Below are positions 1 to 64,000 of a stretch of 64,000 bases of DNA, in pieces (within the stretch, counting starts at the first letter, position 1; every line of letters begins with the position of its first letter). The position numbers were made by a program, and so were the translations under genes. Origin of the DNA: Gemmatimonadota bacterium (GTDB taxonomy: Bacteria > Gemmatimonadota > Gemmatimonadetes > Longimicrobiales > Gaopeijiaceae); NCBI GenBank assembly GCA_007121555.1, contig SKKH01000044.1, positions 1 through 64,000 of the forward strand. Direction: 5' to 3'. Under the pieces are notes generated by a model, which ran no database searches, had not been told where the DNA came from, and saw only the letters and a list, made by a program, of their open reading frames with translations.

Positions 1-248
1 CCCGTCCAGACCCGATCCACAGTGGCGCCGGCCATGAGTTCGGCCTCCTTCATGGCCTTCCGGATGGAATCGGTCGTCTCCTCGATGTGGGTCACCACTT
101 CCCGTCGAACCCCGGAGGTTCGGGCCTGTCCCACCCCCAGAATCCTGAGCTCGGGACGCCTCCGGCCTTCGCCCACGAGTTCGGCGATGAGCGCGGAGGT
201 CTTGGTGGCCCCTACATCCAATCCGGCAATGAGACTCGACCGCATCAT
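1..248 (-). CDS. ftsA: Cell division protein FtsA, N-terminal part (truncated by window edge)
   Basis: Reverse-strand translation MMRSSLIAGLDVGATKTSALIAELVGEG...; actin-like phosphate-1 motif; directly downstream of ftsQ with start/stop overlap. Confidence 0.85.
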   Translation of the reverse strand, partial: MMRSSLIAGLDVGATKTSALIAELVGEGRRRPELRILGVGQARTSGVRREVVTHIEETTDSIRKAMKEAELMAGATVDRVWT

Positions 249-994
249 CGGCTTCCATTGGGAGTAGCGAAACGAATTACGACCTGATCCTCGTACCTCA
301 GATCCACGACCTGGGGTGGGCCCTCAGCACTGCGCTCCAGGGCATCCTCAAGTACGCGCAGACCCTCCCGGAGGCGAGCTCCGGATACAGGAGGACGATA
401 CCGCATCGTGACCCTGGGATCTCCGAGGTGCATGAGTACGTCACCCCATGAATCCACCGCCAGTTCGGATGCCGTGGCGAGGAGGCCCGGATCCACCTCG
501 GCCAGTCGGTCCACCTCGCGGGACAGGAGTCGGATCTGGGAGGGAGTCAGCTCCACGCCAGCGTCCCATGGCGCCCGAAAGGGCTCGAGGAGGGGAAGGT
601 CGAGGCGATACCGGGTCGGATCGATGGGCAGGGCCCTCCCATCGCGGTCCACCGGAACCAGAATCGGGGTCCCGAGAAGGGCTACGGGCTCCCGCTCCGT
701 GATTCGGACCCTCAAGGTACCGGGAAGGCCTCGTTCCACCCGAGCGTCTTCGACGAGGGCATGCCGGCGGACCCGGCTGGCCAGGACTTCCAGATCACTC
801 CACACCGAGGTCGAGGGCGTCAGGGCGAGCATGGCTTCCACCTCCCCCGCCGTGAGGTATCTCTGACCCTCCACCTCCACCGTATCCACCCAGAAGAACT
901 CCGAGTCGGCCAGAAGCTCGGGAGCCGTCGTGGCACCGAGAGCGATGACCATGGTTACCAGAACCAGCAGGAGGACCTTCATACCCTTACGCAT
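245..994 (-). CDS. ftsQ: Cell division protein FtsQ (POTRA/FtsQ domain)
   Basis: Single N-terminal TM, POTRA-like VEVEGQRYLTAGEVEAML, position between murC and ftsA. Confidence 0.85.
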   Translation of the reverse strand: MRKGMKVLLLVLVTMVIALGATTAPELLADSEFFWVDTVEVEGQRYLTAGEVEAMLALTPSTSVWSDLEVLASRVRRHALVEDARVERGLPGTLRVRITEREPVALLGTPILVPVDRDGRALPIDPTRYRLDLPLLEPFRAPWDAGVELTPSQIRLLSREVDRLAEVDPGLLATASELAVDSWGDVLMHLGDPRVTMRYRPPVSGARLREGLRVLEDALERSAEGPPQVVDLRYEDQVVIRFATPNGSR

Positions 995-2399
995 GTGGCC
1001 CTCCCGTGTTCAGAATCTCCACGAGTCGCGGCCCCACCTCGGAGATCGACCCTGCGCCCATGAAAAGGCAGACATCGCCGGGAGCGAGCTCTCGAGAGAG
1101 GGCACGGTGCAGCGACTCGAGTGCCGTGTGAAGCTGCACCGAGGGAGCGCCGGCCTCCTCGGCGGAGCGGGCCACCAGCGCCCCATCCACCCCATCGATG
1201 GGCTTCTCCCGGGCGGGATAGATCTCCGTGACCCAGACCCGGTCGGCCAGAGCCAGGGCCTCGCCGAACTCACGGGCGAAATCCCTCGTCCGGCTGTAGA
1301 GATGGGGCTGGAACACCGCGACCAGACGGCGCGTGGGGAAGGAGGATCGGGCCGCCTCCAGCGCCGCCCTCAACTCGGTGGGATGGTGGGCGTAGTCGTC
1401 CACGATCCGGATCCCGCGAGGTTCGCCCAGGGTCTGGAACCGTCTCCGTACTCCGGAGAAGGCAGCGAGTCCCGTCCGGATGGCGTCCCAATCCACCTCC
1501 ATGGATCGGGCCAGCGCCGCGGCTCCCAGGGCGTTCCTGGCATTATGGATCCCAGGGATTCCCACCTGGAGGTGACCTCGGTCAACGCCCACTTCCCATA
1601 CCCGGAACCGGGAACCGTCCGCACGGCTTTCCAACGCCTCTCCACGAATCACACTGCCCGCTTGGAACCCGTAGCTGACCGGAGTCAGGCCTGTACCCTG
1701 AAGCATTGAGCCCGCGCCCGGATCGTCGGCACAGGCCACCACCGTACCCCCCGTGACCACCCCTCGGAGGAATTCGCGAAATCCCTCCCGGACGCCGTCG
1801 GCGCTCCCGTAGATGTCCAGGTGGTCGGCCTCCACGTTGGTGATCAGGGCGAACCGGGGTCGAAGCTGGAGGAAGGAACGATCGTATTCGTCCGCCTCCA
1901 CGACGAAGAGCTCCCCGCCGCCCGGATGCAGGTGGCCACCCCATCCCGCGACCTCCCCCCCCACGAAGCCGGTGGGCTCCAGCCCCGCGGCCTCGAGCAC
2001 ATGGGTGACCATGGCCGTGGTGGTGGTCTTCCCGTGGGTTCCCGCCACTGCGACGACCTGCCCCCGATTCACCCATGCCCCCAGGGCCTCCGCTCGCTTG
2101 AGGACCGGAATCCCGGCCGCCCTCGCCGCCTGGATCTCGGGATGGTCGGACGGAACCGCGGACGAGACCACGAGACCTCCGACCCCCTCCAGGTGACCAG
2201 GGTCATGACCCCGATGGACCCGAGCTCCCATCCGCTCCAACGTCCGGATGGAGTCTCCGGGCTGAAGGTCACACCCGGTCACGCGAGACCCACCCCGCAG
2301 GAAGGCTTCGGCCAGAGCGCACATTCCTGCGCCTCCCACCCCCATGAAGTGGATGGGACGGGGGTCGTCCACGGCCCAGGGGAGGGACGGGGCGTTCAC
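987..2399 (-). CDS. murC: UDP-N-acetylmuramate--L-alanine ligase
   Basis: IHFMGVGGAGMCALAEAF, VAVAGTHGKTTTTAMV, DDYAHHPTE; GTG start overlapping the murG stop. Confidence 0.95.
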   Translation of the reverse strand: MNAPSLPWAVDDPRPIHFMGVGGAGMCALAEAFLRGGSRVTGCDLQPGDSIRTLERMGARVHRGHDPGHLEGVGGLVVSSAVPSDHPEIQAARAAGIPVLKRAEALGAWVNRGQVVAVAGTHGKTTTTAMVTHVLEAAGLEPTGFVGGEVAGWGGHLHPGGGELFVVEADEYDRSFLQLRPRFALITNVEADHLDIYGSADGVREGFREFLRGVVTGGTVVACADDPGAGSMLQGTGLTPVSYGFQAGSVIRGEALESRADGSRFRVWEVGVDRGHLQVGIPGIHNARNALGAAALARSMEVDWDAIRTGLAAFSGVRRRFQTLGEPRGIRIVDDYAHHPTELRAALEAARSSFPTRRLVAVFQPHLYSRTRDFAREFGEALALADRVWVTEIYPAREKPIDGVDGALVARSAEEAGAPSVQLHTALESLHRALSRELAPGDVCLFMGAGSISEVGPRLVEILNTGGPHA

Positions 2400-3628
2400 G
2401 ACGCCTCCTCGGTCTGCGAGGGACCCATCTGAGTCGTCTCGGGGGTGGCGGTATCCGGGGCCGATGCCATCCCTCGGGGAGGAGGGGGAAGGAGGGCGGC
2501 GAGCTCCTCGGCTATCTCCCGGGCCGCATGGGGACGGCCTCGATCCCGGGCCCGGCGCGCCATCGCTTCTCTCGCCCGGGGATCCCGGGCCAGCGCCGTA
2601 ACACGCTCCCAGAGCAATCCCCGATCCAGAGTGTCCTCCTCCACGACCTCGGCGGCTCCGGCTTCGACGAGTGCGTGGGCGTTCGCCCGCTGATGATCGG
2701 CCGCCGCAGTGGGCAGGGGGACCAGGAGGGATGGAAGACCCCAGGCCTGGAATTCCGAGGTCGCCATGGCGCCGGCCCGGCTGACCGCCAGATCCGCCAG
2801 ACCCAGGGCGGAGCTCATCTCGTGGATGTACCCGACGGGTCGCACCCAGCCCGGCGATCCCAGCTCCGCCAGGGACGCCCGGATGTTCTGCACGTGACTC
2901 GGTCCCGTGGACCAGAGCAGCTGGAATCCGGGGTCGGAGGGGTTCGCACGAGACTGGGCTTCGATCCCCCTCAGGACCGCATCGTTGAGGGCCAGGGATC
3001 CCTGGCTTCCTCCCACCACCAGGATCACCGGTCGACCTGGATCCATGTCGAAGTGGCGCGCGGCCTCCTTCCGCTCCACCGCGCTCGGCGTCTGTACGGG
3101 ATTCCCCGACACCCGAGCGCGGGACCGGGCTCTGCGAGGGAGGTGGGCCCTGGCCTCCGGAAATGCCAGGTGAATCTGCCGACAGAATCTGGAGAGCACA
3201 CGGGTCGTGAGCCCGGGCACCGAGTTCTGCTCCTGGAGCACCAGCTTCACCCCCGTGAGGATCGCCATGATCCCAGCCGGTCCTCCGGCGTAGCCTCCCG
3301 TCACGACGACGAGCTCCGGGCGTCGCTCCCGAAAGAGTCCGCCGAGGAGGACCAGGGAACGGGCCAGGCCCCGGAGCACCGCGAGATTCGTCGCCAGTTG
3401 GGCCAGGACGCCCCCCCTCCGGAATCCCTCCACGGGAAGGAGGTGGTGGTCCACGCCTCGCCGAGGAAGAACCCGGGCCTCGATCCCGCGGCGCGCTCCG
3501 ACGAAAACGGCCTGCACATCGGGGCGAAGCGCCTCCAACGCGCCCGCAACCGCCAGCGCCGGGTAGAGGTGCCCCCCGGTCCCTCCTCCCGAGAAGATCA
3601 CAGTGGGTCCGCCGGAACGCTTCGTCAT
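2396..3628 (-). CDS. murG: UDP-GlcNAc transferase MurG
   Basis: MTKRSGGPTVIFSGGGTGGHLYPALAVAGAL; ATGA overlap with ftsW. Confidence 0.95.
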   Translation of the reverse strand: MTKRSGGPTVIFSGGGTGGHLYPALAVAGALEALRPDVQAVFVGARRGIEARVLPRRGVDHHLLPVEGFRRGGVLAQLATNLAVLRGLARSLVLLGGLFRERRPELVVVTGGYAGGPAGIMAILTGVKLVLQEQNSVPGLTTRVLSRFCRQIHLAFPEARAHLPRRARSRARVSGNPVQTPSAVERKEAARHFDMDPGRPVILVVGGSQGSLALNDAVLRGIEAQSRANPSDPGFQLLWSTGPSHVQNIRASLAELGSPGWVRPVGYIHEMSSALGLADLAVSRAGAMATSEFQAWGLPSLLVPLPTAAADHQRANAHALVEAGAAEVVEEDTLDRGLLWERVTALARDPRAREAMARRARDRGRPHAAREIAEELAALLPPPPRGMASAPDTATPETTQMGPSQTEEAS

Positions 3629-4842
3629 GCGCCGACTCCCATGGCGGACCGGATCCGCGACCCGGTCCCGGACCCCGCTCGCGCAAGGTCCACGGACCCC
3701 CGGGCCACGGCCAACAGGATTCCCACGCCGATGAGGATGACGAGGAGGTTGGAACGACCGTACGAGACCAGGGGAAGCGGGAGCCCCGTGGGCGGGAGCA
3801 GCCCCAACCCCACCCCCATGTGGAGCACGGCATGGAGGGCGATGAGGTTGGTGATCCCGATGGCCAGGAGCTGACCGAAGAGGTCCGGCGCACTGCGAGC
3901 GATCCGGAACCCCACCACCACGATGAGGAGGAAGGCCACGATCAGGAACCCCGCTCCGAGTAGTCCCCACTCCTCACCGATCATGGAGAAGATGAAGTCG
4001 TTGTGGGGCTCGGGAAGGAACCCGAACTTCTGCCGACCCTCACCGAATCCCACACCCAGGGCTCCCCCGGACCCCAGCGCCACCAGCGACTGATGCGCCT
4101 GATACCCTGCCGCCGCGGCGTGGCCGGCCACATCCTGGAAGGCCAGCATTCGGTCCTGCCGGAAGCCTGTGCCGAGCTGGGCCAGGGCCAGGGGAGCCAG
4201 AAGAATGGAGAGAAACACGAAGTGACCGATCCGGGCCCCGGCCGCGAACACGACCAGGGCGCCAAGCATGCCGATGACGAAGGCGGTGGAAAGGTCGGGC
4301 TGAAGGAGGACCGGGATCAGGATCAAGCCCCAGATGAGGAGGAAGGGCAGGAGCCCGCGAGAGAGGCTACGGAAGGCGTCCTGCTTCTTCACCGCGATGT
4401 GCGCGGTCCAGATGATCACCGCCAGTTTCGCGAACTCGGAGGGCTGAATGGTCACGCCCATGTCCAGCCACCGACGGGCCCCGTTGATCTCCGGCGCCAG
4501 CTCCCCGGTCCAGGGAAGGATCATGAAGACCAGGACGAGCCAGCTCCCGGCCACCAGAGGCCACGCAAGCGCCCGCCACCAGCCATAAGGCACGCGGGAG
4601 GCCGCCACCATGAGGATGAGCCCCCCAGCCGCTCCGGCGGTCTGTCGGAGCACGTAGTACGTGTCGGGAAGCCCCTGGCGCTGGGCCAGGAACGCCGAGG
4701 CGGAGTAGAGATTCACCAATCCGAAGCAGAGGATCAGGAGGGTGGCTCCCACGAGGACGGCCGGCTCCCATCCCGAAGGAAGCCCACTCTCCGCCGGCGG
4801 CGGGGATCCGGTGGGGGCCACATCGACCCGGGGCGGACTCAC
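3625..4842 (-). CDS. ftsW: SEDS peptidoglycan glycosyltransferase FtsW
   Basis: Multi-TM SEDS protein; NGARRWLDMG, PSEFAKLAVIIW, GLLPPTGLPLPLVSYGRSN. Confidence 0.93.
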   Translation of the reverse strand: MSPPRVDVAPTGSPPPAESGLPSGWEPAVLVGATLLILCFGLVNLYSASAFLAQRQGLPDTYYVLRQTAGAAGGLILMVAASRVPYGWWRALAWPLVAGSWLVLVFMILPWTGELAPEINGARRWLDMGVTIQPSEFAKLAVIIWTAHIAVKKQDAFRSLSRGLLPFLLIWGLILIPVLLQPDLSTAFVIGMLGALVVFAAGARIGHFVFLSILLAPLALAQLGTGFRQDRMLAFQDVAGHAAAAGYQAHQSLVALGSGGALGVGFGEGRQKFGFLPEPHNDFIFSMIGEEWGLLGAGFLIVAFLLIVVVGFRIARSAPDLFGQLLAIGITNLIALHAVLHMGVGLGLLPPTGLPLPLVSYGRSNLLVILIGVGILLAVARGSVDLARAGSGTGSRIRSAMGVGA

Positions 4843-6353
4843 GATCTCTCCTTCGAGCTGGAATCCTGGGAGCGGGCCCGGGCACGACCGTGAGCGAGTT
4901 CCGCGAAGCGCTCCCCTCGGGCCCGATAGTCCCGAAACTCGTCGAAGGAGGAGCAGGCGGGGGAAAGGAGGAGGACGTCCCCGCTCTGGGCCCGATCTGC
5001 CGCCACCGACACCGCCCGCTCGAACCCGCCGTCGACCCGCAGAAGGGTGAACGGGAAGGTTCCCTCGGCCTTCAACTCGCCTTCTAGGCGAACCGCGGCC
5101 TCCCCATACAGGACCACCACCCGGGCCCGGTTCGCCAGCGGCGCGACCATGGAGCCGAAGGTCTCGCCCTTGTCCTTTCCGCCGAGGAGCACGACTCCGG
5201 GGCGCTTCAGACTCTCCACGGCGCTTCGGGCCGCTTCCACGTTGGTGGCCTTGGAGTCGTTGACCCAGAGCACGCCGTCCAACTCCAGCACCGGCTCCAT
5301 CCGGTGGGGGAGAGGCTTGAAGCTGGCCAGCCCCTTCCCGATCGAGTCGACCGAGACCCCCGCCAGAGAGGCGGTCAGGGCGGCGGCCAGGGCGTTCATC
5401 ACATTGTGGTCTCCCAGCAGGGAGAGCCCGTCGACCTGTCCTACCGACACCTCACGGCCCGATGCCAGGCGCAGGGTCAGCTCCCGACCGACGAGGAAGG
5501 CCCCCGCGTCGGGGGTGGACCCCGGGTCCCGTTCCCCGGAGTCGACCGAGGAGGGTCCGCCAGGCTCATCCCGATCCGATGGATGCGCCCTGCCGTCTTC
5601 TCTGACCGGCAGGGTGTCGGACACGTCCAGCGCGAAGTAACACCGGCGTCCGGGCGCCTGGCCGGGAAGTGCCCGGACCGCGTCCATCCCACCGTTGAGC
5701 ACCCAGAGGCTCTCTGGGTTCGCATTCAGGAAGAGTCGCTTCTTGTCGGCGTAATAGCTTGCCAGGTCCGGATAGCGGTCCAGATGATCCGGAGCAAGCG
5801 AGGTGACCATACCGATGTCGGGTGTCAGCTCCTGGACCCCGGCGAGCTGGAAGGAGCTCAGCTCCAGGACGTACCACTCGGGAGGAGGATCCAGGAGGGC
5901 CAGCGCCGACGCGGCAGGCGCCAACTCCTCTCCCACGTTTCCCCCCAGGGCGGCGCGCAACCCTCCTGAGTTGAGGAGATGGGCCACGAGTGCGGCGGTG
6001 GTCGTCTTCCCGTTGGTCCCGGTGATGGCGATCAGTGAACCCTGGTAGAACCGTGCGGCAAACTCGGGCTCGGTGATCCAGGGCCACCCACCCTCATCGA
6101 GGTGACGGAGGACCGGAGAGTCCGGGGGGATTCCTGGAGATACCACAACCACCCCGGCCGTCTCGATCCGGGCCAGGTCGTGGGAGCCCAGCTCGACCCG
6201 GGCTCCCAGCTCTCGTAGCCCTCGTGCACGCTCCTGAGTCGCGGAGTCGGTGCGCAGTTCTGACACATAGACGTCATCTCCTTTGCTCAGGGCCAACCGC
6301 GCCGCGGCATCTCCGCTGGCGCCCAGCCCGAGGATGGCCACGCCCGCCTTCAT
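4839..6353 (-). CDS. murD: UDP-N-acetylmuramoyl-L-alanine--D-glutamate ligase
   Basis: MKAGVAILGLGASGDAAARL, ITGTNGKTTTAALVAHLL, NDSKATNVEAA; ATGA overlap with mraY. Confidence 0.95.
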   Translation of the reverse strand: MKAGVAILGLGASGDAAARLALSKGDDVYVSELRTDSATQERARGLRELGARVELGSHDLARIETAGVVVVSPGIPPDSPVLRHLDEGGWPWITEPEFAARFYQGSLIAITGTNGKTTTAALVAHLLNSGGLRAALGGNVGEELAPAASALALLDPPPEWYVLELSSFQLAGVQELTPDIGMVTSLAPDHLDRYPDLASYYADKKRLFLNANPESLWVLNGGMDAVRALPGQAPGRRCYFALDVSDTLPVREDGRAHPSDRDEPGGPSSVDSGERDPGSTPDAGAFLVGRELTLRLASGREVSVGQVDGLSLLGDHNVMNALAAALTASLAGVSVDSIGKGLASFKPLPHRMEPVLELDGVLWVNDSKATNVEAARSAVESLKRPGVVLLGGKDKGETFGSMVAPLANRARVVVLYGEAAVRLEGELKAEGTFPFTLLRVDGGFERAVSVAADRAQSGDVLLLSPACSSFDEFRDYRARGERFAELAHGRARARSQDSSSKERS

Positions 6354-7456
6354 CGGATCTTCAGAGTGCTGAAGGCGAGCATGGCGAAGAGGATCCCGAG
6401 GATCCAGAAGCGGATCACGACCCGGGTCTCGGGCCATCCCAGCTTCTCGAAGTGGTGATGGATGGGAGCCATGAGGAAGATCCTCCGCCCCTGGCCGAAG
6501 CGACGGCTGGTGTACTTGAACCAGCTCACCTGCAGCATCACGGAGAGGGCCTCGAGGACGAAGACTCCTCCCACGATGAGGAGGAGGAACTCGGCCTTGA
6601 GGAGGATGGCCATCACAGCGAGCCCCCCACCGAGCGCGAGGGAGCCGGTATCTCCCATGAAGACTTCGGCCGGGGGAGCGTTGTACCAGAGGAAACCCAC
6701 CGCCCCTCCCGCCAGCGCCGCGGCCACTACCGCCAACTCCCCGGCACCCGGGAGATACAGGAGACCCAGGTAGGCCGAGGTATCCACGCGGCCGATCAGG
6801 TAGGCGAAGACCCCGAAGGTCACCAGGGCGATGGCACACAGTCCTGCGGCGAGCCCATCCAGGCCGTCGGTGAGGTTCACCGCGTTGGACGAGCCGGAGA
6901 CCACCAGCGAGACGAATACGACGTACGCCGGGGCCCAGAACACAGCCACCCACTCGTCGAAGAAGGGCACCATGGTCCAGGTGGCCGGCACCGGATGGAT
7001 CGGACTCAACACCAGGAAGAGCCCCAGGCCGATCCCGAAGGAGAGCTGGCCCACCATCTTGTATCGGGCCACGAGTCCCCGGGACCGCCCCTGCACGACC
7101 TTCAGATAATCGTCCATGAAACCGATGGCCCCCATCCACAGCAGGGCCAGGAGGGTCAGGACGACGTACCAGTTCGTGAGCTCGGCCCACAGGAGGCTGG
7201 AGGTGGCCGCCGCAAGGACGATGAGGGTCCCCCCCATCGTCGGAGTCCCGGACTTCTTGAGATGAGTTTCGGGACCGTCCGTGCGGACCACCTGCCCGAC
7301 CCGGAGGTGGCTCAGCCAACGGATCGTGTAGGGACCGGCCACGAAGGCGATGAGGAGGGCCGTCACGACCGCTCCCGCCGACCGGAAGGTCAGATAGGTG
7401 AACAGGTTGAAGATGATGTGAACATCGGCCAGAGGGGGGAGGAGATGATACAGCAT
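6350..7456 (-). CDS. mraY: Phospho-N-acetylmuramoyl-pentapeptide transferase
   Basis: MLYHLLPPLADV..., GTPTMGGTLIVLA, NAVNLTDGLDGLA, PIHHHFEKLGWPE. Confidence 0.95.
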   Translation of the reverse strand: MLYHLLPPLADVHIIFNLFTYLTFRSAGAVVTALLIAFVAGPYTIRWLSHLRVGQVVRTDGPETHLKKSGTPTMGGTLIVLAAATSSLLWAELTNWYVVLTLLALLWMGAIGFMDDYLKVVQGRSRGLVARYKMVGQLSFGIGLGLFLVLSPIHPVPATWTMVPFFDEWVAVFWAPAYVVFVSLVVSGSSNAVNLTDGLDGLAAGLCAIALVTFGVFAYLIGRVDTSAYLGLLYLPGAGELAVVAAALAGGAVGFLWYNAPPAEVFMGDTGSLALGGGLAVMAILLKAEFLLLIVGGVFVLEALSVMLQVSWFKYTSRRFGQGRRIFLMAPIHHHFEKLGWPETRVVIRFWILGILFAMLAFSTLKIR

Positions 7457-8880
7457 CAGGCCTCCTCTCCGCTGGAGTCGTCGCCCGAGCCGTCCCCGAC
7501 CGGAGCGAAGGCCGCCTCGAACCGGGGCACCAGCGCTTCCAGTCTCATGCCCCGGGATCCCTTCAGAAGAACCAGCTCCCGGCCCTCGAGCCGGGGACGC
7601 AGTTGGGCCCACACGCTCGCCGTGTCCGGAGCCAGGAGAACTCGATGGTCGTCCTCCAGGTCGAGTTCACGGGCCGCCTCGGAGAAGGCCCCCACCACCA
7701 CGATCAGCTCCAGCGGGCCCTCCAGTGCCTCTTCGAGCACCTCCCTGTGAAGCGAGGGGCTCTGGGCTCCCAGCTCCAGCATGCTTCCCAGGACCGCCAT
7801 CCTGGGACCATCCCAGTTCACCGAAGCCAGGGTCTCGAGGGCCGCTCGAACCGACGGGGGATTCGCGTTGTAGCAGTCCAGGATGAGAGCGAGCCGACCC
7901 AGCCGAAGCCACTCCCCCCGGAGCCGCCCGGGCCTCTGGGCCTCCACTTCGGGAATCGCGGAGTCCAGCGAAACCCCAAGGTGGGTCGAGACCGCCAGGG
8001 CCAGGAGGGTGTTCCGGGCTCCATGTAGGCCGGGCAGCCCTGGCTCGATGGACCGACCCTGGAAGCGGAAGGAGATCCGGCCCGTGCGGTCGGGGCTACC
8101 CAGCTCACCTCGGAGCGAGTCGTCTGCACCCTCGGTGAAGCCGGCCACCTCTACATCCTCTCGGATCTCCCTGGCTCGACGAGGCAGGACCGGGGGGACA
8201 TCGGCGACGATGGCCGGCACGCCGGGACGAAGGTGGGTCAGTAGTGAAAGCTTCTCCTCGATCACCCCATCCAGGCTGCCAAGGCCTTCCAGATGGCTCT
8301 CTCCCACGTTCACCACGAGCCCCAGGTCGGGTTCGGCGATCCGGGCCAGGGTGGCGATCTCCCCGGGTTCGTTGGTTCCCAGCTCCACGATCACGGCCTC
8401 GGCGTCGTCCGGTGCAGCCAGGAGGGTGAGGGGAACGCCGATGCGATTGTTCAGGTTCGCGGAGGTGGCATGGACCCGAAGTGTCGACCCCAATGCGGCC
8501 CGGAGGAGCTCCTTCACCGTCGTCTTCCCCGAGGATCCGGTGAGGGCGACCACGGGGGCACTCAGGGCGCGTCGACGGAATCGGCCGAGCTGCCCGAGCG
8601 CGACCAGAGTATCCGGAACCGGATAGAGGGGGAGGACCTCGAGATCGGCTGTGCCCTCCCGGACCACGGCCCCTGCAGCGCCCTGGCGGGCGGCCTCGGC
8701 CAGGAATTTGTGGCCGTCGAAGGTCGGGCCCTCCAGGGCCACGAAGAGGGCACCAGGATCCAGCGTACGGGTGTCGGTGGACACACCCGTGAAGGAGAGC
8801 TCACGGGGCTCGACGACGTCTTCCAGGCCCAGGGCCCGAAGCACGCCGGCGTCGGTCCAGCGGAAGGGGGTCGACGTCAT
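7456..8880 (-). CDS. murF: UDP-N-acetylmuramoyl-tripeptide--D-alanyl-D-alanine ligase
   Basis: VVALTGSSGKTTVKELLRAAL, NLNNRIGVPLTLL, DCYNANPPSVRAALE. Confidence 0.94.
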   Translation of the reverse strand: MTSTPFRWTDAGVLRALGLEDVVEPRELSFTGVSTDTRTLDPGALFVALEGPTFDGHKFLAEAARQGAAGAVVREGTADLEVLPLYPVPDTLVALGQLGRFRRRALSAPVVALTGSSGKTTVKELLRAALGSTLRVHATSANLNNRIGVPLTLLAAPDDAEAVIVELGTNEPGEIATLARIAEPDLGLVVNVGESHLEGLGSLDGVIEEKLSLLTHLRPGVPAIVADVPPVLPRRAREIREDVEVAGFTEGADDSLRGELGSPDRTGRISFRFQGRSIEPGLPGLHGARNTLLALAVSTHLGVSLDSAIPEVEAQRPGRLRGEWLRLGRLALILDCYNANPPSVRAALETLASVNWDGPRMAVLGSMLELGAQSPSLHREVLEEALEGPLELIVVVGAFSEAARELDLEDDHRVLLAPDTASVWAQLRPRLEGRELVLLKGSRGMRLEALVPRFEAAFAPVGDGSGDDSSGEEA

Positions 8881-10397
8881 GGGGCCACCTCCAGTCCCAG
8901 GAGTTCACGGACCACCTTACGTTCATCGAAGTCCCGCACCTCGGTGCCGACCACCTGATAGGTTTCGTGGCCCTTCCCTGCCAGGAGGACCACATCTCCC
9001 TCCCGAGCCAGCTCCAGGGCCCGTGCGATCGCCTCGCGCCGATCCGTGATTCTCAGGTGCGAGGCGTTCCCCATGCCCGCGATGATGTCGTCGACGATGG
9101 CCTCCGGGTCCTCGGTCCGAGGATTGTCCGAGGTCACGATAGGCAGGTCGGCGCCCTGGGCCGCTACCCTTCCCATGAGCGGGCGCTTCTCCCGGTCCCG
9201 GTCTCCCCCTGCACCGAAGACCAGGATGAGCCGACCATGAAACAGGGGTTGCAGGGTCGCCAGAGCCTTCTCCAGGGCGTCGGGGGTGTGGGCGTAATCG
9301 AGGATGACGGGCACCGGTCCCCGGACCGTGACCTCCATGCGACCCGCCGGAGCCTGTACCTGACCCAGCGTCCGGGCCACATCGGAGAGTGGAATCCCCT
9401 GCATAAGGGTCGCCCCGGCCGCGACGAGGGCGTTCTCGACGTTGAACCTTCCCAGCAGGGAGGTGGTGACGGGAGCCTCCTCCTTCCCCTGACGGAGGGT
9501 GAACCGAGATTCCTGGGCCGAAAGGCTCACGTCGTGAGCCGTGAGGTCGGGATGGATCTCGACCGACGGCGGCCCGCTCAGTTCCACTCCCGCCACTCCG
9601 GTCCGGAGGAGCGGTCCCCGAAGCGCAGGAAGCTTCTGCCATGCAGGATCCATCCCGTTCACCACCACCCCGCTGGAATCGTCCCTCAGGAGCGTGAGGA
9701 GTCGGGCCTTCGCCTCCCGGTAGTCGTCCAGGGTCGGGTGGTAGTCCAGGTGATCCTGGGTGAGGTTGGTGAAGCAGGCCACGTCGACCGGAACGCCGTC
9801 GAGACGGCGCTGCTCCAGCGCATGGGAGGAGGCTTCGAGGGCGAGGGTCCGGACCCCTGCGTCGCGAAGGCCGGCCATCCGCTGGGCCAACTCCACCGGA
9901 CCCGGGGTCGTGAGGCCTCCGGAGCCTGGCACGGGACGTCCGTCGGGCCCCGTGACCCCCAGCGTGCCCAGGGCTGCCGCCGGCTCCCTGGGCGAGAGAA
10001 GTTGACGGACCAGGCCTGTCACGGTGGTCTTGCCATTGGTCCCCGTCACGGCCACGATCCGGAGAGCGTCGCCTGGATGACCGGCTGCGGCCTGGGCAAG
10101 GAGAGCTGCGGCGCGGCGACCATCCCGAACCCGGATCTGGGGCAGCTCGGAGGGCTCGCAGAACCGCTCCACCACCGCCGCACCTGCACCCCGCTCCAGC
10201 GCCTGGGGGAGAAAGTCGTGTGCGTCGGCGGCGCTTCCGGTCCAGGCCAGGAAGAGCTGGCCCTCGCGGAGGATACGCGAGTCCTGGGCGACCCCCGTAA
10301 CGGCAAGATCCTCCGGGGCTCGGGTCTCCAGGAGGAGTCCCGAGTCGCGAAGGATGGCCAGAAACGAGCGGAGCCGGAGAGGGGGTTCAGCCGCCAT
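8877..10397 (-). CDS. murE: UDP-N-acetylmuramoyl-tripeptide synthetase
   Basis: VAVTGTNGKTTVTGLVRQLL, ASSHALEQRR, NPRTEDPEAIVDDI; start chosen at MAAEPPLRLRSFL. Confidence 0.94.
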   Translation of the reverse strand: MAAEPPLRLRSFLAILRDSGLLLETRAPEDLAVTGVAQDSRILREGQLFLAWTGSAADAHDFLPQALERGAGAAVVERFCEPSELPQIRVRDGRRAAALLAQAAAGHPGDALRIVAVTGTNGKTTVTGLVRQLLSPREPAAALGTLGVTGPDGRPVPGSGGLTTPGPVELAQRMAGLRDAGVRTLALEASSHALEQRRLDGVPVDVACFTNLTQDHLDYHPTLDDYREAKARLLTLLRDDSSGVVVNGMDPAWQKLPALRGPLLRTGVAGVELSGPPSVEIHPDLTAHDVSLSAQESRFTLRQGKEEAPVTTSLLGRFNVENALVAAGATLMQGIPLSDVARTLGQVQAPAGRMEVTVRGPVPVILDYAHTPDALEKALATLQPLFHGRLILVFGAGGDRDREKRPLMGRVAAQGADLPIVTSDNPRTEDPEAIVDDIIAGMGNASHLRITDRREAIARALELAREGDVVLLAGKGHETYQVVGTEVRDFDERKVVRELLGLEVAP

Positions 10398-12468
10398 CGC
10401 CGCCTCCCGACCGACCGGGTGGACCTTCCATACCGAGGATTCGGATGGTATCGCCCGGAGTTGCATAGGTTCCCGCAGGGGGATCGGTGGCTCCGACGGG
10501 ACCCGGTCGTTCCCATCGAACCGAGAGACCGATGCCGTGCAGCCGCCGGGCCGCGGTGCGCGGGGTGACGCCGGAGAGGTCGGGAATGAGGACCCGCCCC
10601 TCTTCGACCTCACCTTCCAGGCCGGAACCGGACGCCGCCTCCGTCGAGCCTCGCGCTTCGTCGGGGAACCCATCCAGGGTTCGAGCCGCAAACCGCGGCG
10701 TCGGAGCACCCTCCACCATCCCCGACTCCGGGTAGGGTCGGATTGAGGCGTCTTCCGAGTCTTCGACCTCTCGAGCCTGGTTCCGTGCGATGGCCGCGAG
10801 AGCCTGACGATCCAGCGGGGGCGCATGGGCCGCCAGGATGGCCTCCATGGTCGCCCGAGTGACCGGGGCCGCAGTGGCGCCCCCGTAGTACTCACCCTGA
10901 GGCCGATCCAGCTTCACGAAGACCACGAGTTGCGGCGCCTCGGCCGGAAAGAATCCCACGAACGAGGCGTAGTAGGCGCCCCGCTCGTAGCCGCCCGGGC
11001 CGTGGGCCCGACTCGTGCCGCTCTTCCCGGCCACGGCAAAGGTGGCCAGCTGGGCTCGACGTCCGGTCCCGCCTTCCACCGCACCCACCAGGGTCCGGTT
11101 GATCTCCGCCGCCACATCCTCAGAGACGACTCGGCGGACCGCTCTGGGTTCGAACTCCTCCATGATCCTTCCGGCGGAATCCCTCGTCTCCCGGATGATC
11201 CGAGGCTCCATGAGCGTCCCGCCATTGGCCAACGCGCCGTAGGCCATGGCCATCTGAATGGGGGTGACCCCGATTTCGTATCCGATGGCCAGGGAGGCCG
11301 GAGTCTGACTGGACCATCGCTGGGGTCGGGTCAGCCGACCCGATACCTCACCGGGCAGGTGGACACCGGTGGGCGCTCCGAAACCGAAGTCTCTCAGGCC
11401 TTCGTAGAGTTCGGCGGAGGTGAGCCGGGCGGAGAGCTTCGCGATGGCTACGTTCGAGGACACCTGAAGTGCATGGGCGAGGTCCGTCTTCCCCGGGCTG
11501 TGCACGTCGGTGATGGTCCGCCCCGCAACCGTCCACTGGCCGTGCTCCGTGTCGACCGAATCGGCCATGGTGGCCTTCCCGGTGCTCAGGAGGGTAGCCA
11601 CGGTGAAGGGTTTCAGGGTCGACCCCGGCTCATAGGGGGTGTTGATTCCCCCCAGGGAGCCTCCTCCCCCCTCTCCGGTGGAGACCATCGCCAGCACCTC
11701 GCCGGAGCGGGGGTCCGTCACCACCAGATCCCCGCCTCGAGCTCCGGTGCGCTCCAGAGCATCGCGCAGCGCCTCCCGGGCGATCTCCTGGAGGTCGGCG
11801 TCCAGGGTCAGGACCACCTGTCCCCCGGTGAGGGGAGGTTCGACGAGCCAACTCTCGCCGGGTATGGCACGCCCTTCGGAATCCCTGGCCAGGATCTCGG
11901 CTCCAGGCGCCCCCTTGAGATGTTCGTCGAAGGCCTGCTCCACCCCACCCCGACCCTCCTCGTCGATGACCGCGCCCAGGACTCCCTGTATGAGTTCACC
12001 ATGGGGGTAGAAACGCTGCAACTCACGCTCGACATAGACGCCCCTCATCGACGAGAGGGCATCTCGCACCGCAGGGGGGTGGCGTCCCGCCAAGGGCACC
12101 CATCGGCGTGAGTTCTGGAAGGGCCGGGCAGCCTCCGTGGGCGCCAATCCGAGAACCTCGCCCAGACGTTCCACCGTGGCCGTCGTGTCCCGGACCTCGT
12201 GGGGCGCCACGCTGATCCGAAACACCTCGTGGGAGAGAGCCAGGGGGACCCCACCCCGATCCAGGACAGTGCCGCGGGCCGCAGGCACCGCCGTGGTCAT
12301 TCGATGCTGGCGCTCGGCCTCGGCTCTCCATTCCGAGCCCTGAACGAGCTGGAGATCCGCGGTCCGCCAGAGGAGGAGCACCCCAGCCGCAAGCCATACC
12401 CCCAGGAGGAACCGGCGGCGGATCACCGCTACCTGGCCGGACCCGCCGGTCCCTCTTCCCTGGGTCAT
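10387..12468 (-). CDS. ftsI: Penicillin-binding protein (FtsI/PBP transpeptidase) with C-terminal PASTA domain
   Basis: YEPGSTLKPFTV (SxxK), SSNVAI (SxN), AGKSGTS (KSGT); C-terminal VLIPDLSGVTPRTAARRLHGIGLSVRW PASTA-like repeat. Confidence 0.93.
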   Translation of the reverse strand: MTQGRGTGGSGQVAVIRRRFLLGVWLAAGVLLLWRTADLQLVQGSEWRAEAERQHRMTTAVPAARGTVLDRGGVPLALSHEVFRISVAPHEVRDTTATVERLGEVLGLAPTEAARPFQNSRRWVPLAGRHPPAVRDALSSMRGVYVERELQRFYPHGELIQGVLGAVIDEEGRGGVEQAFDEHLKGAPGAEILARDSEGRAIPGESWLVEPPLTGGQVVLTLDADLQEIAREALRDALERTGARGGDLVVTDPRSGEVLAMVSTGEGGGGSLGGINTPYEPGSTLKPFTVATLLSTGKATMADSVDTEHGQWTVAGRTITDVHSPGKTDLAHALQVSSNVAIAKLSARLTSAELYEGLRDFGFGAPTGVHLPGEVSGRLTRPQRWSSQTPASLAIGYEIGVTPIQMAMAYGALANGGTLMEPRIIRETRDSAGRIMEEFEPRAVRRVVSEDVAAEINRTLVGAVEGGTGRRAQLATFAVAGKSGTSRAHGPGGYERGAYYASFVGFFPAEAPQLVVFVKLDRPQGEYYGGATAAPVTRATMEAILAAHAPPLDRQALAAIARNQAREVEDSEDASIRPYPESGMVEGAPTPRFAARTLDGFPDEARGSTEAASGSGLEGEVEEGRVLIPDLSGVTPRTAARRLHGIGLSVRWERPGPVGATDPPAGTYATPGDTIRILGMEGPPGRSGGGDGG

Positions 12469-12761
12469 TCGAATTCTCCTGGTATCAGAACGATCTCACC
12501 GGCATGTGGGGTGCGCATGTCCAGCCGGTTTCGGGCATCTCGTACGACTCGACTACGACTTTCCAGCACCTGGATCCGACGCTGCAGCTCTCCCTGTTCA
12601 GCCTCGGCCAGCGACATCTCCCGCCGGATGTCGGCCAACTCGGTGAGGGCCTCCCGCGTTCGGGCCTGCCGCCACGTGACCAGACTCAGGGCAATGAGAA
12701 GTGCCGCCACGGCCAGCGCCGTCAGGGACGTCGCGCTCATCCTCATGCGGCCTTCCTCCAC
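12465..12761 (-). CDS. ftsL: FtsL-like small bitopic septum protein
   Basis: About 98 aa, one N-terminal TM followed by coiled coil, located between rsmH and ftsI. Confidence 0.75.
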   Translation of the reverse strand: MEEGRMRMSATSLTALAVAALLIALSLVTWRQARTREALTELADIRREMSLAEAEQGELQRRIQVLESRSRVVRDARNRLDMRTPHAGEIVLIPGEFE

Positions 12762-13687
12762 GCCCTGAGCCTCGCGCTCCGGGACCGGGGGTTGGCCTTC
12801 ACCTCCGCCTCGGAGGGTCGAACCACCGAGCGGGTCAGCACCTCACCCAGCGCCTCTCCCCGGCACGCGCACACGGGAAGTGCGGGCGGACAGACGCAGG
12901 CACGGCTCCATTCCCGCAGGGTGTGCTTCACTTCCCGATCCTCCAGGGAGTGGTATGCGATCACCACGAGCACCCCCTCCGGGTGGAGCGCGTCGCGCAG
13001 CAGGGGGAGGGCCGATTCGAGCGCCTCCATCTCCTGGTTCACCTCGATCCGGAGGGCCTGGAAGAGTCTGGCCTTGTCCTTCGCACCTGGAGGCCGTCTC
13101 ATGGCCACGGTCAGCGCATCCAGGAGGTTCTTCGCCGTCCGGAAGGTCTCCGTGGCCCTCCGCTTCACGATCTCGCCGGCCAGGCGTCGAGCCTTTGGAA
13201 GCTCGCCGTAGCGCCGGAAGAGATCGGCCAGATCCTCCTCACTCCACTCGTTCAGAATCTGGGCCGCCGTGGGTCCGCCCTCGACTCCTCCCCCCATGCG
13301 CATGTCCAGGGGAGCCTCGCCGGAGCGGAAGGCGAACCCGCGGTCGTCCTCGTCGATCTGTCTGGAACTCACCCCGAGATCCAGCAGTGCCCCTCGGAGG
13401 GAGGGCCCCAGCATTCCGGCTCCCCGGGCCGCCTCGTCGAAGCGGGCCTGAAGGAACCGGACCCGTCCACTCCAGGGGGCCAGGGCCCGTCGCGCCTCCG
13501 CCAGCGCCTCCGGGTCCCGGTCGACGGCCAGGATCCGGCTGTTCTCGATCCGCTCCAGCAGTGCCCGGGCGTGGCCACCTCCACCCACCGTGCCGTCCAT
13601 GATCTCTCCCTTGTCGGGACCGCGAGAGAGAAACTCCACGACCTCGTCGACGAGAACCGGAACGTGGTACGCCTCGCTGCCGGCCAT
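12743..13687 (-). CDS. rsmH: 16S rRNA (cytosine1402-N4)-methyltransferase
   Basis: MAGSEAYHVPVLVDEVVEFL, DGTVGGGGHARALL, DLGVSSRQIDEDDRGFAF, ISYHSLEDR-type VIAYHSLEDREVK. Confidence 0.95.
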   Translation of the reverse strand: MAGSEAYHVPVLVDEVVEFLSRGPDKGEIMDGTVGGGGHARALLERIENSRILAVDRDPEALAEARRALAPWSGRVRFLQARFDEAARGAGMLGPSLRGALLDLGVSSRQIDEDDRGFAFRSGEAPLDMRMGGGVEGGPTAAQILNEWSEEDLADLFRRYGELPKARRLAGEIVKRRATETFRTAKNLLDALTVAMRRPPGAKDKARLFQALRIEVNQEMEALESALPLLRDALHPEGVLVVIAYHSLEDREVKHTLREWSRACVCPPALPVCACRGEALGEVLTRSVVRPSEAEVKANPRSRSARLRAWRKAA

Positions 13688-14127
13688 CAGCCGAAGATCT
13701 CGTAGACCGCCGCTTCCAGCTCTTCCGACTCCTGCCCTGGATCCGGCGCCGCAGCAGCGAACCTCTCCGGATCCCAGACCTCGATCCGGTCCAGCGCCCC
13801 GATGAGCAGCGCGGAGCCATCCAGCCCCGCCCCCTCCTTCAACCAACCAGGGATCAGGATCCGCCCCTGCTTGTCCGGTTCCACCTCCACGGCCCGAGCG
13901 GTGATCTGGCGAAGATGGCGGGCCACGGCCGATCCGCCCCTTCGCAGATCCAGAAGGCGCTGCTGCACGCCCTCCCAGGTCGACACGGGAAACAGGGTGA
14001 GGTGGGTCGCCTCCCATTGGAGCAGTACGAAGCGGGAGTCGTCGGCCCGGCGACGATAATCCGCCGGTAGACTCACCCGCCCCTTCTGGTCGAGTTGGTA
14101 TTCGTACTGACCCAGGAAGCCGGCCAC
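13687..14127 (-). CDS. mraZ: Transcriptional regulator MraZ
   Basis: MAGFLGQYEYQLDQKGRVSLPADYR, DKQGRILIP; head of the dcw cluster. Confidence 0.93.
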   Translation of the reverse strand: MAGFLGQYEYQLDQKGRVSLPADYRRRADDSRFVLLQWEATHLTLFPVSTWEGVQQRLLDLRRGGSAVARHLRQITARAVEVEPDKQGRILIPGWLKEGAGLDGSALLIGALDRIEVWDPERFAAAAPDPGQESEELEAAVYEIFG

Positions 14128-14139
14128 GTCTTCCCCTCC

Positions 14140-14174
14140 GTGGGTGGTTGTGGGGAATAGTGGGTAAGAGTGGT
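14140..14174. promoter_or_regulatory. Putative MraZ operator: direct GTGGG-N5 repeats
   Basis: GTGGGTGGTT-GTGGGGAATA-GTGGGTAAGA-GTGGT at exact 10-bp period, 12 bp upstream of the mraZ start codon. Confidence 0.85.
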
Positions 14175-14256
14175 ACCTACGGGGGGAACTTAGGGGACGG
14201 ATGGGACGACGGTCAAGAGCGACGATCCAAGGGGAGTGGACCGGAAACGCGAAGAG

Positions 14257-14284
14257 GGGCGCCGCGACCGAAGTCGCGACGCCC
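14257..14284 (-). terminator. Hairpin downstream of the TPR gene (UUCG-type loop on the minus strand)
   Basis: Minus-strand GGGCGTCGCGAC-TTCG-GTCGCGGCGCCC; only a weak T-rich tail. Confidence 0.6.
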
Positions 14285-14339
14285 CCCTTCCTTTCTCCCG
14301 CTCCCGGCCCGTCAGGACTGGGGATCCATCATGGGCTCA

Positions 14340-16100
14340 TCAGCGGCGACGGCCCTCGCGCGCAATGATGGCCTCCTGGATCTCGATGTACTGGGAGATC
14401 GCGTCCAGCAGGTTCTGCATGTCCTGACCACTCCGCTGGGCGTAGCCCTCTCCTGCCCGGATGTGACGGGCGGCTTCCTCGAAGATGGGCTTGGACCGCT
14501 GGGCCGACTCCAGGTTCTGGGGCTGCTGCACCTGCTCTGCCCGCAGGTAGAGGCCGTACCCGTGGAAGAAATTCAGCTGCTCACCGAATTCCGTCGACAC
14601 GTCGAATGTCTTGGCCTCCTCGATGAGGCGGATCCCCTCCGGGATGTCTTCCTGGTTCTGGATGTAGTTGCTGAACCCGTGGCTGAAGAGCATCCCGGCC
14701 AACTGATCCGGCTGCTGCTCACCGGCCTCCGCCGCCCGCTTCAGAGCCTCGGTGGCCTCGGCCACTCGGCCTGCCTGCAGGTAGAAGTTCCCCTGCCGGG
14801 TGCGAGCCTGTGAAAGGTCCGGGTTGATCTCGAGGGCCTGGTCCAGCGCCGCGATGGCCGAATCCACATCCCCTACGTCGTTGTAGGCGTTGGCCAGCTG
14901 GCTCCGAAGGTCAGCGTTCTCGGGGAAGAGGTCCTTGGCCATCTCTCCGATGCGGATCGCCTCAGCGGGTTCACCAAGCTGACGGTATGCCCGCATGGAG
15001 TTCACCGCGTAACGCGAATCGGCGTCGGCTCCCTTCTCCTGGATCACCATCTCCAACGAGGCGATGGCGGTCCGGAAGAGCTCGGCAACCTCGGAGCTCA
15101 CCTGCGGTCCATCTCCGTCCTGGGTGGCGGGCTGGGGCTCAGTGGACTGGCGGGCTGTGGCCGCACGGAAGGCGTACATGCCGAACCGCTCGTGGAGCTC
15201 GATGTTGTCGGGCTCCTGCTCGATCCCCTCCTGGAGGAGGTTCATGGCGCCCTCATCGTCACCGGCCTGGGCCAACTCGTACGCGACCCGGTTCCGCACG
15301 CTCACGTTGTCCGGGTTGATGTCCAGGAATCGAGTGTAGTACTCCCGCGCCTTGTCGGTGTCACCGAGCTGACCGGCCACGTAGGCCGCATTGTTCAGGA
15401 CATCGTCATTGCGAGGGTCATCCTCGAGAAGCACCTCGAAGTGATCCAGGGAGTTCTGCCACTGCTCGGTCTCGAGATAGGTCCGGGCAAGAGCGTAGCG
15501 CGCCTCATTGGACTGCGGGGCGAGCTCCACTGCGCGAGAGCAGTAGTCCAGCGCCTGGTCCCAGTTGGACGATGCGTACTCGGCCTGGCAGAAGGCTACG
15601 GTCTGAACCTCCTGAACGAGCCCCTCAAAGGCGGTCCGGATGTGCGATGCCGCCCCACTTTCGTCATTCTGGGCGACCGCCACCGACTCGATTACGAACT
15701 CCTCACCGGCCGGGACCGTGAAGAAGGTGACGTCCACGCGAAACTGGTCGCCTTCCTCGTGGTACTCTCCGCACATCACCAGAGGCACATCGAGCTGAGA
15801 TGCAAGCTGGCGAGCGGTGGTGCAGTCCAGATCCCGGTACCGGAGGTCGAAATCCCGGGCGGCGCGATCGATGTCCCTCTGCGACATGGCGACGTGGGTA
15901 TCCATGTCGATGAGATCACGCACGTTGTCGGCAACACGCTGGCCGAACCGGTCACGGGACCCATCGGTGGGCTGGAGGTCAGGAACGATGACCCGAAAGC
16001 GGGACCCTTCCTGGGCCTCAGCCGCCTGGGGCATGAGGGGAATCAAGAGGAAGGCCGCCGTCGCGACGACGGCCAGGATCGAACTCAGTCGTTGGCACAT
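14340..16100 (-). CDS. Secreted/periplasmic tetratricopeptide repeat protein
   Basis: Signal peptide MCQRLSSILAVVATAAFLLIPLMPQAAEAQ; multiple TPR units (e.g. AQLANAYNDVGDVDSAIAALDQALEINPDLSQAR). Confidence 0.8.
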   Translation of the reverse strand: MCQRLSSILAVVATAAFLLIPLMPQAAEAQEGSRFRVIVPDLQPTDGSRDRFGQRVADNVRDLIDMDTHVAMSQRDIDRAARDFDLRYRDLDCTTARQLASQLDVPLVMCGEYHEEGDQFRVDVTFFTVPAGEEFVIESVAVAQNDESGAASHIRTAFEGLVQEVQTVAFCQAEYASSNWDQALDYCSRAVELAPQSNEARYALARTYLETEQWQNSLDHFEVLLEDDPRNDDVLNNAAYVAGQLGDTDKAREYYTRFLDINPDNVSVRNRVAYELAQAGDDEGAMNLLQEGIEQEPDNIELHERFGMYAFRAATARQSTEPQPATQDGDGPQVSSEVAELFRTAIASLEMVIQEKGADADSRYAVNSMRAYRQLGEPAEAIRIGEMAKDLFPENADLRSQLANAYNDVGDVDSAIAALDQALEINPDLSQARTRQGNFYLQAGRVAEATEALKRAAEAGEQQPDQLAGMLFSHGFSNYIQNQEDIPEGIRLIEEAKTFDVSTEFGEQLNFFHGYGLYLRAEQVQQPQNLESAQRSKPIFEEAARHIRAGEGYAQRSGQDMQNLLDAISQYIEIQEAIIAREGRRR

Positions 16101-16479
16101 GTTGCTGCTCCCTGCGGATGGCCGTGGCGGGATGGGCTCGACGTCACTGAAGTGGACGACCGGCCCGCTGTTTCGCAAAACCCCGATCCTAAGGTGCGTC
16201 GTCGTATGACGCAACCAGCTTCGGAAAACTACTTACACCGAGGATCCCGAATCCGGTCCGACGGGCTCGTTGGGACCCGTCAGAACCATTCCTTTCAAGG
16301 TTCGTCTTTCTTTCAAGAGGTACCTGAGTGCGCGGCGAAAAGATCCAATTCCGTGGAATCGCTGTGTACCGGTCTCATCACGAGCCTGGTACTGAGGCCG
16401 CTGGAACTCCTCGGAACGCCCGGGCTGCCGCGGGGTCCTGACCTCTGCCGCCCTCACACTTCCCTCGCAGGAGTCCCCC

Positions 16480-17520
16480 ATGGCTCAGATCCACCTTCCT
16501 CCCGGCTGGCGCGATCCCGACCGAGAGGTGACGCCACCCTCGGTCTACTGGAATCGAAGACGCTTCGTCCGGGCCGCCGGCCTGGTCCTGGGTGGACTCG
16601 GAGCTGCAGGTCCCCTGGCGGCCGGCCTCTCCGGCTGCCAGACCAACGGGGGTAACGCCGGCGCCCAGGGCTCGGACTCGGACGACGATCCGCTCGCCAC
16701 CATCCCGGACACGCCGACTCGAGATCTCTACCCTGGCACCCGGGACGGTCGCTTCCAGCCAGGACGCCCGCTCACGGATCGACGGGTGGCCGCCACCCAC
16801 AACAACTTCTACGAGTTCCTCACCGACAAGGCCGGGGTGTGGCGGAACGTGGGCCCCTTCGAAGCACGTCCATGGACTCTCGAGGTCTCGGGCGAGGTCG
16901 AGAATCCGGGCGTGTTCGATGTAGCCGACCTGGAGCGGGAGATCGGTCTCGAGGAACGCGTCCATCGATTCCGCTGTGTGGAGGCCTGGGCCATGACCGT
17001 GCCCTGGACGGGCTTCCCCCTCTACAAGCTCCTGGACAAGGTCCAACCCCTTTCGTCGGGGCGCTACGTCCGTTTCATCTCGTTCCTCAGACCGGAGCAG
17101 GCCGTGGGCCAACGGACCCAGGACTGGTACCCCTGGCCCTACTATGAGGCTCTCCGCATGGACGAGGCTCGCAACGAATTGACCCTCGTGGCCACCGGGA
17201 TCTTCGGCGAGCCCCTCCCCAAGCAGCACGGGGCCCCTGTGCGGATGGTCCTCCCCTGGAAATACGGATACAAGAGCCCCAAGAGCATCGTCAGGATCGA
17301 CATCACCCGGGAGCGACCGTCCACCCTCTGGAGTGACCTCCAGCCCCGGGAATACGGATTCTACTCGAATGTGAATCCAGCCGTCCCGCACCCCCGGTGG
17401 TCCCAGGAGTCCGAGGAGCTCATCGGAGAGGACCGACGGGTGCCCACCCAGGTCTTCAACGGCTACGGGGAGTGGGTGGCGCACCTCTACGACGACGATA
17501 TCATGTCCCGGATCTCCTGA
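16480..17520 (+). CDS. msrP: MsrP/YedY-like molybdopterin-dependent oxidoreductase (catalytic subunit)
   Basis: NRRRFVRAAG twin-arginine region; NNFYEFLTDKAGVWRN, HRFRCVEAWAMTVPWTGFPL, PLPKQHGAPVRMVLPWKYGYKSPKSIVRI, typical of MsrP. Confidence 0.88.
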   Translation: MAQIHLPPGWRDPDREVTPPSVYWNRRRFVRAAGLVLGGLGAAGPLAAGLSGCQTNGGNAGAQGSDSDDDPLATIPDTPTRDLYPGTRDGRFQPGRPLTDRRVAATHNNFYEFLTDKAGVWRNVGPFEARPWTLEVSGEVENPGVFDVADLEREIGLEERVHRFRCVEAWAMTVPWTGFPLYKLLDKVQPLSSGRYVRFISFLRPEQAVGQRTQDWYPWPYYEALRMDEARNELTLVATGIFGEPLPKQHGAPVRMVLPWKYGYKSPKSIVRIDITRERPSTLWSDLQPREYGFYSNVNPAVPHPRWSQESEELIGEDRRVPTQVFNGYGEWVAHLYDDDIMSRIS

Positions 17521-17971
17521 CGGGTAGAGGACGCCCTTCGAACGCCTCGATCCGGTCTCGAAGATCATCGGAGAGTGGGATGGAGCGACCGGCCTCGTAG
17601 TCGTACATGACCTGCGTCGTCCATCCTGAGGCCAGGATGTCGCCCCTTCCGGAATGGAGTTGGTACTCCAGCTCGAAGTGTTTGCGGCCGATGAAGGTGG
17701 CTCGCACCCCCACGCGCAGGGAGTCGGGATACAGGACCCGGTTCCGGTAGCGCACCCGCACCTCCGCCAGGATGTAGTCCACCTCCTCCACGCTGTGCCG
17801 TCCGGTCACCTGCTCCCAATAGGCCCACCTGGCCTCCTCCATGTAGATGAGAATCTGCGAGTGATGGGCGTGGCCGCCCACGTCGATGTCACGAAATCGG
17901 ACAGGCACCTCCGCCTCGAACCGGAAGTCTCGGTCCTCGTTTCCTTCCCTTCCGTTCTGATCATGGGACAT
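17501..17971 (-). CDS. Acyl-CoA thioesterase, hotdog fold (4HBT family)
   Basis: VRFRDIDVGGHAHHSQILIYMEEARWAYWEQV, VRVRYRNRVLYPDSLRVG. Confidence 0.8.
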   Translation of the reverse strand: MSHDQNGREGNEDRDFRFEAEVPVRFRDIDVGGHAHHSQILIYMEEARWAYWEQVTGRHSVEEVDYILAEVRVRYRNRVLYPDSLRVGVRATFIGRKHFELEYQLHSGRGDILASGWTTQVMYDYEAGRSIPLSDDLRDRIEAFEGRPLPVRRSGT

Positions 17972-18069
17972 GGCGAAATTTCGCTCCCGTGGTGTAACAT
18001 GAGGAGTGCGTAGGCTCGCCGGCTACGATGATGGCGGGCCACACCGATGAATCCAGAACATCGAGGATC

Positions 18070-19218
18070 ATGCCGAGGAATCGCAACGGCGCCGAAGTTA
18101 TTGTCGTAGGCGGGGGGGCCATCGGCTTGGCCATCGCCAGGGAGGTCAGGGCCCGAGGTCGAACGGTTCTCGTTCTGGAGAGCGGACGGGCTGGATCGGG
18201 AGCGTCCTGGGCGGCAGCTGGAATGCTCTCGCCCCTCGGCGAGGCCCTGGATCCAGGACCCTTTCTGTCGTTCGGTCTCGAGAGTCTCGCGCTCTGGCCC
18301 TCCCTGGCCCAGGATCTGGAAGAGGAATCCGGCGTCGCCGTGGAGCTCCGGAGGTCCGGCAAGCTCAGGGTGGCCTTCACCGAACCCGAACGGCTCAGGC
18401 TCCACCGACGGCTGGAGTGGGCCCGGGAGCAGGGCGTACCCGCCCGATGGATGGAACCGGCCGAAGTGACCCGGGCGGTCACAGGGATCGGGCCCTCCGC
18501 GCTGGGCGGACTCCTCCTCGAAGACGACTACCGCGTGGACAACCGAGCCCTTTCGCAAGCCCTTCTCGCGAGCGCGCGTAAGAAAGGAGCCGAGATCCGG
18601 GAGACGGAACGGGTCCGGGGAGTCCAGATCGATGCCGGGAGGTGTACCGGACTCTATCTGGAAGATGGGACGACCCTGGAGGCGGGTTGCGTCGTCCTGG
18701 CGGCGGGTGCCTGGAGCGGTCGGATTCAGGGGCTTCCCGTCGCGGTCCCCGTGCGGCCCGTCCGCGGTGAGATGGTCGCCCTTCGACCCGCCGAGACTCC
18801 TCCCTCCCTCATCCTGGAATCGGAGTCGGCCTACCTGGTACCCAGGGACGACGGCCGCCTCCTGGCCGGAGCGACCGAGGATGAGGTGGGATTCGAACCC
18901 GGGCCCTCCGCCAGTGGGGTCCACTCGGTCCTCACCGCAGCCATCGAGCTCATGCCGTCCCTGGCCGAGGCCAGGATCACGGAGACATGGAGCGGTTTTC
19001 GACCTGGATCCCCCGACGGGATGCCGATTCTGGGAGCCTACCCGGAGGTGGACGACCTCTTCCTGGCCACTGGCCATTACCGGAACGGGATCCTTCTGAC
19101 CCCAGCTACGGCGCAATCGCTGGCAGATTTGATCGACGGGGTGGAACCTGGACTACTCCCCCCGGAGTTTAACCCGGGAAGGGTCTTCGCCTCGGCGGCG
19201 GATTCCATCCCGGCGTGA
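18070..19218 (+). CDS. thiO: FAD-dependent glycine oxidase-like enzyme (ThiO/DAO family)
   Basis: EVIVVGGGAIGLAIAREVRARG, ASWAAAGMLSPL, GHYRNGILLTPATAQSLADLI. Confidence 0.82.
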   Translation: MPRNRNGAEVIVVGGGAIGLAIAREVRARGRTVLVLESGRAGSGASWAAAGMLSPLGEALDPGPFLSFGLESLALWPSLAQDLEEESGVAVELRRSGKLRVAFTEPERLRLHRRLEWAREQGVPARWMEPAEVTRAVTGIGPSALGGLLLEDDYRVDNRALSQALLASARKKGAEIRETERVRGVQIDAGRCTGLYLEDGTTLEAGCVVLAAGAWSGRIQGLPVAVPVRPVRGEMVALRPAETPPSLILESESAYLVPRDDGRLLAGATEDEVGFEPGPSASGVHSVLTAAIELMPSLAEARITETWSGFRPGSPDGMPILGAYPEVDDLFLATGHYRNGILLTPATAQSLADLIDGVEPGLLPPEFNPGRVFASAADSIPA

Positions 19219-19345
19219 GGAGAATGAATCCGTATTCTTCCGGTCCGCCGATCCTCCTCCATCGCGAATCACACCTCGTGCTCGCTCACGCCGGTACGGC
19301 TCATGTTCCGGCATCCTCACCGACCTACGCAGACAGGACCCAACC

Positions 19346-19960
19346 ATGATGACCAATCTTTTCCTGACACTGGCTTCCACAGCCCTCCTCACCACCCCGG
19401 GAATGGCGGAAAACCCCACCCTCGCCGCGCCGGCGTCTCCACTGCTCAGTGTGGCCCAACCGGCATGCGAGCCCGTGGAGCGCATGCCTCTCGAAGGTCG
19501 AGCCAGCCCGTACGACTCGGTCGCTGTAGAAATCGGCCAGACCACGATCAAGGTCTGCTACGGTCGCCCCTCCGCACGCGACCGCACCATGATCGGTGGG
19601 GAGCACGTGCCCTTCGGTGAGTTCTGGCGGACGGGTGCAAACGAGCCCACCATTCTGCACACGACCGGGATGATCTCGTTGGGCGGCATGCACCTGGACG
19701 CCGGGTCCTACGCGATCTACACGGTGCCTGGAGCGGAGAGCTGGGAGGTCTTCCTGAGTGAGTCCACGGACCACTGGGGAATCCCCATCGATGAGGACGT
19801 GCGGGCCCAGGAAGTGGGATCGGTCACGGTCCCGCGGGAGGAGCCCGCCGATCACGTGGAGACCCTGACCCTCAGCTTCGCTCCAGTGGACGGCAACGCC
19901 ACCGAGCTCGTACTGGAGTGGGAGACCTTCCGGATCCGTGTCCCGGTGGAAGCCCACTGA
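19346..19960 (+). CDS. DUF2911 family exported protein
   Basis: Signal peptide; CYGRPSARDRTMIGG...VPFGEFWRTGANEPTILH...DAGSYAIYTVPG. Confidence 0.8.
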   Translation: MMTNLFLTLASTALLTTPGMAENPTLAAPASPLLSVAQPACEPVERMPLEGRASPYDSVAVEIGQTTIKVCYGRPSARDRTMIGGEHVPFGEFWRTGANEPTILHTTGMISLGGMHLDAGSYAIYTVPGAESWEVFLSESTDHWGIPIDEDVRAQEVGSVTVPREEPADHVETLTLSFAPVDGNATELVLEWETFRIRVPVEAH

Positions 19961-20057
19961 CCAAGTAGCACGCCTTGGAACGGACGAGGGTCGGAGGCCG
20001 GGCGTCATGCCGCGTTGACACCCGGATCGGCCTCGGGTTACCCTAGGGGAGAATTTA

Positions 20058-20074
20058 TTGAGATCGATTCTCAA
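20058..20074. promoter_or_regulatory. Fur-box-like interrupted palindrome
   Basis: TTGAGA-TCGAT-TCTCAA, upstream of a ferric-type ABC ATPase gene. Confidence 0.45.
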
Positions 20075-20118
20075 CCAGCGTCTCGGCGCTGGTGGTGACT
20101 CCGGCCCACGTCCAGTCC

Positions 20119-21369
20119 ATGCCTGATTCCAATCCATCGACGGTCATTCAGCTCGAAGGCGTGACCCGGCGGTTCTGGCCTGGTCCCGTGACCGCGGTGG
20201 ATGATGTGTCTCTCGAGGTCCGAAAGGGTGAGATCATGACCCTTCTGGGCCCCTCGGGCTGCGGAAAGACCACGACGCTTCGACTCATTGCAGGGTTTGA
20301 GGTCCCGGACGAAGGATCGATCCGGATCGGGGACACCGAGGTGGCCGGCGCCAAAGCCTGGGCTCCACCGGAGCGTCGGGGGGTGGGTATGGTGTTCCAG
20401 GACTACGCCCTCTTCCCCCACCTCACCGTGGGGGAGAATGTGATGTTCGGACTGGACCGCACCCCCCGCCGGCAGCGGGCGGGTCGAGCCCGGGAGGTCC
20501 TCAAGATCCTGGACCTGGAAGCCTTCTTCCATCGATATCCCCATGAGCTCTCCGGCGGGCAGCAACAACGGGTCGCCCTGGCCCGGGCGCTGGCCCCCGA
20601 CCCTCTCCTCCTGCTCATGGACGAACCCTTCTCCAACCTGGACGCTCACCTTCGCGACCAGGTCCGCGACGAGGTAGTGGGAATCCTGAGGAATGCCGGG
20701 GTCACCTGCATCCTGGTCAGTCACGACCAGCGGGATGCTCTGGCGATCTCGGACCGGGTCGCAGTCATGAACCGGGGGAAGGTGGAGCAAGTGGGCTCCC
20801 CCCGGGAGATCTACAAGCACCCGGAGTCGGTCTTCGTGGCCACCTTCGTGGGCCGAACGAATCTCCTCCAGGGTCGAGTCCAGAACGAGGACGGGTGTGT
20901 GCTGACGGACTTCGGTTCCTTCTGCCGGGTGGACCGGCTGGGGATGCCGAACGGTTCACAGGTAGTCGTGTCGGTCCGGCCCGATGGATTCGAAACCTGT
21001 GCCGAAGGGGCCCTCTGCGGCTCAATCCTCTCGACCACCTACACCGGGGCACAGATCGAGGCGGAGGTCGAATTTCCTTCGGCTCTGGGGGGCACGCGAA
21101 AGCTCGTGGTGCACCTTCCACCCTCCCGCCACTACGAGGTAGGGGAGTCGATCAGCTTCCGGCTCGTGCCCGAATTCGCCTCCGTCGTGCGCAACGCCTG
21201 CCAGACGCTTGGGTTCACCTCGCCCGTGGTCGAGCCCCCACAGGCGTCTGGACGCGACGGGAGTCGACCCGGCTCCGACCCCGGCCCCGCGCTGGAGGTG
21301 GACGAGACCCCGCCCGGGGTGGTGTCGGCCTCACCTGCCGGCGCCCTGGCCAGAGAGCTCGAGGGGTGA
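20119..21369 (+). CDS. ABC transporter ATP-binding protein, ferric/spermidine (FbpC/PotA) type with TOBE region
   Basis: LLGPSGCGKTTTLRLIAG (Walker A), ELSGGQQQRVALARALAPDPLLLLMDEPFSNLD (signature/Walker B), VSHDQRDALAISDR. Confidence 0.9.
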   Translation: MPDSNPSTVIQLEGVTRRFWPGPVTAVDDVSLEVRKGEIMTLLGPSGCGKTTTLRLIAGFEVPDEGSIRIGDTEVAGAKAWAPPERRGVGMVFQDYALFPHLTVGENVMFGLDRTPRRQRAGRAREVLKILDLEAFFHRYPHELSGGQQQRVALARALAPDPLLLLMDEPFSNLDAHLRDQVRDEVVGILRNAGVTCILVSHDQRDALAISDRVAVMNRGKVEQVGSPREIYKHPESVFVATFVGRTNLLQGRVQNEDGCVLTDFGSFCRVDRLGMPNGSQVVVSVRPDGFETCAEGALCGSILSTTYTGAQIEAEVEFPSALGGTRKLVVHLPPSRHYEVGESISFRLVPEFASVVRNACQTLGFTSPVVEPPQASGRDGSRPGSDPGPALEVDETPPGVVSASPAGALARELEG

Positions 21370-21476
21370 GTTCGGACTGCTGACCACCGGAGCGAAAGTC
21401 CGTCCCTCCTTCCCTTCCCTTGAACGCCTGGCGGCCTTGGGTGGAACCCTGTGTCGTGGATGGAGGGACGTGCGAG

Positions 21477-21551
21477 TGGGCGCTACTGGATTCGAACCAG
21501 TGACCTCTTGCTTGTAAGGCAAGCGCTCTAAACCAACTGAGCTAAGCGCCC
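21477..21551 (-). tRNA. tRNA-Val (anticodon TAC)
   Basis: Minus strand GGGCGCTTAGCTCAGTTGGTTTAGAGCGCTTGCCTTACAAGCAAGAGGTCACTGGTTCGAATCCAGTAGCGCCCA; full cloverleaf, TTCGAAT loop, anticodon loop CTTACAA. Confidence 0.95.
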
Positions 21552-21598
21552 GGAATCCGGCCGAGGGAAGCTGTCCAGTAAGGACACCGCGACTGGAA

Positions 21599-21635
21599 GG
21601 GGCCGGCAGGCCTCTAAGGTAATCCCACCGGCCCC
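21599..21635 (-). terminator. Hairpin downstream of the S10 peptidase gene
   Basis: GGGGCCGG...CCGGCCCC inverted repeat between tRNA-Val and the peptidase stop. Confidence 0.45.
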
Positions 21636-21734
21636 TCCTGTGAATCGCTGGGCATGGGGGCTCGGGCGGTCGCGAGCTCCAGCACCGCCCCCCCTGCCGG
21701 GACTCGTCCGGATCCCGCTGCAGCCCGTCCCCTC

Positions 21735-23312
21735 CTATCTCTGGAGGGCGTCCCGGTAGAACTGAACCGCATCCTCCTTCATTTTGACCAGATCCGGCAT
21801 GTGAATGTACATCATGTGTCCGGACTCGTAGTACTCGATCCGGATGTTCTCGCGAATCGAGGGATCGAGCTGCATGTTCGCCACGGTATAGTCCATGGCG
21901 AAGTAGGGGGTGGCCAGATCGTAGTACCCGCTCTGAACCATGACCTGGAGATACGGATTCACCGACATGGCCCGGCGCAGATCCTCGGCCACGTTGAGAT
22001 AGCGGTTCTCCACGTTCGAGTAGTCCCAGGGCTGGGCCTGACCCCGGATGAAGTACTCCAGGTTGTTGTTCAGCTCGAGTTCCCTGCGAAAGTAGTCGTT
22101 CACGGTTCCCGTGAAGGGGCCCATGATCGCACCGTCATAGGAAGCGTCGAACTCGTATCCCTGCCCTACCGCGTCGCGGTCCAGTCCCACGAAGCGCCCG
22201 TCGAGGCGCCCCACGGTACGACGCTCGTCCCGTCTCAGCTCCTTGGCGAAAAGCTGGGTGGTGAGACGGAGGTTGGCCTGCTCCACGAAGTCCGTGGACA
22301 GCCCGGTGTAGCGGGCGGCTCGGGCCGCTACGTCCCGGCGTTCCTCCTCCGGAAGCAGATCGCCGTACATGAGCGCCCGGGTGTAGTCGTTCAGGACGAA
22401 CTCCTCCACCTCGGCGAGAAACTCCTCCAGCTCCAGCGACTGAAGCCCAGGCTCGAGTCGTTCGTGGTACCACGCCGTGGCCGCAAAGCTGGGAAGAAAG
22501 AGGATGGCCGGGAGGTCGTTCCCCACGGCGGGGCGGAGGGTCTGGAAGTTCAGAACGGCTGAAACCAGGATCACTCCGTTCAGGTGCATACCCCGGGTCT
22601 GGAGGTGGTTCGCCATCCCCGACACCCGGGTGGTCCCGTAGCTTTCCCCCGCTAGAAACTTGGGGGAGGCCCACCGCTCGTATTCGCTTACGAAGAGACG
22701 CACCCACTCCGAGAGGTACTCCACATCCTGGGTGTACCCCAGGAATTCCCGCACGTCCTGCCCCACCGCGGCCCGACTGTAGCCGGTGTTCACCGGATCG
22801 ACGAACACCAGGTCGGTCTCGTCCAACCATGTGTATTCATTATCGACGAGTTCGAACGGGGGTGGGTGGGGGTCGTCCGTCCGGAACCGGGTGTCCACTC
22901 CCGGATCCCGCATGAGGACCCGCCGGGGTCCCAGCCCCAGGTGAAGCCAGACCGAAGCGGCTCCAGGCCCTCCGTTGAACATGAAGGTGATGGGACGGTC
23001 AGCGGGGTCCTCGACTCCATCACGCTGATAGTAGGTGAAGTGGATGTTGGCCAGATGCACGCCCACGTCGTCGTGGAGAGGCAGATACCCGGTCGTCGCC
23101 GAGTAGGACAGGGTCTCACCGTTCACCTGGATCTGATGCCGGGTCGTCACGGGTGCCTGCTCGGGGACGCGCTCGGCCCGGACCTCTTCCACCGGAGGAG
23201 CCTCCTGGGCCCGGACATCCAGGGCCGACCCGATGGGAAGGATCAGAAGTCCGGCGATCAGGATCAGGCTGCGGCCCCGGGATGCAGGGCAGAAGGAAGG
23301 AGATGCATTCAT
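21735..23312 (-). CDS. S10 family serine carboxypeptidase-like protein (exported)
   Basis: FMFNGGPGAASVWLHLGLGPRR, FLAGESYGTTRVSGMANHL (GESYG nucleophile), SGHMMYIH (His). Confidence 0.88.
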   Translation of the reverse strand: MNASPSFCPASRGRSLILIAGLLILPIGSALDVRAQEAPPVEEVRAERVPEQAPVTTRHQIQVNGETLSYSATTGYLPLHDDVGVHLANIHFTYYQRDGVEDPADRPITFMFNGGPGAASVWLHLGLGPRRVLMRDPGVDTRFRTDDPHPPPFELVDNEYTWLDETDLVFVDPVNTGYSRAAVGQDVREFLGYTQDVEYLSEWVRLFVSEYERWASPKFLAGESYGTTRVSGMANHLQTRGMHLNGVILVSAVLNFQTLRPAVGNDLPAILFLPSFAATAWYHERLEPGLQSLELEEFLAEVEEFVLNDYTRALMYGDLLPEEERRDVAARAARYTGLSTDFVEQANLRLTTQLFAKELRRDERRTVGRLDGRFVGLDRDAVGQGYEFDASYDGAIMGPFTGTVNDYFRRELELNNNLEYFIRGQAQPWDYSNVENRYLNVAEDLRRAMSVNPYLQVMVQSGYYDLATPYFAMDYTVANMQLDPSIRENIRIEYYESGHMMYIHMPDLVKMKEDAVQFYRDALQR

Positions 23313-23480
23313 GTCGGAACTCTCGGATGTGATTCGATCGGATGTGGTTCCGTCACCTGTGGACGTACCAGAACGACAGGAACCCCTGAGGACATGGGTC
23401 TTGCAAGCAGAACGGCGGGGCCGTCACAGGGACGTCCTCGCCGTTCAGGTCCAACTCCACTCTTTCGTTGCTCCGAGCCG

Positions 23481-23509
23481 GTCCCTCCCCTGAACTGAAG
23501 GGGAGGGAC
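23481..23509 (-). terminator. Stem-loop downstream of the first SusD gene
   Basis: GTCCCTCCCCT-GAACTGA-AGGGGAGGGAC perfect inverted repeat; strand assigned from gene order. Confidence 0.5.
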
Positions 23510-23556
23510 ACGACCTGAAGCTGAAGGGCTTCAGAAGCCCTGCCGCGACCTCCCGA

Positions 23557-24840
23557 TCAGAAGTTCGGCAGATTGGGGTTCGAGAGATGCTCCTCTCGGG
23601 AGATGGGGACGCACGTCGCGCCCCATCCGTCGGGGAAGAGGCCCCAACGCCGCATGTCGATCATTCGGCGGGCCTCGAACCAGGTGCTGGCTCGCTTCTC
23701 CTCCTGGAAGGTCTCCATCGCGGCCGCCTCGGAGAGGTCGGTGGGAAGGGGCTCCAGGTCCCAATCGGCGCGCACCTGATTGACCAGGTTCATGGCCGCC
23801 TCGACCTGCCCCCGGCTCAGATGGACCTCGGCTTCAATGAGCCGGGCCTCCCGCCAGGAGCCGACGATCATGTTGCTGTTGTATGTGGGATACTTCATCT
23901 GGGCCCAGACCTGGGTCTCGGTGTCCGGTCCCACTCTTCCCTGATCCTGGGCGGGGGTCCGGGGGTCGTCGGACCCACGGAAGTCGGGATGCACCGAAGA
24001 CTCACCGCGGTCGTGATTATTCGACCAGAAGTAGGCGCGCTCCCCTGCGGAATCCCTGAAGTTGGCCTCCCAGACCATACCCTCGGGAACCAACTGGGCC
24101 GCCGCCAACGCCGCGTCCATGTCTCCCCGGTCCAGCTCGATGCGCGCCTGGATCAGGTTCGCCATTTGGGCAATGGAGTCCACCCCGGCGGCCTGTGCCG
24201 TCTGCCGTGCCTGACTCAGGTAACCTTCGGCCAGATTGAAGCTCTCGGAGCGGGGCACGGCCGGTCCAGCCTCGTAGGCCGCTTCGCAGTAGATCTCACC
24301 GAAGTCCGCGTAGGCCATCCCGGCGTAGAGCTGCATCATGGCCACCCGATCGTCGCTGGAGAAGTCGGCAACGACGTCCTCCATCTGACTGAGGGTTTCC
24401 AGAGCCGCACCCCGTGCGCGCTGCAGATCCCGCCACATGCGCCAGGGAATGTTGATGTGATCGGACTCGGAGGCGAGCTGGTCCAGGACTCCGTTCTTGT
24501 CGGCCTGGTGCCACGGGTCCCAGCTTCCGGAGGCCACCAGCTCATCGGCGATGAGGCCGGTGAACATGATCTGGCGGTTGTACGAAAAGTCGTAGTTATA
24601 GACGGCCCCGACCATCATCGCGGTCATGGAGGCGTCCGTGCCGAGGTCGCCCTCGGTGATGGAGGTGGGGTCGGTGGCATCGAAGTCGCAGGCACCCAGA
24701 CCGATGACGGCCATGAGGCCCAGCGCCCATCCGAGGCGGCTCCCGAGAGAGCCCCTGCGGGTACGGGTCGTACAGTGCATATCCATCTCCTCAGACATGA
24801 GGTTCAAATCCGTTGTGTCGACGTGACGTAGGCGTTCCAT
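23557..24840 (-). CDS. SusD/RagB family nutrient-binding lipoprotein (pair 1)
   Basis: Lipobox VIGLGACDFDATDP; ...EARLIEAEVHLSRGQVEAAMNLVNQVRADWDLEPL, EKRASTWFEARRMIDMRRWG. Confidence 0.85.
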   Translation of the reverse strand: MERLRHVDTTDLNLMSEEMDMHCTTRTRRGSLGSRLGWALGLMAVIGLGACDFDATDPTSITEGDLGTDASMTAMMVGAVYNYDFSYNRQIMFTGLIADELVASGSWDPWHQADKNGVLDQLASESDHINIPWRMWRDLQRARGAALETLSQMEDVVADFSSDDRVAMMQLYAGMAYADFGEIYCEAAYEAGPAVPRSESFNLAEGYLSQARQTAQAAGVDSIAQMANLIQARIELDRGDMDAALAAAQLVPEGMVWEANFRDSAGERAYFWSNNHDRGESSVHPDFRGSDDPRTPAQDQGRVGPDTETQVWAQMKYPTYNSNMIVGSWREARLIEAEVHLSRGQVEAAMNLVNQVRADWDLEPLPTDLSEAAAMETFQEEKRASTWFEARRMIDMRRWGLFPDGWGATCVPISREEHLSNPNLPNF

Positions 24841-24853
24841 GGGTACTCCCTCC

Positions 24854-27769
24854 TCAGAAGGAGATGTTGAAGCCGGCCACGATCTGGCGGCTCGGAGGAA
24901 CGCTGAAGAAGTCGGCGCCGATGGCCAGGTTGTTTCCGTCGCCGAAGGTCGACGACATCTCCGGATCGGTCCCGCTGTAGCCCGTCAGGGTGAAGACGTT
25001 CTGGGCCGCCGCGGTGAATCGCACGTTGGAGGCACCCATCCGAGCCGCGAGATGCTGGGGCAGCGTGTATCCCAGCGAGAGCTCACGGAGCTTGAAGAAG
25101 TCGGCATCCTCGATGTTCGTTCCGTAGATCCGCTGCTCCGCCACGTAGCGCTGAACGGCAGGGTGGTCCGGATCGTTGCCGTTCGCGATGAGGACGTTGA
25201 AGTACTCCTCACCCGTGCGCTGCTGACCCATGTAGGAACGGATGTGGTTGTTGATCACATGGCCCATGGCGAACTGGCCGTTGGCCCGGACCGTGATGTT
25301 CCCCCAGGACACGTCCATCCCGAGATTCCCCGTGTGGGGCGGGATGCTGGCTCCGTAGTAGACCGCCGTGTCCGAGGCGATGGGCATGTCGTTCTCGTCG
25401 TAGCCCACGATGGTCCGCTCCCACTTCCCGGAAACCGGGTACCCCGGCTGGATCCGGCTCCCAAAGCGATCCAGGGAGATGAGGGGAGTGTCGCCCAGGT
25501 CCAGGACCTCATTCCGGTTGAAGCTGTATCCCGCGTTCATGTTCCACGCGAAGTCGGCCCTCTGCATGAGGCTGATCCCGGTGTTCATCTCGAAGCCCAC
25601 GTTCTCGACCTCACCCACGTTGGTGAGCTGGGTCGCCGTGAGTCCGAGGGACGGAGCGAACCGCTGGTTCAGGAGCAGATCCTCGGTCCGCTGGTGGTAT
25701 GCCGTCATGTCCAGGGTGACCCGCTCCTGGAAGAGGGCCGCCTCGAAGCCGGCCTCGAACTCCCGGCTCACCTCGGGTGCGAGATCGGGGTTCCCGAAGG
25801 TGGAGGCCCGAATCCCGGGCCGCCCGTTGAAGCCCACCACGTTGCCAAAGGTGCGCACGGCATCAAAGGCTCCGGGCTGGGTTCCGGCGGTCCCGAACCC
25901 TGCGCGCAGGCGAAGGGTCGAGAGCCAGCTCACGTCGAAGAAATCCTCGTCGGAGATCACGTAGGAGACATCGGCCTTGGGGAAGGCCTGCCACCCGAAG
26001 TCGTCACCGAAGGCCGAGGATCCATCCATCCGGAGCCCGACCGTGAAGAAGAGCCGATCACGATGGCCCATCTGGTGCTGAAGGAAGGCGCCCCCGGTGG
26101 TATAGTTCAGCTCCGACTCGTTGACCGAGGCCAGGGCCGTTCCACCCAGGGACTGAAGGCCGGGGCTGGCGAAGTCGGTCCCGGTGGCGAAGACCCTCTG
26201 ATCCCGCCGGACGAAGAACTGCGCCCCTCCGCTGATTTCTGAGGCGAGGGTGGCGCTCCACTCCCGGCTCAGCGCCATTCCGTAGTCGACGTTCACCTGA
26301 AGGTTCTGCCGGGTGTTCACCGAGCGCGTGCCCGGACGGTCCGCCTCCCCCGGCGCCGTGTAGTAAGGGAGGAAGGTCGTTCCCTTCTGGTCGATGAACT
26401 CCATCCCCACCGTGCCTCGCTGGCTGAACCAGGAGGTGGCCTGGTGCCGCAGGGAGATCCCCGACGTGAATCGCTTCGTGTCATCGATGATCTCGCGCTG
26501 GAGCACGAGCGGAACCGGGAGGAAGGCACCGCCCCAGGGATCGCTCTCGGTTCCCCGGGTCGCCGGGTTTCCGGCGTAGATGTTGGTGAGTATACCCCCG
26601 ATCCAGTTGTCGTTGGGGGGAAGCTGGTTGTCCGTCAGGGAGAACCCGGTGTTCAGGTTCGCCGTGATCCGGTCCGTGGGTCGTACCTCCAGGTTGAGGC
26701 GCATGGAGGTCCGCTCGAACTCGTTGTTCGGGAACGACCCTTCCGTGTTCGTGTGGCTGAGGGAGGCGAAGTAGCCGAGCTGTTCCACCCCACCCCGGAT
26801 CGAAGCGTTGTACTCCTGGTGTAGCCCGGTCTTCAGGAGATCGTTGGGGTCGGGGTACTGGGGATCGGGGTGCATCCGGAGGAGCGGGGAGGCCAACTGA
26901 CTTGCGCCAAGGCGCGCCCCCACGTTGTAGGTGGTCTCTCCGGGACGCCCGCTCCGGGTGAAGATCTGGATCACCCCACTCGAGGCCTCACTTCCGTACA
27001 TGGCCGTGGCCGCCGAACCCTTGATGACCTCGACCCGGGAAATGTCCTGGGGGTTGATGTCGTTGAGGCGACTCACCGCCTGGCCCCCGGTACCCACCAT
27101 GTTGGTGTTGCCCCGGTCCAGCCGGATCCCGTCCAGATAGATCAGGGGCTGGTTGTCCTGGGTCAGCGAGGTGATTCCGCGGAGGATCATGGGGCCGGCG
27201 GAACCCACCGTCCCACTGGAGGCCAGACTGGTGACTCCGGCCTCACGGCCTTGGAGGGCGTCCTGGAGACGGGTGATCGGAGCGTCCTGTAGCCGCGTCT
27301 CGATATCGATGCTCGCGATGTTGGTGCCGCTCGTGCGCCGACGGGTTTCACCCGCGGGGGAGCCGGTCACCAGGACCTCGTCGAGGTCGATGGCCTGCCG
27401 TGACAGGGTGAAATCCACCGTGGCGGACTCACCGCTGGTCACCGTGACCTCTTCGGTGGCCTGCCGGTATCCAATGAACTGCACCTGGACCTGGTGGGTC
27501 CCGGCCGGAACCGACGTCAGTTCGAAGGCCCCGCTGGAGTTCGTGAGGGCACCGATGTTGAGCGCCGGGATCGAGACCTGAGCACCGGCCAGAGGCCGCT
27601 GGTTGGTCTGATCGCGCACAACTCCGGTAACGGTGCCGGTCTGATCGATCTCGTCGACGGCGGCGGCGGAACTCGCCATCCCTGGGACCACGGCAGAGGC
27701 GTGAGCCTCCCCTGCCATGGCACCGAGGACGAAAAGCCCCGCTGTGAGAACCTGTAGCGTTCGCTTCAT
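24854..27769 (-). CDS. SusC/RagA family TonB-dependent outer membrane receptor (pair 1)
   Basis: Carboxypeptidase-like N-domain GVVRDQTNQRPLAGAQVSIP; plug RVEVIKGSAATAMYGSEASSGVIQIFTRSG; C-terminal GFNISF. Confidence 0.93.
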   Translation of the reverse strand: MKRTLQVLTAGLFVLGAMAGEAHASAVVPGMASSAAAVDEIDQTGTVTGVVRDQTNQRPLAGAQVSIPALNIGALTNSSGAFELTSVPAGTHQVQVQFIGYRQATEEVTVTSGESATVDFTLSRQAIDLDEVLVTGSPAGETRRRTSGTNIASIDIETRLQDAPITRLQDALQGREAGVTSLASSGTVGSAGPMILRGITSLTQDNQPLIYLDGIRLDRGNTNMVGTGGQAVSRLNDINPQDISRVEVIKGSAATAMYGSEASSGVIQIFTRSGRPGETTYNVGARLGASQLASPLLRMHPDPQYPDPNDLLKTGLHQEYNASIRGGVEQLGYFASLSHTNTEGSFPNNEFERTSMRLNLEVRPTDRITANLNTGFSLTDNQLPPNDNWIGGILTNIYAGNPATRGTESDPWGGAFLPVPLVLQREIIDDTKRFTSGISLRHQATSWFSQRGTVGMEFIDQKGTTFLPYYTAPGEADRPGTRSVNTRQNLQVNVDYGMALSREWSATLASEISGGAQFFVRRDQRVFATGTDFASPGLQSLGGTALASVNESELNYTTGGAFLQHQMGHRDRLFFTVGLRMDGSSAFGDDFGWQAFPKADVSYVISDEDFFDVSWLSTLRLRAGFGTAGTQPGAFDAVRTFGNVVGFNGRPGIRASTFGNPDLAPEVSREFEAGFEAALFQERVTLDMTAYHQRTEDLLLNQRFAPSLGLTATQLTNVGEVENVGFEMNTGISLMQRADFAWNMNAGYSFNRNEVLDLGDTPLISLDRFGSRIQPGYPVSGKWERTIVGYDENDMPIASDTAVYYGASIPPHTGNLGMDVSWGNITVRANGQFAMGHVINNHIRSYMGQQRTGEEYFNVLIANGNDPDHPAVQRYVAEQRIYGTNIEDADFFKLRELSLGYTLPQHLAARMGASNVRFTAAAQNVFTLTGYSGTDPEMSSTFGDGNNLAIGADFFSVPPSRQIVAGFNISF

Positions 27770-28352
27770 GAAACACTCCGGAGTATTCGAACTTCATCAA
27801 TCCCGACCCGGAGGGCGATCCCCCGGATCCCTGTCTTCGTCGCCCCACCTGCTCCAGCCCTTCAACGATCTTCAGGCTGGACGGGAACCTACAGGTGGCT
27901 TCCTCGAGCGTGTCGACCCCAAACGATTCGATCTGAAATCCAACGGTCCTAGGGGCTTGTCGAGGATGGTCCCGCGCGCACCCCGGCCTCAATCGAGTGC
28001 CAGGACTCGAAGACGTACGGAAAATCAAGAGAGCCCGGATCGAGGGGGGGGCGCAAGTCAAACACAATATTTACAGTATGTTTACCCAACTGGCACTGCA
28101 CACGGACCTTCCCGACACCCCCTACGGACATTCGGAAAGGTCTCACTCGACCGCCTGGACGGCCCGATATCGGCGGACTTCTCGGGGTCGCCGCTCTGTA
28201 AGGAACTGACACCAACTGTCGGGGGTGACCGAACTAAAGGCGGCCGGAGATCACTCGAAGGAACTGAGGGGGAGCGTGGAGTCGACCGTGCAGCGAAGGC
28301 TGCCCGGATCCGGTGGGCTTGGGTCGTGTGCAAACGTGACGAACGAAAAGAT

Positions 28353-28383
28353 GGGGGCCCGTCTCCATCCGGAGAGGGCCCCC
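28353..28383 (-). terminator. Stem-loop downstream of the second SusD gene
   Basis: GGGGGCCC-GTCTCCATCCGGAGAG-GGCCCCC inverted repeat just past the stop at 28412. Confidence 0.55.
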
Positions 28384-28411
28384 ACCCTTCGGGCTTGAAG
28401 CCTCGCGGAGA

Positions 28412-29653
28412 TCAGCGGTAGTGTTGATTCGCGTCCCGCTCCTGCTGCGAGACCGGCCAGCGGCGCTCCACACCCCGCTGCTGATTCGCCGAGGTCCACT
28501 CCGGTGGCACCAGATTGTAGTATCTCATGTCCTGCCAGCGCCGACCTTCCAGCCAGAACTCCGTACGACGCTCGTACTCGAGCTGGGAAAAGATCTCCTC
28601 TGCATCCCCGCCTCCAAAATCCGGCAACCCCGCTGCACCGCGGACCTGGTTGATCCGGTTCACGGCACCAGGAAGGTCTCCGGACTCCAGATGGTGTTCG
28701 GCGATGATCAGCTGCGCCTCCTGCCAACGGCTCACGGGGATGTCGTCGTTTCGGCTCTGATACTTCAGCGGCTCGTAGATCGTACGACCCCATCCATCGG
28801 TCGCAATCGCGTCCGTGTGCTGGATCCTTGGGTCGCGCTCCCCACTCACCGGATCCACCTGGTTCGCATATCTCGGGTCCATCCCATCATACTGGGACCC
28901 CGTAGAGGCCCGGGCATAGAACGAGTTCTGGGTGCCCGGCTGTTGGTAGCGAACATCCAGTCGATAACTCGGATCCAGATTCAAAGCCTGCTGGGCGGCC
29001 TGGGCCGCCTGAGTCAAGAGCCCCATGTCACGGTCCCTCTCGAAGTACAGGGACCGCAGCGCCCTGGCCTTCGCGCCGTGGGTCGCGGCTGCGAGGCGGG
29101 TCTCGCCAGCCGCACTCGCGATCTGAGCAGCCTGGTCGAAGAGCGGGACGCTGGACTCGAGGATGTCGGCCGGGCTCTGGGGAGGGCCGCCATCGATGGG
29201 GATTTCCACGAAGTGCTCGGCGAGCACCACTCGCGACAATGCCCCCCAGAAGTAGGCGTGAGCCATCCGCCGATCGGAGTCGGGACTCGCCAGGAGCCGA
29301 CCGAGGCGCTCGCGGATGTCATCCGCAACCCAGCGGGCGCGAGCCATTTCATTGTAGCGGGCGTCGTACTGCTCGTTCCACTCGGCGATCGTGCCCTGAA
29401 ACAGCTCGATCCGAGAGGTCCGGGTCGCATGGTGGGTTCCCTCGTCCGCGATCAGTGCGGCATCCAGAAGGAGATGATCGTAGCCGAGTGAAAACACGCC
29501 TTCCGGGGAGTTCCCCAGGGCCGTCCACATGGCCTCGGCTTCCAGCTCTTCGTCTACGATGTTCGTGGGATTCTCCACGTCGAAGAGATCCCCGCACCCG
29601 CTCAGGAGCAGGGGCAACAGAAGGAGCCCCAGCGTTCTTCCGATTCCGTTCAT
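28412..29653 (-). CDS. SusD/RagB family nutrient-binding lipoprotein (pair 2)
   Basis: MNGIGRTLGLLLLPLLLSGCGDLFDVENPTNIVDEELE; WQEAQLIIAEHHLESGDLPGAVNRINQVRGAAGLP; RRTEFWLEGRRWQDMRYY. Confidence 0.88.
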   Translation of the reverse strand: MNGIGRTLGLLLLPLLLSGCGDLFDVENPTNIVDEELEAEAMWTALGNSPEGVFSLGYDHLLLDAALIADEGTHHATRTSRIELFQGTIAEWNEQYDARYNEMARARWVADDIRERLGRLLASPDSDRRMAHAYFWGALSRVVLAEHFVEIPIDGGPPQSPADILESSVPLFDQAAQIASAAGETRLAAATHGAKARALRSLYFERDRDMGLLTQAAQAAQQALNLDPSYRLDVRYQQPGTQNSFYARASTGSQYDGMDPRYANQVDPVSGERDPRIQHTDAIATDGWGRTIYEPLKYQSRNDDIPVSRWQEAQLIIAEHHLESGDLPGAVNRINQVRGAAGLPDFGGGDAEEIFSQLEYERRTEFWLEGRRWQDMRYYNLVPPEWTSANQQRGVERRWPVSQQERDANQHYR

Positions 29654-29742
29654 GGTCCGGCCTCCAGAGGTATCCACGGTACCTGCCATCGTTCTCCTCT
29701 CCACCGACTCGGCGTGCGATGTCGGCCCTGCGCAGGCGCTTT

Positions 29743-32729
29743 TCACCATGCCCCCCGGAACTGGATTCCGAACCGCTGGGCTCTCGGTGGCCCGTAGTAG
29801 TCCACGTTGTTGGTGAACGGCCCCGGGATCGCCGAGGTGCCCGGATCCATGATCCCGCTGTAGCCGGTGAAGGTGTGCAGGTTCCGGCCGGTGAGCGATA
29901 CGCTCAGGGAGTTCATCCCCAGTCGTGAGGCGAAGTCAGGAGAGAAGGGATAGCTCACGCGTACCTCCTGAAGCCGGATGTAGTCACCATCCTCGGCCCA
30001 GGCATAGATGTCCTGGGGATGCTTCGTGCCGTAGGCTTCCGCGATCTCCTGCCGACGGGCGGTAGAGGTGTTGGGATTGGCCAGATCCCTTCGGAATTCA
30101 TTGACCCGCTCCGTGATCCCCACGGCCTCGCGGATGAGCTCCGTTTCATTCGACATGAGGAAGCCGCCCGCCCCGGAAAAGACCACTCCCAGGCTCAGCC
30201 CGTTCGACAGCTCCAGCGTGCTGCGCAGGCTACCGGAGAAGGTGGGGTTGGACTCGCCGTGATAGATGATCGAGTCGCCACCGGCCGCATTCCTGAGGAA
30301 GTTGGGCTCCACCTGGGTGAGACTGGTGAACTCATCGTACGAATCCACGGCCAGACTGTAGGGCTGGTTGGGGTCGAGGGTGCGGTAGAGAATCGCCCCG
30401 GGCGCAAATCCCTCGGCGATCATGTTGTGGCGCCGACCCCCGGTCACTCTGAAGTCGCTCACCCCACCCATGTCGGTGACCTCCTGATTCACCGTCGAGA
30501 ACTGGGGATGGAGCCTCCATGTGAATCCAGGACGCTCGAGGGCGGTCCAGTCCACGGACACCTCGACTCCACTGGACTCGAGAGCGCCCAGGTTCAGGAG
30601 CTGTCGCTGGAGGAAGCCCTCGGAGGGCGCGGAAGGAGCGGCGAGCAACGCATCCCGCGTCTCCTGTCGGTAGTAGACGACTTCTGCGCCCAGGCGCCCG
30701 TTGAGAAACTCCATCTCCGCTCCCCATTCGTGCTCCAGGGAGCGCTCGGGCTGGAGATCCGGATTCCCGAGATTCAGGGGCAGGACCGCGGGGCTGTTGT
30801 CCAGCACAGCGATGGGCTCGAAGGTGCGAAGCGCATCGAATGCGCCTGGCTGAAGCCCGGAGGTCCCGAACGCATAGCGAAGTCGGAGGTGCGGCCAGCC
30901 CCTGGCCTCCATCCCATCCCAGAAGTCATGATCGGACACGACCCATGAAGTTCCGAACTTGGGATAGAACTGGAATCCGAAGTCATCTCCAAAGGCGGAA
31001 TTCCCATCCATTCTCACCCCCCCCGTCAGGAAGAGTCGATTCTGGAAGCCGAGCTGCTCCTGAAGGAAGATCCCGGCGTTGATGACCTCTTCGCTGAACT
31101 CGTCCACGTGGTAGACCGTCGACCCACCTCGGAACGTTCTGAGACCCGGCGAGGGGAAGTCCATGACTCCGGTCTCCCTGGTCACCCGATCCTCCCAGAA
31201 GCTCTGACCTCCCACCACGAAGGATGAGGTGATCGAGGGGGTCAGGTCCACGCTCCAGGAGGTGTTGCCTTCGATGGTGATGCTGGAGCGATGTCGATTG
31301 GAGATGAAGCGCTGCCCCTCCATGTTCCGCATCGCCTCGCCGGGTACGATCTCCCGGATGAGTTCTTCATCCACGAGGTTGTAGCCCAGCTGTACCTCCG
31401 ACCGGATGTTGTCTCGCCACTGGTACATGGCCCGACCCGAGAGGGTCGTGTGGTCGACCTGCTGGTTGGTAGGCGAATTCAGAGCTCCCCGGATCGTCTC
31501 GAACATCTCACCGTACTGGCGGAATTCATCCTGAAAGGTCGGATCCGCCAGGGTGAACTCCGCTACGATTCCCCAACCGCCGGGCGCATGGCCGGAGAGG
31601 ATGTTGTTTCGTGCTACGTTCATGTTGAACCGGGTCTCGAAGCGATCCGTGTGCTGAAAGGCCAGCGAGGTTCGGAGCGAGAGGTTGTCCTGCTCATTCA
31701 TTGGCATCGGTCCCGCCTCGTCCAACCACCGGGCCGAGCCGAAGTACTGCATGCTTTCGGTCCCCCCCCGCACCGCCAGGTTGTACTCCTGTCGGCCTCT
31801 GGCTTCCACGAAGTCCGCCGCTGGATGGTTCGACACGATCTCGTTGGTCTCGGGCACGAACATGAAGTTGCGGGAGATGCGATCCGGATTCGTGTAGAGG
31901 AGACCGGCGGAGACATCGAAGGTGAACTGAGGATCTCCGGACTGGCCTCTTCGGGTGGTAATCTGGATCACTCCGCTGGAGGCCTCGGTACCGTAGAGGG
32001 TCGCCGCCGCCGCGCCCTTGATGACCTCGATCCGCTCGATGTCACCGGGGTTGATCTGGTCGAGGGGTGACGTCGTGAGTCCGGCCACCTGGGTATGGGT
32101 ATTGTCGACCCGAACGCCGTCGATGTAGATGACGGGGTCGTTTCGCTGTGAAAGGCTCACGGTGCCTCGGAGCCGAATGGGGGACGACGCCCCCACGTCT
32201 CCCTGAGGCTCCACGACCATCCCGGGGATCCGACCCTGGAGAGCCTCGGTCAAGCCACCGGCCACGGACGCCTGCAGGTCCGCCTCACTGACGCTCGAGA
32301 TGGTCTGCCCGATCCTGCGGCGCTCCTCCACGATACCGACCCCGGTCACGACCATCTCATCGAGGGCGATCGCGCGAGGGCTCATTTCCACGTCCACCCG
32401 GACGGTCTCCCCGGCACCCACGGTCACCTCCCGCTGAACGGGGGCGAAGCCGAGATATTCGAACCGAACTTGATGCGTGCCTGCGGGAACCCCGGACAAC
32501 TCGTAGTTCCCATTCCCGTCCGCGATGGACCCGAGGCCGAGCCCGGGAATCGACACCTGCGCTGCTCCGATAGGCTGCATGCTCTGAGCGTTCGTCACCT
32601 GACCGGAGATCGTTCCCGTCTCCTGAGCCTCCAGCGGAACCTGGAGGCCCCAGAGCACGAGGGCCAGAATCGGCAGTAGGATGAAGACCCGGACCGCTCC
32701 GTGCGGTCCACCGAACTTGATTGTGTTCA
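29743..32729 (-). CDS. SusC/RagA family TonB-dependent outer membrane receptor (pair 2)
   Basis: GTISGQVTNAQSMQPIGAAQVSIPGLGLG; IERIEVIKGAAAATLYGTEASSGVIQITTRRG; C-terminal aromatic W; start chosen at MNTIKFGGPHG. Confidence 0.93.
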
Positions 32730-33353
32730 TGATTACTTCCTGGTCGGGGTGTAACGAGCGGACGTCCACTCCTTCGCTGAGTGGTCGCTCCTCTCCTCGT
32801 CGCAGTCGAGGTTCGTTTCCCTGATCGGGAGTCCAGCGTTTCTCCACTCGGGATCCGGCTCGCGCCCCCACGCCCTCCCGTGTCGGGGGGTGGGCGTGGA
32901 AAATGCGACCGTTGACGCGCTTCGGAACTTGGTGGAAGACCTGATCGGGGCTCATGTAGAGAACCTGTAAGATGACCCCTGAACCTTACGGGACGGGGTT
33001 CAATCTTGTCAAATATTTGTAAGCACATGGCAGGGACGTGTCCGAAGTGGCAATCGCCTGAAGGTGGGGCGCCCGAAGGATCTCCACGGCGCGACGAGAG
33101 GATTGGATGGGCAGGTTCCGACCGACCAGAACGACTTTCCCGCCACGTCCGGCCCTTATCGCGGCTTGCTGGCCCCCTCCCCTCCCCAGTAGGTTTCCCA
33201 CCGTTCCGTCCGTGCCATCCCCTCTCCGGATTCGGCCCCGCCGTCTGCACGCGTAAGGCGGTCGTAAGGTGATCATCGGACACTCGGGGCCTCTCCCTAA
33301 GCGGACCCGTGGTCCCGCGAGCCAGGCCCCACCCCCCAAACCCGACCCCTCCC

Positions 33354-35063
33354 ATGTTCCCAGCCCTACGCCATCTCTCTGTAGCGGTCATCTCACTGGT
33401 CGCCGTCACGTTCCTCGGGGTCGCAGAGGCTGGAGCCCAGGCCATCGATCCCCATCCCCACTTCGCCGGACCCCGAGACGGGCCGGTAGAGACCCGGCAA
33501 TACGGAGATCTGGCAGAAGGCCCCTACGATCGTCTGGTGATCCGAAACGTCATGGTCGTCCCGGGTCATGGCGGTCCTCCCACCGGACCCCACGACATCC
33601 TGATCGAAGGAAACGTGATCAGTGAGATGCGATCCTTCGATCCCGTCGCAGCGGAGCGGGCCCGACAGGCCGGAGAGCCCCTCGAGCGGATGACCGGAGA
33701 CCGGGTCATCGAGGGCGACGGCAAGTACGTCATGCCTGGGATGTTCGATCTCCATTACCACCTCCGAACCGAGCCCATCCCGGTGGAGTACAGCTATTAC
33801 CTGAAGCTCGCCCATGGAGTGACGACCACGGGCCCCACCGGTGGCGATCGAGGACAGGTGTTCACCCGGGAGCAGGCTCGACTCAGCGCGGAGAACGAGA
33901 TCCTGGCCCCCCGCATGTTTCCCACATTCCAATGGGGTGTCGGGCCCATGCGCGAGATCGGGATGGACGTGACCCGGGAGGAGGTGGAGGATCCGGCCAA
34001 CGCCGAACGGCTGGCAGAGGAGATCATCGAACGAGGGGCCCACCTCATCGGAGTGAATTCGCTGTCCTGGAATCCCGACGCGTTCGGCGCTGCGGCCCGG
34101 GCCGTCGAAGCGGCGGGCGGGGTCACCACCGTGCACCTTCCCCCGTCGACGCTTTCGGTGGTGCAGGCCCTGGATGCGGCCCGATTGGGAGTGACCTTCA
34201 TCAAGCACCACTATGGGATCGCCGAATCGGCACTCCCCCGCCGATCTCAGGACTTCTCTCGTGGCTACAACTACAACGACGAGAGCCACCGCTTCCGCGA
34301 AGCAGCCCGCGTCTGGGAGGAGGTCGGCTGGAACCCCGAGCACCGGGAGCGGCTCCTGGAGACCGTGGTGGACTCCATGATCCAGTACGGGGTGAAGATG
34401 CTCCCCACCATGGTGGTCTACGAGGCCAGCCGTGACATCCTGCGGGCCCAAAGCCTACCCTGGCACGACCGGTACACCCACCAGTCCCTCCTGGAGTGGA
34501 ACGTGCCGAGCCCCTTCTGGCATGGAGCCTTTCACTGGGACTGGACCCACGACGACGAGGAGAGCTGGCGCTACGCCTTCGACCTCTGGGGCGACTTTCT
34601 CTACGAATTCAACAAGCGCGGAGGTCAGATCGCCATGGGCACGGACGACAACTACATCTGGGCCACGGCCGGTTTCTCCAACATCCGGGAGCTGCAGCTC
34701 CTCCGGGAGTCGGGGATGCATTCCCTGGAGGTGCTGAGGGCTGCGACGCACGGTAGCGCCCAGGCGGCCCGCCTGGAGGGGTTGGGCCTCGTCCGACCAG
34801 GCTACCTGGCGGACCTCATTCTCGTCGATGGAAATCCTTCGGAGAATTTCCGCCACATGTACGCCTTCGGGGCCATCCGCATGGGCGAAGATCAGGCCAT
34901 GTACCGGTCCCGGGGTATCGTACATACGATCAAGGACGGAATCGTCGTGGAGAATGCCAACCTCATGCGGGAAGTGGAACGCATGGTCGCTGAATCCCGG
35001 GTGGGGGCCGATCCGCTGATCACGGAGACGCCCTTCGCCACAGAGGGTGCCGGGGACCGCTGA
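33354..35063 (+). CDS. Exported metal-dependent amidohydrolase (paralog A1)
   Basis: Signal peptide MFPALRHLSVAVISLVAVTFLGVAEAGAQA; GMFDLHYHLRTEP, FIKHHYGIAESALPR, MGTDDNYIWATAG. Confidence 0.87.
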   Translation: MFPALRHLSVAVISLVAVTFLGVAEAGAQAIDPHPHFAGPRDGPVETRQYGDLAEGPYDRLVIRNVMVVPGHGGPPTGPHDILIEGNVISEMRSFDPVAAERARQAGEPLERMTGDRVIEGDGKYVMPGMFDLHYHLRTEPIPVEYSYYLKLAHGVTTTGPTGGDRGQVFTREQARLSAENEILAPRMFPTFQWGVGPMREIGMDVTREEVEDPANAERLAEEIIERGAHLIGVNSLSWNPDAFGAAARAVEAAGGVTTVHLPPSTLSVVQALDAARLGVTFIKHHYGIAESALPRRSQDFSRGYNYNDESHRFREAARVWEEVGWNPEHRERLLETVVDSMIQYGVKMLPTMVVYEASRDILRAQSLPWHDRYTHQSLLEWNVPSPFWHGAFHWDWTHDDEESWRYAFDLWGDFLYEFNKRGGQIAMGTDDNYIWATAGFSNIRELQLLRESGMHSLEVLRAATHGSAQAARLEGLGLVRPGYLADLILVDGNPSENFRHMYAFGAIRMGEDQAMYRSRGIVHTIKDGIVVENANLMREVERMVAESRVGADPLITETPFATEGAGDR

Positions 35064-35219
35064 TCACTTCGGGGGAAGGCTGCCCCCCGGTCCAGCTCGC
35101 GGCGAGGATCTCAGCCTCGACCAGGTCGGAGGAGGCGGACCGCCTTCAGCTCCCCCGTGTGTGAATTTTCGCCTCCCCCGCGGGCGAAGATGTCCAGGAC
35201 CCGACCGCAAACCCGGAAG

Positions 35220-36944
35220 TCACGGGCGTTCCGGAGTGAAAGGAACTTCCGTGATGAGTGGGTTCGCACCTTCCCTGGATGCGGCTACCATCCGAGCGAC
35301 TTCCTCCATGAGCCTCTCGTTCTCGATGACCACGCCATCTTTGATGGTGTGCACAATGCCCTGACTGCGGTACATCCCACCGTCATCGGCCATTCGGATG
35401 GCCCCGAACGAGTACATGTGCCGAAAGTTCTCGGCGGGGTTGCCGTCGACGAGGATCAGATCGGCCAGATACCCCTCGCGCACGAGGCCCAGGTGCGGCT
35501 CGCGAAGGGTCTCCGCACTGTTCAGGGTCGCAGCTCGAAGTACTTCGAGCGAGTGCATTCCACTCTCGCGGACCAGTTGGAGTTCGCGGATGTTCGAGAA
35601 GCCGGCGGTGGCCCAGATGTAGTTGTCATCGGTCCCCATGGCGACCCGTCCCCCCCGCTTGTTGAACTGGTAGATGAGCTGGGCCCATAGATCGAAGGCG
35701 TAGCGCCAGCTCTCCTCGTCGTCGTGGGTCCAGTCCCAGTGATACGCGCCGTGCCACTCCTGACTCGGAACGGACCAGTCGATGAGGGCCTGGTGGGTGT
35801 ACCGGTCGTGCCAGGGGAGAGCCTGGGCCCTCAGGATGTCCCGATTGGCCTCGTACACCACCCGGGTGGGGAGCATGGTGACCCCGTAGTGGACCAGCGA
35901 ATCCGCAACGTCATTCAGAAGACGCTCCCGGTTCTCGGGATTCCAACCCGCTTCCTCCCATACCCGACCCGCCTCCCTGAACCGGTGTTGCTCGTTGTTG
36001 TAGTCGTAGTTCCGGGGGAAATCCTGGGTGGCGCGAGGGAGGGCCGACTCCGCGTAGGCGTAGTGGTGTTCGATGAAGGTGACTCCCTTTCGAGCCGCGT
36101 CCACTGCGTTCACCACGGCGTTCGTCGATGGCGGGAGGTGCACCGTGGTGGTTCCGCCGGCTTCCCATACCGCCTCGCAAACCGCTCGGAAGAGCTCCGG
36201 GTTCCAGGCCAGCCCTCCCACGCTGACGACCCGAGCCCCCTGATCGACCATCTGCTGCGCAAATTCGGTCGCAAGGGAAGGATCCTCGAGTTCAGCTCGG
36301 GTGGCCTCGACTCCAGTTCCCCACCCCCAGATCGGAAACATCCGGGGCGCCAGGGTCTCGTATCGCTCCGCCGCTTCATGATCGGCGGCCACCTGGTCGA
36401 ACCTCCCATCCGTGGCGGGAACCGTCGTGGTCACCCCGTGGGCCAGCTTCAGGTAGTACGTGTATTCGAGAGGGATCGGCTCGGTGCGCACGTGGTGGTG
36501 GAGGTCGAACATACCCGGCATCACATACTTTCCGTCGCCCTCGATCACCCGGTCGCCATCCAACCGGTCAATGGGCTCGCCTGCCTGTCGGGCCCGCTCC
36601 ATCGCAACTGGGTTGAAGTTCTGAATGTCCGTGATGACGTTTCCTTCGATGAGGATGTCATGGGGACCGGTGGGCGGACCTCCATGCCCGGGGATGATCA
36701 TGACGTTCCGGAGAACCAGGCGATCGTAGGGACCCTCAGCCAGATCCCCGAATTGGCGAGTTTCGACCGGCGCGGGCTTCGCTTCGAACACCTGAGGAGC
36801 CGGCTGTCCCTCGAGTTCGACCGGCGCGCTCAGCAGGAAGACCGCCAGGAGGACCCCACAGACAGGGTGGAGCACGACATCGCGGAACGTCTCGAGGGGA
36901 TGCTTCAGGTAAAGGGTGATCATGGAGTTCTCCTCATCCTTCAC
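35220..36944 (-). CDS. Exported metal-dependent amidohydrolase (paralog A2)
   Basis: GMFDLHHHVRTEPIPLEYTYYLKLAHGVTTT, FIEHHYAYAESALPR, MGTDDNYIWATAG; closely parallels A1 and A4. Confidence 0.87.
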   Translation of the reverse strand: MKDEENSMITLYLKHPLETFRDVVLHPVCGVLLAVFLLSAPVELEGQPAPQVFEAKPAPVETRQFGDLAEGPYDRLVLRNVMIIPGHGGPPTGPHDILIEGNVITDIQNFNPVAMERARQAGEPIDRLDGDRVIEGDGKYVMPGMFDLHHHVRTEPIPLEYTYYLKLAHGVTTTVPATDGRFDQVAADHEAAERYETLAPRMFPIWGWGTGVEATRAELEDPSLATEFAQQMVDQGARVVSVGGLAWNPELFRAVCEAVWEAGGTTTVHLPPSTNAVVNAVDAARKGVTFIEHHYAYAESALPRATQDFPRNYDYNNEQHRFREAGRVWEEAGWNPENRERLLNDVADSLVHYGVTMLPTRVVYEANRDILRAQALPWHDRYTHQALIDWSVPSQEWHGAYHWDWTHDDEESWRYAFDLWAQLIYQFNKRGGRVAMGTDDNYIWATAGFSNIRELQLVRESGMHSLEVLRAATLNSAETLREPHLGLVREGYLADLILVDGNPAENFRHMYSFGAIRMADDGGMYRSQGIVHTIKDGVVIENERLMEEVARMVAASREGANPLITEVPFTPERP

Positions 36945-37010
36945 GAAGTTGGGTCAATCGTTGGCGCGCGGGTTCACTCGACGCCACTCGTGGGACCTGC
37001 TACAGCCAGC

Positions 37011-38834
37011 TCAATCCGCGAACATGAGTCGGCGAATCTGTCTGAAGGTCAGGTCCCCATAGGTGAGCACCTGATCGTGGAAGTTCCGCATCGAGTAGTG
37101 TTCGCCCATCCGCATCTCATACTCGTCTCGTAGCTGCCAGAAGGCCCTCTCGCCGATGATCTCACGTCCGGGGGGGCGGGGAGTCTGGGAGTCGCGCTGG
37201 ACCTCGATGAAGGCGTTCGTGTGCTCCATCCCGATCCGGTCGACGTAGGCCTGTACCGCCTCATCGAAGGTCATCTCTCCCCGAGCCATTTTGAGCTTGG
37301 TGAGAATCCGTTGAACCCGCCACATTCGCATCTGAAGGCGAGCCATCCGATGCTTCATGGCACTCACATGGTCGAATCGATCCGTGAAGAATCCTTCCTC
37401 CTCCAGAAGCTTCTCCAGGTAGAAGGACCACGCCTGGCTGAAGTAGCCCGTGGAGAGGGAGCGCCGGACGGGTCGGGTGACGTGCTCCCTGGCTGCAGCG
37501 ATCTGTACGTTGTGGCCCAGCCACTCGTGGTACGAGATCACGTTCGTCCAGTACGGATTGTATGAACGAATTCGGCTGGCCTTCTCTTCGGGGGTCAGGC
37601 GATCTTCCAGGGGTGTGAGGATGTAGTATCCCGACTGGCGCCCTGCCACATCGGGGCCCCGCGTCGCCCCGCCGAATGAAAGCGTCCTCCGGGACATCGG
37701 GGGAGTCAGGCGGGCGCCGTAGTCGATGTAATCCGGAATCGTCACGACGTGGCTCCCCTCGTTGCGAAGCCAGTCGCTGGCCATATCCACGAAGCTCTGG
37801 GCCATGGGGATCACCTGCTCCCACGGAGGCGCTTCCTCCAGCATCACCTGCCAGACCGTCTGGAGGTCTCCACTGGGGTGGATGGAGTCGGCCAGCGCCT
37901 CCATCTCGGCCCAGATCTGACGGTCTTCCTCCTCCGAGATCCGAAGCATCTCATCGATGTCGAACTCGTGGAGCTCCTCCTTCACGAACTGGTAGAATTC
38001 GATGTACTCCGGGTCCCAGGCCGGAGAGCGGTCGGACCGCGGAAGAAGCTCGGATTCCAGCCAGTCCTCGAACTCGACGACCGCGGCGTGGGCCACCTCC
38101 GCGGCCTCCAAAAGCTCCTCACGGAGTGTTGGGTCGTCCACAGGTGCCGTGGGCACGTAATCGGTAAGGAGGAGCCGCGCGTAGTAGGCCTGGTAGATGG
38201 CGTTCTCGGTCCAGACCCTGGCGGGATTCGTCAGATTCGACTTTCCGTTCTCCAATACCTCGGGCAGACGCCTCAGCTCTTCTACCGCCTCTCCTACCCC
38301 TCGATCCGCGATGGCACCGGGCCGGATGAACAGCCGATTCGTCTGACCGAGTGCGAAATAGCGCACCGGGTGGACCCGGAACAGGCCCACCGTATCGATC
38401 TCGAAAACCTGTGTTCGCACCTCGCCCAGGAGGATGTCGTAGTCCACCTGGTCCTGAAGGTCCAGTGACTCGTAGTCGAGTTCCTGCAGCTCCTCGTGGA
38501 TCCGCCCGTATTCGCGGGATGCCGCCTCGTACTCCTCGGCTGCATGCGTCGGGATCGACACGGCGATGGCGTCCTCCACCAGGCGCCGCAGACGCTGGGG
38601 GTCGTCCGAGGTGGGAGCCTCCTGCTCGACCAGGAGGGGCTGATCTTCCCAGACCTCCCCGGCTTCGTCCATCCCGCCGGTCGGCTGCCCGACTCCCAGC
38701 GCAGGTACGCAGAGCGCCAGGGCCAGGATCAGGCCGCCCAGCGCCCACCACGAAGGTCGTCCGCCTCCACTCCCCACGCGTCCACCAAACGGGCCGTGCG
38801 ATCGGACCCTGGAGCTCGAATCAGGGGCCCCCAT
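37011..38834 (-). CDS. DUF885 family protein (putative metallo-hydrolase/peptidase-like, exported)
   Basis: ISYHEWLGHNVQIAAAREH (HEWLGH), YFSQAWSFYLEKLLEEEGFF, RMWRVQRILTKLKMARGEMTFDEAVQ; typical DUF885 C-terminal half. Confidence 0.82.
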   Translation of the reverse strand: MGAPDSSSRVRSHGPFGGRVGSGGGRPSWWALGGLILALALCVPALGVGQPTGGMDEAGEVWEDQPLLVEQEAPTSDDPQRLRRLVEDAIAVSIPTHAAEEYEAASREYGRIHEELQELDYESLDLQDQVDYDILLGEVRTQVFEIDTVGLFRVHPVRYFALGQTNRLFIRPGAIADRGVGEAVEELRRLPEVLENGKSNLTNPARVWTENAIYQAYYARLLLTDYVPTAPVDDPTLREELLEAAEVAHAAVVEFEDWLESELLPRSDRSPAWDPEYIEFYQFVKEELHEFDIDEMLRISEEEDRQIWAEMEALADSIHPSGDLQTVWQVMLEEAPPWEQVIPMAQSFVDMASDWLRNEGSHVVTIPDYIDYGARLTPPMSRRTLSFGGATRGPDVAGRQSGYYILTPLEDRLTPEEKASRIRSYNPYWTNVISYHEWLGHNVQIAAAREHVTRPVRRSLSTGYFSQAWSFYLEKLLEEEGFFTDRFDHVSAMKHRMARLQMRMWRVQRILTKLKMARGEMTFDEAVQAYVDRIGMEHTNAFIEVQRDSQTPRPPGREIIGERAFWQLRDEYEMRMGEHYSMRNFHDQVLTYGDLTFRQIRRLMFAD

Positions 38835-40555
38835 CAGTATCTGGGGAGGGGTGCATCCGGATCCATGCCACGCTCGACCTTCTGCTGACGCACCATTTCA
38901 GCCACGTCCTCCAGAAGCTGTCGAGCATCGTAGACGATCCCGTCCTTGATCGTGTACTTGACGCCTCCCACCCGCTCGGGCTCGTTGTCTTCGTTGACCC
39001 GGATCGCCCCGGTTCCATAGAGGGTCTTGAAGTTTTGGAGCGGATTCTCCTCGACGATGATCAGGTCGGCGAGAAGTCCGGCGCGCACCACCCCCCGGTC
39101 AATGGGCTCCCCACGGGGCTCCGAGATGGTCTGCGCACCGTGGTAGGTCGCAGCCCGGATCACCTCGAGGGGATGAAACCCGGCCTCCTGGAGATGCTCC
39201 AGCTCCCGGATGTATCCAAACCCGTAGTTCTTGTAGATGAACCCGGAGTCAGACCCGGTCACCACCCGGCCCCCCGCAGCCTTGTAGTCGTTCAGAAACT
39301 TCTGCCAGCGCCACATGAAGCGTTGCCACTGGATCTCTTCCTGCGTCGTCCAGTCGAACCAGTACGAACCGTGCGCCCTCCGGTCAGGGGTGAAGAACTC
39401 CCAGAGCGACGGAAGGGTGTACGTGTCGTGCCACCACGCCTCCCGGTCCCTCATCACGTCCCTGCCTGCCGAGTAGATCGTCATCGTCGGATCGATGATG
39501 AAGTCCAACTCAAGGAACTCCTGGATCAGGTCGTTCCATACCTGACTTCCCGGCTCGTGAACCAGGTCCCACTGGTCGGCGACCGTCGCGAAGCGGTGCT
39601 GCTCGTCCATGTGGTTGTGATCCACCGGCCAGGGCTGCACGGCGTAGTCCCTGTACATCGACTCGAACAACCCGTAGAAGTGCGTCATCGAGCCCAATCC
39701 CACACGAGCGGCGTCGATCGCATTCATCGAGTGAACTCCGGTCTGACCGAGATGGGCCGTGGATCCGAGCCCGTGCTGTGCCGCTTCGTCCAGGATCGCC
39801 TCCATGATGCGGGGCTCCATGGCTCCCATCTTGAGCCCGTCGATGCCCTGATCGGCTGCCCAACGCACCCACTCCCGTCCCTGCTCGGGGGTCAGGATCG
39901 GGTCTTCGTCCCAGCCGCTTCCCGGTCGCTGGTAGTTCTCGATCCTCGGGGCCACGATCTCGTTGGCTTCGCTTCTCGCCTTCTCTTCAAGGCTCCAATT
40001 GAACTCTCCGAGAGACACGCCCCGAACCGTGGTGACCCCGTGAGCGAGCCAGAGCTTGTAGGCGTATTCCGCCTCCGGGTTCTTGGGTTCACCGCCGGCG
40101 TGCACGTGCTGATCGATGAAGCCGGGGAGTACGTAGTGGCCGTGCGCATCGATCTCCTCGGTCGCTCCTTCGGGACGTCCATCGGGATCGATGGGGACCC
40201 CCGGGTATCCCACCGTGCGGACTTCGACGATGCGGTTGCCCTCGATCACGATGTCCGCAGGTCCCGACGGGGGTGCTCCCGCGCCATCGATCACCGTCGC
40301 TCCGCGAATGATGAGCCGCTCGTGAGGGCCCTCCCCTTCATCGGGCCCCCTGTCTGGCGCGGGGACCGTCTGCGCCCCCAGGGAGGCGCTGGAATACAAA
40401 GCCAGAAAAAGGATGACAAAGGCGGAGAGGGAGAGTCTCAACCAGGTATCTCCACAGAGAACGCTCCGGGAGATCACCTTGGGGATGCGAGTGCGCTCAG
40501 CTTCTTTCATGTTGGCTCCGGTGGTCGGGTCTTTGGAGAAGTTCACAGCGGACAT
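38834..40555 (-). CDS. Metal-dependent amidohydrolase (A3, more divergent)
   Basis: GFIDQHVHAGGEPKNPEAEYAYKLWLAHGVTTVRG; TGSDSGFIYKNYGFGYIRELEHL. Confidence 0.85.
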   Translation of the reverse strand: MSAVNFSKDPTTGANMKEAERTRIPKVISRSVLCGDTWLRLSLSAFVILFLALYSSASLGAQTVPAPDRGPDEGEGPHERLIIRGATVIDGAGAPPSGPADIVIEGNRIVEVRTVGYPGVPIDPDGRPEGATEEIDAHGHYVLPGFIDQHVHAGGEPKNPEAEYAYKLWLAHGVTTVRGVSLGEFNWSLEEKARSEANEIVAPRIENYQRPGSGWDEDPILTPEQGREWVRWAADQGIDGLKMGAMEPRIMEAILDEAAQHGLGSTAHLGQTGVHSMNAIDAARVGLGSMTHFYGLFESMYRDYAVQPWPVDHNHMDEQHRFATVADQWDLVHEPGSQVWNDLIQEFLELDFIIDPTMTIYSAGRDVMRDREAWWHDTYTLPSLWEFFTPDRRAHGSYWFDWTTQEEIQWQRFMWRWQKFLNDYKAAGGRVVTGSDSGFIYKNYGFGYIRELEHLQEAGFHPLEVIRAATYHGAQTISEPRGEPIDRGVVRAGLLADLIIVEENPLQNFKTLYGTGAIRVNEDNEPERVGGVKYTIKDGIVYDARQLLEDVAEMVRQQKVERGMDPDAPLPRY

Positions 40556-40588
40556 CAGGAGAGACGACGAGAACGTGCCGAGCCGCTC

Positions 40589-42271
40589 CTACCCTGGACC
40601 CGGCAGGCGGAAGGGCTCCTCGGTGATCAGCGGATCCGTCGATTCGGGACGGTATTCATCCACCATCCGGGCGACCTCTTCCATGAGGCGGGAGTTTTCG
40701 ATGACCACCCCATCCTTGATGGTGTGGACGATGCCCTGGCTCCGACGCATCTCTCCCATCTCGCCCATCCGGATGGCTCCGAAGGAGTACATGTGGCGAA
40801 AGTTCTCCGCGGGATTCCCGTCGACGAGAATCAGATCGGCCAGGTACCCCTCCCGTACGAGACCCAGATTGGGCTCGAGTAGAGCCTGCGCACTGTTGTA
40901 TGTGGCTGAAGCCAGAACCTCGAGTGAGTGCATTCCCGATTCACGAACGAGCTGGAGCTCCCGGATGTTGGAAAATCCGGCCGTGGCCCAGATGTAGTTG
41001 TCATCGGTGCCCATGGCGACCACCCCGCCTCGCTTGTTGAACTCGTAGATGAGGTCTCCCCAGAGGTCGAAGGCGTAGCGCCAGCTCTCCTCGTCGTCGT
41101 GGGTCCAGTCCCAGTGGAAGGCGCCGTGCCAATGGGGGTCGGGTACGCTCCACTCCAGGAGCGCTCGATGGGTGTACTTGTCATGCCACGGGAGACTCTG
41201 GGCCCGCAGGATGTCTCGACTCGCCTCGTAGACCACCATCGTGGGGAGCATCTTCACTCCATAGTGCACCAGCGAATCGGCCACATCGTTCAGGAGGCGC
41301 TGCCGGTTCTCCGGATGCCACCCCACCTCCTCCCACACGGTGGCCGCCGCGCGGAACCGCTGTTGCTCGTTGTTGTAGCCGTAGTCGCGGGGGAAGTCCT
41401 GAACTCGCCGGGGAAGGGCGGATTCAGCTAGCCCGTAGTGGTGTTTGATGAAGGTGACGCCCATCCGGGCCGCGTCCACCGCATGCATCTGAGCCATGTT
41501 CGACGGAGGCAGGTGCACCGTGGTTACTCCCCCCGCCTCGGTCACGGCCCGAGCGGCCGCCTCGAAGAGTTCGGGATTCCAGGTCAGCCCGTTGATCCCC
41601 ACCGCGCGGCCGCCCGCCTCGATCATCTCGCGAGCGATCCGCGGCGCCTCGGCAGGGTCCTGCAATTCTTCGGGAGTCGCGTCAGCGCCTCGTCCCCAAT
41701 TCCAGAAAGGATGCTGCCGGGGAGCAAGGACCTCGTACCGCTCCGCGGCCTGCTGGTCGGCCCAGATCTGATCGAAGCGCCCGTCGGGTACGGTCACAGT
41801 GGTCGTGACGCCGTGGGCCAACTTCAGGTAATAGCTGTATTCGAGTGGAATGGGATCCGTTCGGACGTGATAATGGAGATCGAACATCCCCGGCATGACG
41901 TACTTGCCATCCCCCTCGATCACGCGGTCACCGTCCAGGCGGTCGATGGGCTCTCCAGCCTGACGCGCCCGCTCCAGCGCCACGGGATCGTAACTGCGCA
42001 TCTCCGTGATGACGTTTCCTTCGATCAGGATGTCATGGGGCCCTGTCGGGGGCCCTCCGTGCCCCGGAATCACCATCACGTTCCGGATCACGAGTCGGTT
42101 GTAGGGGCCTTCCGCCAGATCACCGAAATTCGAGGTTTCGACCGGAGGCGACTTGGGACCGAAGGCCCGCGCTTCGATGCCCTCCTGTCCGACAAGCTCC
42201 GCGGAACCCGGGATCAACCAGATGAATGCTCCGAAGACGGCGACGAGCCAGAGATTTGTGTGTATTCGCAA
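40589..42271 (-). CDS. Exported metal-dependent amidohydrolase (paralog A4)
   Basis: GMFDLHYHVRTDPIPLEYSYYLKLAHGVTTT, FIKHHYGLAESALPR, MGTDDNYIWATAG; parallels A1 and A2. Confidence 0.87.
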   Translation of the reverse strand: MRIHTNLWLVAVFGAFIWLIPGSAELVGQEGIEARAFGPKSPPVETSNFGDLAEGPYNRLVIRNVMVIPGHGGPPTGPHDILIEGNVITEMRSYDPVALERARQAGEPIDRLDGDRVIEGDGKYVMPGMFDLHYHVRTDPIPLEYSYYLKLAHGVTTTVTVPDGRFDQIWADQQAAERYEVLAPRQHPFWNWGRGADATPEELQDPAEAPRIAREMIEAGGRAVGINGLTWNPELFEAAARAVTEAGGVTTVHLPPSNMAQMHAVDAARMGVTFIKHHYGLAESALPRRVQDFPRDYGYNNEQQRFRAAATVWEEVGWHPENRQRLLNDVADSLVHYGVKMLPTMVVYEASRDILRAQSLPWHDKYTHRALLEWSVPDPHWHGAFHWDWTHDDEESWRYAFDLWGDLIYEFNKRGGVVAMGTDDNYIWATAGFSNIRELQLVRESGMHSLEVLASATYNSAQALLEPNLGLVREGYLADLILVDGNPAENFRHMYSFGAIRMGEMGEMRRSQGIVHTIKDGVVIENSRLMEEVARMVDEYRPESTDPLITEEPFRLPGPG

Positions 42272-42601
42272 CGCGAAATGACCTCCGGGAAGGTGGGCAG
42301 ATCCGCTCTCGAGCCTCCAACAGTAGACGCTCCGACCCCTGTGGCAGGCGGACTGTCAGAAACGCACGAACGTGTTAGGTGGCAGTATACAACACCGTTC
42401 CACCGTAAGGCATCGAGGTAGGACCGGGCAAGTCGCGGACTGTCTTCAGCCCCCAGGGGAGACCGAGAGGATTCCCGAAACGCGGGGTCACTTCCGAGGG
42501 CGGAAGGAGGAGGGATTCGAGGCCGACAACGGGCCTGTGCGGGATGCAGCAGGCCGGAGACATGGGGAGGGCGATCGAACTGTGATAGTAGGTCGCGGGT
42601 G

Positions 42602-42626
42602 CCCCCTCCCCAGAATCCGGAGGGGG
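42602..42626 (-). terminator. Stem-loop downstream of the DUF3179 gene
   Basis: CCCCCTCC...GGAGGGGG inverted repeat just past the stop at 42661. Confidence 0.35.
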
Positions 42627-42660
42627 AACTTCACCTTTTCTCAGGGGAGGACCGAGGCGT

Positions 42661-43797
42661 TCATGACTCGACCTCATCTCCGGACCAGACACGGGAGGCC
42701 GGATGAAACGACATCCAGGCGAACCAGAACGAGACGTAGGCTTCCGGGATCGGCTCCAGGCGATCCCCGGCCCTGGGTCCCGAGATGGCCAATCCGTCCA
42801 TTCGCCACTCTGAATTCGTCTCCTGATCCAGAATCCGGTCATCTTCGACGTGGAAGGTCAGGGACTCCCCATGGATCACGGGGCGAAAGGCCATGGCACC
42901 GCCCAACTCCCTGTCCCAGAGGACCACGACCGAGCCTCCCCTGCCCTCCTCGTGAACCACAGCCCTGGATCCGACCGCCTCCTCCTCGAGGGAACCGAAG
43001 GGAAAGACGATTCCCTCGCCTCCGCCTTCCTCTGGAATACCAAGGGTTCGCTCCTTCAGAAAACGCGAGTCATCCAACCCGTCCTGGTCGAAGAAGAGCT
43101 CTTCGTTCTCTTCATAGTTCCCGTAAGGGTATTGCTCGTAGTTCCGACCCAACTGGAGACTTCCGGTGACGACCCGGGTCTCGGGATGGAGGATTTTCCA
43201 GCCGGCCCACGTGACCTCGAAGGAGGGGAACATGGGAAGACGAACGCCGTCGGCAGGTCCGCATCGCGCCTCTCGCTTCATCTGAAACCAGAGGGACGTG
43301 GGATCCTGTCTGTCGAACATGATCAGGTTGTTCTGGAAGAGGAGTCCAGACACTCCGAAGTCGACGCCATCCACGACGCTCCGGTCGAAGACGAGACTCG
43401 AGCCCGTGAGGGGACAGTAGGTGACCGCCAACTCGAGACCGTTCGGAAAGTCCAGGTTCACGATCTCGTGCCACCAGCCGACGTTGTGGGGGATCGCCCA
43501 GGCCTCGCCATCGACCAGAACCCCGATGACCCGATCCGTATCGTCCAGGTACGCCACTTCGGGGTCATCGGCTCCGACGAAAGGAGGATTGAGCAGGGCC
43601 GGGATGCCATCGGGAGGAACGCCTCCCGAGACCAGATCGTCTTCCGGAACGCTGCATCGGAAGCCATCGGACCCGTTGGGCGTGGTATCGCCGACGGTGG
43701 GTGGACTGGAAGACTCCGAGCAGGCCACCAGGGCGAGGAGGGCCAGCATTGGCAGCAGGTGCCGCAGGTGGGTCTGCGTCGAGAGCATATAATACAT
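42661..43797 (-). CDS. DUF3179 domain lipoprotein
   Basis: Lipobox LALVACSESS; VIGVLVDGEAWAIPHNVGWWHEIVNL, VTYCPLTGSSLVFDR, GVSGLLFQNNLIMFDRQDPTSLWFQM. Confidence 0.82.
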   Translation of the reverse strand: MYYMLSTQTHLRHLLPMLALLALVACSESSSPPTVGDTTPNGSDGFRCSVPEDDLVSGGVPPDGIPALLNPPFVGADDPEVAYLDDTDRVIGVLVDGEAWAIPHNVGWWHEIVNLDFPNGLELAVTYCPLTGSSLVFDRSVVDGVDFGVSGLLFQNNLIMFDRQDPTSLWFQMKREARCGPADGVRLPMFPSFEVTWAGWKILHPETRVVTGSLQLGRNYEQYPYGNYEENEELFFDQDGLDDSRFLKERTLGIPEEGGGEGIVFPFGSLEEEAVGSRAVVHEEGRGGSVVVLWDRELGGAMAFRPVIHGESLTFHVEDDRILDQETNSEWRMDGLAISGPRAGDRLEPIPEAYVSFWFAWMSFHPASRVWSGDEVES

Positions 43798-43967
43798 GTC
43801 CTCTCCGGATCGAAACCAGGCCGGGCGTTTCCACGAAGGGCGCCCTCGTTCAGGAGAATTCCTGCGGGCCTGATCGGGTTCCACCCAGTTCCGATGGAAC
43901 GACGGTCAGCTCAACATGCTGACGCTTCGCCTCCCCTTTTCAGAAGCTCAACCCGAGGTCTACGAAC

Positions 43968-45368
43968 TCAGCGCGCTCCCTTTACGACCCGACCGTCCTT
44001 CACCACCAGGTCGACCGACCGAAGGATCGACATCTGCGTCAGCGGGTCCCCCCGCACGGCGATGATGTCCGCACGGAGACCGGGGGCCAGGGCTCCCACC
44101 TCCGATTCGACTCCCATGAAGCGGGCCGGCCAGAGGGTCGCGGCCTGGATCACCTGCATGGGATCCACGCCCCAGCGAACCCACAACTCCATCTCCCTCC
44201 AGGTGGAGTCGTTGTGGAACATGGTCGGAATCCCGGCATCCGTCCCGATGAGAAGCTGGACTCCACTCTCCCGGAGCTGTTGGAATTTCGTTTCCAGTCG
44301 AGGGATTCTGGAGGGGAAGAGTGCATAGTAGGGAAGTCGTGTGATGTCGTTCAGGGATTGCCGGATCTCCTCGGCCATCTCCTCCGGCATCCCGGCCCGC
44401 CAGGCGGGATCGTCCAAGCGCTCCGGAAAGACCTCACCCGTATAGTGCATCACGATGAGAGGAGAAGCCGTCGGTGTCCAGAAGAGCGAGGCGTTTCGCT
44501 CCTTCAGCCCGTCCATGATGTCGTCGGGATAGGCGGGAGCGGTTCCGAGGCCTGTGTGCTCGAAGTTCTGGACCCCGGCTCGGAGACCCACCCGAATCTC
44601 TTCCATCCGATGGGCGTGGGCGACGACCGGAACTCCCGCCGCCCGAGCCGCCTCCATGACCGCCGAAACCTCCTCCTCGGAGAGCAGGTCCTGATCGATC
44701 AGCTTGATCACATCCACCCCGGCGTCCACGAGGTGCTGAACCTTTCCCCTGGCGTCCTGCGGACCGTTCACCCCCCAGCGGTACCGTTCCTCGTAGGGTT
44801 GGTACGGGGCACGCTGGATGAATGGACCCGAGATATAGAGGTCGGGCCCCGGCAACGCCCCCTCTCGAATTCCACGCCGGACCTCGAGGAGTTCTTCGAG
44901 TGGACCGCCGAGATCCCTGGCGGACGTGACGCCAGCCATGAGGAGTTGCTCCGCGGCGATGGCCATGGTTTCCTGGTGCCGATCCCCGAAGAGCTCGTGC
45001 CACCGGGGATAGTCGCCATGCCCCAGGAGTTGGAGGTGTACATGCATATCCCACAGCCCGGGCATCACCGTCATCCCCTCCGTGGAGATCACCGTGGCGT
45101 CTCGGGGGATCTCCATCTCGCCCTTCGGGCCGAGGGCGACGATTCGATCCCCTTCCACCAGAATCACCGCGTTCTCCAGCGGGGGGCCACCAAAGCCGTC
45201 GAGGACCCTACCTCCAACCAACGCCAGGGACTCGGTCCCCACCTGGGCCGCGAGGGACGTCGGGGCCCAGGCCAGGAGAAGAAGAGGCAGAACTGGGACG
45301 TGTTTCAGGAAGGGCCAGAAAGGTCGACGCATGCGGAAATCCTCGGGGTCACGGGAGCGGGGGTTCAT
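43968..45368 (-). CDS. Amidohydrolase family protein (A5, prolidase/imidazolonepropionase-like)
   Basis: VMPGLWDMHVHLQLLGHGDYPRW, GVTSARDLGG, VVAHAHRMEEIRVGLRAGVQNFEHTG, IGTDAGIPTMFHNDS. Confidence 0.87.
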   Translation of the reverse strand: MNPRSRDPEDFRMRRPFWPFLKHVPVLPLLLLAWAPTSLAAQVGTESLALVGGRVLDGFGGPPLENAVILVEGDRIVALGPKGEMEIPRDATVISTEGMTVMPGLWDMHVHLQLLGHGDYPRWHELFGDRHQETMAIAAEQLLMAGVTSARDLGGPLEELLEVRRGIREGALPGPDLYISGPFIQRAPYQPYEERYRWGVNGPQDARGKVQHLVDAGVDVIKLIDQDLLSEEEVSAVMEAARAAGVPVVAHAHRMEEIRVGLRAGVQNFEHTGLGTAPAYPDDIMDGLKERNASLFWTPTASPLIVMHYTGEVFPERLDDPAWRAGMPEEMAEEIRQSLNDITRLPYYALFPSRIPRLETKFQQLRESGVQLLIGTDAGIPTMFHNDSTWREMELWVRWGVDPMQVIQAATLWPARFMGVESEVGALAPGLRADIIAVRGDPLTQMSILRSVDLVVKDGRVVKGAR

Positions 45369-45550
45369 CTTGCCACGCCAATCGGGGACTCGACAAGCCG
45401 CGGGGCGAACATGCGACAAAGGGGGCCGTCGGGCCGGGATGGGGCCCCACTTGGCCTCGGCCGGGACTCTTTGTACATTTGGATCTACCCTCTACCAGCC
45501 TTGTATTCGGGCATCTTGTAGCAGATCAACTGCGAAGGTTTTGAATTTTC

Positions 45551-45571
45551 ATTGTCCTAAGCTTGGACAAT
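45551..45571. promoter_or_regulatory. Perfect 7-bp-arm inverted repeat upstream of the GNAT gene, candidate operator
   Basis: ATTGTCC-TAAGCTT-GGACAAT, about 53 bp upstream of the start at 45624. Confidence 0.45.
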
Positions 45572-45623
45572 CACGCCGTTTCGTCCCGTTTCGCTTCTAT
45601 CTCCAGAGAGGAGAAGAGCACCT

Positions 45624-46220
45624 ATGAATGACCACAATGGGCATGACCAGACTGGCACCGCCCTCCTGGATCCTCCCGCTTCCGTCTCCGATCCGGCCCT
45701 CCAGGCTGGAGAAGCCTCCGAACTTTCCATCGAACCGGCCCGCTGGGAAGACGCCCGGCAAGTCGTTCAGATCATACGGTCGTCGGCCGAGTGGTATGAA
45801 GAGTTCGTGGCGCCGGAGGACATGGACGAGCACTTCGTCGACATGGACTGGGCGCGCGAGAATTTCCAGCGCCGGGAGTTCCACGTCGCCCGACTGGGCG
45901 GAGAGATCGCCGGTACCATCTCGCTACAGGAGGTGGGCGACGACCATCTCTACCTGGGTTACGTCTATCTCCACACCGACCACGTTGGGAACGGCTTCGG
46001 CGGAGACCTCCTGGACTTCGCTCGCGATGAGCTGAAGCGTCGGGGACGCCACTCCATGTTCCTGATCGCACATCCTGAGGCGGTCTGGGCGAAGCGGGCC
46101 TACCTGCGATACGGGTTCGAGATCATCGCCGATACCGACGAGGAGGTGCTCGAATGGAACGACGGTTGGCTCGAGCCCTACTACGAAGAAGGGTTCCAGC
46201 TCTACGAGTACCGAATCTGA
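45624..46220 (+). CDS. GNAT family N-acetyltransferase
   Basis: Acetyl-CoA-binding pattern VYLHTDHVGNGFGGDLLDFARDELKRRG; LIAHPEAVWAKRAYLRYGFEI. Confidence 0.8.
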   Translation: MNDHNGHDQTGTALLDPPASVSDPALQAGEASELSIEPARWEDARQVVQIIRSSAEWYEEFVAPEDMDEHFVDMDWARENFQRREFHVARLGGEIAGTISLQEVGDDHLYLGYVYLHTDHVGNGFGGDLLDFARDELKRRGRHSMFLIAHPEAVWAKRAYLRYGFEIIADTDEEVLEWNDGWLEPYYEEGFQLYEYRI

Positions 46221-46276
46221 CGCCCCCCCACGGGGGGCTGAAATCGTTCCAGCCTGCAGATGGAACGGAAGGGGGA

Positions 46277-46576
46277 TCAGGCGTCCGACGACGTCCGGTC
46301 CCCCTTCTTCTGTTGGGAGGGCAGGGCCAGGCCCACGGGGATGAGAACGAGGTAGGCCAGGACCAGCAGGATGGGGGCGGTGGTGATGGACCCGGTGGAG
46401 AGGACCCAGAACCCCACGACTGCAACCAGGACACCTCCTCCCACGAGAAGCAGATGGAGAGGGCCGAGCTTCAGACGTCGGTCGGGACCCGAGGGTCGCT
46501 TCTGCGCTTCCGCGCGCCGGCCCCGGTTTCGGGGGGTTCCGCGATCCCTGCGGGGCTTCTTCCTGCGTTCATTCAC
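46277..46576 (-). CDS. Small two-TM membrane protein with basic N-terminus (DUF3098-like)
   Basis: VNERRKKPRRDRG... (GTG start) then LHLLLVGGGVLVAVVGFWVLSTGS and ILLVLAYLVLIPVGLAL TM segments. Confidence 0.55.
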   Translation of the reverse strand: MNERRKKPRRDRGTPRNRGRRAEAQKRPSGPDRRLKLGPLHLLLVGGGVLVAVVGFWVLSTGSITTAPILLVLAYLVLIPVGLALPSQQKKGDRTSSDA

Positions 46577-46690
46577 TGGGAGGACCTCACCGGGAGAAGC
46601 TGGGTGAATTGTGGGAAGGCGGTGGCCAAGGATCCAGCGGAGGCGATCTGGTGTGGTGACTCGGAGATTCACGACACCGGGATGAGAACT

Positions 46691-47761
46691 CTATCTAGCC
46701 CGCTCGGTGGGGTCAACCGATTCGTCGTCCTCCCGCCGCTTCGGTGGGCCCTCTTCGCGGAATCCTCCGATGGGCGGAGTCCTCGGCGGCTCCCACCAGG
46801 CCGGAAGCTCGGGCCCCTCCGAGGCCCGGAGGCGGGCCATCCGCTCCCGATCGCGTCGCCGTCGAATGCGGAACAGGACGAGAAGGGCGACCCCGAGGGC
46901 GAGCCAGAACAGGGTGGATTGGGCCAGAATCAGAATGAAGCCGTACCGACCCTTCACGTACTCCAGCCACTGGCGTTCAAAGGTTCCGGTGGTGACACCG
47001 AACGTGCGACGGAAGGAGTCCTCGAAGTCCCGGGACTCCCGCCAACGTTCCAGAAACACCTCCATCCCCCGGGTCCCGGATTCGCGGACCAGGTATTCCA
47101 CTGCGGTGGCAGAGAGAAGGTAGGCGATCTCCGCTGACGCCCTGTCGCTGGGCCAGACCAGACTCAGGGAGTCCAGCGGCGGCGCTCGCCCCCCGGCCAG
47201 GATGAGTCGAAGCCTCCAGGCCTCCTGCACGTTCCATCCCCCGGAGGACCACTGGGCGTATCCCTCGTCGAACCAGCGAGGGATTCGAAGTCCCGACAGG
47301 TAGTCATGCAGACCCAGATGAGCCCATTCATGTCGCACCGTCCGAGATTCGGACTGGAACCCGTCCCAGGGAGTCTGAAAGACCGGTAGGACGATCCGAT
47401 GATATCGGGGAATGGCCACCCCGGCTCCCCAGTGGGGAGCTCGTCCCCCTGTGAGGGCGACCCATCGAGCCTCGTCCGGTGCCAGAAATAGGACTGCCCT
47501 TCGAGGATATTCCGGAGGAATCCCGGGGAGCACGGGCCGGGACTCGACGGTCCGGATCACTCGCTCGGCTCGCCCCCTGTGCTCAGGCCAGAAGACGACC
47601 TGAAGGCGCTCCCCGAGTTCGGGCCGGTCCGACGTCAGCACCAGTGCGCTCTGGATCTCCGGGACCTCCGGAGGGCGTAGGAGGGAGTCCGAAGTGGCCT
47701 GGGACTCCTGAACGGCCACAGAAGAGGCCATGGCCAGGAGGAGGAGGGCGTGAGCAAACAT
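46691..47761 (-). CDS. Peptidase-MA-like zinc metallopeptidase with C-terminal TM
   Basis: TVRHEWAHLGLHDYLSG (HExxH), RWFDEGYAQW; C-terminal LILAQSTLFWLALGVALLVLFRIRRRR. Confidence 0.8.
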   Translation of the reverse strand: MFAHALLLLAMASSVAVQESQATSDSLLRPPEVPEIQSALVLTSDRPELGERLQVVFWPEHRGRAERVIRTVESRPVLPGIPPEYPRRAVLFLAPDEARWVALTGGRAPHWGAGVAIPRYHRIVLPVFQTPWDGFQSESRTVRHEWAHLGLHDYLSGLRIPRWFDEGYAQWSSGGWNVQEAWRLRLILAGGRAPPLDSLSLVWPSDRASAEIAYLLSATAVEYLVRESGTRGMEVFLERWRESRDFEDSFRRTFGVTTGTFERQWLEYVKGRYGFILILAQSTLFWLALGVALLVLFRIRRRRDRERMARLRASEGPELPAWWEPPRTPPIGGFREEGPPKRREDDESVDPTERAR

Positions 47762-47814
47762 GAGCCCATCCTTGGAGAGTCAGGCTTCAGCGAGAAGGGG
47801 GAACCCGAAGGTGG

Positions 47815-49446
47815 TCAGCGGCCCGTCCGGGCTGCAATCGAATCCAGGTTCGTTCGTACCACCTGGTTGTCAGGGTTCAGCTGCAGCGCACGCTGCCAGA
47901 GCGACCGAGCCGTTTCCCGATCCCCTTCCTCATGGAAGAGCTTTCCCAGCTTGAAGTAGACCTGATCTCCCAGGTCAGGCTTGAGGCGCACAGCGCGCTC
48001 ATAGTGGGCTCGAGCGCTTGCCCGGTCACCCCTCCGAAGGGCTAGGTCGCCAAGATTCCGGTGGGCCTGGGGAGGCGTCCCGCTCTCCCCGACCGCCCGC
48101 AGGTATAGGGCCTCAGCGGCAGCGGTCTCGCCGCGACGCTCGAGCACCGCTCCCAGGTTCACCAGGATCGGACCCGACCACGGGTGGTGGGCGAGCCCTT
48201 CCCGCCCCACCCGAAGGGTCAGTTCCATCTTCCGCCCGGCCTCTGCGGCCAGGACGAGGTACGCGTAATACATGGGGGGAGGGACCTCGCCTTCGGCCAG
48301 TACCTTCCGATAACGCTCGAACGACTCCAGGGATTCCTGGTATCGCTCCAGCTTGCAGAGAGCAATGCCCCGGGCCAGGTGTAGCCCCGGATCGTTTCCA
48401 TGGATGGAGGTCGCACCATCCAGAACTTCGAGGGCGTCGGGAACCTGACCCAGGACCTCAAGAGCCAACGCCCGGTTTCGAAGACGGGAGTACTCGCTGC
48501 CGCCCACGGCGTCCGCTCGGTCCAGGTATTCGAGGGCCTCGTTCGGGCGCCCAGTCCTCAGCGCAATCACGGCGAGTCGAGAGAGGGCCTCCTCATGCTC
48601 GGGTTCTGATTCCAGAAGCCCCTGGATTTCCCGCTCCGCCTCCTCCCACATCCCCGAAGCCTGGAAGGCCTTGCCCAACTCCAGATGTCGACGGGCAGGA
48701 GAGTCCTGCGTAGCGGTGGAAACGTCGATGGAGCCCTCGCCCGTCCGTTCGATCCAACCTTCGCGAACCATGTCGTACAGGGCCCGAGCCACCTCGAAGC
48801 CGACCATCCCCGCCTCTCGGGTGACCTCGCCAACCGTTCGCTCCCCGTCCACCAGGTCCAGAACTCTGGACTGCTGGGAACTGAGCTTGCTCCCCTTCAT
48901 CGATCGCGGGTCCCGGACGACCTTGAAGATCGCCTGGGGAGAGGGAACCTCTTTGCGGATCTGGGTCCACTCGTCCGCCCGTCTCGCCCCCTCCAGGAGG
49001 AGGATTTCCGCAGGAATCGAGACGCGCATGGGGATGGATTGATCGGGCGATTCGCCGCTTCGGAACTGGAAGGATCCCTGTTCCCAGCCGAAGAGTCGGT
49101 AGACCGACTCCTCGACCTCGATCCGGGCGAAGCGCTCCAGATCGGCCCTCTCCAGTTCTCCTCGATCCATCAGGATGTGGCTGTAATGGGTTCCGGACTC
49201 GTCCGCGGCCTCCTGACGGGCCCTGTTGAGGGCTTCGCCGGTTACTGCATCGTTCTGAACCAGAAGTTCTCCCAGCCGCTCCGGACGATTCAAAACCGTG
49301 GCGTGGATGACCACCCCATCTTCGAAGAAGACATATCCGAAGTTCGATCGGTCGGTGACCGAAAGACAGCCGGTCTTCCGGCCCATGGCCAGGAGCTGGC
49401 AGATATCCGCAAGTCCCACATCCTTGAGCTGACCTTCAATCGCCAT
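47815..49446 (-). CDS. DUF4388 (PATAN-type) domain protein with C-terminal TPR array
   Basis: MAIEGQLKDVGLADICQLLAMGRKTGCLSV...GYVFFEDGVVIHATV; followed by TPR repeats (EYLDRADAVGGSEYSRLRNRALALEVLG...). Confidence 0.78.
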   Translation of the reverse strand: MAIEGQLKDVGLADICQLLAMGRKTGCLSVTDRSNFGYVFFEDGVVIHATVLNRPERLGELLVQNDAVTGEALNRARQEAADESGTHYSHILMDRGELERADLERFARIEVEESVYRLFGWEQGSFQFRSGESPDQSIPMRVSIPAEILLLEGARRADEWTQIRKEVPSPQAIFKVVRDPRSMKGSKLSSQQSRVLDLVDGERTVGEVTREAGMVGFEVARALYDMVREGWIERTGEGSIDVSTATQDSPARRHLELGKAFQASGMWEEAEREIQGLLESEPEHEEALSRLAVIALRTGRPNEALEYLDRADAVGGSEYSRLRNRALALEVLGQVPDALEVLDGATSIHGNDPGLHLARGIALCKLERYQESLESFERYRKVLAEGEVPPPMYYAYLVLAAEAGRKMELTLRVGREGLAHHPWSGPILVNLGAVLERRGETAAAEALYLRAVGESGTPPQAHRNLGDLALRRGDRASARAHYERAVRLKPDLGDQVYFKLGKLFHEEGDRETARSLWQRALQLNPDNQVVRTNLDSIAARTGR

Positions 49447-49544
49447 CTGGTCTCCTTGGGACGAGGTCTCCATCTCCTGAAGCATCACAGGCCCACACGC
49501 CAATGGCAAAAGCCACTCGCCTTCTCCGCTCGAAGCAATTCAAC

Positions 49545-51527
49545 TCAGAACCCCTCAACGATCCGATCCTCGACCGAAGGCCAATCCCAGATCACTCGCT
49601 CTCGGGACGGGGACCAACCACCGTCAGGGGACCTCGAGTCTGACGCCGGGCGTCGTGCAGAGGTCTGACGCGGCTCGCCTCCGTCCTGGTCGGGCTCATC
49701 TTCTCCTCCGATCCGACCCACCCCGGCCAGCTCTCGGAGGACTGCCAGATCGTCGTCGCCATCGGAGTCCTCCAGGGGCGGAGCAGTCATCGGGCCGGCC
49801 GGAGCTACCCTGGCCCCGTCGGGCAGGGTTGGAGTGGCGGGAGACGCATCCCCGGATCGGGACGCTGAATCCGAGACCTTGACGGCCGAGCGCATACCTG
49901 CCGTGGACACGTCTTCTTCGGGTCTGGAGGGGACACCGATCCCATCTCCCTCGGGTCGGCTCCAGTCCGGCAACCGCCCCTCCCCCAGATCCAGAACCAG
50001 CCCCCCCTCGAATCGAGATCGGAGGCGGTCGTCCACCGCTCGAATCGCGCTGGGGGCCCGGTCGCTGGCAAGGAAGATCCTGGAGTTCCGCCGGCGGAGG
50101 GCTTCGAAGAGATGGAAGAACTCGTCCTGGGCCCGCTCCAGGTTGGCCAGTTGTTCGAGGTCGTGGAGCAGGAGCACCTCCACGGACCACCATCGCTCCC
50201 GCCAGGCCCCGGCCACCCCGTCGGAGATGGCTCGAATGAACTCCTCTGCAAAGGCGGATACCGAGATCAGACCGACCCGAGCGTCTGGATTTCTCGCCAG
50301 ATGGGTTCGCCCCACGGCCTCCAGCAGTCCCAATGCGAACGCGCTGTCCGTGGCATGAAGATAGAGAGGATTGTAGTCGGGACGGTCCGCCCGGAGCAGG
50401 CGATCGGCGGCTCGGAGAGCCAGCGCGGGGACGGTTCCCTCCAGATCTTCAAGGGTCGGGCCCTCTCCAAGGTGGGTGAACGGCCGATTCCGCTCCCTGG
50501 CGGAAGCCAGAAGCGCCTCGGATTCCTCCAGCCGGTCAGGGTCCTTCAGGAGCGTTGCCGCGGCCTCGGGCCAGGGGTTTCCCAGGAGGTCGAGTTGCTC
50601 GCGGATCTCCCGCATACGCTCCGTGTCCAGCCGAAAGCGTCGCAGTACCTGTTGCCAATCCCGGGGCTCTCCACCCGACTCGAGAAGACGATCGAGCCGC
50701 CGGGTGACGAAGCCGGCACCCTCCGCCTCGGCTCGTGCCGCCTGAACCCCCCGACGCCATTCAGGTTGCGTGCCGGAACGAGGGTCGGAGGCGGTTCGGA
50801 CTCCGCCTCCGGAGCCCACCGTGCCCACGACCGAAGGGAGCTCTTCAACGGACACGGGTCGTCCCTCCAGCTCCTGAAGCACGAGCACCCGGTTCAGAGC
50901 TCCCTGGAGTTCCCGCACATTCCGAAAGGGCGTTCGGGCGAGAGCCTCAGCGACCCCAGGCTCAAGCATACCTCCTCGCGCCTCGGTCTTCCGGTGAAGG
51001 ATGGCCACCCGGGTTTCCAGGTCCGGCGTCCCGATGTCGACGATGAGACCGCCGGAGAATCTGGACAGCAGGCGGGAATCCAGGCCGTCGATCTCGGAAG
51101 GAGGTCGATCGGAGGCCAGGACGACCTGCCCCCCGCGGGCGGTGATCCGGTCCAGGGTTCGAAGTAGCATCTCCTGAGCCTGGCTCTGGCCGGTCAGGAA
51201 TTGCACATCGTCCAGAAGGAGGATGTCCAGCGCCTCATACCTGGAATGGAGGTCCTGATCCTCTCCTCGTTCCAGGGCCTGCGTCAGCTCTCCGAGGTGG
51301 ACCTCGAGGGGCTGATAAAGGACGTTGCGTTCCGGGTGGTTCTTCTGGGATCGGTGCGCGATGGCTGACAGGATATGCGACTTTCCCAGGCCCGAATCCG
51401 AGTAGAGGAAGAGGGGATTGTAATTTACCCCCGGGGAGTCAGCTGCGCGCCGAGCCGCGGCGGCGGCCAGCCGGTTGGCGGGCCCCACCACGAACGTCTC
51501 GAAGGTGAGTCGGGGATCCAATTCCAT
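49545..51527 (-). CDS. DnaA-like protein with two AAA+ modules, second lacking Walker A; no DnaA domain IV seen
   Basis: Module 1: LTFETFVVGPANRLAAAAARRAADSPGVNYNPLFLYSDSGLGKSHILSAI, LDILLLDDVQFLTGQ, DSRLLSRFSGGLIVDI. Module 2: PDYNPLYLHATDSAFALGLLEAV, VEVLLLHDLEQLANLE, DDRLRSRFEGGLVLDLG. Confidence 0.82.
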   Translation of the reverse strand: MELDPRLTFETFVVGPANRLAAAAARRAADSPGVNYNPLFLYSDSGLGKSHILSAIAHRSQKNHPERNVLYQPLEVHLGELTQALERGEDQDLHSRYEALDILLLDDVQFLTGQSQAQEMLLRTLDRITARGGQVVLASDRPPSEIDGLDSRLLSRFSGGLIVDIGTPDLETRVAILHRKTEARGGMLEPGVAEALARTPFRNVRELQGALNRVLVLQELEGRPVSVEELPSVVGTVGSGGGVRTASDPRSGTQPEWRRGVQAARAEAEGAGFVTRRLDRLLESGGEPRDWQQVLRRFRLDTERMREIREQLDLLGNPWPEAAATLLKDPDRLEESEALLASARERNRPFTHLGEGPTLEDLEGTVPALALRAADRLLRADRPDYNPLYLHATDSAFALGLLEAVGRTHLARNPDARVGLISVSAFAEEFIRAISDGVAGAWRERWWSVEVLLLHDLEQLANLERAQDEFFHLFEALRRRNSRIFLASDRAPSAIRAVDDRLRSRFEGGLVLDLGEGRLPDWSRPEGDGIGVPSRPEEDVSTAGMRSAVKVSDSASRSGDASPATPTLPDGARVAPAGPMTAPPLEDSDGDDDLAVLRELAGVGRIGGEDEPDQDGGEPRQTSARRPASDSRSPDGGWSPSRERVIWDWPSVEDRIVEGF

Positions 51528-51612
51528 GGTCTTCACACACTCCCGATGGCGACTTCTTCCACCATGCTCTGCAATCCCGGTCGCTTGCCCGTACACCGGA
51601 CGTCTTTGGAGG

Positions 51613-52593
51613 TCACGACTCCGACTCCCATCCGGCCTCGGCTCGTGCCCACTCGGCCACCTGGGCCAGGTCCGGCGGAAGAGGCGACTCGAACCGGACG
51701 ACCTCACCGGTCCCGGGATGCCGGAAGGCCAGACGGTGTGCATGGAGGAACTGACGCGGTGTGCGTCGAGCCAAGGACTGGGCGAAGGGTCGGATCGATC
51801 CGCTCATTCCAGCCCCCCAACCCGCACCGTAGAGCTCATCGCCGACGATGGGATGGCCGAGGTGGGCGAGGTGGACCCGGATCTGATGCGTCCGCCCCGT
51901 CTCCAGGCCCACCTCGAGGAGTTCGGCCGCCGGCCACGACTCCAGGACCCTCAGGTGGGTCACGGCACGTCGCCCCCCCTCGGCGACCACAGCCATTCGG
52001 CGGCGATTCGCGGGATCCCTGCCCAGCGGAGCGTCCACCTTGCGGGGACTGCGGTCCAGATGTCCCCAGGACGCCGCAAGATAGAGCCTCCGAATTCTCC
52101 TGGCCCGGAGAAGATCGGAGAGGGCTCGATGGGTTTCATCATCCTTCGCCACCACGAGGAGCCCAGAGGTGTCCTGATCCAGCCGGTGAACGATCCCCGG
52201 ACGCATGACGCCCCCGATCCCGGACAGATCCGTCACATGATGGAGCAGGGCGTTGACCATCGTACCGGTCCGATTCCCCGGCGCGGGATGCACCACCATC
52301 CCGGGAGCCTTGTCCACCACGAGGAGGTGTTCGTCCTCCCACACGATGGAAAGGGGCAGGTCCTCGGCTTCGGCTCGAGCCGGGGCCGGAGCGGGAATCC
52401 GGATGCGGACTCGATCTCCTGGGGTCAGGGGCTCGGACTTCCGAGGCAGGGTCCCGTTGAGCTGAATGCGCCCCTCGCTCACCAATCGGGCGATACGGCT
52501 CCGGGAGAGTTCGATCTGCCCGGCAAGCCATGCGTCCAGGCGCTCTCCTTCCCCTTCGACCGGGACCACCAGCTCTCGCTCTTCTTCGGTCAC
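51613..52593 (-). CDS. rluD: 23S rRNA pseudouridine synthase, RluD type with S4 domain
   Basis: ERLDAWLAGQIELSRSRIARLVSEG (S4), GIVHRLDQDTSGLLVVAKDDETH catalytic motif, GRTHQIRVHLAHLGHPIVGD. Confidence 0.93.
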   Translation of the reverse strand: MTEEERELVVPVEGEGERLDAWLAGQIELSRSRIARLVSEGRIQLNGTLPRKSEPLTPGDRVRIRIPAPAPARAEAEDLPLSIVWEDEHLLVVDKAPGMVVHPAPGNRTGTMVNALLHHVTDLSGIGGVMRPGIVHRLDQDTSGLLVVAKDDETHRALSDLLRARRIRRLYLAASWGHLDRSPRKVDAPLGRDPANRRRMAVVAEGGRRAVTHLRVLESWPAAELLEVGLETGRTHQIRVHLAHLGHPIVGDELYGAGWGAGMSGSIRPFAQSLARRTPRQFLHAHRLAFRHPGTGEVVRFESPLPPDLAQVAEWARAEAGWESES

Positions 52594-55500
52594 GATCTGG
52601 AGGTCCCCGCCCCAGAGGTGGTCGACGAGGGCTCCTGCGAAGCCTTGCGAAGCACCAGGCGGACCCGAGTGCCGTCGACATCGTCCTCGAGTTCTGCATC
52701 CCAGTCCGATGCGACCGCCGTGCCGCTGGCCAGGTGAGTCAATCCCAGGGCCAGGGTCTCCCCGGAAATGAAGTCCCCGTGGCGCTCCACCGCCCGAGCC
52801 ACCTCGTCGGGCCCCTCCACACCCAGGTGGATCCGGTCGGTGATCTCGAGACCGGCGTCCTTTCGGAGGCGCTGGGTACGGTTCACCAACTCCCGGGCCA
52901 TGCCCTCCGTCAGGAGTGCTTCATCGAGACTCGGGTCCAGGGCCACCGTGAAGCCCTCTGCGGACTTCACCACCAGGTCTCCCTCGGCCTCCTGTTCGAT
53001 CTGGAGCCACTCGGGCCTCAGAGGCGTCGTAGATCCGTTCACCTCCAACTCGACCACCGTACCGGCTTTGAAGGCTTCGAGTTCCTCGGAGGCGAGGTCC
53101 CGGATCGCCTGCCCTGCGGCCTGACTGTCCTTCTGGAAGTGGGGACCCAGGACTCGGAAGTCGGGCCGGGCGACGAGACGCACGAGGGCGTCGGCCGAAT
53201 CCAGGAAGCGAACCTCCTTCACATTCAACTCCTCCTTGAGAACATCGAGGAGTTCGGGTCGAATCGACGTGGCTTCCGGAAGCACGGCATGAAGGCTCCC
53301 AAGGGGCTGCCGGACCCGAATGCGTACGTCCTCCCGGGCAGATCTTCCCAGGGACACCAACTGCCTCACCTGTGCCATCTCCCTTTCCAGAACCTCGTCC
53401 AGGCACGCGTCCGAATGGGTGGGAAAGGTCGCCAGGTGGACGCTCGCGTCGGAGCCCAGGGCTCGATGGAGCCAATCGGCCACAAACGGCGTGACCGGGG
53501 CCGTCATGCACGCCACCGCATCGAGGGCCTCCCACAGGGTGCGGAAGGCAGCCCGACCGTCGGAGTCGTCCGTGTGACCCCAGAAGCGCGGTCGGGAGCG
53601 ACGGACGAACCAGTTGGACAGATCTTCGTTCAGAAAATCCGCCACCAGGCGGTAGGCCCGGGTGAGCTGGTACTTCTCCAGCTCGCGGCCCACATCCCTG
53701 ACCGTGCGGTGGAGCCGGGAGAGGAGCCACCGGTCCAGCACGGTCCGGTCTCCCGGCTCCGGATCCACGTCTGACGGCGCCCAGCCCTCAACTTCGGCGT
53801 ACAATGCGAAGAACCGGTAGGTGTTGAGCGCCGTGTCGAAGTACTTTCGGGTGGACTCTGCGACCCCGTCGGGATCATACCGCTTCGCGGCCCAGGGATT
53901 CGACACGGTGATGAGGTACCAACGCAGTGCGTCGGCACCGAATTCATCGATGGCCTCCCAGGGGTCCACGGTGTTCCCCTTCGACTTCGACATCTTCTGC
54001 CCTTCGGCGTCGAGGATGAGCCCGTTCACCATTACGTGGCGATAGGCTGGGCCCAGGTCGAGCATCGAGGCAATGGCCAGGAGGGAGTAGAACCATCCCC
54101 GGGTCTGGTCCAGGCCTTCGCAGATGAAGTCGGCCGGAAAGTGGCGCCGGAAGGCCTCTTCGTTCTCATGAGGCCAGTGCCACTGCGCGTAGGGCATGGC
54201 GCCGGAGTCGAACCAGACGTCCAGGACCCCTGTGGCCCGTCGCATCGTGCCGTCGCCACTGGGCGACGGCCAGGTGAGTTCATCGATGAAGGGCCTGTGG
54301 GGATCGAAATCGTCCGGAAGTCCCCCGACCTTCTGGCCCAGCTCCTCGAGGGAGCCGATCCACTCCACCTCGGTGGAGTCTCGATCGTTGATCCAGACCG
54401 GAAGAGGCGTGCCCCAGAAGCGGTCCCGGGAGAGGGCCCAGTCCACGTTGTTGGCCAGCCACTCCCCCATCCGTCCCTCACCCACCTCGGGTGGGTGCCA
54501 GGTGGTCTTCCGGCTGTTGTCCAGCATGACGTCCTTCAGCCCCGACGTGGCGGCGAACCACGAATCCCGAGCCATGTAGATCAGCGGGGACGAACAACGC
54601 CAGCAGTGCGGATAGGAGTGTGATTTCTCCTCGATACGGAAGAGGTTGTCCTCCTCCCGGAGAAGCTCCACGAGTGGCTCGTCGGCCTCCTTTACGAACA
54701 GTCCGCCGACCTCCGGGATCTCAGCCCGAAACCTCCCGGCGTCGTCCACGGGTCGCAGGAGCGGAAACCCGTGCCGCTGACCCGAGGCGTAGTCGTCAGC
54801 GCCGAAGGCGGGGGCCATGTGCACGATCCCCGTTCCGTCCGCATCCGATACGAACTCTTCCGGGACGACCCACCACGCCCGTTCCGCCTCCTCCTCTGTG
54901 ACCGAAACCAGGTCGAGGGGGCGCTCATAGCCCCGTCCGACCAGCTGACTGCCGGAATATCGCCGGAGGATCACTGCGTCTTCTCCCACGACCTCGGCCA
55001 CCCGGCTCTCCGCCAGCACAAGCCGCTTCTCCTGCCACGCCACCTCGGCGTAGGTGAGGTCTTCGCGGATCGCAAGCGCGGTGTTCGACGGTACGGTCCA
55101 GGGGGTGGTCGTCCAGACCAGGAAGCTCCGACCCTCCGGGTCTGGCGCCGCGCCATCGTCATCGAGCCAGGGGCAGAGGAAGAAGAGGGAGGGGTCCGTC
55201 ACCTCTTCATAGCCCTGAGCCACTTCGTGGGAAGAGAGTGTCGTACCGCAGCGGGGGCAATACGGCACGGATTTGTGACCCTGGTACAGGAGCCCTCGGT
55301 CGGCCAGCATCTTCAGGATGGCCCAGACGGACTCGATGTAGGAGGTCTCGTAGGTCACATAGGGACGGGAGTAGTCCAACCAGTACCCGATCCGCTCCGA
55401 GAGTCGCTCCCACTCCTCCTTGTAGGTGAAGACCGACTCCCGACACACCCGGTTGAAGGTTTCGATCCCCAGCTCTTCAATCTCCGGTTTCCCCGAGATT

Positions 55501-55799
55501 CCGAGCTTTCGCTCTGCCTCGATCTCCACGGGAAGCCCGTGGGTGTCCCAGCCGGCGATCCGGGTCACACTCCGCCCCTGCATCGTCCGGAAGCGACAGA
55601 CCAGATCTTTGATCGTCCGGGAGATGATATGGTGAAGCCCGGGCTTTCCGTTCGCGGTGGGCGGGCCCTCGTAGAACACGAAGGGCTCCCCGCCGGAGGT
55701 CGCCTCCAGGGTGCGTTCAAAGAGGTCATCCTCACGCCACTGGGCGAGGAGTTCTTCCTCCAGGTCGATCAGAGATTCGGGCGCCTCGGGGTAGCTCAT
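52590..55799 (-). CDS. ileS: Isoleucyl-tRNA synthetase (type 2 / eukaryote-like)
   Basis: VFYEGPPTANGKPGLHHIISRTIKDLVCRFRTM, GQKMSKSKGNTVDPWEAIDEFGADALRWYL, CWRCSSPLIYMARDSWFA. Confidence 0.94.
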   Translation of the reverse strand: MSYPEAPESLIDLEEELLAQWREDDLFERTLEATSGGEPFVFYEGPPTANGKPGLHHIISRTIKDLVCRFRTMQGRSVTRIAGWDTHGLPVEIEAERKLGISGKPEIEELGIETFNRVCRESVFTYKEEWERLSERIGYWLDYSRPYVTYETSYIESVWAILKMLADRGLLYQGHKSVPYCPRCGTTLSSHEVAQGYEEVTDPSLFFLCPWLDDDGAAPDPEGRSFLVWTTTPWTVPSNTALAIREDLTYAEVAWQEKRLVLAESRVAEVVGEDAVILRRYSGSQLVGRGYERPLDLVSVTEEEAERAWWVVPEEFVSDADGTGIVHMAPAFGADDYASGQRHGFPLLRPVDDAGRFRAEIPEVGGLFVKEADEPLVELLREEDNLFRIEEKSHSYPHCWRCSSPLIYMARDSWFAATSGLKDVMLDNSRKTTWHPPEVGEGRMGEWLANNVDWALSRDRFWGTPLPVWINDRDSTEVEWIGSLEELGQKVGGLPDDFDPHRPFIDELTWPSPSGDGTMRRATGVLDVWFDSGAMPYAQWHWPHENEEAFRRHFPADFICEGLDQTRGWFYSLLAIASMLDLGPAYRHVMVNGLILDAEGQKMSKSKGNTVDPWEAIDEFGADALRWYLITVSNPWAAKRYDPDGVAESTRKYFDTALNTYRFFALYAEVEGWAPSDVDPEPGDRTVLDRWLLSRLHRTVRDVGRELEKYQLTRAYRLVADFLNEDLSNWFVRRSRPRFWGHTDDSDGRAAFRTLWEALDAVACMTAPVTPFVADWLHRALGSDASVHLATFPTHSDACLDEVLEREMAQVRQLVSLGRSAREDVRIRVRQPLGSLHAVLPEATSIRPELLDVLKEELNVKEVRFLDSADALVRLVARPDFRVLGPHFQKDSQAAGQAIRDLASEELEAFKAGTVVELEVNGSTTPLRPEWLQIEQEAEGDLVVKSAEGFTVALDPSLDEALLTEGMARELVNRTQRLRKDAGLEITDRIHLGVEGPDEVARAVERHGDFISGETLALGLTHLASGTAVASDWDAELEDDVDGTRVRLVLRKASQEPSSTTSGAGTSRS

Positions 55800-55822
55800 G
55801 CGTCGCTGGGTGGGGTGAGAGA

Positions 55823-56479
55823 TCAGGATCGGGATCGGGGTGGAGTCGGGACGTCCGCCTCCTGTGGTTCGGATGCGTCTGCATCCTCCCCGTCGGGGAG
55901 ATCGGCGTCACGGGCCTCGTCGAAGGACATCCCCCGAGTCTCCGAAGTGTAGGGCGGATCCGACTCCACCGAGAAGGAGTAGTTCGGCTCTCGGGCTTCT
56001 TCCTCCTCCAATGCATCCATCTGCCGCTCGAGGGCTCTTCGCAGATAGCGGAGGAATCGCTGGCGGTCCCGCTCGAGTAACTCCAGGGACTCTCGGCTCT
56101 CGTCCACCGACCGGGACACCTCCTCCCGGATACGGCGCACCTGATCTTCGGCTCGGGCCCGGATCTCCCGCGCATCCTCCTCGGCCGCTCGGATCATCAG
56201 GTCCGCCTCCTTCCCGGCCTGCTCCCGGATCTCCTCCCGAAGCTCCTGTGCGGTGACCAGAGCTTCGTGGACCGCGCGTTCCCGGCCTTCCTGCCCTTCG
56301 ACCTGTTCCCGGAGGCGGGCAACCTCCTCGGACAGGTCGCGATTCTGGCGCACCAACTCCTCGAGGCGCTCGGATACCAACTCCAGGAACTGGTCCACCT
56401 CGTCCGAATCGTAGCCCCTGAGGCTCCGATGGAAGTCGCCCCGCTTCTTTCGAACGTCGAGCGGCGTGAGGTCGATCAT
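55823..56479 (-). CDS. divIVA: DivIVA domain protein
   Basis: MIDLTPLDVRKKRGDFHRSLRGYDSDEVDQFLELVSERLEEL followed by long coiled coil; ATGA overlap with yggS. Confidence 0.88.
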   Translation of the reverse strand: MIDLTPLDVRKKRGDFHRSLRGYDSDEVDQFLELVSERLEELVRQNRDLSEEVARLREQVEGQEGRERAVHEALVTAQELREEIREQAGKEADLMIRAAEEDAREIRARAEDQVRRIREEVSRSVDESRESLELLERDRQRFLRYLRRALERQMDALEEEEAREPNYSFSVESDPPYTSETRGMSFDEARDADLPDGEDADASEPQEADVPTPPRSRS

Positions 56480-57207
56480 CCGGGCCTCTCCCCCAGGAGT
56501 ACGGTGCCGAGGCGCACCATGGTGCTTCCTTCCTCCACAGCCAACTCGAAGTCGTTGGACATCCCCATGGACAGCTCGTGACCGGTGTATCCCTCCACCG
56601 TACTGTGAGCCTCCTCCTGGAGCTCCCGGAGCCCCCGGAAGGTCGCCCGAAGGACCGACTCGTCGTCGGTGTAGGGAGCCATGGTCATGAGCCCCTTCAC
56701 ACGAAGCGAGGGGAGTTCCAGGATACGCCGGATCTGGACCCTGAACTCCTCGGGCGAGAAGCCGTACTTGGCATCCTCCCCGGACGTGTTCACCTGAACG
56801 AACACGGGAAGGGGCTCGCCGGCTTCGGGGGCCGTCCGCTCGAACCGCTCCGCGAGCTTGAGAGAATCCAGGGAGTGAAGGACCTGGGCGGTCCCCCGGA
56901 TCCGGGGGGCCTTCCGACTCTGTACATGTCCCACCATGTGCCACCGCGGACGGGGGTCGTCGGCCAGGGCCGCTCGTTTCCGTTCCAGCTCCGAGACCCG
57001 ATTCTCGCCCAGATCCTCGACTCCCACCTCCAGGGCGGCCTGTAACGCCTCCAACGGGTGACCCTTGGTGACCGCCATGATTTCGACGGAGTCGGCGGAG
57101 CGACCTGAGCGCTCCGCCGCAGCCCCGATGGTTTCGCGGACTCTGGCCAACCCTTCACGAAGCTGAGCCTGGTACGACTTCATCAGGTGTACCGCAGTGT
57201 CCGACAT
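56476..57207 (-). CDS. yggS: YggS family pyridoxal phosphate homeostasis protein
   Basis: VEIMAVTKGHPLEALQAALEVGVEDLGENRVSEL, RWHMVGHVQSRKAPRI, GLMTMAPYTDDE, LSMGMSNDFELAVEEGSTMVRLGT. Confidence 0.92.
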   Translation of the reverse strand: MSDTAVHLMKSYQAQLREGLARVRETIGAAAERSGRSADSVEIMAVTKGHPLEALQAALEVGVEDLGENRVSELERKRAALADDPRPRWHMVGHVQSRKAPRIRGTAQVLHSLDSLKLAERFERTAPEAGEPLPVFVQVNTSGEDAKYGFSPEEFRVQIRRILELPSLRVKGLMTMAPYTDDESVLRATFRGLRELQEEAHSTVEGYTGHELSMGMSNDFELAVEEGSTMVRLGTVLLGERPG

Positions 57208-57240
57208 GGTGGAACCCGGATTGAAACTGTTGAACGTGAA

Positions 57241-57275
57241 AGCCCCGCCGGCCTCATCGAGTGGCCGGCGGGGCT
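57241..57275 (-). terminator. Strong stem-loop between tonB and yggS
   Basis: AGCCCCGCCGGCC...GGCCGGCGGGGCT perfect 13-bp arms; short CTTTC tail on the minus strand. Confidence 0.65.
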
Positions 57276-57301
57276 CGTACCGCTCAGGGGCGAGCAGCCG
57301 C

Positions 57302-57994
57302 TCAGCGAGTCTGGAAGGTAATGGGAATCTGGATCCAGACCGGAACTCTCTGGTCACGGTTCAGGGCGGGCGAGAACTCGAAGGCCAGCGCCACGCGCTC
57401 GGCTGCCTGGTCCAGGGCGGTGTGACCCGAACTCTCGGCCACCAGCACATTCTCCACCTCTCCCTCTTCGTTGATGAAGAAGTGCATCACCACGGTGCCG
57501 CCGATACCGGCATCCCGTAGTGTGGATGGATACTCCCGCTGGAGCACCCGTCCGATCTCGGCCCGGTTCCGGACCTCAGGGGCCACGGTAAAGGGCGTAA
57601 AGGTGGGTTCCTCACCGATTCCAGCGCTGCTCTCCGTGGGCGGTGGGGGCAGATCGTCCGGCAAGTTGTCTTCGAAGGTGGTCGGCGAGATCGTCACATC
57701 GTCATCGATGGTCGCCTCGGACACCACCGGGTTCGCCGGGCGCTGGATCTGCTCGGGCGGGGGCGGAATCTCGATCTCAGGCGGCAGGTCCACCGCCTCC
57801 ATGTCCTCCATGGTGAACGACACGTCGGCCGCTCGGAGGTTCGGCCAGAAGGCCATCAGGACGAAATGCACGAGTACGGCCGCCATCATCGAGCCCCAGA
57901 ACCAGGACCCGAACGAGCGCTTGAGGCGATCGTTGGCCGTATCGAAGGTGTCGAACCCGCTTTCGTTCGGCGTTGTGGTCGGTTCAGTGCTCAT
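57302..57994 (-). CDS. tonB: TonB family energy transducer
   Basis: N-terminal TM, Pro/Glu-rich segment, C-terminal YPSTLRDAGIGGTVVMHFFINEEGEVENVLVAESSGHTALDQAAERVA. Confidence 0.9.
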   Translation of the reverse strand: MSTEPTTTPNESGFDTFDTANDRLKRSFGSWFWGSMMAAVLVHFVLMAFWPNLRAADVSFTMEDMEAVDLPPEIEIPPPPEQIQRPANPVVSEATIDDDVTISPTTFEDNLPDDLPPPPTESSAGIGEEPTFTPFTVAPEVRNRAEIGRVLQREYPSTLRDAGIGGTVVMHFFINEEGEVENVLVAESSGHTALDQAAERVALAFEFSPALNRDQRVPVWIQIPITFQTR

Positions 57995-58440
57995 CTTCTC
58001 TCCCTCATCATGCGGCGCTCGAGATCCGTGGCGAAGACCACGTAGATGGCTCCTGCCTGCTGGATCTCTCTCTGCACCGCGTCTACGAAACGGTAAGGCA
58101 CTTCTGCGTCCGCTCGAAGCGAAATCCGAAGCCGCCTACCTGATTCTACCCACCTGGGCGCTACAAGCTCCGATACGTTCTCCATCGGGACGAGCCGGTC
58201 ATTGATCCAGACGTCTCCATTCCGCTCTACCCAGATGTACATAATGTTGTCGCGCGTCTCATCGATCTGCTGGGTGGCCTCGGCTTCAGGCCACTCGATG
58301 GGCCGGTCCGCCTCGGTCCGGAAGACCGTGGTCACCATGAAGAAGATGAGAAGCAGAAAGGCGATGTCCGCCAGCGAAGACGAAGGGATCTGGTCTGATG
58401 CCTTCGACTTCCGTTCGAGTCCTCCACCCTTGAGTGGCAT
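57991..58440 (-). CDS. exbD: ExbD/TolR biopolymer transport protein (copy 2)
   Basis: IPSSSLADIAFLLLIFFMVTTVFRTE; ATGA overlap with tonB. Confidence 0.9.
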   Translation of the reverse strand: MPLKGGGLERKSKASDQIPSSSLADIAFLLLIFFMVTTVFRTEADRPIEWPEAEATQQIDETRDNIMYIWVERNGDVWINDRLVPMENVSELVAPRWVESGRRLRISLRADAEVPYRFVDAVQREIQQAGAIYVVFATDLERRMMRERR

Positions 58441-58443
58441 CGA

Positions 58444-58866
58444 TCAGCCCTCCCCCATCTGAAGCGAGATTCTTTCGGCGTTCGCCATCTGAAGCGCGTC
58501 CAGAACCTGGACCATGTAACGATGTGCCGCTTCCGGATGGGTCCGAACCCCGGCGATCAGGTTGGGGTTCTGAGACACTTCGGTCCTCCAGACCTGCTGG
58601 ATCTGATGCGGACGATGGAAGGACTCGTTCTGGCTGTCTCCCCGCCGCACACCGACCGACCCATCGGGGTTGATGGTGATGTGGAGGATGTTCCGCTGGG
58701 AAATCTCCACCTCCTCCTGCTCTTCCGGAAGGACGATGGGCAGACCCCGGTCTTTCGGGAACACCGTCGTCACGAGGAAGAAGATCAGAAGAAGGAACGC
58801 GATGTCCGCCATGGATGCAGACGGAATCTCGTCACTGATCTTCGACTTCTTGTTCAGAATCGCCAC
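58444..58866 (-). CDS. exbD: ExbD/TolR biopolymer transport protein (copy 1)
   Basis: ISDEIPSASMADIAFLLLIFFLVTTVFPKDRGLPIVLPE. Confidence 0.9.
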   Translation of the reverse strand: MAILNKKSKISDEIPSASMADIAFLLLIFFLVTTVFPKDRGLPIVLPEEQEEVEISQRNILHITINPDGSVGVRRGDSQNESFHRPHQIQQVWRTEVSQNPNLIAGVRTHPEAAHRYMVQVLDALQMANAERISLQMGEG

Positions 58867-58949
58867 GCTTGCTCCTTAACTTAGGCGCTGACTGTGATGT
58901 TGTACCACTTCGGCGAAGGCAGGTTCCAGCTTTCGACAGGCAGAAGCAC

Positions 58950-59738
58950 TCAGCCTCCAGGCCGATCCTTCTTCGCCGAGTCGTCCGGTCCTGGCGCAGG
59001 AGGACTCACGGGGTCGGCTCCACCCGCAGGTGGCTCGCTGACCTTGGTGCGGATCTGGGTGGGCCGGCTCGACCCCACCATCTCCAGGTCCCCTCGACGT
59101 TCCATATCCCAGATCAGATTCAGGAGCTGCTGGGTCCCCTGCTCCATGTCCAGGATCAGCTTGTCGATCCGGGTCACGAAGAAGTTGTAGCCCACGTTGG
59201 TGGGAATCGCGATGAGCAACCCGGTCGCGGTGGTCAGAAGAGCGACTTTGATACCGCCGGCCACCAGAGTCGGATCCACGTCGCCCGCCATCTCGATGGA
59301 GGCGAAGGCCATGATCATCCCGGCCACCGTCCCCAGGAACCCCATCAGGGGAGCTACGTTGGCGATGGTGGCCAGAATCACCAGGCCCCGCTCGAGAAAT
59401 CCGAGCTCGATGGTACCGGTGGTGTTGATGGCCTGCTCCAACTCGTCCTCCCGCACCTTTCCGTCCTGGATCCGACGCAGGCCGGCCAGGAGGATGGCCG
59501 ATGTGGGGCCCGGGGTCTCCACGCACCGCTGGATGGCCTCCTGCAGGCGACCCTCATCGGTGAGTTCCCGAACCTCCGCCAGGATCTTGTCGGTGTCCCG
59601 GTGAGCCACCCAGAGGGTATAGGCCTTTGCGAAGATCACGCCCAGTGCGACAAGGGAGCACAGTACGAGGGCGTACATCATCAGCCCCCCGTCTGCGAAC
59701 AGGGTCAGAAGGTTGTATTCAAGGTCGTCCAAGCCCAA
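58950..59738 (-). CDS. exbB: MotA/TolQ/ExbB proton channel family protein
   Basis: ERGLVILATIANVAPLMGFLGTVAGMIMAFASIEMAG...LLTTATGLLIAIPTNVGYNFF. Confidence 0.92.
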   Translation of the reverse strand: MGLDDLEYNLLTLFADGGLMMYALVLCSLVALGVIFAKAYTLWVAHRDTDKILAEVRELTDEGRLQEAIQRCVETPGPTSAILLAGLRRIQDGKVREDELEQAINTTGTIELGFLERGLVILATIANVAPLMGFLGTVAGMIMAFASIEMAGDVDPTLVAGGIKVALLTTATGLLIAIPTNVGYNFFVTRIDKLILDMEQGTQQLLNLIWDMERRGDLEMVGSSRPTQIRTKVSEPPAGGADPVSPPAPGPDDSAKKDRPGG

Positions 59739-60006
59739 CTCCTTTGGGAGAGGTCAGCGAAGCAGATTCACGGCCCGCGTCACGGTTCGACGTATCGGTA
59801 TGATTCGGCGGCAATGTACGGGCGGGTTCCCGCCCCTGTCAACGAAGCTGGAAGAAACCATCTTGGAACGCCAGATGTTTACCTTGCGATCCCCGCCGGC
59901 GGCGGCTGGAAGCTCCTCAGCGCTCAGGAAATACACCGTCCCACACACCCTGACAGTGAGACCCCTGCCTGCGCCACCGGTTCCGTTGTGCCCGCCTGCA
60001 GTGGAA

Positions 60007-60807
60007 TCAGGTCGTGGTGAGGAATCGCAGGCCCTTCTCCTGCCCGGGAAGGCTCCCCTCCAGCATCTGGCGGAGCCGATCCAGTGCAACTCCCACCTCC
60101 ATTCGTCCCCCCTGGGCGACAGAGATCCGCGACGTCTCCTCGCTGACCACGATGACGAAGGCGTCGGACTCCTCCGAGAGCCCCAGCGCCGCCCGGTGAC
60201 GGGTGCCCATGGACTTGTCCTGCAACGGGGTCTGGGTGAGGGGAAGGATGGCGCCCGCGGCCTTGATCACATCGCCCACGATGATGACGGCACCATCGTG
60301 GAGCGGGGAATGCGGAGTGAAGATGGTCGTGAGCATGTCGGAGGATACCCGGGCCTCGACAGGACTCCCGGTGGATGCGAACTCATCGAGCCCCATTTCG
60401 TTCTCCAGGGCAATGATGGCTCCGGTTCCGGCCCGAGAGAGCTGTTCCACCGCATCGACGATCTCGTCCACCAGAACCCGGCTCTCCATGCGGGCGAACA
60501 TTCGAAGCATTCGGCTCTGCCCGAGCCGCGCCAGCGCGGCCCGGAGTTCAGGCTGGAACACGACCAGCGCTGCGATGGCGCCGTACTGAAACAGCGTTTC
60601 GAGAAGGGTGCGGATCAGGGAGAAATCCAGGAGCCGGGCCATGACGTAGACGCCTCCCAGGAGGCCGACCCCCAGGATCATCTGCATGGCCCGCGTACGC
60701 TGCAACAGGAGGAGGATCCGGTACGTCAGGACGGCGACCACGAGGATCTCGATGAGATCGGTCCACCCCGGCCACAGAAACCGGAACTGCTCCCAGATTG
60801 CGCTCAC
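60007..60807 (-). CDS. cdaA: Diadenylate cyclase CdaA (c-di-AMP synthase)
   Basis: N-terminal TMs; PLHDGAVIIVGDVIKAAGAILPLT (DGA) and MGTRHRAALGLSEESDAFVIVVSEET (RHR) DAC motifs. Confidence 0.93.
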   Translation of the reverse strand: MSAIWEQFRFLWPGWTDLIEILVVAVLTYRILLLLQRTRAMQMILGVGLLGGVYVMARLLDFSLIRTLLETLFQYGAIAALVVFQPELRAALARLGQSRMLRMFARMESRVLVDEIVDAVEQLSRAGTGAIIALENEMGLDEFASTGSPVEARVSSDMLTTIFTPHSPLHDGAVIIVGDVIKAAGAILPLTQTPLQDKSMGTRHRAALGLSEESDAFVIVVSEETSRISVAQGGRMEVGVALDRLRQMLEGSLPGQEKGLRFLTTT

Positions 60808-60835
60808 TCGGCAGACCTCTTGGCTGGACGCGCCG

Positions 60836-61765
60836 TCACCCCTCTACCTCCCATTTCTCAACCCCTCCGGCAAGGGCGGGGTCCGTCTCGTCCGCAGAAC
60901 CTGGCGCAGGAAACCCGTCCACCACCGCTCGAACCACCGCGAGGGCTTCCACGGTCTCCCGAACATCGTGGACCCGGAAAATCCTCGCTCCCCGCTCCCA
61001 CGCCAGAGCGCAACTCACGGCCGAGGCGGTGACACGCTCCTGGACGGGAAGGTCGAGAAGGGCTCCGAGGAAACTCTTCCTGGAGGTGCCAACCAGAAGG
61101 GGGAGCCCGAGGGACTTCAGCTCTCCGAGCCGATTGAGGAGCTCGAAGGACTGGGCCGGCGTCTTGGCGAACCCGATTCCGGGGTCCACGACCAGCGCCT
61201 CGCGATCCACACCTTCCTCCAACGCCCGGTCGACCGACTGGGCCAGTTCAGCGAGGAGGTCTTCCACCAGGTCCCGGTAGGAGGTATGCGCACCCATGTC
61301 GGCGGGCGTGCCCCGCATGTGCATGAGAACGAGGCCAGCTCCACTCCGGGCCACCACCGAAGCCATGGCCGGGTCGTGTCGCAGACCCGAGACGTCGTTC
61401 ACCACGACGGCGCCGGCGTCCAGGGCTTGCCGGGCCACCTCGGCCTTCCTGGTATCGATGGAGAGGGGTACCGGGAGTTCGCGAGCCAGGAGCTCCACGA
61501 CCGGAAGGATCCGTCGGAGTTCCTCGTCGGCAGGCACGGCTTTGGCTCCTGGCCGGGTGGACTCACCTCCCACATCCAGGATCCTCGCGCCGGCTTCCAC
61601 CATGGATCCGGCCCTCCGAAGAGCGGCCGTGGGGGTCGCCAGCTCCCCACCGTCGGAGAAGGAGTCGGGGGTGATGTTCAGCACACCCATCACCAAGGGC
61701 GGGTCCAGGGAAATCGAGCCTCGAGGCGTGCGCCAGTGGAGGGGTGTCGCCGGAACCGTCGTCAT
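60836..61765 (-). CDS. folP: Dihydropteroate synthase
   Basis: VMGVLNITPDSFSDGGE, ILDVGGESTRPGA, VVVNDVSGLRHD, DPGIGFAKTPAQSFELL. Confidence 0.95.
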   Translation of the reverse strand: MTTVPATPLHWRTPRGSISLDPPLVMGVLNITPDSFSDGGELATPTAALRRAGSMVEAGARILDVGGESTRPGAKAVPADEELRRILPVVELLARELPVPLSIDTRKAEVARQALDAGAVVVNDVSGLRHDPAMASVVARSGAGLVLMHMRGTPADMGAHTSYRDLVEDLLAELAQSVDRALEEGVDREALVVDPGIGFAKTPAQSFELLNRLGELKSLGLPLLVGTSRKSFLGALLDLPVQERVTASAVSCALAWERGARIFRVHDVRETVEALAVVRAVVDGFPAPGSADETDPALAGGVEKWEVEG

Positions 61766-63891
61766 CCCCGGGAGGCATCCGGGTCCGGATCTCTCCTGGC
61801 CCTGCGGGCGGTCGGACTCGGGAGAGACGCGGACTCGTCCTCCTCGACCTCCGGGGTGGAATCTTCGTCCGCGGCGCCAACTGCCGTGCCGGGACCCTCG
61901 GCCTCCCCACCCGCAGTCTCCCGGATCTCCTTCTTTCCGTCGTCACCTGCTTCCGAGAGACTCGGGTCCGGGCTCGCTCCGGGCTCGGCGGACGTCAACG
62001 GAGGCTCTCGCTCAATCTGCGGCAGGGGCTCGCCGTCGCTCAGGAGATCGATCTCATCCCGGTTCAGGGTCTCCCGCTCGAGGAGGGCCTGGGCGATCAC
62101 TTCGAGCAGCTCCCGCTCCCGCTCCAGAACTTCCCGGGCCCGCTCATGGGCTTCGTCCAGAATTCGCTTCACCTCCTGGTCCACGAGCTGGGCCGTGTGC
62201 TCCGAGATGTCCCGCTTCTGGGTCATCTCCCGGCCCAGGAAGACCTGGTGGTCCGAATCTCCGATGGCCATGAGACCCACGGCGTCGGACATCCCGAACC
62301 GGGTGACCATCCGTCTCGCCATCTGGGTGGCCCGCTCGATGTCGTTGCCCGCCCCGGTGGTCACCTTGTCAGGCCCGAAGATCATCTCCTCGGCGACCCG
62401 TCCTCCATAGAGCATGCAGAGCTGCCCTTCGAGCCAGTCCTTGGTGTAGGAATGGCGATCCTCCTCCGGAAGCGATGCGGTGATCCCCAGGGCCCGGCCC
62501 CGGGGCACGATGGTGACCTTGTGGATCGGGTCCAGTCCCGGCACCCTCAGTCCGATGACCGCATGGCCGGCCTCATGATAGGCGGTGAGCTTTCGCTCGT
62601 TTTCCGTAAGGACGAGGCTGCGTCGTTCCGTGCCCAGCATGATCTTGTCCTTCGCACCCTCGAAGTCCGCCATGCTGACCGTCTCGGCATCGCGACGGGC
62701 GGCCAAAAGGGCCGCCTCATTGCAGATGTTCGCCAGGTCGGCCCCGGACAGGCCGGGGGTTCCCTTGGCGATGACCTGGAGATCCACATCGCCGGCCAGG
62801 GGAAGCTTTCGGGCGTGGACCCTGAGGATCATCTCGCGGCCCTTCACGTCCGGAGCATCCACCACCACCTGTCGATCGAATCGACCCGGACGGAGAAGGG
62901 CGGGGTCCAGCACATCGACCCGGTTCGTGGCCGCCAGGAGAATCACCCCTTCGTTGGCCTCGAATCCGTCCATCTCCACGAGGAGCTGGTTCAGGGTCTG
63001 TTCCCGCTCGTCGTGGCCTCCACCCAGACCCGCTCCACGGTGGCGTCCCACGGCGTCGATCTCATCGATGAAGATGATGCAGGGAGCGTGGGATTTCCCC
63101 TGTTCGAAGAGATCGCGAACACGCGAGGCCCCGACACCGACGAACATTTCCACGAAGTCGGATCCGGACATCTGGAAGAAGGGTCGCCCGGCTTCACCCG
63201 CCACCGCCTTGGCCAGAAGGGTCTTTCCGGTCCCGGGAGGACCGACCAGAAGCACTCCCTTGGGGAGGCGCCCGCCCAAGCGGCCGAACCTCTTGGGATC
63301 CTTCAGAAATTCGATGATCTCCTCCAGTTCGTGCTTGGCCTCGTCGGCGCCAGCCACGTCGTCGAAGGTGACCTTCGGAGTATCCGGCGAAATGAGCTTC
63401 GCCTTCGAGCGGCCGAACTGAAAGGCCTTGTTGCCTCCTCCCTGCATGGTACGGATGATCCAGAACCAGAAGAGGATGAGGATGATCCAGGGAAGGGCCG
63501 TGATCAGGAAAGTCCACCAGGGGGTCTGTTCCGGCTCACCGGTGAGAATGACCCCCCGTTCCTCCAGCTCCTCGATGAGGCCATCGCTGATGGGGCCCAG
63601 GAGGTGGGTCTCGAACTCGGAATACTCCTGCCCGTCACGCTCCAGGGGACGACGGAATTCCCCCTCCATGGTCACCCCTTCGATCACCTTCACCGAATGG
63701 ATGTTGTCTTCCGCGAGCTGGGTCCGGAATTCCGAGAACGAGAATTCGTACTGCGGATCCTCCTCTCCTCTCAGAAAGTTGAACAGAAGAAGGGGAAGGA
63801 GGACGAGGAGCATCCAGAAGGACGCCGCCCTTGATAGGCGGGACCATCCCGGCGTTCCCTTGTCCTGTCGCTTCGAATCGCGATCAGCCAT
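61762..63891 (-). CDS. ftsH: ATP-dependent zinc metalloprotease FtsH
   Basis: [27 protein letters not shown]+ motifs, [10 protein letters not shown] zinc site. Confidence 0.97.
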
Positions 63892-63932
63892 CGGATGATA
63901 CTCGCTTCGTGGGGGGCAGCAGGCCCGGGCCC

Positions 63933-64000
63933 TCAGATACTCGCGATGAAGGGAAGGTGCCGGAGATCTCCTGCGTCATCCAGACCATACCCCACAAGGA
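63933..64000 (-). CDS. hpt: Hypoxanthine phosphoribosyltransferase, C-terminal end (truncated by window edge)
   Basis: Reverse translation LVGYGLDDAGDLRHLPFIASI*, resembling the VVGYGLDYAEKYRNLPYIG C-terminus of Hpt; upstream of ftsH. Confidence 0.6.
   Translation of the reverse strand, partial: LVGYGLDDAGDLRHLPFIASI

Follow-up and report, generated by a model that had tools for sequence, protein, structure and literature searches.

What might a bacterium do with a protein assembled from two copies of the AAA+ domain of the replication initiator DnaA and deprived of the domain by which DnaA binds DNA? The question is raised by a gene on a contig of a Gemmatimonadota bacterium (SKKH01000044.1, assembly GCA_007121555.1), of which positions 1 to 64,000, here called the window, were analyzed. 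The reading frame, which we designate X (P0001), is real and lies on the minus strand with its ATG at 51527 and its stop at 49545. The features of X and of its neighbors are collected in Table 1. Families and genera carry anonymous labels (f1, g6 and so on); the window belongs to family f1 and to genome G000.

Table 1. Features of X and its conserved neighbors, in window coordinates; residue numbers are those of X
Feature	Coordinates	Strand	Evidence
X (P0001), tandem DnaA-type AAA+ protein	49545..51527	-	CDS, 660 aa; orthologues in most relatives
Module 1, residues 3-232, complete DnaA domain III with lid	50832..51521	-	PF00308 E 1.8e-49; AlphaFold2 pLDDT >90; Foldseek to DnaA domain III
Module 1 Walker A SDSGLGKS, residues 43-50	51378..51401	-	GLGK 100% in aligned f1, f4, f5 rows except L
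Module 1 Walker B ILLLDD, residues 102-107	51207..51224	-	DD 100% in f1, f2, f4; 96-100% in f5
Module 1 box VII arginine R156 (arginine-finger position)	51060..51062	-	100% in f1
Module 1 sensor 2 arginine R205	50913..50915	-	97% in f1
Helical linker, residues 255-350, conserved	50478..50765	-	Mean top-residue frequency 0.65 in f1; helices pLDDT >89
Module 2, residues 365-516, DnaA-type AAA+ core without lid	49980..50435	-	PF00308 E 4.9e-30; AlphaFold2 pLDDT 96; Foldseek TM 0.88 to DnaA domain III
Degenerate P-loop of module 2, ATDSAFALG, residues 392-400	50328..50354	-	P-loop pattern in no f1 module 2; positions unconserved
GVAGAWRERWW, residues 437-447, new invariant motif of module 2 initiator-specific region	50187..50219	-	97-100% per position, 29 f1 sequences
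Module 2 box VII arginines R501, R505	50013..50027	-	Both 100% in f1
Low-complexity stretch, predicted disordered, residues 525-637	49617..49955	-	pLDDT mostly <50; weakly conserved
Conserved C-terminal tail SPSRERVIWDWPSVEDRIVEGF, residues 638-660	49548..49616	-	W..WP...R..EE motif in all families, single-module forms included
Partner gene, DUF4388 (PATAN) and TPR protein, 543 aa	47815..49446	-	PF14332 E 3.9e-33, TPR families; directly downstream of X in 83/84 loci
Peptidase-MA-like (PF13485) protein, pepMA, last gene of ancestral cluster	46691..47761	-	Profile match, synteny
RluA-family pseudouridine synthase, conserved upstream neighbor	51613..52593	-	Directly upstream of X in 25/25 f1 loci

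Two DnaA-type modules in one chain

A genome search with PF00308 (Bac_DnaA) gave two matches within X, at 51036-51521 (E 1.8e-49) and 49992-50441 (E 4.9e-30), and the AlphaFold2 model of the full-length protein has a pLDDT of at least 90 at 468 of the 660 residues. Homologue searches showed that the two-module architecture recurs among the orthologues of X. In a profile scan neither domain IV (PF08299) nor domain I (PF11638) was found in X, both being found in the genuine DnaA of this genome (L001), and domain IV was also not found in four relatives that were scanned. Together with the structure models these matches bear out the first-pass annotation, made from the sequence, which had described two AAA+ modules without the DNA-binding domain IV. 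It had also placed an intact domain III at the N-terminus; GLGKS, LLLDDVQF, SRFSGG and NVRELQGAL are indeed all present in module 1, which possesses the AAA+ domain III with Walker A and B motifs, sensors and box VII that characterizes DnaA.

The second module reads ATDSAFALG where a P-loop would be expected and VLLLHDLEQ at the Walker B position, the Walker B aspartate being gone. Modelled alone, it gave a mean pLDDT of 96, and its best Foldseek match was domain III of B. subtilis DnaA (TM 0.88, 36% identity). On the strength of these two results we assign it an AAA+ fold, and the possibility that the second half of X is something other than AAA+ is thereby ruled out. Chance resemblance of module 2 to DnaA is likewise dismissed by the profile and TM scores. 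Throughout the f1 clade this module has kept the fold and lost the motifs of the nucleotide site, as befits a pseudo-ATPase. Both the absence of a second Walker A and the pairing of a catalytic module with a pseudo-ATPase module had been proposed at first pass, and both are supported by the sequence motifs and the predicted fold.

The genuine dnaA, which the same annotation had expected elsewhere in the genome, was located intact on contig C62 (G000:C62). It specifies a complete DnaA of 495 aa with domains I, III and IV, and an rnpA-like reading frame adjoins it. X as the only DnaA of this genome, with a frameshifted domain IV, is thus ruled out. X nevertheless scores 365.8 against the DnaA equivalog TIGR00362, above the cut-off of 343.9, because the scores of its two modules are added; a single-module relative scores 209.6. 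The X proteins of the window and of loci L202, L180 and L018 exceed this cut-off only through such summed module scores. In practice, therefore, tandem forms of X may be mislabelled automatically as DnaA or dnaA.

Distribution and duplication of the modules

X was searched for in 37 near relatives and in 200 genomes across the phylum Gemmatimonadota. It is present in many genera of the class to which the window belongs. A different lineage of the phylum, f10, was sampled with six genomes, which at E 1e-70 gave DnaA-level matches only, and no relative of X was found in viral contigs. Misses at E 1e-70 in families f4 and f5 might be read as absence of X; this reading was rejected once the loci had been fetched, as most of them held a divergent X, and the occurrence statistics given below were for this reason restricted to f1.

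When sequences of both modules, of DnaA and of Hda are placed in one tree, module 1 (support 100/99) and module 2 (99/98) each form a clade, and the two clades are sisters (98/92) standing apart from all DnaA rows. This topology points to a single internal duplication of DnaA domain III before the class diversified, in agreement with the internal duplication that the first-pass annotation had postulated.

The fate of the second module differs among families. Its P-loop is intact in nearly all proteins of f2, f4, f5 and f6 and in none of those of f1; its lid is kept in f4, f6 and most f5 proteins and is gone in f1 and f2; and in f3 and f9 the module has been deleted altogether. The stem branch of the f1 module 2 sequences is long (0.91). 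A tandem with a dead module 2 is ruled out as the ancestral state by the near-constant presence of a second P-loop in f2, f4, f5 and f6. Since the rest of the class mostly keeps two P-loops, we regard the missing second Walker A as a late change of f1 alone. The lost P-loop of the first reading is thus real in the window, and what that reading lacked is that the ancestral form has two intact P-loops.

The shortest natural X, that of genome G087, measures approximately 285 aa and consists of module 1 and the C-terminal WDWP..VED tail; as this form keeps nothing else, we mark these two parts as the core of X. Minimal forms composed of one divergent module and a C-terminal W..W tail were noted at L233 (G087, approximately 7548-8162) and L236 (G109, approximately 7522-8313). 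At L199 (G160) the X frame is shifted beyond the linker and continues into pepMA, which lies downstream, through either decay or an assembly error. The single-module X of f9 (L215-L218) groups with f1 in the module tree despite belonging to a different family of the class, which may reflect transfer or a long-branch effect.

Gene neighborhood and co-occurrence

Loci outside f1 show the arrangement cheA-cheC-TPR-DUF4388-roadblock/TPR-mglB-mglA-X-DUF4388/TPR-cheR-cheD-cheB-cheW-pepMA, frequently preceded by ileS-rluD, and in 59 of 62 of them mglA is the immediate upstream neighbor of X. The name DUF4388 denotes the PATAN domain, and we refer to the gene that follows X as the PATAN/TPR gene. The median gap between the two is -1 nt in f4, f5 and f6, a one-base overlap being frequent, which suggests that their translation is coupled. 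While the linkage to mglA/mglB, PATAN and che genes is conserved, f1 retains only its PATAN part: the locus is there reduced to rluD-X-PATAN/TPR-pepMA, the genes between rluD and X and between PATAN/TPR and pepMA having disappeared. In the genome of the window the only close MglA is a recR-linked copy, and CheA was not found in it. Because the f1 locus no longer contains mgl and che genes, we infer any link to MglA in this family from inheritance.

The recR-linked second mglA is located beside dnaX-ybaB-recR (L136, G000:C255, 10908-12706), and an mglA next to recR also occurs in f2 and f3 genomes. In G000 no obvious mglB lies between recR and this mglA.

DUF4388 was present in every X-bearing genome tested. 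Genome G025 (f2; L143, 962-3034) has neither X nor the PATAN/TPR gene between mglA and pepMA; roadblock, mglB and mglA are kept, MglB, MglA and pepMA are contiguous, and the genome is without DUF4388. Three f5 genera (g46, g54 and g68; L228, L229, L230, L232 and L234) have the PATAN/TPR gene but no X, and their DUF4388 protein is shorter. A strict two-way dependence between X and the PATAN/TPR gene is ruled out by these genera, and X is thus not needed everywhere for the PATAN/TPR protein.

Within f1 all 27 genomes that carry X have a canonical PilT scoring at least 480 bits, as does only 1 of the 26 that lack X (Fisher p approximately 3e-14, a value uncorrected for relatedness, genomes of one genus not being independent, and dependent on a line set after the scores had been seen: the lowest score with X was 489 bits, and the highest without X, G017 excepted, 477 bits). 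The contrast is repeated inside two f1 genera, g37 (G142 versus G144) and g6 (G162 versus G009, G176 and G187). The exceptions are G017, which has such a PilT without X, and, in f3, G024, which has X without such a PilT. In f1, then, X co-occurs with the type IV pilus genes as represented by PilT.

Proposed function and its significance

Judging from sequence and gene company, we propose with moderate confidence that X is a DnaA-derived AAA+ ATPase recruited into the MglA/MglB-Che-PATAN signalling by which Gemmatimonadota control cell polarity and their type IV pili. In Myxococcus, MglA-GTP binds the TPR protein SgmX, which localizes PilB (PMC7519303). In Synechocystis, PATAN regulators bind PilB1 and PilC (PMC12288463), and PATAN genes have earlier been noted near mglA (PMC4316618). 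From these precedents and the gene coupling we infer that X and the PATAN/TPR protein would act on the pilus machine as one complex. ATP bound to module 1 would drive DnaA-like head-to-tail contacts, either between modules or between copies of X; these contacts would switch the PATAN/TPR protein on or off, and the latter would then place or activate the pilus motor, in the way that PilB of Myxococcus is served by MglA-SgmX. The f1 module 2 cannot bind ATP through a P-loop. Because its box VII arginines and its new invariant face are kept, it is probably the donor of an arginine finger to the ATP site of a module 1, with the face serving to dock a partner. The delta-prime subunit of the clamp loader, to which we liken it, has a dead P-loop and is an arginine-finger donor. 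Conservation suggests that the C-terminal W..WP..EE tail probably binds a partner also, perhaps the TPR repeats.

Three other readings have to be weighed. DnaA domain III, of which X is made, is the fold by which Hda interacts with DnaA; X keeps the box VII arginines in both modules, and Foldseek also matches Hda, albeit with weaker scores. X might accordingly be a regulator of the Hda type, its arginine finger stimulating hydrolysis of DnaA-ATP and so linking replication with either the cell cycle or motility. Like X, Hda is a DnaA-derived AAA+ protein which has no DNA-binding domain and has kept its arginine fingers. X is, however, a tandem protein, and it scores under the cut-off of the Hda equivalog TIGR03420 (115.3 versus 194.8 bits; 170-178 for its two-P-loop relatives and 281.7 for E. 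coli Hda). By reading, its N-terminus begins directly at the AAA+ domain (MELDPRLTFETF) and is without a sliding-clamp-binding motif of the QLSLPL type seen in E. coli Hda. Furthermore dnaA is present in nearly all genomes, and X has been gained and lost regardless of it. The first-pass annotation had suggested a role on DnaA or in coordinating replication with division; this is unsupported, since X keeps company with MglA/MglB, Che and PATAN genes and, within its family, tracks its PATAN partner and a canonical PilT rather than dnaA. We consider an Hda-like function very improbable.

The ERxQ..FFH stretch, which in DnaA includes residues that contact ssDNA, has been kept in module 2, and X could therefore be a DnaA-type ATPase which still uses this side of the module, either to assemble on nucleic acid or to regulate the transcription of motility genes. 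This seems unlikely, as domain IV or any other DNA-binding domain was not found in X, the KER stretch has been lost from module 1 (GQSQAQ in the window), and the gene coupling is better explained by an ATPase of a PATAN/TPR complex. Nor do we find it probable that module 2 is merely decaying in f1, leaving only module 1 and the C-terminal tail of consequence. The disappearance of its P-loop, Walker B aspartate and lid, its long stem branch and its outright removal in f3 and f9 would agree with decay. Yet the module is nearly as conserved in f1 as module 1 (mean top-residue frequency 0.69 versus 0.75). GVAGAWRERWW, which sits in the helix pair forming the initiator-specific region of DnaA, is together with R501 and R505 conserved at 97-100% in 29 sequences while the P-loop positions vary freely. 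Such constancy is unexpected under free decay, and we conclude that module 2 is not simply decaying in this family.

Set beside DnaA, X has two modules that sequence and predicted fold alike assign to domain III, and module 1 has all of the nucleotide-site motifs; unlike DnaA, X carries two copies per chain, is without domains I and IV, is not the dnaA of its genome and belongs to an Mgl/Che/PATAN operon, and in the window its module 2 has no P-loop. The MglA/MglB-SgmX-FrzS system of Myxococcus xanthus (PMC7519303, PMC11580455) shares with the X cluster a small GTPase, a roadblock GAP, chemosensory proteins, a TPR effector and the link to type IV pili. A DnaA-derived ATPase is not described in those two papers; in the X cluster a single operon couples X with the PATAN/TPR gene. 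Cyanobacterial PATAN response regulators such as PixG (PMC12288463) share the PATAN domain and its tie to the chemosensory system that controls the motor of type IV pili; the partner of X differs in being a PATAN and TPR protein without a recognized receiver domain, and in being paired with a DnaA-type ATPase. No description of a DnaA-derived ATPase in a polarity or pilus operon was found in the literature searched, most subscription papers being outside its scope, and as far as this literature shows such an arrangement is undescribed. To our knowledge the known relatives of DnaA, that is, Hda, DnaC/DnaI and IstB, all act on DNA or on DnaA.

We think it fairly probable that the whole class has made of the DnaA AAA+ engine a tandem ATP switch within the system that controls polarity and type IV pili, and that one family has turned the second engine into a pseudo-ATPase interface; X would then be a DnaA-clade ATPase working outside DNA metabolism. 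If this is true, the oligomerizing ATP switch of the DnaA type is re-usable in cell polarity, and MglA/Che/PATAN pilus control, known until now for its GTPase, would gain an ATPase. The X family also presents the evolution of a pseudo-enzyme in steps, from two live P-loops through loss of the second lid to loss of the second P-loop with acquisition of a new invariant surface, the module being deleted elsewhere.
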